Assembly: GCF_004025325.1 (NCBI RefSeq)
Contig: NZ_RSFE01000002.1
Location: forward strand, 62,001-126,000
Direction of reading: 5' to 3'
Source: Pseudidiomarina gelatinasegens
Lineage (GTDB): Bacteria > Pseudomonadota > Gammaproteobacteria > Enterobacterales > Alteromonadaceae
Length of the DNA: 64,000 bases
Position numbers and translations under genes: made by a program. This document shows positions 1-64,000 of the stretch, piece after piece; the stretch's first letter is position 1; each line of letters opens with the position of its first letter. The notes below the pieces were generated by a model. That model was not told where the DNA came from. It saw only the letters and a list, made by a program, of their open reading frames with translations, and made no database searches.

Positions 1-89
1 GTAGCAAGGAATGCGAACAGATTAATTTGAACAACCCCGCCATTCGGGAGTGCTTGGTGGACGTACTTAACTGAAAGTAGTTAACACAT
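1..89 (+). promoter_or_regulatory. rpsA mRNA leader with GGA-loop hairpins (partial)
   Basis: The window opens inside the 5' leader of rpsA. Three small hairpins can be drawn: GCA/TGC (4-6 with 12-14) around an AGGAA loop, CCCG/CGGG (36-39 with 45-48), and AGTGC/GTACT (49-53 with 63-67) around a nine-base loop containing GGA. No good Shine-Dalgarno sequence precedes the ATG at 90. In E. coli the rpsA leader also lacks a canonical Shine-Dalgarno, folds into successive hairpins with GGA in loops, and is the target of S1 autorepression. Assigning the same role here is inference. The first hairpin may be cut by the window edge. Confidence 0.6.
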
Positions 90-1769
90 ATGACAGAAAA
101 TTTTGCACAGCTGTTTGAAGAAAGCCTAAAGACGGTCGAAACTCGCCCGGGTTCAATTGTTAAAGGCACCATCGTTGCGATTAACCGCGACGTAGTACTT
201 GTAGACGCAGGCCTGAAATCTGAAAGCGCTATCCCTGTTGAACAATTCCGTAACGCTGAAGGCGTTGTAGAAGTTCAAGTTGGCGACCAGATTGATGTAG
301 CTCTTGACGCGGTTGAAGATGGTTTCGGCGAAACAATCTTGTCACGCGAGAAAGCGAAGCGTTACGAAGCTTGGTTACAGCTGGAAAAAGCTTATGAAGA
401 CCAAGAAACTGTTACCGGTTTAATTAGCGGTAAAGTTAAAGGTGGCTTCACTGTTGATTTAGGTGGCGTTCGTGCGTTCTTACCAGGTTCATTGGTAGAC
501 GTTCGTCCAGTTCGTGAAACGACACACCTGGAAAACAAAGAATTAGAGTTCAAAGTTATCAAGCTTGACCAGAAGCGCAACAACGTTGTTGTTTCACGTC
601 GTGCAGTTATTGAAACTGAGAACAGTGCAGAGCGTGACGAACTGCTTGAAAACCTACAAGAAGGCCAAGAAGTTAAGGGTATCGTTAAGAACCTTACTGA
701 TTACGGCGCATTCGTAGATTTAGGCGGCGTTGACGGCTTGTTGCACATCACTGATATGGCTTGGAAGCGCGTTAAGCACCCAAGCGAAGTGGTAAATGTT
801 GGCGACGAAATCAATGTGAAAGTATTGAAATTCGATCGTGAACGCACTCGTGTATCACTCGGCCTGAAGCAATTGGGCGCTGATCCATGGGCTGATATCG
901 CAGCACGTTACCCTGAAGGGCATCGTTTGACTGGTCGCGTGACCAACTTAACTGACTACGGTTGCTTCGTTGAAATCGAAGAAGGCGTTGAAGGTTTGGT
1001 TCACGTATCTGAAATGGATTGGACCAACAAAAACGTACATCCTTCTAAAGTTGTTAACTTGGATGACGTTGTTGAAGTTATGGTTCTTGAAATCGACGAA
1101 GAACGTCGTCGTATTTCACTTGGTTTGAAACAGTGTAAAGCTAACCCGTGGGAAGAGTTCGCGAAGAACTTCAACAAGGGCGATAAAGTTTCAGGCAAGA
1201 TCAAGTCAATCACTGACTTCGGTATCTTCATCGGTCTTGATGGCGGTATTGATGGTTTGGTTCACTTGTCAGACATCAGCTGGAACGCTACTGGTGAAGA
1301 AGCGGTTCGCGACTTCAAGAAGAGCGAAGAAGTTACAGCTGTAGTTCTACAAGTTGACGCTGAGCGTGAGCGTATCTCTTTAGGTATTAAGCAATTAGAA
1401 GAAGATCCGTTCAACAATTACCTAGCGGCCAACAAAAAAGGTGCTATTGTTAAAGGCAAGGTCATCGAAGTTGATGCCAAAGGTGCCAAAGTTGAGCTAG
1501 GTGATAGCGTTGAAGGTTATGTTCGAGTTGCTGATATTTCACGTGAGCGCATCGAAGATGCAACCACTGAATTGAAAGTTGGTGACGAAGTTGAAGCTCG
1601 TTTCATGGGCGTTGACCGTAAGAACCGTACCTTAAGCCTGTCAATTCGTGCTAAAGACGAAGTTGAAGAGAAAGAAGCTCTTGATACAGTGAACAGCAAG
1701 CAATCAGACGATGCTGATTTCACTAACGCAATGGCTGAAGCCTTCAAAGCGGCTAAAAGCGACGATTAA
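90..1769 (+). CDS. rpsA: 30S ribosomal protein S1
   Basis: This 559-residue protein is full length for a gammaproteobacterial S1. It binds mRNA on the 30S subunit and helps initiation on structured or weakly Shine-Dalgarno-led messages. Six S1 (OB-fold) repeats run from about residue 20 to 520. The middle repeats carry the typical phrases [21 protein letters not shown] and [11 protein letters not shown]. The start [13 protein letters not shown] matches the family N terminus. An acidic tail follows the last repeat. The gene is followed after 53 bases by ihfB, as in E. coli, where cmk lies upstream; that gene is outside the window. Translation is probably autoregulated through the leader at 1-89. 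Confidence 0.98.
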
Positions 1770-1822
1770 TACACGCTTTACACGGACCTGAATGCATTGA
1801 CGCATTAGTAGAGGAGCATGTG

Positions 1823-2107
1823 ATGACAAAATCGGAACTGATTTCCCAGTTAACGAAGTTGTACCCCGAGCTTTCTCCGCGTCAGGTTGAAGATGCGGTG
1901 AAGGAACTTATCGAACAGATGGCTCAGTATATGGCCTCTGGTGGGCGTATCGAGATACGCGGATTCGGAAGTTTCTCGCTGCATTATCGGGCTCCGCGTG
2001 AAGGGCGTAATCCGAAAACTGGTGAAAAAGTGCAGCTTGATGGTAAATACGTACCACACTTTAAACCGGGCAAAGAACTGCGAGAGCGGGTCGATAATAT
2101 CGGATAA
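1823..2107 (+). CDS. ihfB: integration host factor subunit beta
   Basis: This 94-residue HU/IHF-family protein starts [10 protein letters not shown] and carries the beta-arm signature [16 protein letters not shown]. The [11 protein letters not shown] loop, which inserts into the minor groove with Pro at its tip, follows. It would pair with IhfA (not in this window) to bend DNA for replication, recombination and transcription. The ATG at 1823 is preferred over the GTG three bases before it, because GAGGAG (1811-1816) is well spaced and family members begin MTKS. It lies just downstream of rpsA, its usual neighbour, and is closed by a strong terminator at 2129-2161. Confidence 0.97.
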
Positions 2108-2128
2108 TTTTAACGTCGAGTTAACGAG

Positions 2129-2161
2129 AACGGCATGCTATAGTAAGCATGCCGTTTTTTT
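2129..2161 (+). terminator. rho-independent terminator of rpsA-ihfB
   Basis: AACGGCATGC (2129-2138) pairs perfectly with GCATGCCGTT (2147-2156) across an eight-base loop and is followed by a run of T. It separates rpsA-ihfB from lapAB-pyrF, so lapA needs its own promoter or read-through. In E. coli lapAB also has its own promoters. Confidence 0.93.
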
Positions 2162-2184
2162 ATATGCGCGAGACAGGAAAGAAT

Positions 2185-2445
2185 ATGATTCGATTCGTTT
2201 TTGTTAGCCTTCCTTTGATTATACTATTTCTGATTGCAGTAGCATTTGGCGCGCTCAATAAGCACGTAATCGCCGTTGATTTTATCGTGGTTCAGCAACA
2301 AGTAAGCGTTGCCACCTTGGCTGCGATATTTTTAGCGTTAGGTTTTATTATTGGTTTATTAAGCATGCTCGGTGCGCAACTCATGTTACGACGTGATCTG
2401 CGCAAGGTGAAAAAACAATTGGTGAGTTCTAAGAGCGCACCGTAA
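2185..2445 (+). CDS. lapA: LapA, lipopolysaccharide assembly protein A (DUF1049)
   Basis: This 86-residue inner-membrane protein of the LapA/YciS family has two hydrophobic segments at about residues 3-22 and 40-64. A basic cytoplasmic tail (RRDLRKVKKQL) follows. LapA works with LapB in the LPS assembly and LpxC-turnover pathway. I chose the ATG at 2185 because AGGAAAG sits just upstream. The in-frame ATG at 2149 falls inside the terminator stem of the preceding operon. The stop overlaps the lapB start by one base (TAATG), so the two are translationally coupled. Confidence 0.9.
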   Translation: MIRFVFVSLPLIILFLIAVAFGALNKHVIAVDFIVVQQQVSVATLAAIFLALGFIIGLLSMLGAQLMLRRDLRKVKKQLVSSKSAP

Positions 2446-3602
2446 TGTTAGAGCTACTGTTTCTTCTGCTTCCGGTTGCAGCTGCCTATGGTTGGTTCAT
2501 GGGGCGTAACAGCGTTCGCAACGAAAACCGTCAAGAGCAAGAACAGTTCTCGCGTCAGTATGTTACTGGTCTTCACTTACTCCTCTCTGATCAACCCGAT
2601 AAAGCAGTCGATTTATTCATCGAGTTACTTGATGTCGACTCCGATACACTAGAAACACATTGGGCCCTCGGCAAGTTATTCCGGCGCCGCGGTGAGCTTG
2701 ATCGCGCCATAAAAATTCATCAAAACTTAACCTCGCGTCCGGCGATTAGTGAGCAAGAGCGACGCCAGGCGATGTTCGAACTTGGTTTGGATTATTTAGC
2801 TGCGGGCATTTATGACCGTGCTGAAGAAATGCTGCTGGCTTTGCAGAGCGATAAACAATTTCGTGAGGCATGCCAACGTCACTTGCTGGAATTGTATGAG
2901 TCGACCCATGAGTGGGATAAAGCGATAAAGGTTGCACTGAAATTGATGCGCTACGATCGCAGTGCCGAAGTGTTGGTTGCGCAATTGTATTGTGAGCTTG
3001 CCGAACGCCAAAATGACACGGAGCACGCCGAAAAATATTATCTTAAAGCCCGCCAACATGATCCGGATTGTGTTCGCGCAGCATTGGCCTTAGGGCGCAT
3101 GTGGTACAACCAAGGTGCGTATCGTAAGGCACAGAAATTACTGGTTGGCATTTTGGATGAAGACCCTGAATTTATTAGTGAAGCCTTACCGCTTATCAAA
3201 GCTTGTTACGATGAATTGGACGATGTCGGTGGTTTGATTCAGTTTCTTCATAAGTGCATAAAAAGTGCGCATTCAACCTCAGCGGCAGTGATGTTGTCGG
3301 AAATGATCGCACGTGAAAACGGCATTGAAGCCGCCGAGCAGTTTGTGCAGAACACCTTGATGGAAAACCCAACTATGAAGGGTTTCCATAAACTGATGGA
3401 CTTTCATATTCGCGCGGCGGACATAGGTAAAGCCCGTGATAGTTTAAAAATGCTACAACGCATGGTGCAACAGCAAATGAAACAGCGGCCGAAGTATCGC
3501 TGTAGGCATTGTGGGTTTTCAGGAAGTACCTTGTATTGGCACTGCCCGTCGTGCCGTACATGGGGCGAGATTAAGCCTATTATTGGTTTAGATGGAGAAT
3601 AA
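2445..3602 (+). CDS. lapB: LapB, lipopolysaccharide assembly protein B (TPR and rubredoxin-like)
   Basis: The protein has 385 residues. An N-terminal membrane anchor (about residues 1-20) is followed by a long series of TPR helices. A C-terminal rubredoxin-type metal knuckle, CRHCGFSG then CPSCRTWG, completes it. This is the LapB (YciM) architecture. In E. coli LapB promotes FtsH degradation of LpxC and so limits LPS synthesis, with YejM opposing it. A YejM homologue is encoded at 39647-41254. lapA, lapB and pyrF are packed without gaps (TAATG at the 5' end; the pyrF ATG directly follows the stop), in the E. coli order. Confidence 0.95.
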   Translation: MLELLFLLLPVAAAYGWFMGRNSVRNENRQEQEQFSRQYVTGLHLLLSDQPDKAVDLFIELLDVDSDTLETHWALGKLFRRRGELDRAIKIHQNLTSRPAISEQERRQAMFELGLDYLAAGIYDRAEEMLLALQSDKQFREACQRHLLELYESTHEWDKAIKVALKLMRYDRSAEVLVAQLYCELAERQNDTEHAEKYYLKARQHDPDCVRAALALGRMWYNQGAYRKAQKLLVGILDEDPEFISEALPLIKACYDELDDVGGLIQFLHKCIKSAHSTSAAVMLSEMIARENGIEAAEQFVQNTLMENPTMKGFHKLMDFHIRAADIGKARDSLKMLQRMVQQQMKQRPKYRCRHCGFSGSTLYWHCPSCRTWGEIKPIIGLDGE

Positions 3603-4301
3603 ATGACAGCGCAAACAACCGTTTTTGTGGCACTTGATTATGCCGATGCACAATCAGCGTGGCCTTTGATCGACAAACTGTCACCGCAAGAATGTGGCTT
3701 AAAGGTAGGCAAAGAATTGTTTACCAGTGCCGGCCCTGATTTTGTTCGCGAGCTGGTTAAACGCGACTTTAAAGTATTTTTAGATTTAAAATTTCACGAT
3801 ATTCCAACCACGGTGAAAAAGGCAGTGCGTGCCGCTGCTGAACTCGGTGTGTGGATGGTTAACGTGCATGCCAGTGGCGGCAAACGCATGCTTGAAGCCG
3901 CGCGTGAAGCAGTTGCCGATATGCAGAATCCACCGTTGGTGATTGCCGTGACGGTATTAACCAGCATGACCGAAGACGACCTGCGTGAAATAGGTATCCG
4001 TAGTTCTGCCGAACAGCATGTATTGCATTTAGCTCAATTGGCGAAGTCGGCTGGGCTTGACGGCGTTGTTTGTTCAGCGTGGGAAGCGCAAGCTATTGCT
4101 GATGCGTGCGGTCATGATTTTATTCGTGTTACACCGGGTATTCGTCCGGTGGGGGCTGAGCAGGGCGATCAACGTCGCATTATGACGCCGCCTGAGGCAG
4201 CTGCGCTAGGTATTGAAGTATTGGTTATTGGTCGGCCAATAACGCAAGCGAAAGACCCAGTAGCCGCACTACATGCGATTAATCAATCGCTGACGGCTTA
4301 A
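3603..4301 (+). CDS. pyrF: orotidine-5'-phosphate decarboxylase
   Basis: This 232-residue TIM-barrel enzyme of UMP biosynthesis converts orotidine 5'-phosphate to UMP in the cytoplasm. The active-site signature [11 protein letters not shown] at residues 61-71 contains the catalytic Asp-Lys-Asp set (K63). The phosphate-binding end (PGIRPVG, VIGRPIT) is also present. Length and order match E. coli PyrF. The ATG immediately follows the lapB stop, so it is the last gene of the lapA-lapB-pyrF operon. Confidence 0.97.
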
Positions 4302-4383
4302 TCCGTTATATTTTTTAGCCACATTTTGTACCAGCAGATACACTCCTAACCATGCACGAACTTATTGATCTTGCATGGTATGT

Positions 4384-4398
4384 GGCGCTTTAAGCGCC
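4384..4398. other. GC-rich hairpin downstream of pyrF
   Basis: GGCGCTT and AAGCGCC flank one T, giving a near-perfect palindrome in the 126-base gap after pyrF. No T-run follows, so it is not a standard intrinsic terminator. It may stabilise the pyrF 3' end or weakly terminate. A second, looser pair (CCATGC ... GCATGG) lies just before it. Nothing else is visible in the gap apart from the AGGAGAG ribosome-binding site of the next gene. Confidence 0.35.
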
Positions 4399-4427
4399 GC
4401 AACATTTTAGTTAATTAGGAGAGTGTT

Positions 4428-4733
4428 ATGTTACGGAAAACATTAATTTTTGCTTCAATGCTATCGCCGCTGGTACTGATTTCGCCATTACAAGCAGCCC
4501 CCTTAATTGCCGCGCCAGTGCAGTCGGTAAGCCAAGTTAACCCAATAAACATTAATACGGCTGATGCTGAACAGCTTGCTTATGGGTTAACAGGCGTGGG
4601 CATCAAGCGTGCCAAGGATATTATTGAGCTGCGTAATCAGTTGGGCCAATTCACTGATATCAATCAATTGATGCAAGTGAAAGGAATTGGCCCGCGTATG
4701 CTTGATTTAAACAAAGAACGCATTGTGCTGTAA
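4428..4733 (+). CDS. ComEA-family exported helix-hairpin-helix protein
   Basis: This 101-residue protein has a signal peptide (about residues 1-23, ending LQAAP). One helix-hairpin-helix module begins ININTADAEQLAYGLTGVG and ends VKGIGPRMLDLNKERI. Such small secreted HhH proteins (ComEA/YbaV type) bind DNA without sequence specificity. In transformable bacteria ComEA pulls incoming DNA into the periplasm. AGGAGAG lies 5' of the ATG. It stands alone between pyrF and the convergent rhombosortase gene. A role in DNA uptake is inferred from the family only; no other competence gene is nearby. Confidence 0.85.
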   Translation: MLRKTLIFASMLSPLVLISPLQAAPLIAAPVQSVSQVNPININTADAEQLAYGLTGVGIKRAKDIIELRNQLGQFTDINQLMQVKGIGPRMLDLNKERIVL

Positions 4734-4744
4734 CCGACTAGGCG

Positions 4745-5377
4745 TTAGTCATTGTGCGTTGTTGACGCGTCTGGCTTCGGTTGTGCTGCAATCGAAGCCA
4801 GGCGTTTTCTATGCAAGCGCCATGCAACAATACCTCCGAGTAAGCCCCCTAAATGAATATACCCAAACTCGTCGCCTGCGCTCAGCAATACGCTGCTGTG
4901 CATGAGATTAAGCATTTCCAACAGAACCTTGAAACACAATAAGCCGATTGCCAAAGGCGATAGCCAGTCAGTTTTGGCGTAACCTTGTTTTGACCACTCC
5001 AGCAGCAAGCTCGTTAACAACAACCCGTGAATAAGCCCTGAGAGGCCCACAAAACGTTCAGGAAGGCCAATAAGCCAAATAGTGATAACACATACAAGGG
5101 CAATGATGGCGAGCGCGTTGAACCATGTACGCACGGTAAAATGTTGGGCAAATAAAGCGGTGACTATAAGCAGTCCTACTGCATTGTAAATGGCATGCGT
5201 TGCGTCGAGATGAAACACATGTGCGGTGAGAATTCGCCATGGCTGCTGCCAGACTTCGGAGCGCGCATAGTCATACTGGTTCAATAGGGAACCAGCTTCA
5301 AGTTGGTAGTAGGGCAGCCACAATGCAGTCATGGCAATAACCAGCGCGCAAATAATAACTTGGAGGCGTTCTGACAT
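4745..5377 (-). CDS. rrtA: rhombosortase-like rhomboid intramembrane protease
   Basis: This 210-residue polytopic membrane protein has about six hydrophobic segments. The rhomboid serine motif is GLSG (Ser113) with HG following. The second half of the dyad is probably His175 in YIHLGGLLGG, and an early WRILTAHVFH...HAIYNAVG block matches the rhombosortase N-terminal pattern. Rhombosortases cleave the C-terminal GlyGly-CTERM tail of secreted proteins in some Alteromonadales, Vibrio and Shewanella. The ATG at 5377 has AGAGGAA upstream; a TTG 30 bases further out looks less likely. It is divergent from ggt. No GlyGly-CTERM substrate is visible in this window. A general rhomboid is the alternative. 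Confidence 0.7.
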   Translation of the reverse strand: MSERLQVIICALVIAMTALWLPYYQLEAGSLLNQYDYARSEVWQQPWRILTAHVFHLDATHAIYNAVGLLIVTALFAQHFTVRTWFNALAIIALVCVITIWLIGLPERFVGLSGLIHGLLLTSLLLEWSKQGYAKTDWLSPLAIGLLCFKVLLEMLNLMHSSVLLSAGDEFGYIHLGGLLGGIVAWRLHRKRLASIAAQPKPDASTTHND

Positions 5378-5492
5378 GCGGTTCCTCTGGGATTTATCGT
5401 TGTTCAATAGCGTGAGTCTACGTATGATAGATGGTTATGACTTTCGCTGTAAACGTTCGCGTTATATTTTGCCGTGTATAAGGATAATAACA

Positions 5493-7292
5493 ATGCGCTA
5501 CATGTTGTTTTTCGTTCTGTTCGTGCTTTCAACTGCACTGTTTGGGTGCACTGAACAAGCAGCGCAACCCGAGCCAAAACCAGAATCAAAACCAGTACCT
5601 AAATCAGAAACAGTAAAAACTGCAGCTGACCCAGAAGCTGCCACGGGTTTTACTGAAAAATCTGGCGTGTATGCAACTCAGCATATGGCCGCCGCCGCGA
5701 CGCCTGCCGCAGCTAAAGCAGGTGAACAGATACTTGCGGCTGGTGGTAGCGCCATAGATGCAGGTGTTGCTGTGCAAGCCATGCTGGGGCTAACTGAACC
5801 GCAGTCGTCCGGCTTAGGTGGTGGAGGGTTTATTTTGTATTGGCACGCTGCTGACCAGAAACTCTATACCATTGACGCGCGTGAAACGGCACCTTTAAGC
5901 GCAACTCCTGCGTTGTTCTTAGATGCTCAAGGCCAACCACCAGAAAGCTTCATGGATGCCGTAACAGGTGGACGCTCTGTCGGTACGCCAGGGATTGTTC
6001 GTGGACTTGAGTTGGCGCATACGCAATGGGGTAAATTGCCTTGGCAGAACTTGTTTGCAAGCTCCATCGATGCTGCCGAGAATGGATTTGTGGTATCGCA
6101 ACGGCTGCAACGTTTGCTTGAATTAGAACTTAGCCCTGGCTTGTTGGCTATGGCGCCAGGCAATAGTTATTTTTATCCAAATGGTGAACCCTTAAAGGCG
6201 GGCACTGTTAAAAAGAATCCAGACTACGCGCAAACGCTTCGCTTGATCGCGACCAATGGCGCGGATGGTTTTTATCAGGGCCCCGTTGCGGATGCAATTA
6301 TTGATGCGGTACAGAACGCGCCACTAAACCCCGGTAAATTAACCCACGATGACCTCATGCAGTATCGCGCGAAGATGCGCGAGCCAGTCTGTGCCGAATA
6401 TCGTGTGTATGAGGTTTGTGGTATGGGGCCACCAAGCTCGGGCGGTGTTACCGTACTGCAGATTCTTGGCATTTTGGAGAGTTTTCCTGTAGGGCAATGG
6501 GCGGTTAACTCTGAGAATGCTGTGCATCATTTTACCCAAGCTTCACGTTTGGCATTCGCTGATCGTAATCGGTACATTGCTGATAACGATTTCGTTGATG
6601 TACCGGTTGCCGCAATGCTCGACAAGAGCTACTTGAGCGAACGTGCGCAACTGATTAGCGCGCGTGACATGGGCGCGGCTGAAGCGGGCGTGTTCACTCA
6701 ATACAGTTACGCCGATGACCAATCACCCGAACTACCGAATACCACACACGTGAGTATTGTGGACGCTGAGGGTAACGTTTTTTCCATGACCGCTAGCATT
6801 GAAATGGGCTTTGGTTCAGGTGTGATGGCGGCGGGTTTTTTGCTGAATAACCAACTCACTGATTTTTCAATTGTTCCTGAAGTTGACGGACAACCTGTTG
6901 CCAATCGTGTTGAACCGGGCAAGCGGCCACGCAGCTCAATGTCACCGATGATTGTGTTCAATGATGAAGGGCAGCCAGTACACGCCTTAGGTTCACCCGG
7001 CGGTGCGCGCATCATTGATTATGTTGCGCAAACACTGGTGGCGCTATTGGACTGGAATCTCGATATGCAAGCTGCTATTGATTTACCGCACGCAACGAAT
7101 TTAAACGGGGTGACCAGCTTAGAACGCAATACCGAGGTAGAAGGTCTAGCAGAAGCGTTGCGTCAGCGTGGGCATCAGGTGCGCGTACAAGACTTAAATA
7201 GCGGCTTACATGGTATTAGCTTGCTATCTGATGGGCGTTTGTATGGTGGCGCCGACCCACGTCGGGAAGGTATTGCTGCTGGAAATAAATAA
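5493..7292 (+). CDS. ggt: gamma-glutamyltransferase (lipoprotein form)
   Basis: This 599-residue GGT/N-terminal-nucleophile enzyme hydrolyses or transfers the gamma-glutamyl group of glutathione and related peptides. The self-cleavage site and nucleophile are Thr417 in PNTTHVSIVD. The NNQLTDFS, RSSMSPMIV and GSPGGARII motifs of the small subunit follow. The N terminus is hydrophobic with a Cys after ALFG. A Pro/Lys/Glu-rich spacer (EPKPESKPVPKSE) comes next, which suggests a membrane-anchored lipoprotein instead of the free periplasmic enzyme of E. coli. I chose the ATG at 5493 because AGGATAA precedes it and the lipoprotein signal starts there. It probably scavenges extracellular peptides. 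Confidence 0.92.
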   Translation: MRYMLFFVLFVLSTALFGCTEQAAQPEPKPESKPVPKSETVKTAADPEAATGFTEKSGVYATQHMAAAATPAAAKAGEQILAAGGSAIDAGVAVQAMLGLTEPQSSGLGGGGFILYWHAADQKLYTIDARETAPLSATPALFLDAQGQPPESFMDAVTGGRSVGTPGIVRGLELAHTQWGKLPWQNLFASSIDAAENGFVVSQRLQRLLELELSPGLLAMAPGNSYFYPNGEPLKAGTVKKNPDYAQTLRLIATNGADGFYQGPVADAIIDAVQNAPLNPGKLTHDDLMQYRAKMREPVCAEYRVYEVCGMGPPSSGGVTVLQILGILESFPVGQWAVNSENAVHHFTQASRLAFADRNRYIADNDFVDVPVAAMLDKSYLSERAQLISARDMGAAEAGVFTQYSYADDQSPELPNTTHVSIVDAEGNVFSMTASIEMGFGSGVMAAGFLLNNQLTDFSIVPEVDGQPVANRVEPGKRPRSSMSPMIVFNDEGQPVHALGSPGGARIIDYVAQTLVALLDWNLDMQAAIDLPHATNLNGVTSLERNTEVEGLAEALRQRGHQVRVQDLNSGLHGISLLSDGRLYGGADPRREGIAAGNK

Positions 7293-7310
7293 GGGCTAAG
7301 GCTGGGTCGT

Positions 7311-7760
7311 TCACTTAATGTGAGCGATCCAGTCGCCATAACCACGCGCTTCCATCTCTTCAAGTGGAATGAATTCCACTGCAGCTGAATTCACACAATG
7401 CCGCGTGCCTAATGGTAGGGGGCCATCATCAAACACATGCCCTAAATGAGAATCAGCCTGAGCGCTGCGAATTTCCGTGCGAACCATGCCGAACTTCAAG
7501 TCATTCTTTGTGGCGACTACGTCGTCGCTAATGGTTCTGGTGAAACTCGGCCAGCCGCAACTTGAATCGAACTTGTCGTTGGATGAGTAGAGCGGCTCAC
7601 CGCTAACGATATCGACATAAATTCCGCGCCGCTGTTCGTTCCAGTAAGCGTTTTGGAAAGGCGGTTCGGTGCCATCTTGTTGCGTAACATAGTACTGCAT
7701 GTCAGAAAGACGTTGCTTTAACTCCGCCGCACTAGGCTTTTTGAATGGTGGACGCGCCAT
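7311..7760 (-). CDS. msrB: peptide-methionine (R)-S-oxide reductase MsrB
   Basis: This 149-residue MsrB reduces methionine-R-sulfoxide in oxidised proteins. The SSCGWPSF motif holds Cys68 (resolving type) and [11 protein letters not shown] holds the catalytic Cys122. The [10 protein letters not shown] block is also present. The two CxxC pairs that bind structural zinc in E. coli MsrB are absent: the corresponding place reads [12 protein letters not shown]. It is therefore of the zinc-free subtype. It lies 5 bases downstream of hinT and probably shares its transcript. It is convergent with ggt. Confidence 0.95.
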
Positions 7761-7765
7761 AACGG

Positions 7766-8140
7766 CTAACCTAATTGCTTAGGGCGGTTATTGGCGAACG
7801 GGGGCCAGCCCATGGTTAAACCCGCTAGCAAATGAAGGTGAATATGGTACACCGATTGCCCACCGTCTTCATTGCAGTTCATAACCACCCGATAACCGTC
7901 TTCGGCAAAACCAAATTGCTGCGCTAAACGCGCGGCAACGATATACAGGTGGCCAACCAACTCACGATCATGTTCTTCAAGATCATTGATGGTTGCAATG
8001 CGTTGCTTGGGAATAATCAGCAAATGCACGGGTGCTTGCGGGTTAATGTCTTTGAATGCCAAGCTGAGTTCGTCTTCATAGACAATCTCAGCTGGAATTT
8101 CTTTCGCGATGATTTTATCGAAAATTGTTGCTGTGCTCAT
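7766..8140 (-). CDS. hinT: HIT-family purine nucleoside phosphoramidase
   Basis: This 124-residue histidine-triad protein starts [24 protein letters not shown] and carries the triad YHIHLHLL (H99, H101, H103). HinT-type enzymes hydrolyse AMP-lysine and adenylate phosphoramidates, including by-products of aminoacyl-tRNA synthetases. It sits between rlmI and msrB on the minus strand. The 61-base gap from rlmI contains no obvious terminator. The C terminus has the usual WPP-containing tail that contributes to substrate specificity in this family. Confidence 0.95.
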
Positions 8141-8201
8141 GCTAAACCACCTTAGTGCGAGATATTTCGTGAGTCATTATGTACAAACAATACTAACGGA
8201 C

Positions 8202-9392
8202 TCAGCCGCGAAGTACCAAACCCTTTAAATATAGCGATTCAGGAAAGTTAGTACGCACAGGGTGGTCAGCCCCCTGAAATAAATGCTCAATAATATGCAA
8301 TGGACGCTTGGCATCCAGCGCTGCGTCAGCTACTACTTTTTGAAATAAATCACCGGATAACAGGCCTGAGCATGAAAACGTGAAGAGGGTGCCACCAGGC
8401 TTCAGGATCATACAAGCAAGCCGATTAATGTCTTTGTAGCCACGACATGCGCGGGTTAAGTTGGCTTTGCTGTCCACAAACTTAGGCGGGTCAAGCACGA
8501 TAACATCAAATTTCTGTCCAGACTGATGAAAGCTACGTAGCGCTTCAAACACATCTTCTTGGCGGTTAACCAAGTTGGCCACTGGCAAATCATTGCGTTC
8601 ATGATTAATTGTTGCTTGCGCAAGTGCAGGTGCTGAAACGTCAAGGTTAACCACTTCTTCTGCCCCCGCTGCAGCAGCATACAAACCAAAACCGCCGGTA
8701 TAACTAAAGGCATTGAGCACGCGTTTACCCTGCACATACTTTTGAATGGCAGCACGACTGTCGCGTTGATCAAGGTAGTAGCCCGTTTTGTGACCGGATT
8801 GAATGTCGACACCGAGTTGCAGCCCGTTTTCTTCAATCCACAACGTAGTAGGGGGAAGTTCACCATCGGCGCTATACAGAACTTGAACCAGCGGCTCTAA
8901 GCCTTCTTTGCGGCGCACATCGACATCTGAGCGCTCATAAATATTGCATTGCGGAAAGTTAGCACGCAACGCAGCAACGATGGCATCGCGCCAATACTCA
9001 GCGCCAGTGCTCAATAACTGACACACCAACCAGTTATCGTATTTATCAATTGTGACACCGGGCAGTTCGTCTGCCTCTGCGGCGACTACACGGTAGGCGT
9101 TGCTATTTATTTGCAGGCCATCACGCAACGCTTTTGCACCCGCGATGCGCTTATTGAAAAACTCAGCGTTGATGGTTTCGCCTTGATTGAAACTCCATAC
9201 TCGTGCACGAATCTGTGATTGTGGCGACCAAGCGGCATAGCCCAACCAGTCACCTTCGGCGCTATGGATGGATACTGTTTCACCGGCATTCGGTTGGCCT
9301 TTCACACGAGCGATTGCGCCGCTAAATACCCAAGGGTGCAAGCGGCGCAGTGATTTTTCTTTTCCTGCATGCAGGTGAACGGTAGCGACCAT
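8202..9392 (-). CDS. rlmI: class I SAM-dependent rRNA (cytosine-C5) methyltransferase, RlmI family
   Basis: This 396-residue protein has an N-terminal PUA domain (about residues 1-75, LHPWVFSGAIARV) and a Rossmann methyltransferase domain. Motifs visible are VLNAFSYTGGFGLYAA (SAM binding) and VIVLDPPKF (catalytic motif IV). E. coli RlmI makes m5C1962 in 23S rRNA. Length and layout fit that enzyme better than RlmKL. The start overlaps the metG stop by one base (TAATG), so it is translationally coupled to metG. Confidence 0.9.
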   Translation of the reverse strand: MVATVHLHAGKEKSLRRLHPWVFSGAIARVKGQPNAGETVSIHSAEGDWLGYAAWSPQSQIRARVWSFNQGETINAEFFNKRIAGAKALRDGLQINSNAYRVVAAEADELPGVTIDKYDNWLVCQLLSTGAEYWRDAIVAALRANFPQCNIYERSDVDVRRKEGLEPLVQVLYSADGELPPTTLWIEENGLQLGVDIQSGHKTGYYLDQRDSRAAIQKYVQGKRVLNAFSYTGGFGLYAAAAGAEEVVNLDVSAPALAQATINHERNDLPVANLVNRQEDVFEALRSFHQSGQKFDVIVLDPPKFVDSKANLTRACRGYKDINRLACMILKPGGTLFTFSCSGLLSGDLFQKVVADAALDAKRPLHIIEHLFQGADHPVRTNFPESLYLKGLVLRG

Positions 9393-11434
9393 TATTTAAC
9401 CCGCATCCCTGGTTTAGCACCATCGTGCGGATTGAGAATATAGAGCTCTTCGCCACCAGGGCCAGCTGCAAGTACCATGCCTTCTGACATGCCAAAACGC
9501 ATTTTACGTGGGGCGAGGTTGGCAACCATGACCGTGTGTTGTCCAATCAGTTTTTCTGGATCGTAGGCAGACTTAATGCCGGCAAACACTTGGCGTGTTT
9601 CGCTGCCTATATCGAGTGTGAGTTTTAGCAGTTTATCAGCGCCTTCAACGTGTTCGGCATTGGCAATACGTGCAATGCGCAAGTCAATTTTAGCAAAATC
9701 GTCAAAGCTGATTTCGGCGCTGATAGGGTCACGCTCAAGTTCACCGTTGCTGGTAACTGCCGGAGCTGTTTCGTCTTGTGCTTTTGAGTCATCAATCATA
9801 GCGTTTACTTTATCCATTTCAATGCGTTGTAAGAGCGCTTTAAACGAGCTAATACTGTGGCCCACTAAAGTTTCCTGATGGCTTTCCCAAGTGAATGAGT
9901 CATTCAAGAAGGCTTGCACGCGCTCTGCGAGCGCTGGCACCACTGGGGTAAGGTAAATCATCAACAGGCGGAATAAATTGATGCCAATTGAGCAAATTTC
10001 ATGCACCTCTGCAGCTTTAGCAGGATCTTTAATTAACTGCCATGGCTCTTTTTCGGCAATATAGAAGTTTGCTTTATCGGCAAGCGCCATGATGTCGCGC
10101 ATCGCTTTAGAAAATTCACGTTTCTCGTAAGCTTGGGCAAAGCCTTCGCCAGCCGCTTTGAATTCATCAATCAGGGTCGTGTCGGTAATTGTATCTGCCA
10201 GTTTGCCATCGAATTTCTTACTAATAAATCCAGCGCAACGGCTAGCAATATTGACCACTTTACCCACGAGGTCAGCATTCACACGCTGGGCAAAGTCGGT
10301 GAGGTTGAGATCAAGGTCGTCGATGCGATTGGTCAGCTTGGCGGCAAAATAGTAACGCAGATAATCGGGGTCAAGATGATCCAGATAGGTGCGTGCCATA
10401 ACGAACGTGCCTTTCGATTTCGACATTTTGGTGCCGTTCACGGTAATAAACCCATGCGCCCACACATTGGTTGGCTGACGGAAGTCAGCGCCCTTGAGCA
10501 TGGCTGGCCAAAACAGGCTATGGAAATAGATGATATCTTTACCAATAAAATGATAAAGCTCGGCATCGCTACCAACCTGCCAATAGCTGTCAAAATCGGC
10601 CTTACCGGTGGTATTGCAATAGTGTTTGAAGCTGCCCATATAGCCAATCGGTGCGTCTAACCATACGTAAAAATACTTGCCTGGGGCATCAGGGATTTCA
10701 AAGCCGAAATAAGGTGCATCACGGCTGATGTCCCACATTTGTAATCCTGACTCAAACCACTCATTAAGCTTGTTGGCCATTTCGTCTTGCAATGAACCAG
10801 AGCGGGTCCATTCTTTGAGCATTTGTTCGAATGCCGGCAAATCAAAAAAGTAATGTTCTGATTGGCGCAGCTCGGGGGTCGCACCGGAAACAGCAGATTT
10901 AGGATTTTTTAATTCCGTTGGTGCATAGGTTGCACCGCACACGTCACAGTTATCGCCGTATTGGTCTTCAGCACCACATTTTGGACAGCTACCTTTTACG
11001 AACCGGTCAGGCAGAAACATCTCTTTTTCTGGGTCAAATAGCTGTTCGATGATTTTGGTTTTAATGTAACCGTTATCACGCAAACGCGTATAAATGAGTT
11101 CAGCTAGTTCGCGGTTCTCATCACTATGGGTTGAATGATAGTGATCAAACGCAACATGGAAATCAGCAAAGTCTGCTTGGTGTGCAGCATTCATATCGGC
11201 AATCATTTGCTCCGGCGCAATACCAAGTTGCTGCGCTTTAAGCATAATAGGGGTGCCGTGCGCATCATCAGCACACACATAGTGGCATTCATGGCCACGA
11301 AGTTTTTGGAAACGCACCCAAATGTCGGCTTGTATGTAGCCCAACATATGGCCGATATGAATAGGGCCATTGGCGTATGGTAGTGCGTTAGTCACCAGTA
11401 TTTTGCGGGTTGCTGTCGGCATGAATTTATCCAT
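9392..11434 (-). CDS. metG: methionyl-tRNA synthetase
   Basis: This protein of about 680 residues charges tRNA-Met. It carries the class I motif PIHIGH (24-29), a zinc knuckle (CPKCGAED, then CDVCGA), KMSKS as GTKMSKSKG, and a C-terminal EMAP/Trbp111-type tRNA-binding and dimerisation domain (about the last 110 residues, [19 protein letters not shown]). I chose the ATG at 11434 because GGA lies a few bases before it. The ATG at 11422 ([11 protein letters not shown]) is the alternative. The gene is divergent from apbC, as in E. coli, with 105 bases between, and is followed by rlmI in the same transcript. Confidence 0.97.
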
Positions 11435-11539
11435 TAATTCCGAGTTGCTGAAAGCCTTGAAGTGTACCTGAATCAGCGCTGGCAATCCAGCCGAACTAGC
11501 CGTATCATGCGGGGTTCATGCCAGTTGCGGGAGAAATTA

Positions 11540-12622
11540 ATGTTTGGTCGTTTTAAAAAATCCAAAAGCCCCGACACCGCTGCACCCGAGTCGAACGCGC
11601 CCTTAATTACGGAACAAGCACTCGCTGCGGCGCTTGAACGTGTAGCGTTGCCTGAGTGGGGTGCACCGATTCCATCTAGCTGGGTTCACATCGAAGCAGG
11701 TAATGCGACGTTAACCTTACCCTTCGCAGCGGATGAGCGCGTGCTCGAGCCCTTGCGTGCTGATGCCGATTTAGGCCAGTTAAAGTGGCAGCTAAAATTA
11801 GCAATCGAAAAACTACCCAATTCTCAACCTGACCTGCCAATGACCTTTGGTAATGTGATTGTTATCTCTTCCGGTAAAGGCGGTGTGGGTAAATCTTCAG
11901 TCAGCGTGCAATTGGCGCTCGCATTACAGCAGCTTGGTGCCAATGTTGGTATTCTAGACGCGGATGTGTACGGTCCGTCGCTGCCTACCATGCTGGGTGG
12001 GCAAGAACAAAAATTGGAAATTAACGCGCAACAAAAAATGATCCCGCATCAGCGGCACGGTATTTGGGCCAGCTCGTTAGGCTACCTGACTGATACCAAA
12101 GACGCTGCAATCTGGCGTGGTCCAATGGCTAGCGCGGCATTGCAGCAATTGTTTCGTGACACCAAGTGGCCGCGACTCGACTATCTGATTGTTGATATGC
12201 CACCGGGTACCGGTGATATTCAGCTTACTTTTGCACAGAAACTACCGATTACCGGGGCAGTTATTGTCACCACACCACAAACTGTGGCGCTTGCTGATGC
12301 CGAAAAAGGCATCACCATGTTCCGCAAAGTTGGTGTGCCAATCACCGGTTTGCTGGAAAATATGAGTTACTATCAGTGTAGTCAATGCGGACATCAAGAT
12401 GCTATCTTCGGTGTTGACGGTGGCGTTCGCGTTGCTGAGCGAGAGCAAGTACCATTGTTGGGGCAGTGGCCTTTAGATGCACGTATACGTGCTGGTCTTG
12501 ATGAAGGTAATCCACTCGTTGCTACCCAGCCCGATGCGCCATTAAGCAAGCTGATGAAAGACAGTGCCTATAAATTGGCGGTCGAACTTTATCGCCAAGC
12601 CTCTAAAAAGCGCAAAGCTTAG
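11540..12622 (+). CDS. apbC: iron-sulfur cluster carrier protein ApbC (Mrp)
   Basis: This 360-residue Mrp/NBP35-type P-loop ATPase delivers Fe-S clusters. The deviant Walker A GKGGVGKS lies at residues 112-119. LDADVYGPSLPTMLG follows, and the CSQC pair near residue 280 would hold the bridging cluster between subunits. The N-terminal region, which is a DUF59 domain in most homologues, is short and diverged (ITEQALAAALERV). The ATG at 11540 has GGGAGA just upstream. It is divergent from metG, the usual arrangement, and 26 bases ahead of dcd. Confidence 0.93.
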   Translation: MFGRFKKSKSPDTAAPESNAPLITEQALAAALERVALPEWGAPIPSSWVHIEAGNATLTLPFAADERVLEPLRADADLGQLKWQLKLAIEKLPNSQPDLPMTFGNVIVISSGKGGVGKSSVSVQLALALQQLGANVGILDADVYGPSLPTMLGGQEQKLEINAQQKMIPHQRHGIWASSLGYLTDTKDAAIWRGPMASAALQQLFRDTKWPRLDYLIVDMPPGTGDIQLTFAQKLPITGAVIVTTPQTVALADAEKGITMFRKVGVPITGLLENMSYYQCSQCGHQDAIFGVDGGVRVAEREQVPLLGQWPLDARIRAGLDEGNPLVATQPDAPLSKLMKDSAYKLAVELYRQASKKRKA

Positions 12623-12648
12623 AATAATAACAAGGAGAATTTGCCCTC

Positions 12649-13239
12649 ATGCGTTTAACGGATGGTCAAATAGAAGAATACCTCGACGATGGTCGCATCG
12701 GATTAGAGCCTCGACCGCTTTCAGAAGACATTAGCGGCGTAACAGTTGATATTCACTTAGGTAATGAGTTTAGGGTGTTGCAGGATCATGCCGCGGCCTT
12801 TATTGATATCAGCGGGCCGCGTGAAGAAATTGATCGCGCAATTAAGTCGGTCATGAGTGACGCGATTGTGTTAACACCTGACCAGGCGTTCTTTATTCAT
12901 CCGGGTGAATTTGCTTTGGCGGTAACGCATGAGTCGGTAACTCTACCAGCGAATATGGTGGGTTGGCTCGATGGTCGGTCATCGTTGGCTCGTTTGGGTT
13001 TGATGGTGCACGTAACTGCGCATCGGATTGACCCAGGTTGGTCAGGGCAGGTGGTCTTAGAGTTCTTCAATAGCGGGAAATTGCCGTTGGCGTTACGGCC
13101 TCTGATGAAAATTGGTGCATTGAGCTTTGAATTACTTGATAAAGATTGTTTGCGCCCTTACAGCAAGCGTAAAGACGCAAAATATAAAGATCAGCGCGGC
13201 GCCGTTGCATCCCGCATTGGCGCCGACAAGGAAGAGTAG
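12649..13239 (+). CDS. dcd: dCTP deaminase
   Basis: This 196-residue trimeric enzyme of the dUTPase fold deaminates dCTP to dUTP, the main route to dTMP in gammaproteobacteria. Visible motifs are [12 protein letters not shown], the active-site block [24 protein letters not shown], and the C-terminal lid residues ([13 protein letters not shown]). Length equals the E. coli enzyme. AAGGAG lies 11 bases before the ATG. It is co-directional with apbC (26-base gap) and convergent with the M14 peptidase. Confidence 0.97.
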
Positions 13240-13251
13240 CTTAAAACGCCA

Positions 13252-15903
13252 TTAACGCAGTGGTGTCGCGTGAGCGGCACCTCCGAATATAGCGTTTAAT
13301 AGCAATACATTTAAACCATCCAAGTACGCACGATAAGTTGGCTCTTGGGTAAAGCTAATCACCATACCTTTCTGACGCGGTTGCCACATTAAGTAAGGCT
13401 TATATTGCAACTGCTTCTTGTTCTCGGCCCACAAGTAGCCACTGGCTAAAACGTCTTCTGAATAGCTCACAATGTTACGTCCATGCTCAATGCTGAGCGG
13501 GCGATAGATTTGATTGCCAACCGTAATGCTTACTAAGTTTGGTTTCACACCAGCGCTCAGCCAATGTTCTTGGTCCACATCGAGATTGGTCAGAACACCT
13601 GATGTCCAGTACGGATCAGCAGCATCTGGCGTAATGTAGTGCATGAGTTGTTCTTTGGACTCAATAACCAAACCATCAACACGCTTTTCGGTACCGTGCC
13701 CTTGAGGGTCTTCACTAATGACACGCTCAAGTGCGCTGCTTAACAAGTCACCTTCAACGGCCCACTGGGTTGCATTACCAAGCGTGATTAACACACCGCC
13801 GCGTTCAACCCATTTGGTGATGTTCTCGTTACCTTGCTCACCAAATGCCGCATCCAATTTACCGTAAACACTCGGTACAATCAGTACTTGGTAATGTGAG
13901 AGGTCGGCTGCAGAGAGCTGCTTCGCCCGCATTGCGGTGACTGGATAACCGAATTGTTGCTCAAGTACAAAACGGGTGTGTCCAGCGTTGAGGCTTGATA
14001 CCGGCTCGTCCCAAAGCATCGCAATATTCGGCGCATGAACACGCTTGGTGTTGTTTGAACCGAAACTCGGACCGTCTGTTACCCAACTGCTGTCCACACC
14101 AATTACGGTTGCACCGGTGGTGGCCGCCATTTGTTCAATGTTGGACGCCAGCTCTGGGTTTTCGGCTAGAGTTAGAACTAAGCTCCCGGCAGGGTAGCGT
14201 TGTCCACTTTTATGTGTGAACGCCATGTCAGCACGTTTTACGGTATTACCAGCACGCAGCGCAGCAGTCAGGAAACGGCCAGCGTTCATATCGCCCCATG
14301 GCACAATGTAAGCCACTTGCGCGTCTTTATTGATAACTTTACCCGGTTTAATCAAGTCACCCGAGGCCACCATACTGTCGGCGCGAGGAACTCGGTTACA
14401 GGTTTGGTAGTCAAGGTTAAACATCAGCGGTAACGACCAAGCTGTTACATCATAAATTTCATCGGGCAAGTTATTGGCGCGGCGGCGTTCTTGCTCAGCA
14501 AGAAAGTCATCGTCCATTGCGATTTCTTGGTCGAGCAAGGTACGAACCATATAGTGCGCAGGCTGCGCTGAATCGACCCAGAAACTGCCAGCAGGGTAGT
14601 CTACCCCACACACATTAAAGGCTTCGGTGGCTTGTTGAACTTCAACGCCGTGACGCGTTAGCAAGCCTGAAAGACGTTGGGTACCCGCAGCATCGTTTTG
14701 ACCTGAGAACAGATAAACACGTTTTTTACTCTCTTTGCCTAACTCGATACCTTGTTCGCGGTAGTTCCAGAAGTTTTGCAGCAGTTGTTGGCGTTGCTGG
14801 GCAACACTTTCAATGGTTGCCATAGATGCAACGAAGTGACGTTGAACACCATCACCGTAAGTTAATATTTCGCCATCCTTGGTACGGAATACATGACCAC
14901 GGGCCGAAGCCATTTCGTAAGTCATGGAAATGCTGCCGTGATAGAGCGGCCAACTGGCGCCATATCCAGGATAAAACGCATCAAAAATTTCACGGGTAAA
15001 ATAGTCATAGCCGCGTTGATCAAACCAACGGCCATTGTTTTCGCCAATGGCCCATAAAGTTTCCCGTTGTTTTGGCGTGATCAACGGATTGTACGGGTCG
15101 GCTTCGGGGGTAAAATAGTAACTGGTATCGCCACCCATTTCGTGTAAATCGACAAAAACCAGCGGCATATTTTCCAGCAACGCATCAACTTGACCGCTAA
15201 TTTCTGGTTGCGTTAACGCGAGCCAGTCGCGGTTAAGATCAAATAAATAGTGGTTTGAGCGTCCGCTAGGCCATGGCTCGTTGTGCTCGGCTGAATTGCG
15301 ATCAGCACTGTGCTCAAGCCCGGTCGTCATGTAATAACGCGACACAAAACGTGAGCGACCATCAGGGTTTTGTACCGGGTCAATAAACACCATGGCGTTA
15401 TTGAGATAACTCTTGGTGGCATCATCGGTGGCAGCAACCAAGTGGTACGCGGTTAACATAGCGGCTTCAGGCGAAGATATCTCATTGCCGTGCACGCCAT
15501 AAGACAGCCAAACGCTTGCTGGCAGTGTTTTAATGAGGTTTTGTGCAGTTGACGCCTTGGTTGAGTCAGCAGCGCTCAGTTGTTTCATGCCTTGCTGATA
15601 TTCTGCAAAATTGGCAATGTGGGTTGGATTTGAAATCACTACATAATAAAGGTTACGGCCTTCCCATGACTTCCCATAGTATTCAAGCTTTACGCGGTCA
15701 GGGTAGCTTTCAGCCAATTGTTTAAAATACCCTTCAATAGCGTCTGGGCTGCTGATACGCGAGCCCGCAGGGTATCCAAGGGCTTGTTCTAACGTTGGTA
15801 CTGTCGTGTCGTAAGCAACATCAAGCCCCAGTGACTGCGCTTGGGCAGGAAGTTGCAGGGCTGCTAAAACACAAGAGGCAGCAAGTAACTGTTTAAAACG
15901 CAT
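13252..15903 (-). CDS. secreted M14-family zinc carboxypeptidase
   Basis: This 883-residue exported protein has a signal peptide cleaved near LPAQAQ. The M14 domain (about residues 40-370) has zinc ligands in HGNE and a later His in VDLHEMGG. NPDGRSRFVSR and a probable catalytic Glu in MTYEMAS are also present. A long C-terminal part includes a glutamine-amidotransferase-like Rossmann segment (QVLIVPSVYG ... WVERGGVLITLGNA) that probably lacks catalysis. Large M14 proteins of this kind are common in marine Alteromonadales and digest peptides outside the inner membrane. It starts 9 bases after the yvcK-like stop, so the two may be cotranscribed despite unrelated roles. The substrate is unknown. 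Confidence 0.88.
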   Translation of the reverse strand: MRFKQLLAASCVLAALQLPAQAQSLGLDVAYDTTVPTLEQALGYPAGSRISSPDAIEGYFKQLAESYPDRVKLEYYGKSWEGRNLYYVVISNPTHIANFAEYQQGMKQLSAADSTKASTAQNLIKTLPASVWLSYGVHGNEISSPEAAMLTAYHLVAATDDATKSYLNNAMVFIDPVQNPDGRSRFVSRYYMTTGLEHSADRNSAEHNEPWPSGRSNHYLFDLNRDWLALTQPEISGQVDALLENMPLVFVDLHEMGGDTSYYFTPEADPYNPLITPKQRETLWAIGENNGRWFDQRGYDYFTREIFDAFYPGYGASWPLYHGSISMTYEMASARGHVFRTKDGEILTYGDGVQRHFVASMATIESVAQQRQQLLQNFWNYREQGIELGKESKKRVYLFSGQNDAAGTQRLSGLLTRHGVEVQQATEAFNVCGVDYPAGSFWVDSAQPAHYMVRTLLDQEIAMDDDFLAEQERRRANNLPDEIYDVTAWSLPLMFNLDYQTCNRVPRADSMVASGDLIKPGKVINKDAQVAYIVPWGDMNAGRFLTAALRAGNTVKRADMAFTHKSGQRYPAGSLVLTLAENPELASNIEQMAATTGATVIGVDSSWVTDGPSFGSNNTKRVHAPNIAMLWDEPVSSLNAGHTRFVLEQQFGYPVTAMRAKQLSAADLSHYQVLIVPSVYGKLDAAFGEQGNENITKWVERGGVLITLGNATQWAVEGDLLSSALERVISEDPQGHGTEKRVDGLVIESKEQLMHYITPDAADPYWTSGVLTNLDVDQEHWLSAGVKPNLVSITVGNQIYRPLSIEHGRNIVSYSEDVLASGYLWAENKKQLQYKPYLMWQPRQKGMVISFTQEPTYRAYLDGLNVLLLNAIFGGAAHATPLR

Positions 15904-15912
15904 AGAGGTTCC

Positions 15913-16842
15913 TTAACTAAAGTGCGTAACTGCAGCATTCAGCGCTGCAAGTAATGAATTGGGTTCATGGCGTTGCGGTGCTTCAGTTGCAGCGTTTACG
16001 TGATTAAAAACCGGTACGCTGAGTTGTTGGTCGGGGTGATTGGTTATCACTGCATCAACTAACGGCATACCGAGCTGTTCCGTCATCCACTGTAAGCGCT
16101 GGCTGACTGGTAATTCGCCCGCCGGACTATTTTCTGCTGCCAGATTATCAATAAATATGACCGGTGCTTTGCTATCTGCGATAGTTTGCGCGAATTCATC
16201 TACCAACAGCGGCGGCATCACCGAAGTAAGAAAACTACCGGGGCCTAAAATGATAAGTTCACTGCGGCGAATGTGCGCTAACGCTTCCGGTGTTGCTGTA
16301 ACCGCATGAGATAAAGACAACTTTTGTGGCATATGCAGCAGCCCATCAACGTGCAGTTCACCAAAACACTCTAGCCCGTCATGCGTGGCTGCGACGAGGT
16401 CGACCGGCATTTCTGACATGGGTAATAAACGGGTATTGATGTTCAACAACCGACTAAGCAATTGAATTCCGTCTAGCGGCCGTGCACTCACTTGATCAAG
16501 CGTGTATAGCAATAGATTTCCCAAGTTGTGGCCGTGCAATTCATGTTCTGAGGAAAAGCGATAATTGAGAACGTCAGCAGCCAGAGGGTGCTGCGCCAGT
16601 TGCGACAGACAATTGCGAATGTCGCCCCAGGCGATACATTCGTGGCTACGGCGCAACATACCACTGGCACCACCGTCGTCGGTTGTGGCCACAATGCCAA
16701 TTAATCGGCGTTCTAAAAAAGCCAGTGTGGAGAGGACGCGGCCAAGGCCGTGACCGCCACCAATAGCAGTTACGCAGCGTAATTTCGATATGGCGTGCGG
16801 AGCGGGGCGCAGCGACTTAAGCTCTGCGTTTTGTTGGGTCAT
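15913..16842 (-). CDS. YvcK/CofD-family UDP-sugar-binding protein (gluconeogenesis factor)
   Basis: This 309-residue protein of the YvcK/YbhK family carries the N-terminal GGGHGLGRVL nucleotide-binding motif. TTDDGGASGMLRR, GDIRNCLSQLA, HGHNLGNLLL and LGPGSFLTSVMP follow. In Bacillus YvcK binds UDP-GlcNAc and is needed for growth on gluconeogenic carbon and for normal cell shape. Enzyme activity of the bacterial YvcK group is unproven. It sits directly upstream of the M14 peptidase gene. Its own upstream region (16843-17043) holds no other gene. Confidence 0.9.
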   Translation of the reverse strand: MTQQNAELKSLRPAPHAISKLRCVTAIGGGHGLGRVLSTLAFLERRLIGIVATTDDGGASGMLRRSHECIAWGDIRNCLSQLAQHPLAADVLNYRFSSEHELHGHNLGNLLLYTLDQVSARPLDGIQLLSRLLNINTRLLPMSEMPVDLVAATHDGLECFGELHVDGLLHMPQKLSLSHAVTATPEALAHIRRSELIILGPGSFLTSVMPPLLVDEFAQTIADSKAPVIFIDNLAAENSPAGELPVSQRLQWMTEQLGMPLVDAVITNHPDQQLSVPVFNHVNAATEAPQRHEPNSLLAALNAAVTHFS

Positions 16843-17043
16843 GTTGTCTTCATGTTGGTTTTATCAATAGGGCTACTTTAAGCTGGATTCCGGACACAAT
16901 CAATGATTCTGGTGCCTAGAGCCTGCAATTCGACATGAATAGACGTCTTGCCGACAAAGCAGGTAAAGGGCAAGTAAAAGTCGCATGTAGTATGTCGCGC
17001 TATGCTATACCTTATGCAACTTTCATAATCCAAGAGGTGATTT

Positions 17044-18009
17044 ATGTTAACAAATCGAAAACTTACGACATTGGCTGCGGTGATTGCAGCATCAACATTG
17101 GTTGCAGCATGTGGCTCAGATTCGGATGACTCGAATACAGCAATGTTCAGCTTGGCGATTAGTGATGCGCCTGTGGATGCCGCTGATGAGGTTTGGGCAT
17201 GTTTTCATAGCGTAGAGCTAGTTGGTAACGCGCAAGGGCCGCAAACCTTTACCATTGGTGAAGATACCAACACCATTGAGGCGAACGATGCGTGTCTGGA
17301 TGCCAACGGCGATGTGATTCCAAATACGCGTGGCATTAACTTGTTTGAATTCACAGGTTCTGAGTCAGAAGACTTGCTTGCCGGTGTTGAAGTTCCTGCC
17401 GGTAACTATGGTCAATTACGCCTAGAAATGGCTGAAGGTTCATATGTGCTGGTAGGTGATACGCGCATTCCATTGTCAGTTCCTTCAAACGAACTGAAGT
17501 TCGATAGCTTTACGCTTGATGCGGGTAGCAATGTTGCTTACACCATTGAATTTGATTTACGTCAGGCTTTAGTTAATCCAGTAGGGCAAGAAGGTTATTT
17601 CCTTAAGCCTCGTGGCGTGCGTTTAGTTGATAACATGGAAGTTGGCCACATTGAAGGTACTTTGGCTGAAGCGCTGTTGATTGATAATCAGTGCACAGTT
17701 GCGCCAACGGATACCAGCGAGTCAGTTGCGGCTGTGTACCTTTATTCAGGAGCCGATGTTGCGCTGGACACCATGGCTGACTTTGGCGGTAGCGAAGCAG
17801 CAGAACCTTATACTGCAACTGGGGTGACCTTTGATGGCGCAACCGCTTATAACTTTGAAATCGGTTTCGTTGCTACTGGCGATTATACGGTAGCTTGGAC
17901 CTGCGACACTTCAGATGATCCTGAAGTTGATGACACCATTAATTTTGTCAGTGCGCAAAATGTGACGGTAAACGCCGATGGTACGGTAACCACTGTAACT
18001 ATTGAGTAA
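17044..18009 (+). CDS. DUF4382 domain lipoprotein
   Basis: This 321-residue lipoprotein has a lipobox, LVAAC, near residue 23. A Ser/Asp linker follows, then a DUF4382-type beta domain (MFSLAISDAPVDAADEVWACFHSVEL ...). A second beta-rich domain of about 120 residues with paired Cys follows it. It is strongly acidic, as expected of marine surface proteins. AGAGGTGA precedes the ATG. The 201-base gap upstream contains a loose inverted repeat CTTGCC/GGCAAG (16947-16974) and a possible -10 TATGCTATA, but no gene. Function is unknown. A strong terminator follows at 18028. Confidence 0.8.
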   Translation: MLTNRKLTTLAAVIAASTLVAACGSDSDDSNTAMFSLAISDAPVDAADEVWACFHSVELVGNAQGPQTFTIGEDTNTIEANDACLDANGDVIPNTRGINLFEFTGSESEDLLAGVEVPAGNYGQLRLEMAEGSYVLVGDTRIPLSVPSNELKFDSFTLDAGSNVAYTIEFDLRQALVNPVGQEGYFLKPRGVRLVDNMEVGHIEGTLAEALLIDNQCTVAPTDTSESVAAVYLYSGADVALDTMADFGGSEAAEPYTATGVTFDGATAYNFEIGFVATGDYTVAWTCDTSDDPEVDDTINFVSAQNVTVNADGTVTTVTIE

Positions 18010-18027
18010 GTGATCGTCGCTCCCGTT

Positions 18028-18055
18028 AAGCCTCCTTAGTTGGAGGCTTTTTTTT
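18028..18055 (+). terminator. rho-independent terminator after the DUF4382 gene
   Basis: AAGCCTCC (18028-18035) pairs with GGAGGCTT (18042-18049) across a six-base loop and runs into eight or more T. Confidence 0.93.
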
Positions 18056-18125
18056 GCCTTTTTTTCTGACGCCATTCAGGCGATACTAAGTCTGCTCAAT
18101 AAGATAGTCATTACATAGGTGACCT

Positions 18126-18563
18126 ATGAAACCATTTTGGATAGGAATACTGCTGTTACCTTGGTTTGCTCACGCAGCGGCAGCGACCGAGCTGTGTATT
18201 GAAGGGCATGATCATCGTATTCAGGTTGAAATTGCTGACACATTTGAAAGTCGCGCACGTGGGTTAATGGCGCGAGATGAGTTAGCGGCCCACGCCGGTA
18301 TGTGGTTTCGTTACCAAGATGAGCGCCCAGGCAGCGCTGGCTTCTGGATGTACAATACTCGGATTCCGTTAGATATCGCATATTTAAACAAAGATATGGA
18401 AATTGTCTCTATTATTACTATGGAGCCTTGCCCGAGTATTGACCCAAACTTGTGCCCAGCCTACCGCCCGGGCGTGCCGTATTACAGTGCGGTTGAATTA
18501 AACAAAGGCTATTTTGAACGCTATAACATAAATCTAGGGCGTAAATTTAAACGCTGTGAATAA
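18126..18563 (+). CDS. DUF192 family exported protein
   Basis: This 145-residue protein has a cleavable signal peptide (about residues 1-19, FAHAAAA). The whole DUF192 domain is present: ARGLMARDEL, GMWFRYQD, GFWMYNTRIPLDIAYLN, MEPCPSID and the closing vELNKGYF. Family members are small beta-barrel periplasmic proteins of unknown role. The gene starts 10 bases after an AGGTGA. It overlaps a possible GTG start of the downstream peptidase and ends 10 bases before the preferred start, so they form one transcript. Confidence 0.88.
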   Translation: MKPFWIGILLLPWFAHAAAATELCIEGHDHRIQVEIADTFESRARGLMARDELAAHAGMWFRYQDERPGSAGFWMYNTRIPLDIAYLNKDMEIVSIITMEPCPSIDPNLCPAYRPGVPYYSAVELNKGYFERYNINLGRKFKRCE

Positions 18564-18573
18564 GGGGAATAAC

Positions 18574-20247
18574 ATGATGAAACACCTTTCGGTGTTCGCT
18601 GCAGCAGGGCTTGTGCTCGCTGCGTGCAGCCCAGCAGAACAAACAAATCAGACAACCGAGCAGCCGCATGCAAATGTCGATCCGTATAGCTTTAATGAAA
18701 ACTATACGGACTATCTACAAACCCTAAGTTCTGACGAATTTGAGGGGCGGGCGCCCGCTTCAGAAGGCGAGAAGAAAACCGTTGCATTTGTGGAAGGGAA
18801 ATTCCGCGAGTGGGGCCTAAAACCCTACGATGCTGAAAATGATTCGTACCAGCAACCGGTACCTTTGGTACGCATGTTGCCAACGCAAGTGTCGGCAATG
18901 AACTTTAATACCGATGATTTAGAAGCCTTTGATTATCGCACAGAAATGATGGCATGGAGCCCTCGTGTTCAAGAAGAGATTGAACTCACCGATAGCGAAA
19001 TGGTTTTTGTTGGTTACGGTATTGTGGCACCAGAGTTTGGCTGGAATGACTATGAAGGCCTTGATGTTGAAGGCAAAACTGTAGTGATGCTGGTAAACGA
19101 TCCTGGCTATGACACGCAAGATCCTGAAGTATTTAACGGCAATGCCATGACCTATTACGGACGTTGGACGTACAAGTTTGAAGAGGCCGCCCGTCAAGGT
19201 GCCGCTGGCGCAATTGTGATTCATGAAACAGGTCCGGCAGGTTACGGCTGGGGCGTTATTGCCGGTGGTTCACCAATGCGATTCGATTTAGCGCGTGACA
19301 ACAAAAACATGGACCGCGTTGCGATTGAGGGTTGGATCACCGAGGAAAGCGCTGACGCATTGTTTGCGCGCATCGGCAGCAGCTACGCTGAAATGCGTAC
19401 CGCAGCTCAACAAGCTGACTTTACGCCAGTGCCGTTAGAAACGGGTATGTCGTTAAGTGTTACGACTAAATTTGATTACCTCGATTCACCGAATTTAATT
19501 GGTTACATTGAAGGTAAATCAAAACCGGAAGAACACGTTATTTATATGGCACATTGGGACCATATGGGCGTTGACCCGGTGAACCCTGATGACGGCATTT
19601 TTAATGGTGCACAAGATAACGCCAGCGGAACTGCTGGGGTTATGGCGTTAGCTGAATTTTTTGCAAGCCAGCCGCAACCTGAACGTTCAGTGGTGTTTGT
19701 GTTGGTAACTGCCGAAGAACGTGGCTTATTAGGTTCGGATTGGTACGCGGACAACCCAATGTTGCCACTAAGCAAAGCGGTTGGTGGTATTAATACTGAT
19801 GTGCTGAACGTATACGGCCCAATGAAAGACATGGTTGTAGTCGGGCATGGCAATTCTGAAATGGAAGAGTACCTGGCCAAGTATGTTGAGCATCAGGATC
19901 GTTATATTGCGCCTGAGCCAACTCCAGAGGCTGGTTCATTCTATCGCTCAGATCACTTTAATCTAGCTAAGCGCGGTGTACCTATGCTGTATGCCAAAGG
20001 CGGCAACGACCACATTGAGTTTGGTGAAGAATATGGTAAGCAGAAGCGCGCTGAATACGTGCAAGTGGCCTATCACAAACCAGCGGATGAGTTCGACCCC
20101 GAGTGGGACTTGCGCGGTGTTCAGCAAGATTTGTGGCTTTATTACTGGGTAGGGCAAGAATTAGCGAATAGCGACGACTGGCCTAATTGGTATTCGGGCA
20201 ACGAGTTTCGCGGTATTCGTGACGCAAGTGCAGCGGACCGTAAGTAA
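18574..20247 (+). CDS. M28-family metallopeptidase lipoprotein
   Basis: This protein of about 557 residues has a lipoprotein signal (LVLAAC). It carries a PA-type insert (about 130-260, EMVFVGYGIVAPEFGWNDY) and an M28 zinc aminopeptidase domain. The five ligand positions all look intact: His in MAHWDHMG, Asp in GAQDNASG, Glu-Glu in TAEERGLLGSD, Asp in INTDVLN and His in GNDHIEFG. Such enzymes remove N-terminal residues from peptides at the cell surface. AAGGGGAAT precedes the ATG at 18574. A GTG at 18556 inside the DUF192 gene is less likely. A terminator follows at 20263. Confidence 0.9.
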   Translation: MMKHLSVFAAAGLVLAACSPAEQTNQTTEQPHANVDPYSFNENYTDYLQTLSSDEFEGRAPASEGEKKTVAFVEGKFREWGLKPYDAENDSYQQPVPLVRMLPTQVSAMNFNTDDLEAFDYRTEMMAWSPRVQEEIELTDSEMVFVGYGIVAPEFGWNDYEGLDVEGKTVVMLVNDPGYDTQDPEVFNGNAMTYYGRWTYKFEEAARQGAAGAIVIHETGPAGYGWGVIAGGSPMRFDLARDNKNMDRVAIEGWITEESADALFARIGSSYAEMRTAAQQADFTPVPLETGMSLSVTTKFDYLDSPNLIGYIEGKSKPEEHVIYMAHWDHMGVDPVNPDDGIFNGAQDNASGTAGVMALAEFFASQPQPERSVVFVLVTAEERGLLGSDWYADNPMLPLSKAVGGINTDVLNVYGPMKDMVVVGHGNSEMEEYLAKYVEHQDRYIAPEPTPEAGSFYRSDHFNLAKRGVPMLYAKGGNDHIEFGEEYGKQKRAEYVQVAYHKPADEFDPEWDLRGVQQDLWLYYWVGQELANSDDWPNWYSGNEFRGIRDASAADRK

Positions 20248-20262
20248 TTGTAGGTTTCATAC

Positions 20263-20304
20263 AAACGGTAATGAAGGCAGCGTGCTTTCATTACCGTTTT
20301 TTTT
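20263..20304 (+). terminator. rho-independent terminator after the M28 lipoprotein gene
   Basis: A 13-base perfect stem (20263-20275 with 20287-20299) with a short inner GCA/TGC pair in the loop runs into T's to 20304. The next gene starts only 11 bases later. Confidence 0.92.
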
Positions 20305-20314
20305 CGGGTGAATT

Positions 20315-20833
20315 GTGATATCTGTTGCTGAATTTTTTGGATTACTTGCGTTAATCGCTAATTTTATCGCCTACCGGCAGACCACCGCGAATCGATATCG
20401 CATCGTCAGTGCCTGCGCGTTAGGCGCTTTGTCTGTGCATTTCTTTATGCTGGGTGCGGTAGCAGGCGGCGTAGTAACGGCAATGGCGGTAGTGCGTAAC
20501 GTGATTGCACTGCGTTGGCGTGGCCCTATTGTGTTGTGGGGTTTCGTTGCGATAAATTTCATTTTTTTTGGCTGGGAGTTAAGCAATCATGAACCGCTTA
20601 TACCATTACTGTTAGCTTATATATCTTCGATTATCTTTACGGTTGGCTCCATTGTATTAAATGACCCCACCCGCATTCGCCGCTGGTTCTTGCTTGCAGA
20701 GCTACTCGGCTTAGCCTATGCGATAGTTGTAGGGAGTGTTTCGGGAACTGTATTCAATATTGTCAATCTAACCAGCATCATTCTTAAATTGTTACAAGAT
20801 CGTCGCAGTGAACGCTTGTCTGAGCCTAAATGA
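20315..20833 (+). CDS. YgjV family inner membrane protein
   Basis: This 172-residue integral membrane protein of the YgjV family (Imp-YgjV) has about five or six hydrophobic segments: FFGLLALIANFIAY, LGALSVHFFMLGAVAGG, WGFVAINFIFFGWEL and others. A basic C terminus (LQDRRSERLSEPK) ends it. Function is unknown. I place the start at GTG 20315, with GGGTGA just upstream. It directly follows the terminator of the previous gene, so its promoter would have to overlap that terminator, or expression depends on read-through. Confidence 0.75.
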   Translation: MISVAEFFGLLALIANFIAYRQTTANRYRIVSACALGALSVHFFMLGAVAGGVVTAMAVVRNVIALRWRGPIVLWGFVAINFIFFGWELSNHEPLIPLLLAYISSIIFTVGSIVLNDPTRIRRWFLLAELLGLAYAIVVGSVSGTVFNIVNLTSIILKLLQDRRSERLSEPK

Positions 20834-20885
20834 TCCCAATATAGTGTTCATAGGCGTGGTCTTTTAACGAACAAAGTGGTTATCT

Positions 20886-21233
20886 ATGTTGATCTACATT
20901 AAACAATGGCAGCAAAAAGTTAAGCCGCAACCTGGCGCAAATCCGCTCATGGTTATTCTCAGCTGGCTGCTGTTCGGTATGTTATTGCTTATCGGTTTAG
21001 CGATGGGGTTAATGCTGTTGTTGTTCGGCTGGATATTATTATTGCCGCTGATGTGGCGCAAGCGTCGCCAAATGAAGCAAATGTGGCAGTTCACCAAAGC
21101 GACCCGCGAAGCCCAAAAACAAGCTCAGCAGCAGTATCAACAACAACGTGAGCATCAAAGAAATCGTCAAGACGACGGTGTTATCGAAGGTGAATACGAA
21201 GTTAAAGACGACGATACACGTCCACGCCGTTAA
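20886..21233 (+). CDS. small membrane protein with Gln/Arg-rich coiled tail
   Basis: I do not recognise this 115-residue protein. It has a long hydrophobic stretch at about residues 22-56 (two helices or a hairpin), then a basic, Gln-rich helical tail (KATREAQKQAQQQYQQQREHQ). It closes with an acidic end (DDGVIEGEYEVKDDD). It lies 52 bases after ygjV in the same direction. Its TAA overlaps the stop codon of the convergent DUF2937 gene at a shared TTAA. Confidence 0.65.
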   Translation: MLIYIKQWQQKVKPQPGANPLMVILSWLLFGMLLLIGLAMGLMLLLFGWILLLPLMWRKRRQMKQMWQFTKATREAQKQAQQQYQQQREHQRNRQDDGVIEGEYEVKDDDTRPRR

Positions 21234-21763
21234 CGGACGTGCCGATGCGGGTGGCGTTTGTCACGTCGCCGTGCCCAGCGCCGATAGGCCATCTTACAAC
21301 CGCCCCAGCAGCCATCAAATAACAACACCGCTAGCAGTGCAGCAATAATGCCCGTCAATACCGCCTGGCGTGTTAGCGGTACGTTAAAACTATACATACG
21401 CCACGTGTTGTCACGCATTTTTGGGTTCGCAGCCGTAGCAATAAACCAAATCTGCTTTAAATACCCCTGTGAAAGCTGTTGCTGCTCGTGACGGTAGAGA
21501 TCAACGCGTCGAATGAGCTCGCGAATTGGGGTGGCTTCTTCTTTAAAAACGGGGTTATCACTCTGCTCATGCATTTTAATCAATGCATTCATATCGCCGT
21601 CTAGGTAGGTATCCGCAATGCGTTGGTATTCTTTGTAGTAGACCATAGCTTCAGTCAACTGCGCATCTAAACGCTGTTGATATTGGGTAATGAAGTTAGG
21701 CAGTTGCACACCAAGCAGCACAGCTGCTAGCGCCAACACAATCACAAAATAACGATGCAGCAT
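21230..21763 (-). CDS. DUF2937 family membrane protein
   Basis: This protein of about 177 residues has one N-terminal transmembrane segment (MLHRYFVIVLALAAVLLGVQ). The helical periplasmic middle contains QRLDAQLTEAMVYYKEYQRIAD, a second transmembrane segment follows near residues 130-150, and the tail is His/Arg-rich. The pattern fits DUF2937; the role is unknown. The ATG at 21763 matches the family N terminus. It is immediately preceded by the T-run of the terminator of the efflux operon, and I see no ribosome-binding site. A GTG at 21805 would place the terminator inside the reading frame. Confidence 0.65.
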   Translation of the reverse strand: MLHRYFVIVLALAAVLLGVQLPNFITQYQQRLDAQLTEAMVYYKEYQRIADTYLDGDMNALIKMHEQSDNPVFKEEATPIRELIRRVDLYRHEQQQLSQGYLKQIWFIATAANPKMRDNTWRMYSFNVPLTRQAVLTGIIAALLAVLLFDGCWGGCKMAYRRWARRRDKRHPHRHVR

Positions 21764-21800
21764 ATAAAAAAGGTTGAGTGATGAAACACCACTCAACCTT
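21764..21800 (-). terminator. terminator of the RND efflux operon
   Basis: Read on the minus strand, AAGGTTGAGTG (21800-21790) pairs with CACTCAACCTT (21780-21770) across nine bases. Six or more T's follow, abutting the start codon of the next gene at 21763. Confidence 0.9.
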
Positions 21801-21822
21801 AGCACGTTCCTATTGAAAGCCG

Positions 21823-24800
21823 CTAGTCTTCGTACGGCGGCTTCGGAGGGAAATTACGCCGCACAATATAAAACAGTAGAGGTACGAAGAAGATAGCCAG
21901 TATTGTACCGCCCAGCATACCCCCAATGACACCAGTACCGATGGCTTGACGGCTCACAGCACCAGCGCCGGTAGATAGCGCCAGTGGCAACACGCCAAAG
22001 GTGAAGGCTAATGAGGTCATCAAAATAGGGCGTAAGCGCAGGCGTACTGCCTCCAAGGTTGCTTGCAGCAACTCTTTGCCCTGGGCTTGTAAATCTTTCG
22101 CAAATTCAACAATTAGAATCGCGTTACGTGCCGAAACCCCGACAGTGGTTAATAGACCCACTTGGAAATACACGTCGTTTTCCAAACCGCGCAGGGTGGC
22201 TGCGATAACGGCACCGAGAATACCTAGTGGTACCACAAGCATAACCGCGAATGGAATCGACCAGCTTTCATAAAGTGCTGCCAAGCATAAGAACACAATG
22301 AGCAATGACAGCGCATATAACAATGGCGCTTGATCGCCGGAGGTACGCTCTTCTACAGAAATACCAGTCCATTCATACCCGATACCGGTAGGTAATTGAC
22401 CAATAAGCTCTTCCATTTTCAACATTGCATCGCCCGAAGAATAGCCTGGTGCTGCTTCGCCTTGAATATTCATTGCTGGAACACCGTTATAGCGCTCAAG
22501 GCGCTGTGGGCCAAAGTCCCACTCGGTATCAGCGAATGATGAAAACGACACCATGTCACCGCTGGCATTGCGGACATACCATTTCCCGATATCATCAGGG
22601 GTCATGCGGGCTTCTGGAACACCTTGCATATAAACCTTTTTAACCCGGCCACGGTCAACAAAATCGTTCACGTAGGTGGTACCAAAGGCGTTCGACAAGG
22701 TTGCATTGATATCGCTAATGCTCAAGCCAAGCGCTTTGGCTTTTTCATAGTCCACATTAATACGCAGTTGCGCGGTGTCTTCTAAGCCATTCGGACGCAC
22801 ACCGGTTAGCATTGGCTCCTGAGCAGCCATGCCCAGCAATTGGTTCCGTGCTTCTAATAATCCTTCATGGCCAAGCCCGCCGCGGTCCTGAAGATACAGG
22901 TTAAAGCCACTGGCGGTGCCGAGCTCCGGAATGGATGGCAAATTAAAGGCAAATACCATGGCCTCACGAATCTGACTAAAGTAACCGAACGCGCTGCCAA
23001 TAATTGCGTCAATTTGTAGCTCAGGGGAGGTCCGCTCATCCCAATCGGTTAAACGTACGAACGCTAATCCTGAGTTTTGACCTTGGCCGCTAAAGCTGAA
23101 ACCAACAACCGAAAAGACTGAGCGAATACCTTCAGCTTGATCAAGGAAGTAGTCTTCTATTTTGGTCATGGTTTCGCGTGATTGTTCTTGCGTTGCACCT
23201 GACGGCAATTGCATTTGCGTCAAAAATACACCACGGTCTTCATTCGGGATGAAAGAACTTGGCATACGCGCAAACAGGAATCCGACAACAACCACAAGTG
23301 CCAGGTAAATCACCACAAAGCGCACACTACGCTTAATGATTGACTGCACCGAGTTGGTATATTTATTGGTTGCGCGGTCGAGCATGCGGTTAAACCAACC
23401 TAATATTCCTTTAGGCTCATGGGTATGATCTAAAGGCTTAAGAATGGTTGCGCACAGTGATGGCGTGAAGATTATCGCGACCAATACTGACAGCGACATG
23501 GCTGAGATAATGGTGATTGAGAACTGACGGTACACCGCACCGGTTGAGCCACCGAAGAACGCCATGGGTACGAATACAGCTGCCATAACCAGGCCGATAG
23601 CAACCAAAGCACCGGTTATTTGTTGCATTGATTTAATGGTGGCTTGGCGCGGCGAGAGTTTTTCCTCACTCATTAAGCGCTCAACGTTTTCAACCACAAC
23701 AATGGCATCGTCCACCAACAAGCCGATAGCGAGCACCAGACCAAACATGGTCAAAGTGTTGATGGAAAACCCGAGCACCGACATGATGCCGAAGGTACCG
23801 AGCAATACGACTGGAATAGCCAACGAAGGAATAATCGTTGCCCGTAAATTCTGCAAGAAAATAAACATCAGGATGAACACCAAGATCACCGCTTCAAACA
23901 GAATCTTGACCACTTCCTGAATCGATATCTCTACGAAGGGCGTGGTGTCATAGGGAATCACCAACTCAACGCCTTCTGGGAAGAACTGCTGCAGTTCAGC
24001 CAACTTTGCTTTCACCGCTTCAGCGGTATCTAGCGCGTTCGCGCCGGTAGCTAAGTTTACTGCAAGACCACTGGCTGGTTGTCGGTTGTAGCGCGCGACA
24101 ATGCCGTAGCTTTGGCCACCGAGTTCAACTTCAGCTACATCGGCAACGGTAACCTTTGAGCCGTCAGGGTTGACTCGTAATAAAATATCGTTGAACTGCT
24201 GCACGGTTTCAAGGCGTGTTTGTGCAATAATTGACGCCGTTAAACGTTGATTCTCAACCGCCGGGGTGCCACCAATCTGGCCAGCTGCTACTTGGTTGTT
24301 TTGTTCACGTAATGCCAGAACAACATCGGTGGTACTCATGTTGTAACGCACGAGTTTGTCCGGGTCTAACCAAATGCGCATTGCATAAGGCGCACCAAAC
24401 AAGCGCACATTACCAACACCTTTGGTACGGCTAATCGGGTCTTGCATATTGCTGGCAATGTAATCACCCAAGTCAATCTGGTCGATGTCCGGGTTGTCAG
24501 ATATTAATGCGGCAACCAGCAAAAACGAGTTGTTTGACTTGGCGACGACTAAACCTTGATCTTGCACGGCTTGCGGTAGTAAGGGCAGGGCAAGTTGCAG
24601 CTTATTCTGCACCTGAACTTGCGCGATATCTGCGTCGGTGCCGGCTTCAAAGGTCAAGGTGATGCTGGCATTACCTGCCGAATCACTGGTTGAAGAAAAA
24701 TATTTCAGGTTATCAATACCATTCATATTCTGTTCAATAACCTGCGTAACACTTTCTTCCAAGGTGGCCGCAGTCGCACCAGGATAACTGGCGTTAATTT

Positions 24801-24930
24801 GCACAGAAGGTGGCGCGATCTCCGGATACTGCTCGATAGGTAGCTGCGTTACCGCAAGCCCGCCTGCAAGCATGATCACAATCGCGATTACCCAAGCAAA
24901 TATTGGGCGATCAATAAAAAACTTTGCCAT
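21823..24930 (-). CDS. RND efflux pump inner-membrane transporter, AcrB/MexB family
   Basis: This 1035-residue HAE1-family transporter is about the same length as AcrB (1049). It starts [17 protein letters not shown] and has 12 predicted transmembrane helices and two large periplasmic porter loops. The proton-relay pair is Asp-Asp in [12 protein letters not shown]. It would export drugs, bile-type detergents or dyes by proton antiport together with the fusion protein just upstream (4-base gap) and an outer-membrane channel such as TolC, which is not here. The operon is controlled by the promoter/operator at 26121-26149 and closed by the terminator at 21764. Confidence 0.95.
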
Positions 24931-24933
24931 GAT

Positions 24934-26079
24934 TTACTTCACTTCTTCAGTTTTGACAGGCATACCGGGCTGAATTTTCTGCAGGCCCTCGACAATGACT
25001 TGGTCGCCAACGTTTAAACCGTCAGTAACAACCCAATCACTGCCGACTGTGCGCTCAACGGTTAAGTATCGTTGCTCCACTTCACCCTTTTCGTTAACGA
25101 TAAAGGCAATGGCACGGCCGCGAGGGTCACGGGTTACACCCGTTTGCGGGGCCAAAATAGCATTCTGTAGAGCACCGGTGCCAACTTCTGCACGCACATA
25201 CATGCCCGGTAGGATAGAGTGGTTGGCGTTTTCTAAACGTGCACGGAGCGTAATCGCGCTGGTTTGCGGATCAACGGTTACTTCGTTGAACAGTAATTCA
25301 CCGGTAGTACTATAATTACCGTCTTCACCAACGCGAACTGTGACTTCAGCGCGGTTGTCATCATCAGTAACAATGCGCCCATCAGTTATTGCAGCCTGCA
25401 ATTTAAGGTAATCACTGGTGCTTTGAGCAATGTCGACATAAATAGGGTCAAGCTGCGTGATGGTGGTCAAAGCTTGCGCCTGACCAACGCTGAGCAACGC
25501 CCCTTCGGTAAGTTGTGAACGCCCGATACGCCCTGATATTGGCGCTTTAACACGGGTATACTCAAGGTTAAGTTGGGCGCGTGACAGGTTTGCTTCCGCA
25601 ACTTTTAACTGAGCCTCAGCTTGCAAGTAGGCCGCTTCGGCCTCATCAAAATCTTGTTGGCTAATGGCTTTATCATTCAAAAGGCCTTTGCTACGCTCAA
25701 AACGCGACTTGCTGGCTTTAACGGCGGCTTTGGCACGGGCAATTTCAGCTTCGGCGCTAGCAAGCTCAGCTTGATACATGGCGGCGTCAATTTGGTACAG
25801 TTGTTGACCTGCTGTGACCATTGAGCCTTCTTCAAACAGGCGTTCTTTCATGATGCCGTTTACTTGCGGGCGTACTTCCGCCACACGGAACGCACTTGCG
25901 CGCCCAGGAAGAGTAGTGGTTAAATCAACACTACGACTGGCAATGGTCACTATACCCACAGTCATTTGTTGTTGCTGGCCGGCGCCTGAACCAGCTTGCT
26001 CAGCATCGCCACAACTAGCAAGTAATATAGAACTTGCTAAAACAGATACGAACAAAGGCTTACGAAAACGTTGTTGCAT
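24934..26079 (-). CDS. RND efflux periplasmic adaptor (AcrA/MexA family) lipoprotein
   Basis: This 381-residue membrane-fusion protein has a lipobox (LLASC, Cys near residue 23). A lipoyl/barrel-sandwich half (VRPQVNGIMKERLFEEGSMV) comes next. An alpha-hairpin of about residues 95-165 is rich in Ala/Glu/Lys. The second lipoyl half (YTRVKAPISGRIGRSQLTEG) and the beta-barrel follow. It bridges the RND pump and the outer-membrane channel. It is first in the two-gene operon and is read from the AcrR-type promoter upstream. Confidence 0.94.
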   Translation of the reverse strand: MQQRFRKPLFVSVLASSILLASCGDAEQAGSGAGQQQQMTVGIVTIASRSVDLTTTLPGRASAFRVAEVRPQVNGIMKERLFEEGSMVTAGQQLYQIDAAMYQAELASAEAEIARAKAAVKASKSRFERSKGLLNDKAISQQDFDEAEAAYLQAEAQLKVAEANLSRAQLNLEYTRVKAPISGRIGRSQLTEGALLSVGQAQALTTITQLDPIYVDIAQSTSDYLKLQAAITDGRIVTDDDNRAEVTVRVGEDGNYSTTGELLFNEVTVDPQTSAITLRARLENANHSILPGMYVRAEVGTGALQNAILAPQTGVTRDPRGRAIAFIVNEKGEVEQRYLTVERTVGSDWVVTDGLNVGDQVIVEGLQKIQPGMPVKTEEVK

Positions 26080-26120
26080 GGAAATACCTCGTGCTTTGTT
26101 AATGATTTTTGATGGCGATA

Positions 26121-26149
26121 ATTATACATACATTCATGTATGTTTGTAA
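26121..26149 (-). promoter_or_regulatory. sigma-70 promoter with AcrR-type operator in its spacer
   Basis: On the minus strand, TTACAA (26149-26144) and a perfect TATAAT (26126-26121) are separated by 17 bases. The spacer is filled by the perfect inverted repeat ACATACAT-2-ATGTATGT (26126-26143), which touches the first base of the -10. The AcrR operator of E. coli acrAB is also built on ACATACAT/ATGTATGT halves and overlaps its promoter. A TetR-family repressor bound here would block RNA polymerase. No TetR gene is adjacent; the neighbouring divergent gene is unrelated. Confidence 0.85.
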
Positions 26150-26216
26150 GTGAGTAACAACGATATTTTCGATACGTGCAATCAATAAAAATGGTGCAAA
26201 TAATGGATATAAGTTT

Positions 26217-26657
26217 ATGACAATCTCGACTAAACGCCAGTTACTCATAGGTTTTTCAGCGGTGATAGTCGTTAGCATCGCCATAATTATTGCGGTGCAG
26301 TGGGGCGCAGTTGGTTCAACGAAGAATCGTAACCATTTGTATCAGGAGCTGCTGGAACGCTCGGGTCAGTTGAATCGTGATTTACCGAAATTGCTCGACC
26401 GACAAACGCGATTCGAGCGGGCTGAGGTGAGTAATTACGGAATGCGCTTTGTTTACAGCTTGGTCGGTGTTGATCGTTATCAACATGACGTAGAGAGCGT
26501 TCGCGAACAGCTTGAGCCTGCCATGCGAAGTGCGTTTTGTAGCAGCGATTCATTACGCTACTACCGCGAAAACGCAGATTTTTTAGAGATTCGTTATTTA
26601 GATCGCAATGAAGCGAAGTTATTTGAACTTCGCTTCACCGCTGACGACTGCAAGTAA
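26217..26657 (+). CDS. hypothetical single-pass membrane protein
   Basis: I do not recognise this 146-residue protein. One N-terminal transmembrane segment (about residues 8-28) is followed by a polar helical region (RSGQLNRDLPKLLDRQTRFERAEV). A compact C-terminal domain with two Cys (FCSSDSL ... ADDC) follows and would face the periplasm, where a disulfide is possible. It is divergent from the efflux operon and its promoter may overlap the same 137-base intergenic region. A link to efflux is only positional. Confidence 0.65.
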   Translation: MTISTKRQLLIGFSAVIVVSIAIIIAVQWGAVGSTKNRNHLYQELLERSGQLNRDLPKLLDRQTRFERAEVSNYGMRFVYSLVGVDRYQHDVESVREQLEPAMRSAFCSSDSLRYYRENADFLEIRYLDRNEAKLFELRFTADDCK

Positions 26658-26667
26658 CCCAACTTGG

Positions 26668-27690
26668 TTAGTCGTAGGGCAAGTTATAGCCGTCTAATAC
26701 GATTTTACCAATAGTGCTATGGGACTCGAGCTGACGATGAGCGCGTAGCAGGTTTTCTGCGTTGAGCTCGCCAAAATGTGAGGTCATGGTTGTAACTAAC
26801 TTACCGGCATCAGTTAGCTCGGCCACTTCATGCAGAATTTGTCCTTGACGGTGCATGTCTGGCGTTTCAAACAATGACCGCGTAAACATGAATTCCCAAT
26901 GTAACGCCAAACTCTTTTGTTTCATTAGCTTAATATCAAGCGGCTGTTCAGGGTCATCAATCAGCGCAAAGTGACCTTGTGGTGCAAGTAACTCAACCAG
27001 TGCGGCAAAATGCTGATCGGTATGGGTCAGACTTGCTACATGCGTAACCTGTTCAATACCGTGCTTGCGCAGTTGATCGGCGAGGGGCTGCGTATGATCA
27101 ATGACAATGTCAGCGCCCATGTCGGTCGCCCATTGTTGTGATTCTGCACGTGAAGCTGTCGCAATTGCGGTGATATTATTGCATAGCTTAGTTAATTGCA
27201 GCATTGCAGAACCAACGCCACCGGCCGCGCCGGTTATCAGCAGTGTAGCTGAGCTATCGCGGTCTAAACGGAAGCGGTCAAAAAGCAGTTCCCATGCGGT
27301 TAAGAAGGTTAGTGGCATGGCCGCAGCTTCTGCGAAGTTAAGGGTTTGCGGCTTCTTACTGACAATACGCGCATCAACAACTTGATACTGTGCATTGCTG
27401 CCTTGTCGCGTCAACGCGCCTGCATACCAAACATCATCGCCTTCTTTGAAGTCGAAAACATTTTCGCCAACACTTAATACTGTTCCGCTTGCATCCCAGC
27501 CTAAAATAGCAAGCTGTCCCGAGCTTGGCTCGCGGCGCGAACGTATTTTGGTATCAACGGGGTTCACCCCAATACCATATACGGCGACTAAAATATCGTT
27601 GGGCCCGATTTCCGGGTCTGGGACTACAGCGTCAACTAACGCATTTTTTGCGTCAATTGTCCCACAGTGCTCGTAACCTACAGCTTTCAT
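26668..27690 (-). CDS. zinc-type alcohol dehydrogenase-like / quinone oxidoreductase family protein
   Basis: This 340-residue MDR-superfamily oxidoreductase has a GroES-like N terminus (NDILVAVYGIGVNPVDTKI) and a Rossmann domain with LLITGAAGGVGSAMLQL for NADPH. The Cys/His ligands of catalytic zinc are absent, as in the quinone-oxidoreductase branch (the TIGR02817-like 'adh_fam_1' group, from memory). It probably reduces quinones or enones; the substrate is unknown. I chose the ATG at 27690 because GAGGAAG is upstream and the family begins MKAVGY. The gene ends 11 bases from the convergent hypothetical gene. Confidence 0.85.
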   Translation of the reverse strand: MKAVGYEHCGTIDAKNALVDAVVPDPEIGPNDILVAVYGIGVNPVDTKIRSRREPSSGQLAILGWDASGTVLSVGENVFDFKEGDDVWYAGALTRQGSNAQYQVVDARIVSKKPQTLNFAEAAAMPLTFLTAWELLFDRFRLDRDSSATLLITGAAGGVGSAMLQLTKLCNNITAIATASRAESQQWATDMGADIVIDHTQPLADQLRKHGIEQVTHVASLTHTDQHFAALVELLAPQGHFALIDDPEQPLDIKLMKQKSLALHWEFMFTRSLFETPDMHRQGQILHEVAELTDAGKLVTTMTSHFGELNAENLLRAHRQLESHSTIGKIVLDGYNLPYD

Positions 27691-27766
27691 GGTTGCTTCC
27701 TCATGAATGAGTGACGTATAAAGGTATAGTACGTTATTCAGGCTTGACCAACTAGAGGAAGTATTC

Positions 27767-29143
27767 ATGAAGTTCACTCCATGGGCGTTATTGCCTTCGG
27801 CAGCAGCAGCCTTATTTATCGGCTCTGTTCAGGCCGATGTTGATTATGTTGATCAACAAGCTTTACATGATATTCAAGCGGCTGTTTCAGCCCAGCGCAT
27901 CCAACAAGATATTGAAAAACTGGTAAGTTTCGGTACCCGTCATACATTATCCGAAACTGAATCAGATACCCGTGGAATTGGTGCTGCGCGCCGCTGGATT
28001 AAAGCTGAGTTTGAGCGAATTTCGGCCGAGTGTGGTGGCTGTTTAGAGGTGTATTATCAGTCGCGTGTAATTTCTGGCGAACCACGTATTCCTGACCCTG
28101 TTGAAGTGGTTAGCGTAATTGCGGTGCAGAAGGGCACAGTGGACCCCGGACGCTACGTCATCATGTCGGGTGATATCGACTCGCGCGTTACCGACATTAT
28201 GAACTATACCTCTGATGCTCCGGGCGCCAACGACAATGCATCAGGCGTTGCTGGCACGTTGGAAGCAGCTCGCGTATTAAGTAAATATGATTTCGCAGGA
28301 AGCATCGTATACGCAGCGCTGGCTGGAGAAGAACAAGGTTTATTCGGCGGCAAGATCATGGCCGAACAGGCACAAAAAGACGGCTGGCGTATAAAAGCGG
28401 TCTTAAACAATGACATGATTGGTAATATTGAAGGAATAAATGGTGTTATTAACAACACCACTGCGCGCATTTTTGCCGAGGGTACCCGTCAAGACGAAAC
28501 TCCTGAAGATGTTCGCCGCCGCCGGTTTATGGGTGGCGAAGTGGATTCGCCTAGCCGCAATGTCGCGCGTTATATTGACTGGATGGCAGATCGTTATATT
28601 CCCAATTTGGATACCATGGTTATTTACCGCCTTGATCGTTTTGCCCGTGGCGGTCACCACCGTCCGTTCAACGACTTGGGCTATCCGGGTGTGCGGATCA
28701 TGGAAACCAATGAAAACTACAATCGTCAGCACCAGGATATTCGCGTTGAAGACGGTATTGCGTATGGCGACACCATCGACGGGGTAGACTTTGACTACGC
28801 CGCAAAATTAACCGCGCTAAACGCTGTTTCGTTAGCGGGTATGGCGTGGGCACCAAGCCCGCCTGCACAAGTTAAAATTGCTGGTGCGGTAAGCCCGAAT
28901 ACAACGTTAAGTTGGGCGGCACCGAGTGCGGAAGAAAAAGATTTAATTAAAGGCTATCGTGTCTATTGGCGCCACACCGATGCACCGAACTGGGAATTTA
29001 GCCGTTTTGCCGGCGACGTAACCGAGTTCACCTTAGAGAATGTAGTGATTGACAACTATTTCTTCGGGGTGGCGAGCGTCAGCCAAGATGGCTTTGAAAG
29101 CCCAGTAGTATACCCAGGCGCTGCAGGAGCTTTCGGCGAGTAA
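27767..29143 (+). CDS. secreted M28-family peptidase with C-terminal fibronectin-III-like domain
   Basis: This 458-residue protein has a signal peptide cleaved near VQADV. An M28 domain (about 35-360) and a beta-sandwich C terminus (about 365-450) with an fn3-like GYRVYWRHTD strand follow. Metal-site motifs are GANDNASGVAG, AGEEQGLFGG, NNDMIGN and YNRQHQD. The first ligand motif, normally SGHxDS, reads SGDIDSR, so the usual His is Asp. The domain is otherwise complete, so an altered metal site is more likely than an inactive enzyme. AGAGGAAG precedes the ATG. It is divergent from the oxidoreductase gene. Confidence 0.85.
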   Translation: MKFTPWALLPSAAAALFIGSVQADVDYVDQQALHDIQAAVSAQRIQQDIEKLVSFGTRHTLSETESDTRGIGAARRWIKAEFERISAECGGCLEVYYQSRVISGEPRIPDPVEVVSVIAVQKGTVDPGRYVIMSGDIDSRVTDIMNYTSDAPGANDNASGVAGTLEAARVLSKYDFAGSIVYAALAGEEQGLFGGKIMAEQAQKDGWRIKAVLNNDMIGNIEGINGVINNTTARIFAEGTRQDETPEDVRRRRFMGGEVDSPSRNVARYIDWMADRYIPNLDTMVIYRLDRFARGGHHRPFNDLGYPGVRIMETNENYNRQHQDIRVEDGIAYGDTIDGVDFDYAAKLTALNAVSLAGMAWAPSPPAQVKIAGAVSPNTTLSWAAPSAEEKDLIKGYRVYWRHTDAPNWEFSRFAGDVTEFTLENVVIDNYFFGVASVSQDGFESPVVYPGAAGAFGE

Positions 29144-29173
29144 TCGTTTGTAGAAACCGGTTTTATGAACAAG

Positions 29174-29204
29174 CGCGCTAACTTCTGGTTAGCGCGTTTT
29201 TTTT
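29174..29204 (+). terminator. rho-independent terminator after the second M28 peptidase
   Basis: CGCGCTAAC (29174-29182) pairs with GTTAGCGCG (29188-29196), followed by eight T's. It lies between convergent genes. The opposite strand lacks a clean T-run, so it mainly serves the plus strand. Confidence 0.92.
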
Positions 29205-30204
29205 ATTCATCAGGTAATTCAGCGGCTATTTTTTGCAAGGCTTCAAGGCCATGCAAATCGGTAGGGAACAATGGCAGATAAACTCGCGGCAAGTCGGAAA
29301 ATTGTTGCTCGATTTCGGTGCGGTAAATACCTTCTTGTTGGCGCCGTTGCGCAAAAAAAGCGCTGTCGACTTCAGCCGGTAAATTCCGATTAATCACCAA
29401 GCCAGCAATTGGCAATTTCTCTGCTTTTAATGCAGTCACAGCTCGGCCAGTCTCAAGAATGGGTAATTTTTCTGGGGTCAGTACAAACACCAGTGCAGTT
29501 TTTTCGGTGTCGGTAAGCACATGCCGCGTACGATGAAACAGGCGCTGACGCTGCAATAAGGTTTCAGTAATTTCTGCCGTGCGGTCGTCCATGTTGGCAG
29601 TTTCGTGTTTGGCAGGGTCTGCCATTGGGTTCGTAATATCTTTTCCCGCTTTGGGTGATAGATGGTCGAGTACTCCTTCAAGTTGCTTCGCCTTTTGGCT
29701 TTGCCTTAGTAGCCCTTGCGTCCATGCCGCCATAGCTTCGGGCAGTGCTAATAAACGCAGGGTATGCCCAGTTGGTGCTGTATCAAAAATGACGATGTCA
29801 TAGGTTGCAGGCGCTTCATCAATAAGGCGTGCAATGCGTTCTAATAACGCAGCTTCTTGTGCGCCTGGAGACTGCTGGGTAAGGCGCATTTGGCGTTCAA
29901 TTTCAGGAAACATATCCGGCTTGCTAAAACGTTTCATGGTACGCATAACACGGGAGATGTGGGCTTCAACCTCACGATCGGGATCAATTTCCAATGCGTC
30001 GACGCCCGCAGCGACACGGGTTACGGTGTCGCCAATTTTTTGGTCGAAGGCATCAGCTAAGCTATGGGCTGGGTCGGTCGACACAAGCAGTACGTGCCTA
30101 CCGTGGTCTGCTTGCTGCAAAGCAATAGCCGACGAAATTGTGGTTTTACCAACACCACCTTTACCGCCAACGAAAACAATATTCTTGCTCTGTAAATTAA
30201 ACAT
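29203..30204 (-). CDS. ArsA/GET3-family ATPase
   Basis: This 333-residue single-copy P-loop ATPase of the GET3/TRC40/ArsA type has the deviant Walker A GGKGGVGKTT (residues 13-22), the STDPAHSLADAF switch I block and the A-loop-like DTAPTGHTLRLL. The protein has no cysteine at all. It therefore lacks the metalloid-binding Cys of ArsA and the zinc CxxC that joins eukaryotic Get3 dimers. No ars genes are near, so an arsenite pump role is unlikely. It is last in an operon with cstA and a small Cys-Cys-tail protein (15-base gap). A chaperone or energising partner for a membrane protein is inference. Confidence 0.88.
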   Translation of the reverse strand: MFNLQSKNIVFVGGKGGVGKTTISSAIALQQADHGRHVLLVSTDPAHSLADAFDQKIGDTVTRVAAGVDALEIDPDREVEAHISRVMRTMKRFSKPDMFPEIERQMRLTQQSPGAQEAALLERIARLIDEAPATYDIVIFDTAPTGHTLRLLALPEAMAAWTQGLLRQSQKAKQLEGVLDHLSPKAGKDITNPMADPAKHETANMDDRTAEITETLLQRQRLFHRTRHVLTDTEKTALVFVLTPEKLPILETGRAVTALKAEKLPIAGLVINRNLPAEVDSAFFAQRRQQEGIYRTEIEQQFSDLPRVYLPLFPTDLHGLEALQKIAAELPDE

Positions 30205-30218
30205 GAAACGTACTTCTT

Positions 30219-30491
30219 TTAGCAGCAGCGAAAGCCATCAAGCGGGGAATGTTCCATACCCATGCGTAAATGCCAGTCGTGAAAGCGTTCAAGCAGCAAA
30301 GGTTGCAGCTCAAGCGTGTAATAAGAAGCGGGATTCGGTACGCCCATGAGTTCGGAAAAAACCAATAACATGAATAGGTCGTCCTCATCCCGCTTGGCGC
30401 GTGCAATGGCTGAACGATAGGGCGCGTTATACACGTTGGTCGCGTAGTCATTGGCCTTTTTTAACCATTCAGTAATTGCACGTATCTTCAT
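30219..30491 (-). CDS. small protein with conserved Cys-Cys C terminus ('cory-CC-star' type)
   Basis: This 90-residue cytoplasmic, mostly helical protein begins MKIRAITEWLKKANDYATNVYN and ends GMEHSPLDGFRCC, with the two Cys as the last residues. I recall NCBI using the label 'cory-CC-star protein' for small proteins ending this way next to ATPase or CstA genes. The name is from memory and the function is unknown. I place the start at the ATG at 30491 (AAGGTAA upstream), 14 bases after the cstA stop. It is followed by the ATPase gene after 15 bases. The terminal Cys pair could bind metal or form a reversible disulfide. Confidence 0.8.
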   Translation of the reverse strand: MKIRAITEWLKKANDYATNVYNAPYRSAIARAKRDEDDLFMLLVFSELMGVPNPASYYTLELQPLLLERFHDWHLRMGMEHSPLDGFRCC

Positions 30492-30504
30492 ATCAAAATT
30501 TACC

Positions 30505-32190
30505 TTATTGCTCTTCAACAGCGTTAGCTTTGTTTTCACGGCGCAAGCGCGTGAGTGTGCTTGCAGCCTCTAGTGCAATCCAAATTGCGGCAATCAGCAC
30601 AATTAAATCAAGGCTAAACAAGAACCAATCAGATTTATGGTAAAAGCCCATTAGTTGAATTAGCAACGCGTAAATGGTCATTACCAATAAAAATAGCAAT
30701 GGTAATAACGTCACGTACATTGGGCGACCCAACTTCACCAGCATGGTGGTTATCACCAGTAAGGTCAATCCAGCTAATAGTTGATTGGTGGTGCCGAATA
30801 ATGGCCAAATCAGCAGGCCTCCAGAACCATCTGCGCCACCAGCACCGAAGGCCAATAGCAGGCACGACGTAACGGCAAGAAGAGTGGCGGGTGCCGCTTT
30901 TTCCATCCAGCGAATGTTATAGATATTACCCCATTCTTGGAAAATATAGCGCTGTAAACGCAGCCCGGTGTCCATGGTCGTTCCGGCAAACAACACGGCC
31001 ATTACCGTCAGTAATGTTTGTGCTATATCGACATCCAGACCAATACCGTTTTGCAGAATGTTTGCACCACCTTGCACAAATGCGGCAACACCGCCTTGTC
31101 CAAAGCTGTGATACACCGCCTGCCAATCAGCAAGAGTTGCAAAACCAGCGGTTGCGGCAATGATGGTGGCTAGTGACAGAGAGCCTTCGCCGATAGCGCC
31201 AAAGTAGCCAACAAATCGTGCGTCAGTTTCTTTATCAAGTTGTTTAGAGGTGGTGCCTGAAGCTACCAATCCATGGAAACCTGAAATTGCGCCACACGCT
31301 ATCGTCACGAATAATAAGGGGACTAAGCTCGGGGTGCCTTCTGGTGTGTTGGTATTAAAAGCTGGAGCAACCAGCTCAGGGCCGCTCAACAACACGGCAC
31401 CGTAAACCAAAATCAAACCGATAAATAACTGCAGACCATTAATGTAGTCACGCGGCTGTAGTAGCATCCATACCGGAAGTAACGATGCAATTGCAGCATA
31501 AAAGAACAAAACCAAAATCCACTGCGCATTATCAGAAATACCAAAAACCGTTTCTGGCAGTGAAATTGGCATTGCAGGGCCTGCATAAATCAGGGCATAC
31601 AACGCAATAACGCCGATAATTGAAACTGTGCCTAGATTCATCCATTTGCGGAAAATAAACTGGCCGATAATTAAGGCGACAAAAATAGCGCCCCACACCG
31701 GTACCACAGAACTTGGGAAGTTAATAAGTAAGCCAGAAATTGCGGTAGCAAATACTGCGTTTACCATCAGCAACACAAGGAAAATAACAATCATGAATAA
31801 GCTTTGTGAGCGCTTGCCGACCACGTCACCGGTTAATGCACCGATAGAGCGCGCTTTATTGCGGTTTGATGCCCAAATAGCGCCTGCATCGTGCACCCCG
31901 GCAAAGAAGATTGTACCGAAAATAACCCATAAGAAGGCCGGAACCCAACCCCAAATGACCGCAATTGCCGGGCCGATAATCGGTGCAGCACCGGCTACAG
32001 AGGTGAAGTGATGACCCCAGAGTACGTATTTATTCGTCGGAACAAAATCTACACCGTCTTCAAACTCGTGTGCAGGCGTTCGAAAGTTCGGGTCAAGTTT
32101 GTATATTTTTTCAGCAACATATTTTGAATAGAATACATAACCTAAAAACATCGCACCTAAACCGAGTAACATCAGCATAATTGCATTCAT
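30505..32190 (-). CDS. cstA: CstA-family carbon starvation protein / pyruvate or peptide transporter
   Basis: This 561-residue polytopic membrane protein of the CstA family contains PTNKYVLWGHHFTSVAGAAPIIGPAIAV, FAGVHDAGAIWASNRNKARSIG and many further helices. It is shorter than E. coli CstA (about 700) and resembles the compact CstA type. E. coli CstA and BtsT import pyruvate or peptides under carbon limitation. GGGTAAAG precedes the ATG. It heads a minus-strand operon with the Cys-Cys-tail protein and the GET3-like ATPase, and is divergent from the ABC exporter (126-base gap). Confidence 0.92.
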   Translation of the reverse strand: MNAIMLMLLGLGAMFLGYVFYSKYVAEKIYKLDPNFRTPAHEFEDGVDFVPTNKYVLWGHHFTSVAGAAPIIGPAIAVIWGWVPAFLWVIFGTIFFAGVHDAGAIWASNRNKARSIGALTGDVVGKRSQSLFMIVIFLVLLMVNAVFATAISGLLINFPSSVVPVWGAIFVALIIGQFIFRKWMNLGTVSIIGVIALYALIYAGPAMPISLPETVFGISDNAQWILVLFFYAAIASLLPVWMLLQPRDYINGLQLFIGLILVYGAVLLSGPELVAPAFNTNTPEGTPSLVPLLFVTIACGAISGFHGLVASGTTSKQLDKETDARFVGYFGAIGEGSLSLATIIAATAGFATLADWQAVYHSFGQGGVAAFVQGGANILQNGIGLDVDIAQTLLTVMAVLFAGTTMDTGLRLQRYIFQEWGNIYNIRWMEKAAPATLLAVTSCLLLAFGAGGADGSGGLLIWPLFGTTNQLLAGLTLLVITTMLVKLGRPMYVTLLPLLFLLVMTIYALLIQLMGFYHKSDWFLFSLDLIVLIAAIWIALEAASTLTRLRRENKANAVEEQ

Positions 32191-32316
32191 GGCTTTACCC
32201 TTTTTAGTTTATTATTGGTACAACAATAACTGCATAATGGTACTTCAATGTCAGTTAAGACCGACATACGACCAAAGTCTAGCTTCTTACGTTTAACCTG
32301 CAATTAAGGATGTTTC

Positions 32317-34143
32317 ATGTTTCGTTGGTTTGAACAACGTTTAGAGTCTTTCCCAGAAGGCACGCCGCAGCAGCCACCTAAAACACTGGTGGCCTTTTGC
32401 TTGCATTACAGCCGTGGTGCTTGGCCCTATATTCTGTCTGCCGGCGCTTTGATGATGTTAATTGCAGTAACTGAAGTGTGGCTGTTTAGTTTTATTGGCA
32501 GCATCGTTGACTGGCTCGCTGAACAAAACCGTGAAACCTTTGTACAGGAACAGTTCTGGAGCTTAACCGGCATGGCTGTGGTGGTGCTAGTGGGCTTGCC
32601 TGTGCTGGTTATTTTGCACTCATTGATCACGTACCAATCGCTGCTGGGTAATTACCCGATGCGCATTCGTTGGTTGGTGCACAAATATTTACTGAATCAG
32701 TCCGTCACGTTCTATCAAGACGAATTTGCCGGGCGTATTGCAACCAAGGTTATGCAAACCGCGCTTGCTGTGCGTGAATGTGTCATCAAGCTATTTGACG
32801 TTTTGAACTACGTGACTGTGTACTTCATCGGCACCGTGGTTATTGTCGGTGCAGCTGATTGGCGCTTAGCGTTGCCGTTGTTGGTTTGGTTGGCAATTTA
32901 CGTTGTGTTGCTGCGTTATTTTGTGCCGCGTTTGGGTAAGGTGGCAGCCGATCAAGCCGATGCGCGCTCTATCATGACTGGGCGAATTGTTGATAGCTAC
33001 ACCAATATCCAAACCGTTAAATTATTCTCCCACGCGCAGCGCGAGTTAACTTTCGCGAAAGAAGGCATGGGTGAATTTCTTGGCACCGTGCACCGCCAAA
33101 TGCGCTTGGTGACGAAACTTTATACCTGCTTGTATTTGTTGAATTCCGCACTGTTGTTTGGCGTGGGTTTTCTGGCCATTTATTTGTGGGTAGAAAGCTT
33201 GATTACAGTGGGTGCAATTGCTGTGGCGCTTAGCCTAGTGCTGCGATTGTGGGGCATGAGCCAATGGATCATGTGGGAAATTTCTTCTTTGTTTGAAAAT
33301 ATTGGTACGGTGCAAGACGGCATTAAAACCGTGTCGGTGCCGCAAGACATTCAAGACAAGCCGAATGCAAAGCCGCTGGTTGTGCGTGAAGGCCATATTG
33401 CCTTTGAACACGTTAACTTTTATTACAGCGCTGACAAACCCGTATTGCGTGAACTTGATTTGCATATTCGTGCCGGTGAAAAAATAGGCCTGGTAGGGCG
33501 CTCAGGCGCCGGTAAATCAACTTTGGTTAATCTGCTGTTACGTTTCTATGAAGTTAATGACGGCAGAATTACCATTGATGGCCAAGACATTGCCAGCGTT
33601 ACGCAGGAAAGCCTGCGCCAGCACATTGGTATGGTGACACAAGACACATCACTACTGCACCGTTCTGTGCGCGGTAATATAGCGTATGGCCGCCCAGACG
33701 CGACAGAAGAAATGATTGCTCACGCGGCACATAAAGCCGAGGCCGATATATTTATTGCCGATTTAGAAGACTCGCAAGGCCGTCATGGTTTTGATGCGCA
33801 TGTTGGTGAACGAGGCGTTAAACTTTCTGGCGGGCAGCGCCAACGTATTGCAATTGCCCGAGTGATGCTCAAAGACGCTCCCATTCTAATCTTGGATGAA
33901 GCAACTTCTGCACTCGACTCGGAAGTGGAAGCAGCGATTCAGGAAAATCTTTATCGGCTTATGGAAGGTAAAACCGTTATCGCCATTGCCCATCGGCTAT
34001 CAACCATTGCAGCAATGGACCGACTGGTCGTAATGGACGAGGGGCGCATTGTAGAGCAGGGTACCCATGAAGAATTGCTGGCAGCCGGTGGCTTGTATGC
34101 GTCACTTTGGGCGCGTCAATCCGGAGGGTTCCTGGCTGAATAG
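32317..34143 (+). CDS. ABC exporter, fused permease and ATPase
   Basis: This 608-residue half-transporter of the ABCB/MsbA-like class has six transmembrane helices in residues 30-330. A nucleotide-binding domain follows with Walker A GRSGAGKST, Q-loop MVTQDTSLLH, signature LSGGQRQR, Walker B ILILDEATSALD and the switch His in AIAHRL. It would work as a homodimer exporting lipid, peptide or drug; the substrate cannot be told. The N terminus has an amphipathic lead (FRWFEQRLESFPEGTPQQPPK). AAGGATG lies before the ATG. It is divergent from cstA. Confidence 0.92.
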   Translation: MFRWFEQRLESFPEGTPQQPPKTLVAFCLHYSRGAWPYILSAGALMMLIAVTEVWLFSFIGSIVDWLAEQNRETFVQEQFWSLTGMAVVVLVGLPVLVILHSLITYQSLLGNYPMRIRWLVHKYLLNQSVTFYQDEFAGRIATKVMQTALAVRECVIKLFDVLNYVTVYFIGTVVIVGAADWRLALPLLVWLAIYVVLLRYFVPRLGKVAADQADARSIMTGRIVDSYTNIQTVKLFSHAQRELTFAKEGMGEFLGTVHRQMRLVTKLYTCLYLLNSALLFGVGFLAIYLWVESLITVGAIAVALSLVLRLWGMSQWIMWEISSLFENIGTVQDGIKTVSVPQDIQDKPNAKPLVVREGHIAFEHVNFYYSADKPVLRELDLHIRAGEKIGLVGRSGAGKSTLVNLLLRFYEVNDGRITIDGQDIASVTQESLRQHIGMVTQDTSLLHRSVRGNIAYGRPDATEEMIAHAAHKAEADIFIADLEDSQGRHGFDAHVGERGVKLSGGQRQRIAIARVMLKDAPILILDEATSALDSEVEAAIQENLYRLMEGKTVIAIAHRLSTIAAMDRLVVMDEGRIVEQGTHEELLAAGGLYASLWARQSGGFLAE

Positions 34144-34180
34144 CCAGAAACCCGACAGGCCAAGGGCTTGATGATGATTA

Positions 34181-34210
34181 TTTACACGGAATTTACGGTA
34201 ACTTTACGGT
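34181..34210. repeat. three TTTAC(GG) direct repeats at 11-base spacing
   Basis: TTTAC starts at 34181, 34192 and 34203. The last two extend to TTTACGGT. Repeats one helical turn apart are typical of OmpR/PhoB-class activator sites. They lie in the 184-base gap between the ABC exporter and the small exported protein. The regulator is unknown and the call is by pattern only. Confidence 0.45.
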
Positions 34211-34327
34211 GCAAACTGCGAGAATTAATTAAACTCATTGCTACGTTTAGTCCGTTGTATAGCCCCGATGCTCAAGCCCGTTACTGTAAATAGGGAATTC
34301 GAGCTCAGTAAATAGGTGGAAATAGCC

Positions 34328-34561
34328 ATGCGCAGATTATTGTTGCTTCTTATTTTTGCCGGTGTCGCGTTTCAATATTACAATCGCGACCAGCATATTG
34401 ACCTCACGCCAGAGGTGAATCTCTCAGATTGGGCAGTTAAGCTGACGCAAACTTCGCCATCGAAGAAGGGGACCAAGAAACTCGTGTGTCCTGATGATCA
34501 CTATGTCAGCGTTAACCATGACTTGTCTGAAGCAAGTTGCCGTCAGCGCACGCAACTTTGA
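34328..34561 (+). CDS. small exported or membrane-anchored protein
   Basis: I do not recognise this 77-residue protein. It starts MRRLLLLLIFAGVAFQYY, a signal or anchor segment. A polar region of about 55 residues follows with two Cys (LVCPDDHYV ... EASCRQRTQ) that could pair in the periplasm. AGGTGGA lies 8 bases before the ATG. A GTG at 34316 is an alternative start. It stands between the ABC exporter and the DUF2868 gene, with AT-rich DNA on both sides. Confidence 0.6.
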   Translation: MRRLLLLLIFAGVAFQYYNRDQHIDLTPEVNLSDWAVKLTQTSPSKKGTKKLVCPDDHYVSVNHDLSEASCRQRTQL

Positions 34562-34608
34562 TCGTTTGGTTCACAAAGAGACTTAATCAGCCGTTGTATT
34601 ACTGCTGC

Positions 34609-34636
34609 TTCTCAGGTTAAATAAACACAATATAAT
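34609..34636 (+). promoter_or_regulatory. candidate promoter for the DUF2868-DUF3482 pair
   Basis: A perfect -10 TATAAT (34631-34636) has a weak -35 TTCTCA (34609-34614) 16 bases upstream. It lies within AT-rich DNA 42 bases before the DUF2868 start. Confidence 0.4.
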
Positions 34637-34677
34637 AATTAATAAAACCATACATTAGCTAAGTAGACAGCGGTTCA

Positions 34678-35991
34678 ATGCTTAAATTATTCTCTCGATT
34701 TCGTTCAGTTTGGATGGCGGAGCTTGTCCGTCGTCATGAATTGCAAAATGGCTTTCAACGCGCCGACGCGATAGAACAGCAAGCGCGGCAGCTTCCAACC
34801 ATGGAACAGCGCGTATTTAAACGCGCTGAACTATTGGCCGCACGACTTGGATTAGTCCATCAACTCCGACTTTGGGATCATTTCCGCCGCCTTATCGCTA
34901 TTGTATTGTCGTTACTGGCAGTGCTTGGTGCTGTTGCACTGGTGCGTGGCACCCTAACCGTCGCCGAACCCATTTCATTAAGTTACGCCCTAATGATGTT
35001 ATTGGGTTTGCACGTGATTTTGTTCTTCCTATGGTGTGTTTCTTTGTTTATCAAAGATAGCTTTGGCTGGGTAGGGCGCATTTCATTGTGGGGTTTAGAA
35101 CACATTGGTCAGCGCGATTACAACCAGCAGTTCAACAACACCTTGCTGACTATTGCAAACCAATATCGATTAACCAAACCGGCAGGTGCAGCGCTAACGC
35201 ACGGGTACTGGACTTTGTTTATGTTAATGGTTTGGTTCGTGTTGTTTTTCCACCTTAGCACCAGTGCGTATGTGTTTACGTGGGCCACTACAATTTGGCC
35301 AGCGGACACTTTGCAAACTTGGGTGAGTGTTATCGGCTTTCTACCGTCTCTATTTGGCATAGATGCTCCCTCGGTAGAGGCTTTATGGGATAGTCCGGAG
35401 GCCTCGGCGCAGCTTTCGGCGGGACGTTGGCTACTGAGCTGTGTGATTATTTATGGCGTGGTGTGGCGAGGCCTTTTCTTACTGGGGGCAATTGTCGTGC
35501 TATTAGCTCGTGTGCGACGTATGAAAATTGATCTGACGCTGCCCGGTTATGCGCCCATTATAAGAAAACTCACCATTTCGGCGGCAACCGAACTGGTGGA
35601 TGCCGATAGTGATGTTTCCGGTATGTACAATGTGCAGCAGCGTACACCAGAACCTGGGCATGGTGAGCTTGTTATCAGCCTTGACCACGAAGCGGATCAA
35701 CACTGGTTGCGTGAACATCAGGCTGAATCCTGGTTTGGTGGGGTAATAGCGCGCACCGAAGAAAAACAACGGTTGCTTGATCGGCTTTCGGAACATCCGG
35801 TTGCAAAGTTAACAGTTCGCGTGAATGGCCAATTGACGCCCGACCGCGCCGCCCTGCGATTTATTACCTTGCTACGCCAATATTGTACCGATGTGCAAGC
35901 GCAGTTGGTGACCACCGAACGCGCGGATGAACAGCGTCTTAAGCATTGGCAAGACGGCCTAACTGAGGAGGGCGTTGTATGGAATCAATAA
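34678..35991 (+). CDS. DUF2868 domain membrane protein
   Basis: This 437-residue protein has an N-terminal helical region and about four or five transmembrane segments (around 70-90, 100-125, 175-200, 255-280). A C-terminal cytoplasmic domain of about 150 residues ends near the GTPase start. It matches the DUF2868 family, which I know only as the partner of DUF3482 GTPases. The final 13 bases overlap the GTPase gene, so the two are translationally coupled. A membrane platform or channel controlled by the GTPase is a reasonable guess; no function is established. Confidence 0.82.
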   Translation: MLKLFSRFRSVWMAELVRRHELQNGFQRADAIEQQARQLPTMEQRVFKRAELLAARLGLVHQLRLWDHFRRLIAIVLSLLAVLGAVALVRGTLTVAEPISLSYALMMLLGLHVILFFLWCVSLFIKDSFGWVGRISLWGLEHIGQRDYNQQFNNTLLTIANQYRLTKPAGAALTHGYWTLFMLMVWFVLFFHLSTSAYVFTWATTIWPADTLQTWVSVIGFLPSLFGIDAPSVEALWDSPEASAQLSAGRWLLSCVIIYGVVWRGLFLLGAIVVLLARVRRMKIDLTLPGYAPIIRKLTISAATELVDADSDVSGMYNVQQRTPEPGHGELVISLDHEADQHWLREHQAESWFGGVIARTEEKQRLLDRLSEHPVAKLTVRVNGQLTPDRAALRFITLLRQYCTDVQAQLVTTERADEQRLKHWQDGLTEEGVVWNQ

Positions 35992-37376
35992 ACGCACTCA
36001 TGCTTGCCGTTGTTGGGCACACCAATACGGGTAAAACATCGTTAATGCGTACCTTGTTGCATGACAGTCAGTTCGGTGAGGTTGACTCTCGCCCCAGCAC
36101 GACCCGTGAAGTTACCAGTATTGATGTTGAGGCTGATGGGCAAACCCTGATTCGTTTATTTGACACGCCAGGATTGGAAGCTGGCTCTGATTTGTACGAA
36201 CACTTGGTACAAAGTGAGTCAAACTTCCGCCACGATGGCCCGGCTCAGGTTCGTCATTTTCTGAATACAATGGCCGCTGGGCATGAGTTTGAGCAAGAAT
36301 CTAAAGTGCTACGTCAGTTATTAAAATGTCATGCAGCACTTTATGTTATTGATGTGCGCGATCCGGTTTTACCGAAGTATCAAGATGAGTTAAGTGTGCT
36401 CGCGCGTTGCGGTAAACCTATTTTACCCATTCTAAATTTTACTGGGCAAAAACCGAATCATGTTAACCAATGGAAGCTGGCACTGACCAAAGTAAACTTG
36501 CATGCACACATCGAATTTGATGCGGTAAGCCCGCCAGATGGTGGTGAATCGATTTTATTCAACCGTTTAAGCGCCATTGTACCGGGCTTTCACCAACAAC
36601 TTGAGCAATTAGCGCAATATCGCCAACAACAGCGTGAGCAACGTTTAGATACCGGATTGACACAAATCGCTGAGCTTTTGGTTGATGTTGCTGCCTTCCA
36701 TGAACACATAAAACCGAACACTGAAGATGCGCAACTGAAGCCGATTATTGAATCCATGCAAAACCTTGTGAAACGACGGGAGCGCAATTGTGTAACCGAA
36801 ATGCTGGCGCTCTATGCGTTTCGACTTGAACACGTTCGCCTGCAACAACTGCGGCTGAACGACGGTCAGTGGAAAGACGATTTATTTGAAATAGATACAT
36901 TGAAAGAGTTCGGCATTAAAGCCGGTGTTGGGTTAGGCAGTGGCGCCGCAATAGGCGCTGGCTTTGACTTAATGGTTGGCGGTGCAAGCTTAGGTGCCGG
37001 AACAGCGATAGGTGCCGCTATTGGTGGCGCTTGGCAAGGTTGGACGCACTATGGCAAAAAACTGGTCGGGCACTTAAAAGGTGAACGTGAGCTGATTGTT
37101 GACGATGAGATTCTTAAACTGCTGACTTTACGGCAGATGAATTTATTGCAACAGCTGGCAACCCGCGGCCATGGTTCGCAAGCATTGTTAATGGTCACCC
37201 AGTCCTCAAAATTGCGTGAACAATTTTTACGTGCTTTATCAACACGATTAAAGTTAGCAAGGCGCAACCCACAGTGGTCGAGTTTAAATCAGCGTAGCTT
37301 CGTGCGCGACGCGCAGCGTCAGGCCTGTGTAAGCGACGTAACCGAGTTATGCCGAGGCTTCTGGAGCCAAAGTTAA
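35979..37376 (+). CDS. Era/TrmE-like GTPase with DUF3482 domain
   Basis: In this 465-residue protein the GTPase domain (1-205) has G1 GHTNTGKT (13-20), a TTRE switch and G3 DTPG (62-65). The G4 position reads NFTG (153-156) instead of NKxD, so guanine specificity is uncertain. A helical DUF3482 region follows. A striking Gly/Ala zipper at about residues 312-354 (GIKAGVGLGSGAAIGAG ... AIGAAIGGAWQG) could insert in a membrane. A helical tail ends it. It overlaps the DUF2868 gene by 13 bases, the conserved pairing of these families. Function is unknown. Confidence 0.85.
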   Translation: MESINALMLAVVGHTNTGKTSLMRTLLHDSQFGEVDSRPSTTREVTSIDVEADGQTLIRLFDTPGLEAGSDLYEHLVQSESNFRHDGPAQVRHFLNTMAAGHEFEQESKVLRQLLKCHAALYVIDVRDPVLPKYQDELSVLARCGKPILPILNFTGQKPNHVNQWKLALTKVNLHAHIEFDAVSPPDGGESILFNRLSAIVPGFHQQLEQLAQYRQQQREQRLDTGLTQIAELLVDVAAFHEHIKPNTEDAQLKPIIESMQNLVKRRERNCVTEMLALYAFRLEHVRLQQLRLNDGQWKDDLFEIDTLKEFGIKAGVGLGSGAAIGAGFDLMVGGASLGAGTAIGAAIGGAWQGWTHYGKKLVGHLKGERELIVDDEILKLLTLRQMNLLQQLATRGHGSQALLMVTQSSKLREQFLRALSTRLKLARRNPQWSSLNQRSFVRDAQRQACVSDVTELCRGFWSQS

Positions 37377-37381
37377 ATGGT

Positions 37382-37399
37382 ATACCCAAAGGTGGGTAT
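37382..37399 (+). other. short inverted repeat after the DUF3482 gene
   Basis: ATACCC (37382-37387) and GGGTAT (37394-37399) flank six bases just after the stop. No T-run follows, so it is at most a weak terminator. The remaining 130 bases up to the next gene show nothing else but an AGGAAA ribosome-binding site. Confidence 0.25.
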
Positions 37400-37530
37400 T
37401 CAAACTACCTTACTTTAATTCTCCCCGAAACCGCGAGTATTTAGCTATACTTAACTGGACTAAACGCACAATAACGTGAATATTAAAGAGTAAAGAGTAC
37501 TAATCCTCTAAACCACCAAAAGGAAACTCG

Positions 37531-39423
37531 GTGACGGACTCTTCTACGAATATTTCAGGTAAGTATAGAACGCTGGTGCGACGAGTCGTGCTGGCAACTT
37601 TGATTACCGGCGTGATTGCCAGTGTTGCAACACTTATCCCACTTTCGTTTTACATCAAGCAATCGGCCAATAATATGGGCTTGGCTTACGCATCGGCACA
37701 AGCATTGTCTGTGCAACAACAACTGCAACATTATCAAGCTATTGCCAATCAGTTTGCCAGCCGCACACAAATTCGAAACTTGTTTGAGTCATACACACAA
37801 GGTGATGTGTCATCGGAACTGCTACGTCATGAAACCACAAACCGTATTAAAGATGCGGCGGTTTTTATTCCAGAATTGATTGCTGGGTACCGTATTCAGT
37901 CGAACGGAACTGTTATTGCAGCTTATGAAGGACCTGCTGCTGATATTATTGAGTCAATAGATGCAATAGATACCGACCAACTGAGGCGGCAGGGGCTGTA
38001 CTATTTTAGCTACGGCAATAACGCAGCCGATACCACAGTATTAATTACAGCGGCCGCACCCATTTATGACAACAATGGCCGGGTTATTGGTGTTGATGTT
38101 CTATTATTTAGTAACATTGAAATTCTAAATATAATAGCTGAACTGAACAACTCGGGGCAAACCACGGAATTTCGTTTAGTTAATACGCGCGAAAATGTCT
38201 ATATCGAGTTTGATCAACGTAGCGGTCGACTTACGCAAAAAGCTTTTACCAGCGGCGAATTATTTAACATCGCGGCCTATGGCTCAGTACCGTTTACCTA
38301 TAGCGAAACTTTAGATGACGACACCAAGCGCCAGCACTATTTTATCCCGTTTGTGAATTCAGACTGGGGGCTGGTTGCGGTGAGTACAAACCCAAGTATG
38401 TTTAAGGCGCTTTTATCCGAGTTCATGTGGATAGCGGCCGTTATCTTATTGACTGTGATGTTTGGTACGTTATTACTACGCCGGCACTTGCAACCTATTA
38501 TTCGGGCGCAACTGTCGCAACATAAGCAATTGCATGAAACAAATCACAAGTTGCGTTTAGCCAACACGGTATTTGAGAAAGCTAAAGAAGCAATTGTTAT
38601 TACCGACAAAGATTTAATCATTCTTCGGGCTAATCAAGCATTTGCGGATTTATTTGAAATTGAACTTGGGTTAGTTCGCGACAAGAACTTATTGTTGTTC
38701 GCGGACAAAGAGCGAATGACCACTGAAATTCAGGATGTAGTGCGCGAGCATGTTAGGAAATTTGACAGCTGGCAGGGGGAAGTTTGGTATAAGAAGCCTA
38801 CAGGCGAAAGTTTTCCTGCCCTACAAACTATCTCACCGGTACGAAAGAATGACGGGAATGCACTGCAGATTATCCATATTTTCAACGATATATCGGCAGA
38901 AATGCACGATCATGAAAGACTAAGAAAATTGGCGTTAACCGATTTGCTAACGCATTTACCGAACCGGTTCGCCATTTTACAACATATCGATGACGCCATT
39001 GCACGCAGCACCATCTCGAAACACCCATTTGCAGTGCTATTTTTGGATCTTGATAAGTTTAAACCAGTAAACGATACCCACGGTCACGATTTTGGCGACG
39101 CACTGCTGCAGGCTATTGGGCCACGCATCAGTGAACAGCTGCGCGCAGCAGATATTGTAGGACGACTTGGGGGGGATGAGTTTGTGGTTCTCATTGAGAA
39201 CGTGCAGCAGCAAGCGGATATTGAGCGCATTGCTGGTGATATTATCAAGTCCATGCAACAGCCATTTCGCATCAGTGAGTTGAATATCTCAGTTGGTGCA
39301 TCGGTTGGAATCGCGATATTTCCTCAGCATGGCAAAAATGCACAACGCTTATTAAAGCTTGCGGACGAAGCTATGTATAAAGCCAAGCAGGGTGGCCGTA
39401 ATCGATACTGCTTAGCGGAATAG
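37531..39423 (+). CDS. membrane sensor diguanylate cyclase (Cache-PAS-GGDEF)
   Basis: This 630-residue protein has transmembrane segment 1 at about 18-43 and a periplasmic Cache-type sensor at about 44-290. Transmembrane segment 2 is at about 293-317, a PAS domain at about 345-460 and a GGDEF domain at 470-628. The active motif GGDEF is intact at 547-551. An RxxD product-inhibition site (R538-D541) sits five residues before it. It should make cyclic-di-GMP in response to a small extracellular ligand. The start is GTG at 37531 with AGGAAA upstream. It is a single gene with a terminator at 39451. Confidence 0.93.
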   Translation: MTDSSTNISGKYRTLVRRVVLATLITGVIASVATLIPLSFYIKQSANNMGLAYASAQALSVQQQLQHYQAIANQFASRTQIRNLFESYTQGDVSSELLRHETTNRIKDAAVFIPELIAGYRIQSNGTVIAAYEGPAADIIESIDAIDTDQLRRQGLYYFSYGNNAADTTVLITAAAPIYDNNGRVIGVDVLLFSNIEILNIIAELNNSGQTTEFRLVNTRENVYIEFDQRSGRLTQKAFTSGELFNIAAYGSVPFTYSETLDDDTKRQHYFIPFVNSDWGLVAVSTNPSMFKALLSEFMWIAAVILLTVMFGTLLLRRHLQPIIRAQLSQHKQLHETNHKLRLANTVFEKAKEAIVITDKDLIILRANQAFADLFEIELGLVRDKNLLLFADKERMTTEIQDVVREHVRKFDSWQGEVWYKKPTGESFPALQTISPVRKNDGNALQIIHIFNDISAEMHDHERLRKLALTDLLTHLPNRFAILQHIDDAIARSTISKHPFAVLFLDLDKFKPVNDTHGHDFGDALLQAIGPRISEQLRAADIVGRLGGDEFVVLIENVQQQADIERIAGDIIKSMQQPFRISELNISVGASVGIAIFPQHGKNAQRLLKLADEAMYKAKQGGRNRYCLAE

Positions 39424-39450
39424 TTAGCGGGAATTACCTTGCGGATATAA

Positions 39451-39486
39451 AAAAGGGCTCGATACTAAGTATCAAGCCCTTTTTTG
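39451..39486. terminator. bidirectional terminator between the cyclase gene and tRNA-Pro
   Basis: AAAAGGGCT (39451-39459) pairs with AGCCCTTTT (39475-39483), with an inner GATAC/GTATC stem. T-runs occur on both strands, so it can end the cyclase transcript and the opposing tRNA-Pro transcript. Confidence 0.9.
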
Positions 39487-39493
39487 TATGAAT

Positions 39494-39570
39494 TGGTCGG
39501 CGTGAGAGGATTTGAACCTCCGACCCCTGACACCCCATGACAGTGCGCTACCAAGCTGCGCCACACGCCG
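39494..39570 (-). tRNA. tRNA-Pro (anticodon GGG)
   Basis: This 77-base tRNA includes an encoded CCA. The acceptor stem CGGCGTG pairs with CACGCCG. The D arm is GCGCAGCTTGGTAGCGC, the anticodon loop ATGGGGT reads CCC codons, and the T arm is GGAGGTTCAAATCCTC. The anticodon stem CTGTC/GTCAG carries a T-T mismatch, also present as I recall in E. coli proL. Confidence 0.95.
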
Positions 39571-39582
39571 ACCGAGCCCGCT

Positions 39583-39610
39583 ATATTACTGATTAATGCC
39601 AAATAGGCAA
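39583..39610 (-). promoter_or_regulatory. candidate promoter of tRNA-Pro
   Basis: On the minus strand TTGCCT (39610-39605) and TAATAT (39588-39583) are 16 bases apart, followed by a G/C-rich discriminator 12 bases before the tRNA. The sequence is suggestive but both boxes are imperfect. Read-through from yejM is the alternative. Confidence 0.4.
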
Positions 39611-39646
39611 GCCCGCGCTGCACTGACTGTTGCTTTATTGCGCAGT

Positions 39647-41254
39647 TTACTCGTTGTCTTTATCACGACTAAAGCGCTTGAGCTTGCGAATTCCGTCAAC
39701 CAAAACTGGCGTGGCCGGTGATACCCCTGGAAGTAATTTTAACTCGGCGTTGTCAAAGGTACGGATACTGGCGTCGGCCTTAATAATTGAAGTCATTTGT
39801 TCGTCATAAACCACCAAATCATGGCCAAAGCTGGTCATAACCGGCATACGACGTTGTTCATCGGTCAGGTTGATACCGATTGAATAGGCATCAGCGTTAT
39901 CGACGCAATTCATGTAACCGCTTAACACGGTAGGCATGAGGTCAGTGAGCAATACCAATGGTTGCGCCTGTAACGCTACATTATCTGTGTGAAGCAAGGT
40001 TACCTTCATAGCGTTACTGGAGAAGCTTTCTTTTTCTGCTGCCATGTCAGGCTGTAATCCAACGATAATAACTTGGCTATTTTGCTGTAATTGGCGACGA
40101 ATAACGCGCGTAACATCCTCGCTTAACGTGTCGTCAACAGCTAAGCCGATAAAGGCAGCAGGTTCAGGCAAGTTAAATGCAGTGAACTCAGCGATAGGCG
40201 CGGGCAATAGTTGAGTTTCTGAATAATTTTGAAGGGTAAACTCAACCCGATAATCACGTAATGTAGAGAAGTAAACGGGTTGCTTATTTGCTTCATCAAT
40301 AGGCTGTTGGTACAAATCGGGCAGCGCATAAATCAATTCAAACAAGGCACTTTGACTATTTGGATGCCCAATTACCGTGGATGCATATTCTTGCAGAACC
40401 GGGAATTCTGTTTGTAACGCCTGCAGCGTATTCGTGTCCAACTTGTGTAAGGCTACCAGAAGAGTATTTGGTGCTTCGGACACGCGCGCACATTGTAACG
40501 CACGTGTTGGATACATCAGGTCAATCGAGGTGCCGGTGCGAATTAGACTTTCAGTGGCTTCAAGCCGCTGCTCAACCAGCAAACCATGCTTACTCATTAA
40601 GGTTTTAGCTGTCGTTGGGTAGCTCAATGGAAACATATCGTCTTGTTTGGTGATAGGAGTATAGAACACCGCATCAGCCCAAACGTGAATGCTATGGCTC
40701 GCTAGAAAGCACAACACAAACACCGCACTAAAGGCATTGCCCCAATGCTTTTCTTGTAACCGATCAAGACGCTTCCAAGCGATATTGGCTAAACCTAATT
40801 CAAAGATCAGCAACACCACAAATATTAGGAGCATGCCAATCAGAATCAGGAAACTTGCACCGGCGAAGGCTGTTTCGGCGTCAGTGGCGAGTTGCGACAG
40901 GGAGTAGGTGTTTAAATGGTAGCCGTATTGACGATAAAACAGTGCATCTGCCACCAGCGCGATTAGCCCAAACGAAGCGACCAGTGTTGCAATACCGCGA
41001 AGTATGCGCGAAAAGGGCACCATCAGGCAGAATGGAAAAATCAGAATAATGAAAACAATAAAGGGTAGAAACGCGAAGTGGCCAATCCAGTTCAGCATTA
41101 AGTAAATAACCCCTAATGCGCTACCGGGAGCCTCAGTTGCTTCAATGTATAGAGTGCCTATGGCCAGTACAAGCAAGATATTAAAAAACGTAAACCAGTG
41201 TCCCCAACTGATTAAACGGGCAATTTTATCGCGGCGTTGCTTACGTTGTTTCAT
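39647..41254 (-). CDS. yejM: YejM/PbgA-type DUF3413 membrane protein (LapC)
   Basis: This 535-residue protein has an N-terminal DUF3413 block of five transmembrane helices (about residues 10-190). A linker and a periplasmic sulfatase-fold domain follow. The sulfatase catalytic residues are not recognisable, as expected for a pseudo-enzyme. In E. coli YejM (PbgA, LapC) senses periplasmic lipid A and restrains LapB-FtsH degradation of LpxC. lapA and lapB are at 2185-3602. It follows yejL by 15 bases and ends ahead of tRNA-Pro. It is somewhat shorter than E. coli YejM (586). Confidence 0.88.
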   Translation of the reverse strand: MKQRKQRRDKIARLISWGHWFTFFNILLVLAIGTLYIEATEAPGSALGVIYLMLNWIGHFAFLPFIVFIILIFPFCLMVPFSRILRGIATLVASFGLIALVADALFYRQYGYHLNTYSLSQLATDAETAFAGASFLILIGMLLIFVVLLIFELGLANIAWKRLDRLQEKHWGNAFSAVFVLCFLASHSIHVWADAVFYTPITKQDDMFPLSYPTTAKTLMSKHGLLVEQRLEATESLIRTGTSIDLMYPTRALQCARVSEAPNTLLVALHKLDTNTLQALQTEFPVLQEYASTVIGHPNSQSALFELIYALPDLYQQPIDEANKQPVYFSTLRDYRVEFTLQNYSETQLLPAPIAEFTAFNLPEPAAFIGLAVDDTLSEDVTRVIRRQLQQNSQVIIVGLQPDMAAEKESFSSNAMKVTLLHTDNVALQAQPLVLLTDLMPTVLSGYMNCVDNADAYSIGINLTDEQRRMPVMTSFGHDLVVYDEQMTSIIKADASIRTFDNAELKLLPGVSPATPVLVDGIRKLKRFSRDKDNE

Positions 41255-41269
41255 GCGTTGTATGAACCT

Positions 41270-41491
41270 TTATGCTTGTTTTTCCATCGATTGTAGCAGC
41301 ACTTTACCAAATTGTTCAGCAACCTTGTAAGCGTCTTCCGGTTGATAGTTCGCGCTAATGATATTGGTCACCGCGTTACCGAGGGTCATTAAGGCTAAAT
41401 CTTTTGGTGCATTGTGTTGATTCAATACGTCCATAACTTCGTCAAGTAGCTGCTGCTGGGTTTTCGCATCGTATTTAGAAACAATCGGCAT
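41270..41491 (-). CDS. yejL: YejL family protein (DUF1414)
   Basis: This 73-residue helical protein starts MPIVSKYDAKTQQQLLDEVM. It contains the conserved HNAPKDLALMTLGNAVTNII block, the whole length of the YejL family. Function is unknown, but it is always near yejK and yejM in Enterobacterales and relatives. I chose the start MPIV at 41491 by alignment with E. coli YejL; an ATG-like start further out would add six residues. It shares a 71-base divergent region with yejK. Confidence 0.9.
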   Translation of the reverse strand: MPIVSKYDAKTQQQLLDEVMDVLNQHNAPKDLALMTLGNAVTNIISANYQPEDAYKVAEQFGKVLLQSMEKQA

Positions 41492-41562
41492 GGTTTTAAT
41501 TCTCAACATGTTAAACTAGCCGTCATAGTACCACAGGGATTGACAGAGGACACCGAGATAAC

Positions 41563-42606
41563 ATGCAAGCTGATGTGAAACATAGCATTATTCACCAATT
41601 TTACACCAACGATGGGCAGATTGGACTGCGTGTTGCGCCTGCAACACTGGCGATTAACGATGAGGTTGGGCTGCTGCTTAGCGAACTAACCGACGTTTAT
41701 AACGCGAAGCCAAGTAAAGGGTATGCGCGTTTTATTGATCCGCTAAACGACGATGCAGAAAGCCATCAAATCAGTGAGTTTCCCAATTGCTTGCAGGCAT
41801 GGCGTTCTGGCAGTGAAGAGTTTGTCGCATTCTCGCAACAAGCCGCGAAAATATTGCATCAGCAATTGCAACACTACGGCATTTTAGAAGATGGTTTTTT
41901 GGTTATTGCCAGCTATACCGAGCTTGGACAAGATTATTTGGTGGTTGCATTCTTACCGAGCAAAGACGGTGTTTCAATTGCACCGGACTTATCGGTTGAT
42001 CGCTCCTCTCAGCTCGACATTAGTAAAGTGCAGCTGGCTGCAACAATTAATTTGACCGAGTGGAAAGAAGAACCCGATTCGGCCACGTACATTTCATTTA
42101 TCAAGGGCCGGGTAGGGCGCAAAGTTTCTGACTTCTTCCTTGATTTTCTTGGTTGTGCTGAAGGCCTGAATGCCAAGAAACAATCGCAGCAACTGGTGGA
42201 TAGTCTGCATCAATACGTAAAAGAAGCCGAGATGCCGACAGAGCAAGCGACAGCATTGCGTAAATCAGTGTATGACATCTGTGACAGCTCATGGCAAAAC
42301 AATGAGCCAGTTCGCGTTAAAGACTTGTCTGAACAATTGCATGAGGCGGTGCCAGCGGAGCGCAGCTTTGCTGACTTCAGTGCCGCGCAAGCACAACCTT
42401 TGCCTGACGAAATTCGCACCGATAGAACCACGCTACGGAAGTTAGTCAAGTTTCAAGGTCAAGGTGGTGGGCTAAGTGTTGGTTTTGATCAGGAATTACT
42501 GGGCGGTCGGGTTGAGTATGATCCGCATACTGACAAGCTAACCGTGCATGGCACGCCACCAAACTTGCGTGAACAGCTGCGCCGTTATTTTGGTATTGAT
42601 AGCTAA
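41563..42606 (+). CDS. yejK: nucleoid-associated protein YejK (NdpA)
   Basis: This 347-residue protein is the usual length of the NdpA family. It has the FYTNDGQIGLRVAP start, the ARFIDPLNDD and SLHQYVKEAEM regions, and a C terminus with the short repeats NLREQLRRYFG. E. coli YejK associates with the nucleoid and interacts with topoisomerases. The yejK / yejL-yejM divergent arrangement is as in E. coli. The gene closes with the bidirectional terminator at 42612. Confidence 0.92.
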   Translation: MQADVKHSIIHQFYTNDGQIGLRVAPATLAINDEVGLLLSELTDVYNAKPSKGYARFIDPLNDDAESHQISEFPNCLQAWRSGSEEFVAFSQQAAKILHQQLQHYGILEDGFLVIASYTELGQDYLVVAFLPSKDGVSIAPDLSVDRSSQLDISKVQLAATINLTEWKEEPDSATYISFIKGRVGRKVSDFFLDFLGCAEGLNAKKQSQQLVDSLHQYVKEAEMPTEQATALRKSVYDICDSSWQNNEPVRVKDLSEQLHEAVPAERSFADFSAAQAQPLPDEIRTDRTTLRKLVKFQGQGGGLSVGFDQELLGGRVEYDPHTDKLTVHGTPPNLREQLRRYFGIDS

Positions 42607-42611
42607 GAGAC

Positions 42612-42653
42612 AAAAAACGCCGACTGTACCCTGGGGTATAATCGGCGTTTTTA
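42612..42653. terminator. bidirectional terminator between yejK and cspD
   Basis: AAAACGCCGA (42614-42623) pairs with TCGGCGTTTT (42642-42651), with an inner TACC/GGTA pair. T-runs on both strands fit the two convergent genes. Confidence 0.93.
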
Positions 42654-42671
42654 TTTGGTGCGGAGGGAGGT

Positions 42672-42887
42672 TTACTTACTACCTTGCACCGGAATAATGT
42701 TGGTTGCATGAAGACCTTTTGGGCCTTCTTCGAGTTGAAACTCAACATCTTGTCCAGCTTTCAATGTGCGATAGCCTTCCATATCAATGGTTGAGTAATG
42801 TGCAAAAATATCACCTTCGCGATCTTCTGCCTCGATAAAGCCAAAACCCTTCGAGTTATTGAACCATTTCACTTTACCGGTTGCCAT
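42672..42887 (-). CDS. cspD: cold-shock-domain protein CspD
   Basis: This 71-residue single cold-shock domain starts MATGKVKWFNNSKGFGFIEA (RNP1) and has DIFAHYSTIDMEGYRTLKAGQ (RNP2 region). The E. coli CspD binds single-stranded DNA or RNA and inhibits replication in stationary phase. Assignment to CspD and not another Csp rests mainly on the divergent pairing with clpS-clpA, the E. coli arrangement. AAAGGA lies before the ATG. The 256 bases between cspD and clpS are AT-rich and hold promoters for both but no gene. Confidence 0.92.
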   Translation of the reverse strand: MATGKVKWFNNSKGFGFIEAEDREGDIFAHYSTIDMEGYRTLKAGQDVEFQLEEGPKGLHATNIIPVQGSK

Positions 42888-43143
42888 ACTTCTACATCCT
42901 TTATTCTGCATTTAAAATTTAGTTATTGTTAGAATGGTTGCTAACGAAAACGAGCGTGCTTAAACACTTGAAATGTCGCCTTGTTAACACCATGTTTTAC
43001 TCTAGGTGAGTTCTGGTGAGAGTCAAGGCGTTTTTTGTTTGTTTTGTGACCAAATTGCAGTTTTTTTGAGGGCTTTTTCACAGAACTCACAAATTTTTAA
43101 GCCAAATATTTAAATTACTACTATATATAAGTAAAGGGTCATC

Positions 43144-43458
43144 ATGGGCATGACAGATCGTCACCAACAAGGCAGTGAACGTGTAGCTGAAAAGCAAAAG
43201 CTACAGCCGCCGCCAATGTATAAGGTGATTTTAAACAACGATGACTACACGCCAATGGACTTTGTCATTGAAGTGTTGATTAAATTTTTTCGAATGGATC
43301 AAGAGCGTGCAACGGATACGATGCTGATGATTCATTACAAGGGGCGCGCGATTTGTGGCGTCTATTCTGCAGAAGTTGCAGAAACTAAAGTTGTGCAAGT
43401 GAACCAGTATGCAAGGGAACATGACCATCCATTGTTATGTTCTATGGAAAAAGCCTAA
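43144..43458 (+). CDS. clpS: ClpS, ATP-dependent protease adaptor
   Basis: This 104-residue adaptor for N-end-rule substrates has a disordered N terminus (about 1-24) followed by the core [23 protein letters not shown]. The N-degron pocket residues (NDDYT, and M/H in [15 protein letters not shown]) are intact. It delivers proteins with Leu, Phe, Tyr or Trp N termini to ClpA. aat, which makes such N-degrons, is encoded at 46155-46853. AAAGGGTC precedes the ATG. Upstream DNA has a TATATAA element about 20 bases before the start. The gene is 40 bases ahead of clpA. Confidence 0.97.
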
Positions 43459-43498
43459 TGCTTTGCAGCTGTAAACTGGGCCATTTAAGAGGTAGCTC

Positions 43499-45772
43499 AT
43501 GTTAAATAAAGCGCTAGAAATAACATTGAACGATGCGTTCCGTCTGGCTCGTGATCACCGTCACGAGTTAATGACTGTTGAGCATCTCCTATTAGCTTTA
43601 CTGGATAACCCTGAGGCTGCAAAAGCGCTGCGCGCATGTGGGCTCGAATTTACGCAATTAAAACAGGAACTGTTGAGCTACGTTGATCGCAGTACCCCAA
43701 GTTTTGATGATGAAAGCGCTGATACCGATACACAGCCAACCCTAGGTTTTCAACGGGTTTTACAGCGTGCAGTTTTCCATGTGCAATCGTCCGGTAACAG
43801 TGAGGTGACCGGTGCCAATGTATTGGTTGCCATTTTCGGTGAACAAGAATCACATGCGGTATATTTATTAAACAAACACGACATTACTCGGTTAGACGTA
43901 GTGCATTATCTTTCACATGGGCTGACCAAAATTGATGATGAATCGTCACAACCCGACAGCAGTGACGCGGAAACGATAGAGTCGCAAACTGAGGAACAGC
44001 AAAGCTTCTTGAAGCGCTTTTGCACCAATTTAAATGCCCGCGCACGAGAAGGTCGAATTGACCCGTTAATTGGCCGCGACAGTGAATTGGAACGCTGCAT
44101 TCAAATATTATGCCGTCGGCGGAAGAATAATCCTTTATTAGTTGGTGAAGCAGGCGTGGGTAAAACAGCCATCGCTGAAGGTTTAGCCTATCGTATCGTT
44201 CATAAAGAAGTACCCGAAGTTATGGAGAATGCCATTATTTACTCTTTAGACATGGGTGGGTTATTGGCGGGGACCAAATACCGGGGGGATTTTGAGAAAC
44301 GATTTAAGCAATTGCTGAAGGAATTGTCAGAGCAACCTGACGGTATTTTGTTTATTGATGAAATTCATACCATTATTGGCGCGGGTGCGGCCAGTGGTGG
44401 GGTGCTGGACGCATCAAATCTCCTTAAACCATTGTTAAGCAATGGCGACTTGAAATGCATTGGCTCTACCACGTACACCGAATTTAAGAATATTTTTGAA
44501 AAAGATCGCGCTTTAGTTCGACGCTTTCAAAAGGTTGATGTGGCTGAGCCATCGGTTGATGACACCACACGTATTCTGCAAGGCCTAAAAGACCGCTACG
44601 AAGCACACCACGGCATTCGCTACACGCAACCGGCTATTCGTGCTGCGGCTGAGTTGTCTGCGCGTTACATTAACGAACGCCATTTGCCGGACAAAGCCAT
44701 TGATGTGCTGGACGAGGCGGGCGCAAGTCAGCGTTTGCTGCCGCCATCAAAGCGTAAGAAAACCATTGGTGTTCAGGACATTGAAACAATCATCGCTAAA
44801 ATTGCGCGCATCCCTGAGCAGTCGGTGTCGCGCAGTGACCAGCAAATACTCAAGAACTTAGACCGTAATCTGAAGCTGGTGGTGTTTGGTCAAGATCAAG
44901 CAATCGATCAACTGACCGCTGCAATTCGTTTGTCGCGTTCAGGATTAAGCCAAGAGCATAAGCCCATTGGTTCATTTTTATTTGCAGGCCCAACGGGTGT
45001 TGGCAAAACCGAGATAACACAGCAGTTAGCGAAAGTTCTTGGTATTGAGTTTCAGCGTTTCGATATGTCTGAATACATGGAACGGCACGCTGTGAGTCGC
45101 CTGATTGGTGCGCCCCCAGGATACGTTGGATTTGAGCAAGGTGGCTTACTCACTGAAGCGATTATCAAACATCCACATTGTGTGTTGCTATTGGATGAGA
45201 TAGAAAAAGCCCATAGCGATATCTATAACATTCTGTTGCAGGTGATGGATCACGGCACATTAACGGATAACAATGGACGTAAAGCTGATTTTCGTAATGT
45301 AATTTTAGTGATGACAACCAACGCGGGCGTACAGGAAACTGTGCGGCAGTCGATTGGCTTTCAGCAACAAGACCACGCGCCCGATGCAATGGTCGAAATT
45401 AACCGTACTTTCTCACCAGAGTTTCGGAATCGTTTAGACAGCATTGTTTGGTTTAATCACTTGAATCAAAACGTGATAGAACAGGTGGTTGATAAATTCA
45501 TCTGTGAACTGCAAGCGCAATTGGATAAAAAGCATGTGTCACTGGAGCTTGAGCCGGCAGCAATTAGTTGGTTGGCTGCGAAGGGATATGACAAAGCCAT
45601 GGGTGCACGACCAATGGCGCGGGTTATTCAAGAACACCTGAAAAAACCACTCGCCAATGAGATATTATTTGGCAAGTTAGCTCAAGGCGGTTCCGTGAAC
45701 GTAAGCGTTGTAAATGATGAGTTGGCGCTGGAAGTGGAAGAGAGAGAAGTGCGCGGTTCAACAACAGGTTGA
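43499..45772 (+). CDS. clpA: ClpA, ATP-dependent Clp protease ATP-binding subunit
   Basis: This 757-residue AAA+ unfoldase has a Clp-N double repeat (1-145) and an acidic linker. AAA-1 has Walker A GEAGVGKT and FIDEIHTIIGAG. AAA-2 has Walker A GPTGVGKTE and LLDEIEKAHSDIYN. The IGF-type ClpP loop is present as SIGF (in VRQSIGFQQQ). It feeds unfolded proteins to ClpP (not in the window). The last codons lie in a GC-rich hairpin (45752-45778). Confidence 0.97.
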   Translation: MLNKALEITLNDAFRLARDHRHELMTVEHLLLALLDNPEAAKALRACGLEFTQLKQELLSYVDRSTPSFDDESADTDTQPTLGFQRVLQRAVFHVQSSGNSEVTGANVLVAIFGEQESHAVYLLNKHDITRLDVVHYLSHGLTKIDDESSQPDSSDAETIESQTEEQQSFLKRFCTNLNARAREGRIDPLIGRDSELERCIQILCRRRKNNPLLVGEAGVGKTAIAEGLAYRIVHKEVPEVMENAIIYSLDMGGLLAGTKYRGDFEKRFKQLLKELSEQPDGILFIDEIHTIIGAGAASGGVLDASNLLKPLLSNGDLKCIGSTTYTEFKNIFEKDRALVRRFQKVDVAEPSVDDTTRILQGLKDRYEAHHGIRYTQPAIRAAAELSARYINERHLPDKAIDVLDEAGASQRLLPPSKRKKTIGVQDIETIIAKIARIPEQSVSRSDQQILKNLDRNLKLVVFGQDQAIDQLTAAIRLSRSGLSQEHKPIGSFLFAGPTGVGKTEITQQLAKVLGIEFQRFDMSEYMERHAVSRLIGAPPGYVGFEQGGLLTEAIIKHPHCVLLLDEIEKAHSDIYNILLQVMDHGTLTDNNGRKADFRNVILVMTTNAGVQETVRQSIGFQQQDHAPDAMVEINRTFSPEFRNRLDSIVWFNHLNQNVIEQVVDKFICELQAQLDKKHVSLELEPAAISWLAAKGYDKAMGARPMARVIQEHLKKPLANEILFGKLAQGGSVNVSVVNDELALEVEEREVRGSTTG

Positions 45773-45778
45773 ACCGCG
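45752..45778. other. GC-rich hairpin at the clpA stop, between convergent clpA and infA
   Basis: CGCGGTTCAAC (45752-45762) and GTTGAACCGCG (45768-45778) form an 11-base perfect stem with a five-base loop. It spans the clpA stop codon and has no T-run on either side. It may stabilise 3' ends or pause polymerase between the convergent genes. Confidence 0.5.
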
Positions 45779-45792
45779 AACTTAGTTCTGAA

Positions 45793-46011
<219 letters not shown>

Positions 46012-46154
46012 TCAAGTCCTCGATAAATTTTCTGATTGTGCGAATAATTCGCAAATTTATAGTGTGCCCGACACATCAAACACATGCGCCGTGCTAAAAG
46101 TGGCCAGAATTTTAGCCGTTTTTGCAGGTAATTGCCACTGCTTATCACCTTTCG

Positions 46155-46853
46155 TCAGGCTTTTAGCGTTGTCGGTGTCCACAAATTCTTACGCAAAGCG
46201 CCTTCTTGCTGCTGCAAACGCCGTAAATACTCGGTACGCGGTAAATCATGTGCGCCCATGCTTACCGTATGTGAATTGCTAATTTGCGCATCGATAAGTG
46301 CTCCGCCGGCGGTAAAAAAGTGCCTGGCAAAACAAATGAGTGCGGTTTTACTGGCGTTTGTTTGTGTGTGAAACATACTTTCAGCACAGAAAATTGATCC
46401 TGCAGACACCCCATAAAGTCCGCCGACCAGCGCGTTGCCAGACCAAACTTCTACCGAGTGCGCGTGCTTGCGGTGGTGGAGGTTAAGATAAGCTTGCATC
46501 ATTTCAGGATGAATCCAGATGCCGCGTCCAGCCTCACCATGCACTTTAGCGCACGCATGAATCACCCGTTCAAAGGCGTGATTAAGAGTAACGGTGAAGG
46601 GGGTGCGTTTTAAAAACCGTTGCATTGAACGGCTGACATGTAAACTTGATGGGGTGATAACGGTGCGTGGGTTAGGGCTCCACCACAGAATAGGATCTTG
46701 ATCGCCATACCAAGGGAAAATGCCTTGATGGTAGGCTTCAACCAAACGTGCTACCGATAAATCACCACCAAAGGCGAGCAACCCATTGGGTTCAGCAAGA
46801 GCAAGCTCTGGTGATGGAAACTTTACCGAATCCGGATTCAGTTCGAACAGCAC
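46155..46853 (-). CDS. aat: leucyl/phenylalanyl-tRNA-protein transferase
   Basis: This 232-residue enzyme transfers Leu or Phe from tRNA to proteins with N-terminal Lys or Arg, making N-degrons for ClpS/ClpA. Motifs are FPSPELALAEPNGLLAFGGDLS, AYHQGIFPWY, ILWWSPNPRTVI, GRGIWI and the HTHAHSVE-like HAHSVEVW, then GGLYGVSAGSIFCAESMFH. It lies 23 bases downstream of trxB and is probably cotranscribed with it. Confidence 0.97.
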   Translation of the reverse strand: MLFELNPDSVKFPSPELALAEPNGLLAFGGDLSVARLVEAYHQGIFPWYGDQDPILWWSPNPRTVITPSSLHVSRSMQRFLKRTPFTVTLNHAFERVIHACAKVHGEAGRGIWIHPEMMQAYLNLHHRKHAHSVEVWSGNALVGGLYGVSAGSIFCAESMFHTQTNASKTALICFARHFFTAGGALIDAQISNSHTVSMGAHDLPRTEYLRRLQQQEGALRKNLWTPTTLKA

Positions 46854-46876
46854 CAGAGCTCCTTGGGCGCGTTGGT

Positions 46877-47869
<993 letters not shown>

Positions 47870-47920
47870 CTAGCTTAGATTGACTATGGGGGTGATTGTA
47901 TGGATTACAAGCCCTTGAAA

Positions 47921-47957
47921 CAAGAGACCCGCAGAGGAAATCCTCCACGGGTCTTGT
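47921..47957 (-). terminator. terminator of ald
   Basis: On the minus strand, an interrupted stem CAAGACCCG-GAGGA / TCCTC-CGGGTCTcTTG lies about 37 bases after the ald stop. The T-rich tract after it is modest. It is a likely intrinsic terminator. Confidence 0.65.
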
Positions 47958-47993
47958 CAATAAATCAATCCGGCTTACGATTGCGCAAGCTGA

Positions 47994-49121
47994 TTAGGCT
48001 TTGATAGCTTGCATTGGGTCAATATAGTCAAGCCCAAGCTGCGCGCCTAAATCGTCATGAATTGCTTTATAGGTAATTTTACCTTTATGCATGTTCAAGC
48101 CGTTTAACAGGTGCGGGTCATCTGCCATCGCTTTTAATCCTTTGTTTGCTAACGCAAGACCAAATGGCAACGTGGCGTTATTAAGCGCAATGGTGGAGGT
48201 ACGTGCAACACCACCTGGCATGTTCGCAACACAGTAGTGAATAACATCTTCAACAACGTAGGTTGGATCTTGATGGGTGGTTGCTTTTGAGGTTTCAAAA
48301 CAACCGCCTTGGTCGATAGCTACGTCAACCACAACAGAACCCGGCTTCATGTTTTGCAAATGTTCACGGGTCAGTAATTTTGGTGCTGCTGCGCCAGGGA
48401 TAAGTACGGCACCGATAACCAGGTCAGCTTCACGCGAGAACACATCAATGGCATCAACGGTGGAGTAAATGGTTTTTACGCGGCCTGCAAAGATGTCATC
48501 CAATTGGCGCAAACGCGGCAGTGAACGGTCTAAAATTGTTACGTCAGCACCCATACCCACAGCCATTTTAGCCGCTTGCGTACCTACAACACCGCCGCCA
48601 ATAACTAAAACTTTAGCAGGCGCTACGCCAGGTACACCACCAAGCAAAGTACCGCTGCCGCCATTGGCTTTTTCTAAATGATGCGCGCCGGCTTGAATGG
48701 ACATACGCCCAGCAACTTCACTCATAGGTGCTAAGAGTGGCAAGCCGCCGTTACGGTCAGTTACCGTTTCATAGGCAATTGCAGTTACGCCAGCTTTAGC
48801 GAGTAACTCGGTTTGCACTGGATCTGGTGCTAAATGCAGGTAGGTATAAAGAATTTGACCTTCGCGCAATTGCTCACACTCATGCGGTTGCGGTTCTTTT
48901 ACCTTGATGATCATTTCTGCCTTAGCAAAAATCTCTTTAGCGTCAGCAATGATGGTTGCGCCAGCTTGCTCATAATCTTCATTGGTGAAGCCGATAGCCA
49001 GGCCGCCATTTTGTTCAATCATGACTTGGTGACTGTGTGCAACGTATTCGCGAACCGCGGCAGGGGTTAGGCCGATGCGATACTCGTGGTTTTTAATTTC
49101 TTTAGGTACACCAATCAGCAT
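47994..49121 (-). CDS. ald: alanine dehydrogenase
   Basis: This 375-residue enzyme interconverts L-alanine and pyruvate plus ammonia with NAD. The start [18 protein letters not shown], the substrate residues K and H in that block and [12 protein letters not shown], and the NAD motif [15 protein letters not shown] are all present. It is divergent from lrp. Elsewhere in gammaproteobacteria this pairing goes with Lrp-type control of ald, so the 167-base gap probably holds Lrp sites. It fits an amino-acid-based diet. Confidence 0.97.
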
Positions 49122-49240
49122 GGTTGTGCTTCTCCAATTTTACAAAGGTCATAAATGATATCGTGCCAGCAAGACACGATAAGTTAACGGCGGCAATTAT
49201 AGATGATAAGCTAGGTGTGTTTCGTACTTTTTTTATATCA

Positions 49241-49257
49241 ATTTATAGTCTATAAAT
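49241..49257. promoter_or_regulatory. 17-base palindrome in the ald-lrp gap, candidate Lrp site
   Basis: ATTTATAG-T-CTATAAAT is a perfect inverted repeat 31 bases before the lrp start. Its AT-rich, 15-17-base symmetry resembles Lrp/AsnC-family operators, but it does not closely match the E. coli Lrp consensus. Lrp autoregulation or control of ald is inferred. Confidence 0.5.
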
Positions 49258-49288
49258 AGGTCATGAGGCCTCGCAATAGAGAAAAACA

Positions 49289-49780
49289 ATGTTTAATGCC
49301 GAAGAACCCGTAGAAATAACTATTGACAGATTAGACCGGAAGATCTTACGGATTTTGCAGGATGATGGGCGTATCAGTAACGTCAATTTGGCGCAGCGCG
49401 TAGGCTTAAGTCCAACGGCTTGCAATGAACGTGTGCGTAAGCTCGAACGTGAGGGGGTGATTGACAGTTACCATGCACGAATTAACCCTGCCAAACTCGG
49501 TGCGAATTTGATGGTGTTTGTTGAAATCACACTGACCCGAACCTCATCGGACGCATTTGCTGAGTTTAGTGAAGCAGTGCGGCGGACACCGGCAATTCTT
49601 GAGTGCCACTTAGTGGCAGGTGATTTTGACTTTCTCATTAAAGCGCGGGTGCCGGATATGCCTGCCTATCGAAAACTGCTGGGCGAAACAATTCTAACCA
49701 TGCCGGGCGTGAACGAGTCGCGCACATATGTGGTGATGGAAGAGGTAAAAGATGATAATAAGGTTCTCATTAAAGGTTAA
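49289..49780 (+). CDS. lrp: leucine-responsive regulatory protein Lrp
   Basis: This 163-residue Lrp/AsnC regulator has an N-terminal helix-turn-helix (DRLDRKILRILQDDGRISNVNLAQRVGLSPTACNERVRKLE). The RAM effector domain follows (LGANLMVFVEITL ... GDFDFLIKARVPDMPAYRKLL). It is nearly the E. coli length. It lies between divergent ald and ftsK, its usual neighbour. It probably controls ald and its own gene through the palindrome at 49241. Confidence 0.96.
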   Translation: MFNAEEPVEITIDRLDRKILRILQDDGRISNVNLAQRVGLSPTACNERVRKLEREGVIDSYHARINPAKLGANLMVFVEITLTRTSSDAFAEFSEAVRRTPAILECHLVAGDFDFLIKARVPDMPAYRKLLGETILTMPGVNESRTYVVMEEVKDDNKVLIKG

Positions 49781-49919
49781 GAAAAGGTGGTATAAATAGC
49801 TGAATAACCCTGCTAACCACGTTACAATGCTTAGTACTAACAAAAACAACTATCGCAACATCAGAACATTAGGGAATACGCAACCATATGGTCATTCAAT
49901 CACCAAGCTGGAGAAGCGC

Positions 49920-52319
49920 ATGAGCGGAGTCCAACGGGTACTCGAAGTTGGCCTGATTCTATGTGGCGCGTTTGCAATTTTTCTATTTTTAGCGCTGGCT
50001 AGCTTTAATCCAGCTGATCCAAGTTGGTCGCAAACGGCCTACGAAGGCACCATTCATAACGCTGCGGGCTCAATTGGCGCGTGGTTTGCTGACGCGTTGC
50101 TGTTTGCGTTTGGTTTTGTTGCGTACTTAATTCCTTTTGGTCTCGCCGCCTTGGGTTACATGATGTTTCGCCAGCCGCATCGGTTGCTGGAACTTGACTA
50201 TTTAGCGGTGGGGCTGCGCCTTATTGGCTTGGTACTAACTCTGGTTGGCAGTTCGGCGCTGGCCTCGCTAAATTTCAATGACATTTATTCATTCTCTGCT
50301 GGTGGCGTGGTTGGCGATGTAATTAGTACGTCGTTGCTGCCTTACTTTAATGTCATTGGAACAACCTTATTATTACTGACGTTTTTGTGCACCGGGTTAA
50401 CCTTAGTTACTGGCATTTCCTGGATTTGGCTAGCCGATAAACTTGGCGAAGTAACCATTGCCGGCACGCTAGGCCTGATTCAACTAACCAAACGTTTGGC
50501 AAGCCGCATTAAGTCGTACAACAGCTCGCGCGAACGGACACACTCGCCAGATATTAAAGCGCAAAAGCCAGCAGCACTGTCACCTAGCCAGAAAACTTTG
50601 CCAGCGACTACCATTCGGCAAGAGCCTGAGCTGGATTTAGATTTGTCTATTAATGCACTGGACGATGATGACCCAGAGTTTTTTGTCGACAATGCGCCTG
50701 CGCCAAAGACCAAGGGCAAAAATGAAGAGCGCTTCGCGCCAAAACCAGCTGCGGCTAAAAAGCCTAGTGCTGATGTTAAAGATGATGACGACGAAGATAC
50801 TGATGGACCGATCAAATTATCAGTTGACCCATTACCGTCAATTGAGCTGTTAGATCGTCCAAATAAAACTGGTAATCCGCTGACACCGGAAGAACTTGCG
50901 CAAATCAGTGAAACCGTTGAGGCCGTCTTGCAAGACTTTGGCGTTGAAGTGAAGGTTGCCAACGTTCAGCCGGGCCCCGTTATTACCCGCTTTGAGCTTG
51001 ATTTAGCGCCGGGTGTAAAGGTTTCTAAGATTTCGAACTTAGACAAAGACATCGCGCGCTCGCTGAGTGCAATCTCGGTACGCGTGGTTGAAGTTATTCC
51101 AGGTAAGTCGTACGTGGGCCTTGAGCTGCCGAATAAATCCCGTGAAACCGTGTTTTTCAGTGAGGTCATTGCCTGTGACGTGTTCCAGCAAAGCCAATCA
51201 CCATTAACGATGGTACTAGGGAAGGGCATTTCTGGTGCGCCGGTAGTGGTCGACTTAGCTAAAATGCCGCACTTACTGGTGGCGGGTACCACAGGTTCAG
51301 GTAAATCAGTGGGCGTGAACGTGATGATTTTGAGCTTACTCTATAAGAGCTCACCTGAAGATGTTCGCCTTATCATGATTGACCCTAAGATGCTTGAGCT
51401 GTCTGTTTATGAGGGTATTCCGCACCTATTAACCGAAGTAGTCACCGATATGAAGGACGCGGCCAATGCATTGCGTTGGTGTGTTGGCGAAATGGAACGT
51501 CGCTATAAACTCATGTCTGCGCTTGGGGTTCGTAATCTAAAAGGCTACAACCAGAAAGTTATGGACGCCAAAGAAGCGGGTGAGCCGCTGCGCGACCCAA
51601 TCTGGAAGCCGGGTGATTCCATGGACGAGTTACCCCCGTACTTAGAGAAACTACCGAGCATTGTCGTTGTTATCGACGAGTTTGCTGACATGATGATGAT
51701 TGTCGGCAAAAAAGTAGAAGAACTGATAGCACGTATCGCTCAGAAGGCACGGGCAGCTGGTATTCATTTAATTTTGGCTACGCAGCGGCCTTCAGTTGAC
51801 GTGATTACAGGGTTAATCAAAGCCAACATTCCAACGCGTATCGCGTTTCAGGTGCAATCAAAAATTGATTCACGCACCATCTTAGATCAGCCGGGCGCTG
51901 ACCAGTTATTAGGGCAGGGTGATATGCTGTACTTACCGCCGGGAAGCGGTGTGCCCACGCGTGTGCACGGCGCTTTTGTCGATGATCACGAAGTGCATGC
52001 GGTGGTTGCAGACTGGAAGAAACGTGGTAAGCCAAATTACTTAGAAGAAATTCTTAAAGGCGGGGTGGACGAAGACAGTTTACTGCCGGGCGAGCAACTT
52101 GATTTGGGCGACGAAGAAAGCGATCCATTGTACGACGAGGCCGTTGCCTTTATTACCGAAGCGCGTCGCGTTTCAGTCTCCAGTGTACAACGCAAATTTA
52201 GAATTGGTTACAACCGTGCAGCACGCATTGTGGAACAAATGGAAGCCAGTGGTGTCGTTAGTAGTGCCGGTAATAACGGTCAACGCGAAGTACTCGCGCC
52301 GCGTCCACCGCGCGATTAA
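49920..52319 (+). CDS. ftsK: DNA translocase FtsK
   Basis: This protein of about 799 residues has four or five N-terminal transmembrane helices (about 15-190) and a short acidic/Pro-rich linker (about 200-350). The RecA-like motor has Walker [11 protein letters not shown] (around residue 456) and Walker [15 protein letters not shown]-terminal gamma winged helix (about the last 65 residues) reads KOPS sites. It links division to chromosome dimer resolution. The linker is far shorter than in E. coli FtsK (1329 residues). The start is uncertain: ATG 49920 has GGAG six bases upstream; ATG 49827 would add 31 residues but has no visible ribosome-binding site. Confidence 0.95.
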
Positions 52320-52343
52320 TTTGAAGTTAATGGAATACACAAC

Positions 52344-52988
52344 ATGAACGCATTGAAATTGTTAGCAGCTGTTGGCGTTACTGTAACAACGCTAGTTACG
52401 GCAACTTGGTTCCCGGCCGAAGCCGGTGAAGCCGATCGCCAGACGCTATTGCAACGTCTTGAAGGCTTAACCACCCTAGAAGCTGATTTTAGTCAGCAGG
52501 TGACGGATATAAATGGCGAATTAGTGCAGCAGTTGCATGGGCGCATGGCGATTGCTCGCCCCAATTTACTGTATTGGCAAACTGACGCACCCGACGAAAC
52601 CTTGATGGTCGCCGATGGCCAAAGCTTATGGTATTACAATCCATTTGTGGAGCAAGTTACGGTATACAACCAGTCTGATGCAGTGGCGCAGAGCCCCTTG
52701 CTGCTGCTACTGGATGGTGATAGCCAAGCTTGGCGCGATTACGACGTAAAGAGCGAAGCTAACAGCTTTTCGCTGCAGCCTAAAGCAGGCGCAGCCAGCG
52801 CACAGAGTTTGCAATTGGTGTTTGCCGAACAGGGCGCACCGGCTCAGCTACAGCGTATTATTCTTGATGATGGACAAGGCCAGATCAGCACCATCGAGTT
52901 AGAGCAGGTTCATCTTAATAAAGCACTTGACGGTAAGCTCTTTAAATTCGACATGCCGGAAGGGATTGATCTGGATGACCAACGCTAA
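52344..52988 (+). CDS. lolA: outer-membrane lipoprotein carrier LolA
   Basis: This 214-residue periplasmic chaperone carries lipoproteins from LolCDE to LolB. The signal peptide ends near [42 protein letters not shown] is the characteristic N-terminal strand set. The C terminus IDLDDQR is typical. It lies between ftsK and rarA, the conserved order, and overlaps the rarA start by 14 bases. Confidence 0.95.
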
Positions 52989-54315
52989 CGGCGAATTTGA
53001 GCTGGAGCCTGATTTTAGGCCGTTGGCTGCACGCATGCGGCCGACAGCATTAAGCAAATATATTGGGCAACAACATATTTTGGCCCCTGGCAAACCGCTG
53101 TATGAAGCGATTAGCCGGGGGCTTTTGCATTCAATGATTCTCTGGGGGCCGCCAGGAACAGGCAAGACCACGCTAGCAGAATTAGTGGCCATGAGCGGGT
53201 CTGCAGTACTTGATCGAATTAGTGCTGTTACGGCAGGCGTTAAAGACATTCGTGCGGCGATAGAAGCAGCGAAACAGCGTGCGGCAAGCCATCAACAGCG
53301 CACAGTGTTGTTTGTTGATGAGGTGCATCGGTTTAACAAAAGTCAACAAGATGCGTTTCTTCCGCATATTGAAAACGGCACCATCATTTTTGTTGGCGCA
53401 ACCACGGAAAATCCAGCGTTTGAGCTAAATAACGCTTTGCTGTCTCGTACCCGCGTTTATCGTTTGCAGTTGCTTGCCGATACCGAAATTGAACAAGTTT
53501 TATCGCAAGCGTTAACTGATCAGGAACGTGGGTTGGGCAAGCGCCCATTGCAGCTCAGTGAAAACGCCCGCAATTTTCTGATTCATGCGGCAGCAGGTGA
53601 TGCGAGGCGTGTTCTGAACTTTTTAGAAATTTGCGCGGATGCCGCCACAGATAACGTGATTTCATTAGAACTGGCACAAGCAGCCGTTGGTTCAAGGCAG
53701 GCGCTGTTTGATAAGCAGGGCGATGCCTATTACGAACTGCTGTCGGCGTTGCATAAGTCGGTGCGAGGGTCGTCTCCCGATGGAGCACTATATTGGTATG
53801 CGCGCATTCTGCATGGCGGTGGTGACCCGTTGATTGTGGCGCGTCGCGTACTTGCTATTGCTTCGGAAGACATCGGCAATGCGGATCCTAGAGCGATGCA
53901 ATTAGCGCTCAATGCATGGGACACCTTTACGCGGGTAGGGCCAGCCGAAGGCGAGCGGGCGATTGCGCAGGCCATTATATTTTGTGCAATGGCGCCGAAA
54001 AGCAACGCGGTTTATCAAGCGTTTAATCAAGCGAAGCGCCTCGCAGAAGATTATCCAGATTTACCAGTACCGAAACACTTAACCAATGCCCCAACCGCGC
54101 TACATAAAGCGGACGGCTATGGTAAGGACTATCGCTATGCCCACGATTACCCAGGCGCTTTTGTGGCGGGCGAGCGCTATTTACCAAGTGCGATTGCAGA
54201 TACGCAGCTCTATGTTCCAACTGAGCGCGGGTTAGAAAAACAACTGCACGAGAAATTAAAGTGGATGCAGCAACAGCATCAAAACAGCGATTGGCAGCGA
54301 GGCGAGGATGACTAA
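52975..54315 (+). CDS. rarA: replication-associated recombination protein RarA (MgsA)
   Basis: This 446-residue AAA+ ATPase is related to clamp loaders and acts at stalled forks. Motifs are Walker [10 protein letters not shown] (near residue 60), Walker [17 protein letters not shown], sensor 1 [12 protein letters not shown] and the tetramerisation C terminus. The ATG at 52975 begins [10 protein letters not shown], inside the last codons of lolA. It ends 8 bases inside crcB. All four genes lolA-rarA-crcB-serS look cotranscribed. Confidence 0.95.
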
Positions 54316-54673
54316 CTTATTCTGGGTGGCTACAGGTGGAGCCATTGGCGCCATGGCACGTTACGGCATGGGAATGTGGTTAATTAATCTCAGCAAAATA
54401 TTTCCTTTCGCGACGCTAATCGTTAACATAACGGGCTCATTTTTGTTGGCTTTGTTATTTGCTACCCAATACCAACAAGCAGAGCCAAACCAACAACTTT
54501 GGCTCTTTTTAGGTGTTGGTGTTTTGGGGGCTTTTACAACCTTTTCAACCTTTTCGCTGGACGTGGTATTGCTCGCACAGCAAGGGGATTATATAAAAGC
54601 ACTGCTCTATGCGTGCTTAAACGCTTTCGGATGTATTGCTGCGGTGCTGTTGGCGCTGTGGCTGAAGTCATAA
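54308..54673 (+). CDS. crcB: CrcB fluoride exporter
   Basis: This 121-residue four-helix membrane protein of the Fluc family works as an antiparallel dimer. Signatures are [23 protein letters not shown] and [15 protein letters not shown] (pore Phe residues). It overlaps rarA by 8 bases and is followed after 21 bases by serS. I do not see a fluoride riboswitch upstream, since the region is coding. Confidence 0.93.
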
Positions 54674-54679
54674 ATTTAA

Positions 54680-55993
<1,314 letters not shown>

Positions 55994-56018
55994 CGTCGCT
56001 GCGAGCTTTCGGGGCTGC

Positions 56019-56348
56019 CTAAATGCATTTGGCGGGCTTAGGCAGGCCCGCTATACGTGTCGCTTGCTTGGCTGGGCCTTTAGGGAACAATTTGTACAAG
56101 TAAATGCTGTTGGCTTTATCCGGCCCTAAGCTTTTACCAATGGCTTTTACTAATACCCGCATGGCTGGGCTGGTATCGTAAGTTTGATAGAACTCGCGGA
56201 CAAAATTAACCACTTCCCAATGCGCAGCTGTCAGCTCAATGTTTTCCAAGCTCGCGATATACTCCGCAAGCTCCGGTGACCACTCATCGAAATTAGCCAG
56301 ATATTCGTGCTTGTCGGTTTCATATTCCCGCCCATTAAACTTAAACAT
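56019..56348 (-). CDS. tusE: TusE, sulfur-relay protein
   Basis: This protein of about 109 residues belongs to the DsrC/TusE family and ends GPAKQATRIAGLPKPAKCI, with the conserved penultimate Cys that accepts persulfide sulfur from TusD. It passes sulfur to MnmA for 2-thiouridine at the wobble base of tRNA. I chose the start MFKFNGREYETD by family fit. An ATG 12 bases earlier is possible. It overlaps the tusB-like gene by 8 bases. Confidence 0.92.
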   Translation of the reverse strand: MFKFNGREYETDKHEYLANFDEWSPELAEYIASLENIELTAAHWEVVNFVREFYQTYDTSPAMRVLVKAIGKSLGPDKANSIYLYKLFPKGPAKQATRIAGLPKPAKCI

Positions 56349-56661
56349 CGCTGGTTTCATCCCAAACGATGTAACTACTGGCCTCAAGCGTCATTTCAAC
56401 CCAGCGCGCAGTGCCGAGTTGAATGATCGTAGCAGGTAATTCTTCGATATCGAGTAATTTGAGTTCTGCATGCAGGGCATAAGGGGTAACTGGCAGTTGT
56501 TCAACCAGCTCTGGCTTAGCAACAACATCCAACAATGCCTGCTCGCTTAAGATTAATGTCGTGTTTGGCACTAGCCACCGTTGCAACCAATCTTGGTTCG
56601 GCCATGTTCGAACGAGTATAACGGGGGCTGCTTGGGTATCTGGTGCAGTGAAATCAATCAT
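56341..56661 (-). CDS. tusB: TusB/DsrH-family subunit of the sulfurtransferase complex
   Basis: This 106-residue protein is the most diverged of the set. The TusB pattern is kept in the order of strands (VILVRTWPNQDWLQRWLV ... LILSEQALL ... ALHAELKLLDIE ... RWVEMTLEASSYIVW) and in the position between tusC and tusE. TusB is the non-catalytic subunit of the TusBCD hexamer. No Cys is present. Confidence 0.8.
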   Translation of the reverse strand: MIDFTAPDTQAAPVILVRTWPNQDWLQRWLVPNTTLILSEQALLDVVAKPELVEQLPVTPYALHAELKLLDIEELPATIIQLGTARWVEMTLEASSYIVWDETSDV

Positions 56662-56670
56662 ATTAGCCGC

Positions 56671-57018
56671 TTAGTAGGTAAGTACTTTGGTTAGTTTAGC
56701 GAGTGCAACGTGCCATTCATCTGTGTCCAGTACCTTGATGGCACCAATAAAATCATCTTCTGACAAGCCGCGCGCTGCCAATTCATCTTCATGAACCCAA
56801 GGTGCAGGGCACTCGAATAGCTCCAACATGGCATAGCGCTTGTGTAATGAACGATTATTTTGCTGGCTATCACCGTCATGCAGCCATAAATCAATGCCAT
56901 GACCGGTAAGTATGAGTTGCGGGTTTAAATCCATGCTGGCAAGCGCCAAAAGCATATCCTGCCCCTGCCAGGCTGTTTGGCTATCACTTGCTTGGGTTTG
57001 AATTACAGCGAGTGTCAT
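56671..57018 (-). CDS. tusC: TusC, sulfurtransferase complex subunit
   Basis: This 115-residue DsrF-like protein contains QTAWQGQDMLLALASMDLNPQLILTGHGIDLWL, typical of TusC (a structural subunit). HKRYAMLELFECPAPWVHEDEL follows. It sits in the tusD-C-B-E order, 20 bases from tusD and 9 from tusB. Confidence 0.9.
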   Translation of the reverse strand: MTLAVIQTQASDSQTAWQGQDMLLALASMDLNPQLILTGHGIDLWLHDGDSQQNNRSLHKRYAMLELFECPAPWVHEDELAARGLSEDDFIGAIKVLDTDEWHVALAKLTKVLTY

Positions 57019-57038
57019 GATGGTTAGGGTCCGCGAGG

Positions 57039-57395
57039 TTAAAACTGAATCACATGGTCAGTTGCAGCTGCAGCCATCGAAAACTCACTGAGGCCGCCGT
57101 TTTGAAAGGGTGCCACAAGTTCATCGACATTCATGTTATACGTTGTTTCTGCAACGGTATTGCAAATAACGAGAGGGATGTTGTGCTCGTGTGCTAATGC
57201 CTGCCAAAGCGCTACGGTTTCGGTTTCGGCGGGTTGCTGTGCATGCATAACAGCGGCGCTATAAAAAAACACCATATCAATGTGATGGCCGGAAACAAGC
57301 GCAGCCTGCGCGTAGTGATACGCTAACAGGCTGCGACTTTGGGCCGGAACGCTTGCCGCAGGTGCGGCATGTAACGCAATAACTATCCGTGCCAC
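57039..57395 (-). CDS. tusD: TusD, catalytic sulfurtransferase subunit
   Basis: This 118-residue DsrE-like protein has YHYAQAALVSGHHIDMVFFY near the N terminus. The sulfur-accepting Cys is in LVICNTVAE and the C terminus DHVIQF closely matches E. coli TusD. It takes sulfur from TusA and passes it to TusE. The start is GTG at 57395 with AAAGGTAAAG upstream. It follows yccA by 10 bases. Confidence 0.92.
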   Translation of the reverse strand: MARIVIALHAAPAASVPAQSRSLLAYHYAQAALVSGHHIDMVFFYSAAVMHAQQPAETETVALWQALAHEHNIPLVICNTVAETTYNMNVDELVAPFQNGGLSEFSMAAAATDHVIQF

Positions 57396-57405
57396 AGCTT
57401 TACCT

Positions 57406-58080
57406 TTACTCGTCGCCGCCGAACGCAGTTAAAATATGCAGAAGGCTCACGAAAATATTATAAATCGAAACGTACAGGGTTACTGTCGCCAACACGTAGT
57501 TGCGCTCACCACCATGAATGATGGCGCTGGTTTGCATCAGAATGGCGCCTGCTGAAAACAAAATAAACAGGGCTGATAAGGTTAAGCTCAATGCCGGCAC
57601 GTTCATAAAGATATTCGCAACGAAGGCAACCAACACCACAACGAACAACGCGGTCATCATGCCGCCCAGAAATGACATGTCTTTTTTGGTTGTTAACACA
57701 TAGGCCGACAAGGCAAAAAAGGTTAATGCGGTGCCACCAAGTGCGGTCATAATGATTTGATCACCGGCCGGACCAATGGCACTGATTGAACCAAGAATTG
57801 GGCCTAAGGTGTATCCCATGAATCCGGTTAAGGCAAACACGGAGACCAAGCCTGCGGCACTGTTGGCGGTTTTATGCACGAGGAACAATAAGCCATAGAA
57901 ACCGACCAGCGTAATGATGAAGCCTGGGTGAGGTAACCCCATGCTCGCAGCAATAAACGCGGTAAAGGCGCTAAAGGCTAGTGTTAAACCGAGTAACATG
58001 TAGGTGTTACGCAGAACTTTGTTAGTTTGTAAAACTGTTTCACCGCGCTGTGCGGTAGAAATGTGAGCTTGGTTACTCAT
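57406..58080 (-). CDS. yccA: Bax inhibitor-1/YccA family membrane protein
   Basis: This 224-residue protein has seven hydrophobic segments of the TMBIM fold. The family motif is VSIYNIFVSLLHIL near the C terminus, with conserved acidic residues at the very end (GGDE). E. coli YccA is an FtsH substrate that modulates FtsH. The pairing with the tus genes recalls the E. coli yccA-tusE neighbourhood. It heads the minus-strand yccA-tusDCBE run. Confidence 0.93.
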   Translation of the reverse strand: MSNQAHISTAQRGETVLQTNKVLRNTYMLLGLTLAFSAFTAFIAASMGLPHPGFIITLVGFYGLLFLVHKTANSAAGLVSVFALTGFMGYTLGPILGSISAIGPAGDQIIMTALGGTALTFFALSAYVLTTKKDMSFLGGMMTALFVVVLVAFVANIFMNVPALSLTLSALFILFSAGAILMQTSAIIHGGERNYVLATVTLYVSIYNIFVSLLHILTAFGGDE

Positions 58081-58237
58081 GTAAATCTCCGTGTTGTTCT
58101 CAATGGCTTATTCTACGAACAAGTTAATCACCTAGAGTGTACCGTATAAATGGGTACCAAAGACAATGTTTTCAAGCGAAATTCATACCTGATTGTATAA
58201 AATGACAGCAAACGAACCATTTGGTTTAAATTTTTCC

Positions 58238-58266
58238 TTTACAAGCGTGTTTCAGCTCTTTATCAT
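58238..58266 (+). promoter_or_regulatory. promoter of tRNA-Ser
   Basis: TTTACA (58238-58243) and TATCAT (58261-58266) are 17 bases apart, 36 bases before the mature tRNA. The rest of the 221-base gap back to yccA shows no gene; it should also hold the yccA promoter. Confidence 0.65.
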
Positions 58267-58301
58267 TCGCTTCGTCTTGAGGCACACACCTTACAGACCG
58301 C

Positions 58302-58394
<93 letters not shown>

Positions 58395-58400
58395 ATTCGA

Positions 58401-58429
58401 AAAGCCCGCTCTTTTGAGCGGGCTTTTTT
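58401..58429 (+). terminator. terminator of tRNA-Ser
   Basis: AAAGCCCGCTC (58401-58411) and GAGCGGGCTTT (58416-58426) flank TTTT and run into T's. It starts eight bases after the CCA end. Confidence 0.94.
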
Positions 58430-58476
58430 CGTTTTGCGTCTGCTAGAATACCGAATCATGCAGTCAAGGAGGTTAC

Positions 58477-59268
58477 ATGCAGTTTTCAGAGATACTTAGC
58501 CAGATTACGCCAGCCGCGGAGCAGTTAATTCAACTGCCTGAAGGATGGGGGCAGGGCCGCGCATTATTCGGCGGTATTACTGCAGCCATTGCTTGGCAAC
58601 ATGCGCACTATGGTGCCAGTGCTGAGCAAGACCTTCGCGCATTTACGGTTTCCTTTGTTGCTCCTGTGCAACCCGGTGAAGCGACGTTGGCTCGGCGTAT
58701 TCTTCGTGAAGGCAAAAACGTAACTCAGATAGCGGTTGAAATTCTTCAGGATAACGCCGTCGTGCTATCTGCGTTGGCGAGCTATGGGCGCTCACGCCCT
58801 TCCGCAGTGCAGGTGACCGACACACTTCAGGCAAATGTACCAAGCCGTGAACTTGGCGCTGAATTTCCTAAGGTCAGCATTCTACCCGAGTTTACTGAAC
58901 ACTATGATTACGCCGTTTCAGTTGGTGGCTTACCTTTTTCAGGTAATACGTCACGTGAATTCGGCGGTTGGATGCGCTATCGCAAAGAACAGCAGCCGAT
59001 TACTATCGGGTTATTGTTAGGTTTAGTTGATGCGTGGCCACCGGCCGTATTACCACATTTGCAGCAACCAGCACCGGCGAGTTCATTAACGTGGACAATT
59101 GAGTTCCCAGAACCTCTGGATAATCAAAAGAGTACGCACGACTGGTGGCAGTATGTTGCGTATATAGATTATGCCGCACACGGATATGGCCATACGCATG
59201 CGCATATTTGGGATGATGAAGGCAAGTTAGTCGCCATAAGCCGACAAACCGTGACGGTGTTTGGTTAA
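58477..59268 (+). CDS. acyl-CoA thioesterase family protein (double hotdog)
   Basis: This 263-residue protein has two hotdog units. The first contains GWGQGRALFGGITAAIAWQHA and AFTVSFVAPVQPGEATLARRILREGKN. The second contains GGWMRYR ... GLLLGLVDAWPPAVLP. It is TesB-like and probably hydrolyses acyl-CoAs; the chain-length preference is unknown. A full AAGGAGGT lies before the ATG. It stands alone between tRNA-Ser and the regulator gene. Confidence 0.85.
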   Translation: MQFSEILSQITPAAEQLIQLPEGWGQGRALFGGITAAIAWQHAHYGASAEQDLRAFTVSFVAPVQPGEATLARRILREGKNVTQIAVEILQDNAVVLSALASYGRSRPSAVQVTDTLQANVPSRELGAEFPKVSILPEFTEHYDYAVSVGGLPFSGNTSREFGGWMRYRKEQQPITIGLLLGLVDAWPPAVLPHLQQPAPASSLTWTIEFPEPLDNQKSTHDWWQYVAYIDYAAHGYGHTHAHIWDDEGKLVAISRQTVTVFG

Positions 59269-59409
59269 TCATTGATCACTTTGTAAGAAATTTAATGATC
59301 ATACTGTAATTCGATGAATTTGTTATTGATTTTAGCTCACAAATAGGTCATACCTGAACTCACCTAGTGAATTCCTCGCTAGGAAATACCTCACAAGGAA
59401 TGTGTCGTC

Positions 59410-60069
59410 ATGACCGACTTTATCATTGCAATACCGAGCGATTTGTTGCGATCTGGGATGTACACAACATTAAGTTCGGGCAATAAAAAATACCGCGTAG
59501 TAGCGAGTGTTTCGACCATAAATGAATTACGAGATGAAGTGAAAAATCATCCGTTTGCAGCTGTTATTTTATCCAGTCGACTCGCAGGTGATGGGACAAT
59601 TGAAAGTTGGCGAAGACTGCACCGAAGGTACAATGACTTGCAACTTATATTATGGGCGGAAAACTTCCAGGACGTACTCGATTTTCAATGCAATACGCAC
59701 ACAGTGGATGCGTTTTTGTTAGCGAATGCGAGTTATGAGGAATTTGAACGCGCTTGCGCGAATACAAGCCGAGGCCAAATGTACGTGGCCAGTGCTGTGG
59801 CTGAATATTTGGCTAAAAACCCACGGTCGCAAAACTTCAGGCGTTTAATGAAGTCTCTGAGTGACCGAGAGCTGCAAGTCACGCAAATGTTAGGCCGCGG
59901 AATTCGCGTGGTTGATATTGCGAAGCATCTAAATATCAGCAGTAAAACAGTAAATACCTTTCGATATCGAATATTTCAGAAGCTTGGTGTAGCGGGTGAT
60001 GTTGAATTGACTCATCTTGCGATACAATCAGGGCTTGTTGAAATCGACCAATCGCAAAGGTATGACTGA
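59410..60069 (+). CDS. GacA/UvrY-type LuxR regulator with degenerate receiver domain
   Basis: This 219-residue protein sits in the uvrY (gacA)-uvrC-pgsA position. The C-terminal LuxR helix-turn-helix is a clear GacA/UvrY match ([48 protein letters not shown]). The receiver half aligns with UvrY end to end, but its chemistry is gone: the acidic pair is Ile8-Pro9, the phosphoacceptor Asp is Ser55, and the Thr and Lys positions are Ala. It should not be phosphorylated by a BarA-type kinase. It probably binds DNA without phosphorylation or responds to another cue. It overlaps uvrC by 8 bases. Confidence 0.88.
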
Positions 60070-61927
60070 CTCCGTATTCAATGTTAAAGCATTTATCCAG
60101 CACCTGACCCATCAATCTGGCGTGTATCGCATGTACGATGGTGAGGGTGTTGTTATTTATGTGGGTAAGGCCAAAGACTTAAAAAAGCGCGTTAGCAGCT
60201 ACTTTCGTAAAAATGTCGACAGCCCCAAAACCCAAACGCTGGTTAAGCAAATTGCCTCTATGGATGTCACGGTAACCAATACCGAAGCTGAAGCACTTAT
60301 TCTAGAAAACAATTTTATTAAAAAATATCGGCCACGCTATAACGTTCTGCTGCGCGACGATAAGTCATACCCTTATATTTTTGTGAGCCATCATTCACAC
60401 CCGCGTTTAGCATTTCACCGCGGTACGCGCCGCGAGAAAGGTGATTATTTTGGGCCGTTCCCAAGTGGCGTGGCGGTACGAGAGAGTCTGCGGCTCATGC
60501 AAAAGTTGTTTCCCGTGCGCCAATGCGAAGATTCGTACTACCGAGCCCGCAGCCGCCCGTGTTTGCAATATCAATTAAAGCGCTGTTTAGCCCCTTGCGT
60601 GGAAGGCTACTGCACAGACGGGGAATACCAAGAGCAAGTAGATTTAGCCAAGGCATTTTTGCAAGGCAAGAATCAACAAGTTATTGATCAGTTGGTTGCG
60701 CGCATGGAGCAGGCTAGCACCGTGCTGGATTTCGAGCGCGCCGCAAGGTTTCGCGATCAGATAGCGGCGATGCGCAAAGTGCAAGAACGCAATGCTGTTA
60801 CCGGTAATCAACAAGAGCTTGATGTTATCGGGTTTGTACGTCGTGGTGGAATTGCCGCAGTGCATTTATTGTTTATTCGCGAAGGTGCGGTGCAAGGTAG
60901 CCGTAGCTACTTCCCAAAAGTGCCGCCGAATACCGAAGATTCTGAAATTTTGCTCGCGTTCATGCTGCAATTTTACTTGAATGACCAAGTTGGCCGGCGG
61001 TTACCGCGTGAAATTATTCTACCGGAAGCTAATGCGGCGCAGGTGCTCGATCCTGAACACGATTTACAGATTCTTGAGCAAGCGCTCGCACAGAATGTTC
61101 GCATGACCCATAGCGTGCGCGGTGAGCGAAAGCAATATCAAGTGCTGGCACAAAAGAACGCGCTCAATGCGATAGAAAGCAAATTAAATCAAGAAAACAC
61201 GATGGTTCTGCGACTACAACAGCTGGAGCAGGTATTGGATCTTGAGCAGCCCGTGCAACGCATGGAGTGTTTCGATATTAGCCACACCATGGGTCAAGAG
61301 ACTGTTGCTTCGTGTGTGGTATTCGACCGGCAGGGGCCGAAAAAAGCAGATTACCGCCGTTTTAATATCAAGGGTATTACACCGGGCGATGACTACGCAG
61401 CCATGGCTCAGGCTTTACAGCGACGGTTCGACGCTGCACTCTTAAGTGAAGAAGGGAAGGCCGCGATACCCGATATTTTATTTATTGATGGCGGCAAAGG
61501 TCAGCTGGCGCAAGCAGAAGCTTATTTTAATGATTGGGGCGATGAGCAAGGTGTGCGGCCACCATTACTTATTGGTGTTGCTAAAGGCGAGTCACGCAAA
61601 CCTGGGCTAGAAACACTGATTTTGGCGGGCAGTCACGCAACAGTTCCATTAGCGGGCGATGCGCCTGCATTGCACTTAGTTCAGCATATTCGCGACGAAT
61701 CGCATCGTTTCGCTATTACCGGCCACCGCCAACGTCGGGCAAAAGTTCGCCGATCATCAAAACTCGAAGATATTCCGGGAATTGGTGCTAAGCGACGACA
61801 AAAAATATTGCAAAATCTAGGTGGATTACAGGAAGTAAAACAGGCTAGTATTGAGCAACTTACTGCAGTACCAGGAATTAGTCGCGAACTAGCAGAAATT
61901 ATCTACCATGCATTTCGTGATGAATAG
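60062..61927 (+). CDS. uvrC: UvrABC excinuclease subunit C
   Basis: This 621-residue dual-incision nuclease of nucleotide-excision repair has a GIY-YIG domain (about 15-95, SGVYRMYD and [14 protein letters not shown]). A Cys cluster ([15 protein letters not shown]) and a UVR motif (about 205-240) that binds UvrB follow. The RNase-H-like 5' nuclease domain ([29 protein letters not shown]) and a C-terminal tandem HhH complete it. The ATG at 60062 lies inside the end of the regulator gene with AAAGG close upstream. It is 15 bases ahead of pgsA. Confidence 0.97.
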
Positions 61928-61942
61928 AGGACAATAGCGCTG

Positions 61943-62491
61943 ATGTGGAATATTCCTAACATCTTGACCAGCTTCCGGATTTTATTGATTCCGGTGTTTC
62001 TGATTATCTATTATTTACCAGGCCAAGATGCCCATTTTTGGGCTGCTTTTGTGTTTGCCGTGGCTGGATTTACGGATGCACTTGATGGTTGGGTAGCTCG
62101 GAAGTTTAATCAATTCACCAAGTTCGGTGCATTTTTAGACCCAGTTGCCGATAAAGTAATGGTTGCAGCCTCACTGGTAGTTGTTGTTGAGCACTATGCA
62201 ACTTGGTGGATAAGTATACCTGCACTAACAATTATCAGTCGTGAACTGGTTATTTCAGCATTGCGTGAATGGATGGCGCAGATTGGCCGACACGACCAGG
62301 TTAAAGTATCAAATTTAGGTAAATACAAAACGATTGCACAAATGGTCGCCATTGGTGGCTTGATTTGGGAAGCCAACACTTTTGTTATCGTAACGGCAAC
62401 AGTATTGCTCTATGCCGCTTTTGTTCTAACACTGTGGTCAATGGGTGAATATTTGCGCGCTGCATGGTCAGATTTAAGCCAAGTGGATTAA
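61943..62491 (+). CDS. pgsA: CDP-diacylglycerol--glycerol-3-phosphate 3-phosphatidyltransferase
   Basis: This 182-residue inner-membrane enzyme makes phosphatidylglycerol phosphate. The CDP-alcohol phosphotransferase signature D-x2-DG-x2-AR-x8-G-x3-D-x3-D is complete in TDALDGWVARKFNQFTKFG followed by AFLDPVADK. Four or five hydrophobic segments are visible. The uvrY-uvrC-pgsA-tRNA order is the E. coli order. Confidence 0.97.
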   Translation: MWNIPNILTSFRILLIPVFLIIYYLPGQDAHFWAAFVFAVAGFTDALDGWVARKFNQFTKFGAFLDPVADKVMVAASLVVVVEHYATWWISIPALTIISRELVISALREWMAQIGRHDQVKVSNLGKYKTIAQMVAIGGLIWEANTFVIVTATVLLYAAFVLTLWSMGEYLRAAWSDLSQVD

Positions 62492-62527
62492 AAATAGGCA
62501 AACAGACGTGTTCAGGCGAAAAAGTCG

Positions 62528-62555
62528 TTGACCTTGCCGAAATAGACAGTAGAAT
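62528..62555 (+). promoter_or_regulatory. promoter of the tRNA-Gly-Cys-Leu cluster
   Basis: TTGACC (62528-62533) and TAGAAT (62550-62555) are 16 bases apart, followed by a GC-rich discriminator and the first tRNA 16 bases later. Confidence 0.7.
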
Positions 62556-62570
62556 GCGTCAGCACTGGAT

Positions 62571-62645
62571 GCGGGAATAGCTCAGTGGTAGAGCACAACC
62601 TTGCCAAGGTTGGGGTCGCGAGTTCGAATCTCGTTTCCCGCTCCA
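62571..62645 (+). tRNA. tRNA-Gly (anticodon GCC)
   Basis: This 75-base tRNA has encoded CCA. The acceptor GCGGGAA pairs with TTCCCGC, the anticodon loop TTGCCAA reads GGC/GGT, and the T arm has GTTCGAATC. It is first of three tandem tRNAs, in the same order as E. coli glyW-cysT-leuZ. Confidence 0.96.
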
Positions 62646-62653
62646 AACTCAAT

Positions 62654-62727
62654 GGCGGGTTGGCAGAATGGCTATGCAGCGGATTGCAAATCCGTGGATC
62701 TCGGTTCGACTCCGGGACCCGCCTCCA
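62654..62727 (+). tRNA. tRNA-Cys (anticodon GCA)
   Basis: This 74-base tRNA has encoded CCA. The acceptor GGCGGGT pairs with ACCCGCC, the anticodon loop is TTGCAAA, and the T arm has GGTTCGACTCC. It lies 8 bases after tRNA-Gly. Confidence 0.96.
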
Positions 62728-62755
62728 TTGAGAGACCTCAGGTAATACAGTATGT

Positions 62756-62842
62756 GCCCGGGTGGTGAAATTGGTAGACACAAGGGATTTAAAATCCCTC
62801 GCTGGTAACAGCGTGCCGGTTCAAGTCCGGCCCCGGGCACCA
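62756..62842 (+). tRNA. tRNA-Leu (anticodon TAA)
   Basis: This 87-base class II tRNA has encoded CCA (62840-62842). The acceptor GCCCGGG pairs with CCCGGGC, the anticodon loop TTTAAAA is inside GGGA/TCCC, and the variable arm is CGCTGGTAACAGCG. It is last of the cluster. I see no clear terminator in the 91 bases after it. Confidence 0.96.
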
Positions 62843-62933
62843 CTTCCTCTGCAATTTATTTTTTATTGACGCTTGTCAAACATCTAAACCACCCATATCT
62901 TTACTACATCATGCAAACAGATTCGGTTTAGCC

Positions 62934-63221
62934 GTGGCTTTGTTACGTTTTGGGATTGTTACAGTCATATTTTCCTTGCTGTGGTTGGCGCCACGGGCAG
63001 AGATTAATGCTGTTGACGGTTACCATCTGGAACAAACCGCCGTTGAGTTGAATGTATCATCCGAGCGAAATCTGCTGGATGAGCCTGATTATGCGTTATT
63101 AACACACACGAACCCGCTCCAAAGTACTTATTCATACCAACCTGAAATTGGTACTGCGGTTGCAGCCTTCAGTTATATTGTTTCGTCTAACCCGGCTAGA
63201 GCTCCACCAGTTCTGGATTGA
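62934..63221 (+). CDS. small exported hypothetical protein
   Basis: I do not recognise this 95-residue reading frame. It begins with a hydrophobic signal-like segment (LLRFGIVTVIFSLLWLAP). The rest is a polar, Ser/Thr/Tyr-rich stretch with no motif. The start would be GTG 62934 (or TTG 62940) and no good ribosome-binding site is visible, so the gene is tentative. It lies between tRNA-Leu and the CBS-domain gene. Confidence 0.4.
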   Translation: MALLRFGIVTVIFSLLWLAPRAEINAVDGYHLEQTAVELNVSSERNLLDEPDYALLTHTNPLQSTYSYQPEIGTAVAAFSYIVSSNPARAPPVLD

Positions 63222-63271
63222 TTTAATTATTTTAAATAAAAAATTAATCAATCAGTATATTGAGGTGAGTT

Positions 63272-63868
63272 ATGTCCGAATTCCACGCATTACATTGGGA
63301 ATCATCCCCACACACGCACTTTTTGCCGTTACCCAAAGAGCAATTGAGTCAAAAGCGTTTAGATTGGCATCAAAGTGCACACCATATCGTTGATGAACTG
63401 CATGACAACGCATTGGTACTGTTAACACCACAGATGCCTGTACTGGAAGCTGAATCGATATTTAATGCCTCTGAACAGCGTTATGGTGTTGTTATAGACG
63501 AAAAGAGACAGGTTATTGGTGTGCTCATGGCCCGCGAGCTGCATGGTCGCCATAGTGGTGTAATTGCCAATTTACTGCAATTGCCATGGCATGAGCTAAC
63601 TGTAGGGTACTTAATGCGGCCGATAGGTCAAATTCCGGTGTTAAACTCTCAACAAATCAGGGCTGCAAAAATTGGCGATATTGCTGCAACCATGCAGGCA
63701 GCAGGTTCTGATTTTATTGTGATTACAACCGATAGCCGTATTAGCGGTATCGTGGTTTCTCTTAAAATTATGGCGGTAACGGGTGAGTCCATTCGTTTAT
63801 ATCCGCGAGCAACAACTTTCGCTGAGGTTTTTAACGCGATCAAACATCCCGATAGTGTCGGAAATTAA
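63272..63868 (+). CDS. CBS-domain protein
   Basis: This 198-residue protein has a short N-terminal extension followed by a pair of CBS units. The first is about 47-120 (LLTPQMPVLEAESIFNASEQRYGVVIDE ... VIGVLMARELHG). The second is about 120-190 (MRPIGQIPVL ... DIAATMQAAGSDFIVITT ... ISGIVVSLKIM). CBS pairs bind adenine nucleotides or similar ligands. No output domain is attached, so it may regulate a partner in trans. TTGAGGTGA lies before the ATG. A terminator follows. Confidence 0.82.
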   Translation: MSEFHALHWESSPHTHFLPLPKEQLSQKRLDWHQSAHHIVDELHDNALVLLTPQMPVLEAESIFNASEQRYGVVIDEKRQVIGVLMARELHGRHSGVIANLLQLPWHELTVGYLMRPIGQIPVLNSQQIRAAKIGDIAATMQAAGSDFIVITTDSRISGIVVSLKIMAVTGESIRLYPRATTFAEVFNAIKHPDSVGN

Positions 63869-63883
63869 AGCTTTTTTTTTACT

Positions 63884-63912
63884 AAAGCCCTCGCTAAATC
63901 CGAGGGCTTTTT
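63884..63912 (+). terminator. terminator after the CBS-domain gene
   Basis: AAAGCCCTCG (63884-63893) and CGAGGGCTTT (63901-63910) flank seven bases and run into T's. A poly-T stretch (63872-63880) lies just before it. Confidence 0.9.
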
Positions 63913-63965
63913 ATATGTTGTATTATAAGCTTGAACGATAAACGCAAACAAACAAGGCAGCGACT

Positions 63966-64000
63966 ATGGAAGCAGCAGGGTGGATGGGAACATTATTAAT
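63966..64000 (+). CDS. start of a gene cut by the window edge
   Basis: ATG at 63966 opens a frame MEAAGWMGTLL that continues past the end. AAGGCAG lies about 9 bases upstream and the previous terminator gives a clean gap. Only eleven codons are visible, so no product can be named. Confidence 0.45.
   Translation, partial: MEAAGWMGTLL

Follow-up and report, generated by a model that had tools for sequence, protein, structure and literature searches.

The nutrient importer CstA occurs widely, and in E. coli its normal function depends on a tiny protein. Deletion of ybdD leaves pyruvate uptake at 20 per cent of wild type and deletion of cstA leaves it at 13 per cent; the effects are not additive, and YbdD and CstA are both needed for normal pyruvate uptake, with indirect effects of the ybdD deletion considered possible by the authors (PMC5847655). 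A triple knockout of cstA, ybdD and btsT failed to grow in the conditions of that study (PMC5847655). YbdD ends in ARCC and YjiX in MRCC, and their genes lie directly after cstA and btsT, respectively. Both proteins belong to PF04328 (DUF466), of which 23 of the 24 members read end in CC and the remaining one in CPC. DUF466 proteins of some Epsilonproteobacteria end in Cys-Sec, which the authors take to suggest redox activity (PMC4607533).

Operons of the form cstA-cstX-arsA were described by Castillo and Saier in 2010, with the suggestion that CstX acts as a coupler between CstA and the ATPase; their paper also reports a correspondence among the trees of CstA, CstX and ArsA homologues and an absence of ars genes from these operons (PMC2963123). 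The window, that is, the whole stretch of 64,000 nucleotides that was analysed, carries a locus of this kind, with the following features:

30505..32190, minus strand: cstA-type transporter gene (561 aa; short, ~560-aa type of the CstA family, PF02554)
30219..30491, minus strand: cory-CC-star gene (NF041419; 90 aa, end ...GFRCC)
29203..30204, minus strand: single-domain GET3/ArsA/TRC40-family ATPase gene (333 aa, no Cys)
29171..29199, scoring on both strands: terminator-like hairpin separating the ATPase gene from a convergent M28 peptidase gene

A conserved three-gene set

As read from the open reading frames, the three genes run in tandem on the minus strand in the order cstA, small gene and ATPase gene, with gaps of 13 bases (30492–30504) and 14 bases (30205–30218). 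An alternative GTG start would give the small protein a 106-aa reading that reaches 30539 and overlaps cstA. The hairpin lies directly 3' of the ATPase gene, and the scan that scored it detected nothing promoter-like on the minus strand between 29000 and 32500. Cysteines occur at positions 299 and 443 of CstA, at 89 and 90 only of the small protein, and nowhere in the ATPase, so that the observation of a three-gene set with a CC-tail protein and a Cys-free ATPase, made in a first-pass annotation of this DNA, is confirmed.

A scan of genome contigs for cory gave 585 confirmed relatives, of which the best 80 were kept, all from what we take, by their record names, to be Proteobacteria. The three genes form a conserved unit there, with an ArsA-type ORF downstream of cory in 80 of 80 and a CstA ORF upstream in 78 of 80; of the two exceptions, one lies at a contig end (L057) and the other has cory and the ATPase without cstA next door (L047). 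Neither independent scattering of the genes nor loss of the Cys pair in most homologues, either of which would have told against the first-pass proposal, was seen in this sample.

The set itself is already known, having been published in 2010, and the small protein belongs to a family that already has a name, NF041419, whose profile the window protein matches at 134.3 bits against a curated cut-off of 80 (residues 12–90 on profile positions 2–80 of 80). The first-pass annotation knew of no described function for the set; a proposal that comes close to its own is in print (PMC2963123). The published operons and this one have in common the three gene kinds, a CstX of ~90 aa, a single-domain ATPase of ~330 aa and the idea of a functional complex, and even the loss of the three ArsA cysteines is remarked on there (PMC2963123). 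With ~90 aa and a gene that adjoins both cstA and an arsA homologue, the window small protein is most likely the CstX of that paper, matched by position and length. The two accounts differ in that YbdD, YjiX and DUF466 are named 0 times in its main text, its passages on cysteine, in the portion available, concern ArsA only, and archaeal CstX is there called single-TMS (PMC2963123), a property not known for the window protein. A literature search, with subscription journals outside its range, found no paper on cory-CC-star by name, none on BtsT with YjiX and, in sources partly available, none tying cory or CstX to YbdD/YjiX through the tail. What the present analysis adds is the reading of cory as a likely counterpart of YbdD/YjiX, suggested by shared tail, position and distribution.

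The cysteine tail and the YbdD/YjiX family

The small protein is predicted to form a helix at residues 2–49 and another at 63–76; the tail beyond them, with Cys89-Cys90, is predicted as neither helix nor strand. The terminal pair, singled out in the first-pass annotation, is kept in all 94 cory proteins read, a count tilted to close relatives, since 80 of these proteins are the top-scoring 80 among the 585. It is not a chance ending, because among 194 mechanical ORFs of at least 60 aa in the window only the small protein ends in CC, and the ending occurs in 0 of 434 mechanical ORFs of at least 250 aa outside the three families at the 80 related loci. The small protein matched no Pfam profile, and a solved-fold search with cory gave five matches, the best at E 5.5 and none meaningful.

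Like YbdD and YjiX, the window protein adjoins a CstA-family gene and ends in a cysteine pair, and at the E. coli btsT locus the order is again transporter, CC-tail protein and P-loop NTPase (btsT-yjiX-yjiA). The E. coli systems differ in that their transporters are ~700 aa long, YjiA is annotated as a P-loop GTPase, and YbdD/YjiX have no detectable homology to cory. An hhalign comparison of 89 cory with 24 PF04328 sequences returned a probability of 2.7 per cent locally and 0.2 per cent globally; 61 of 400 column shuffles did at least as well as the C-anchored alignment of the two profiles, and 77 of 400 did so when cory was set against the four E. coli-type sequences. On these figures homology between cory and PF04328 is not claimed, and the term counterpart rests on position, tail and distribution. 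The KCU-star selenoproteins (NF033934, DUF466) likewise carry two adjacent thiol or selenol residues at the extreme C-terminus, but their last Cys is replaced by Sec and they are kin of YbdD/YjiX, not of cory.

The distribution is that of two partners that exclude one another in the genomes sampled. Among 274 genomes of the window's class, cory was found in 6, PF04328 in 22 and CstA in 42; cory and PF04328 occurred together in none, and CstA was present in all 28 genomes with either. PF04328 was likewise absent from 11 cory genomes, 5 of which come from another sample, and a profile search of the window's own genome gave no match. In two of the 22 PF04328 genomes (G028 and G136) the small gene does not adjoin CstA. 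In a tree of 62 CstA proteins the 25 long sequences group as a single clade and the 26 of the cory type fall in another part, so that the partner follows the CstA lineage.

The transporter and the ATPase

The window CstA matches PF02554 at 456 bits (gathering score 27) and is predicted to have a LeuT-type fold. The E. coli name cannot be transferred to it, since the match to PRK15015 (pyruvate/H+ symporter) reaches 237 bits against a cut-off of 1188. A sequence search for a solved CstA returned none; the two matches obtained, at E 0.3, belong to an unrelated enzyme. Cys299 lies at a broken helix of the predicted fold, where confidence is low. Among the CstA proteins compared, its equivalent is Cys in 83 of 83 of the cory type and 25 of 25 of the long type (the latter include L138, a contig-end fragment whose partner was not seen and which was tagged as long type). 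The equivalent is also present in 6 of the 9 partnerless CstA genes of the sample, those with neither small gene adjoining, and in 8 of 11 when two more from cory genomes are added. Cys299 is thus not specific to partnered CstA and, with residues 298–300 at pLDDT <50, was rejected as a thiol partner of the tail.

The ATPase scores 275.9 bits against TIGR00345 (TRC40/GET3/ArsA; cut-off 135) and has in common with ArsA and Get3 the fold family, the P-loop (GGKGGVGKTT) and the switch motifs (DPAHS and DTAPTGH), all intact, as had been noted earlier. It differs from them in its partner, which is CstA and not ArsB or tail-anchored clients, and in its architecture. ArsA is recognised by two domains with As(III)-binding cysteines and Get3 by a zinc-binding CxxC at the dimer interface, whereas the window ATPase is a single domain (TIGR04291, 158 bits vs a cut-off of 650) with zero cysteines, and CxxC occurs in 0 of 93 relatives. 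The deduction that it can use neither the ArsA metalloid site nor the Get3 CxxC accordingly holds for this protein. The lack of cysteine is no meaningful trait of the family, as 47 of the 93 relatives are Cys-free, a count that may be off by a few given some short readings and at least one row that departs from the others at most motif positions and is probably a wrong reading. Because of these Cys-free relatives, and because no Cys column is conserved in the alignment, the proposed thiol bridge from tail to ATPase is unlikely as a general feature.

Proposed mechanism and rival explanations

We give a probability of roughly one half to the reading that the operon encodes a CstA-type LeuT-fold importer, its own small subunit with a working Cys-Cys arm, and an auxiliary GET3-like ATPase. 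What is observed is the gene order, the conservation of the set, the constant tail, the exclusion of PF04328 in the sampled genomes and an ATPase that travels with cory: 10 of 11 cory genomes carry a full-length ArsA-type ATPase of the single-domain kind at the cory locus, against 0 of 15 other genomes searched (one of which has the two-domain type). The importer would take up pyruvate or another small acid or peptide; the small protein would be a soluble, required subunit, doing for this CstA the job of YbdD in E. coli, and would dock on the cytosolic side of the transporter, where a flexible C-terminal arm may present the Cys-Cys pair as the working element. The ATPase dimer could then act as an ATP-driven docking or reset factor, holding the small protein and either docking it on CstA or stripping it off. 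The pair is most likely a redox-active dithiol whose reduced form would be needed for transport, and next most likely a soft-metal ligand. For the tail, a role in the transporter is likelier than the contact to the ATPase that the first-pass annotation had put forward, because YbdD/YjiX share it beside CstA and an ArsA-type ORF occurs at 0 of the 22 sampled PF04328 loci (within the stretches fetched, a few of which end at contig ends). Telling against the overall reading are the lack of detectable homology between cory and PF04328, the lack of a solved-fold match for cory, the partnerless CstA genes, the two PF04328 genomes in which the small gene lies elsewhere, and the loci G171 (cstA-cory, no ATPase gene) and L047 (cory and ATPase, no adjoining cstA).

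If two unrelated families supply the same two-cysteine ending, then it is this ending that deserves study, and changing Cys to Ser in E. coli becomes a direct probe of how the system works. The proposal also offers a testable role for GET3/ArsA-like ATPases in operons without arsenic genes. A bolder generalization, which we hold only tentatively, is that a Cys-Cys or Cys-Sec arm is a general and essential redox part of CstA-type transporters, drawn from at least two unrelated small families acquired separately by different CstA lineages, with the GET3-like ATPase of the cory lineage cycling the arm on and off; if so, a thiol arm supplied in trans would gate a LeuT-fold carrier.

That ATP hydrolysis drives CstA itself, with the small protein as coupler in an ATP-driven secondary transporter (Castillo and Saier 2010), we consider unlikely. 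The operon and the published tree correspondence (PMC2963123) speak for it, as does the ATPase at the cory locus in 10 of the 11 genomes, but the predicted CstA fold is that of LeuT-type secondary carriers and the E. coli relative BtsT is annotated as a proton symporter. One genome, G171, has cstA-cory without an ATPase gene, which also counts against such coupling.

Metal handling, with the Cys pair as soft-metal ligand and the ATPase loading or removing the metal, seems rather improbable, even though ArsD with ArsA provides a precedent for such a ligand and a vicinal Cys tail here accompanies an ArsA-family P-loop ATPase. E. coli yjiX, moreover, adjoins yjiA, whose product is a member of a metal-binding GTPase group. 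Against it are the 93 ATPases with their lack of a conserved Cys or CxxC, the reported absence of ars genes from these operons (PMC2963123), and the Cys-Sec version of the tail (PMC4607533), which favours redox chemistry over metal.

Much less probable still is a third rival, part of the first-pass inference, in which the ATPase would insert or target CstA as a bacterial Get3-like factor and the small protein would be its adaptor. Its best PDB match by sequence is 3zq6, which is recorded as a putative arsenical pump-driving ATPase and which we take to be an archaeal Get3, followed by ArsA and Get3 chains; yet no helix is predicted for the C-terminal tail of the small protein, which thus offers no membrane anchor, and the sampled long-CstA loci showed no ArsA-type ORF. 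The segment matching the Get3 client helix varies in length and, as a weak point, is slightly less hydrophobic than that of 3zq6 (fraction of hydrophobic residues 0.33 vs 0.41). Nothing in these results is positive evidence for insertion of CstA by the ATPase. Taken with the results above, the conserved unit, the constant Cys pair and the deduction about the ATPase's cysteines survive from the first-pass annotation, while newness of the set, a bridge to the ATPase as a general feature and insertion of CstA are not supported.

The 34 pattern matches of a viral-contig scan for cory included no relative. A second sample, 398 genomes of the phylum, has cory in 7, of which two also belong to the first set. 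Beyond the contig scan it occurs in six plasmid records, one from Bacillota and five alphaproteobacterial, of which three were read. The cstA-cstX-arsA set is reported from archaea as well (PMC2963123), and a cory match below the cut-off was obtained in Haloferax volcanii.

The three-gene set and its prior description

The operon lies on the minus strand of the window and comprises three genes, with intergenic gaps of 13 and 14 bases:

30505-32190, minus strand: CstA-type transporter, 561 aa (PF02554 CstA match, 456 bits)
Within 32190-29203, between the cstA and ATPase genes, minus strand: cory-CC-star (cory) small protein, 90 aa (NF041419, 134 bits, cut-off 80)
Within 32190-29203, last gene, minus strand: ATPase, 333 aa (TIGR00345 TRC40/GET3/ArsA, 276 bits, cut-off 135)

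The first-pass annotation described three adjacent genes, a terminal cysteine pair in the small protein and a cysteine-free ATPase, and these facts hold: the small protein has Cys89-Cys90 only, CstA has Cys299 and Cys443, and the ATPase has none. A terminator-like hairpin stands 3′ of the ATPase gene, and a simple scan of the operon strand found no promoter-like site. The host genome comprises 2.47 Mb in 28 contigs, and the nearest records to the small protein, among the matches listed, are from Pseudidiomarina species. Elsewhere in the window, 21823-26079 holds an AcrB-type efflux pump gene (PF00873) whose neighbour (24934-26079) by eye resembles a membrane-fusion protein gene, and 34678-37376 holds an overlapping pair of genes for a DUF2868 protein and a DUF3482 GTPase.

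The set is a real conserved unit. Scanning the genome_contigs collection yielded at least 585 confirmed relatives of the small protein. In the best 80 of these 585 loci an ArsA-type ORF lies downstream of cory in all 80 and a CstA ORF upstream in 78. Of the other two, one (L057) meets a contig end, and the second, from an Aquisalimonas MAG (L047:1493-4133), carries cory and the ATPase behind an unrelated gene, with CstA absent from its 9.1-kb piece. The same three genes occur at three plasmid loci, of Paracoccus, Pseudochrobactrum and Cytobacillus (Bacillota). On the Cytobacillus spongiae plasmid an additional 95-aa protein that matches no NCBIfam model sits between cstA and cory (L091:4690-4977), and in a Natronospirillum MAG a second cstA directly follows the ATPase gene (cstA-cory-ATPase-cstA; L025:4306-9097).

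The window operon belongs to a kind already described. In bacteria and archaea, Castillo and Saier (2010, PMC2963123) report 26 instances in which an ArsA homologue accompanies CstA. CstX, most likely the cory protein, is also present in 24 of these and is about 90 aa in the archaeal cluster; the trees of the three components largely match, and CstX was suggested to couple CstA to ATP hydrolysis. The first-pass statement that no function was known to be described for the set thus holds only in part: a proposal is published, and the openly accessible literature searched yielded no experimental test of it.

A C-terminal cysteine pair beside CstA

The small protein ends in Cys-Cys in all 94 members compared (the window, the 80 loci and 13 others), 80 of which are the closest relatives (best 80 of 585), such that tail loss in distant members could escape this count. 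The preceding residue is R in 59, K in 30, G in 3, S in 1 and V in 1, and a Cys-Cys ending is absent from all 434 mechanical ORFs at the 80 loci that reach 250 aa and fall outside the three families.

A similar arrangement is found in Escherichia coli, where ybdD lies downstream of cstA, and yjiX and yjiA lie downstream of btsT; as in the window, a CstA-type transporter lies beside a small protein ending in Cys-Cys (YbdD, GGARCC; YjiX, GGMRCC). Both proteins belong to the family PF04328, whose tails, 22 from the genome set and the two of E. coli, read CC in 23 of 24 and CPC in one. A C-terminal thiol pair beside a CstA-type transporter is overall a recurrent feature, found in two families, cory and PF04328, between which no sequence homology is detectable. 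A set of 274 genomes from the class of the window's host includes 42 with CstA, 22 with PF04328 and 6 with cory. CstA is present in every genome carrying either family, and no genome carries both families; PF04328 is likewise absent from all 11 cory genomes (6 of them from the 274). The PF04328 gene adjoins CstA in 20 of 22 genomes (exceptions G028 and G136). The other 14 CstA genomes comprise nine with a partnerless CstA and five with contig-end fragments or a broken gene; one broken cstA (L154, G251:C1:110030-111041) has in-frame TGA stops, in a genome matching neither family.

In E. coli, deletion of ybdD lowered pyruvate uptake to 20 per cent of wild type and deletion of cstA to 13 per cent, and the effects were not additive; the study's conclusion is that CstA and YbdD form one transporter, with indirect effects allowed as possible (PMC5847655). 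Some DUF466 (PF04328) proteins of Epsilonproteobacteria end in Cys-Sec, described by the authors as the first C-terminal selenocysteine; they inferred redox activity and drew a comparison with thioredoxin reductase (PMC4607533), in a main text where 'carbon starvation' does not occur. These proteins carry the NCBI name KCU-star, NF033934 (tables in PMC13188914 and PMC9312934), a model against which YbdD and YjiX score 70 and 62 bits, under its cut-off of 85. The useful step here is to set the operon alongside YbdD/YjiX and the Cys-Sec proteins, a parallel that opens the tail to testing in E. coli.

In a tree of 62 CstA sequences, the 25 long-type proteins form one clade (support 1.0; 24 with PF04328 in the genome, one a fragment), and the 26 cory-type proteins fall in another part, where support for the cory cluster is modest (0.56-0.81). 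The partnerless CstA of genomes G121 and G236 are nested in that part beside a cory-type protein (support 0.95), which suggests that these genomes lost their partner. Cys299 belongs to a C-G-A-x-S-G-F-H motif and is conserved in all 108 CstA proteins of cory or long type compared, as well as in 8 of 11 that lack a partner. At the Cys443 position, 81 of 83 cory-type CstA have C; of the 25 long-type proteins, 24 have W and one has a gap. The predicted CstA structure (mean pLDDT 80.8) has a LeuT-type fold, its top match being a LeuT entry (E 2e-6, TM-score about 0.5), in agreement with the listing of CstA among LeuT-fold families (PMC10862720), and Cys299 falls at a helix break modelled with low confidence. 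The small protein model (mean pLDDT 78.8, pTM 0.52) has a long helix at 2-49, a helix at 63-76 and a Cys-pair tail free of helix or strand; a PDB search with it found nothing similar.

The ATPase as a proposed auxiliary factor

Among 93 ATPases (the window, the 80 loci and 12 others), 47 have no cysteine, 31 have one, nine have two and six have three or more; none contains CxxC, and the most frequent cysteine column is occupied in only 12 of 93. Lack of a conserved metal or redox cysteine is therefore general in this sample, whereas total absence of cysteine is not. The single-domain homologues do not retain the three cysteines that E. coli ArsA requires, as Castillo and Saier (2010, PMC2963123) also noted. 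The proposal that the Cys-Cys tail bridges to the ATPase is not favored: no cysteine column is conserved, and a disulfide or Cys-metal-Cys bridge between the two proteins is unlikely family-wide.

In 10 of the 11 cory genomes, the cory locus encodes a full-length single-domain ArsA-type ATPase. A search of 15 further genomes (the nine with partnerless CstA and six of the 22 with PF04328) turned up none, although one of them (G026) has a two-domain ArsA-type protein. The remaining cory genome (G171) has a cstA-cory locus (L156, G171:C39) followed by a gene other than an ATPase, and a search of that genome gave no full-length ArsA-type match. Cory with cstA minus the ATPase here, and cory with the ATPase minus an adjacent cstA in the Aquisalimonas MAG, is the pattern that a linker would show. 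At the 22 PF04328 loci, the fetched stretches, some of them cut off by a contig end, contain no ArsA-like or YjiA-like ORF, and E. coli yjiA is the sole observed case of an NTPase gene adjoining that family. Given this distribution across cory, partnerless and PF04328 genomes and loci, the ATPase is best seen as an auxiliary factor, for which docking, removal and energising roles are each possible, and insertion of CstA is the least supported of the roles considered.
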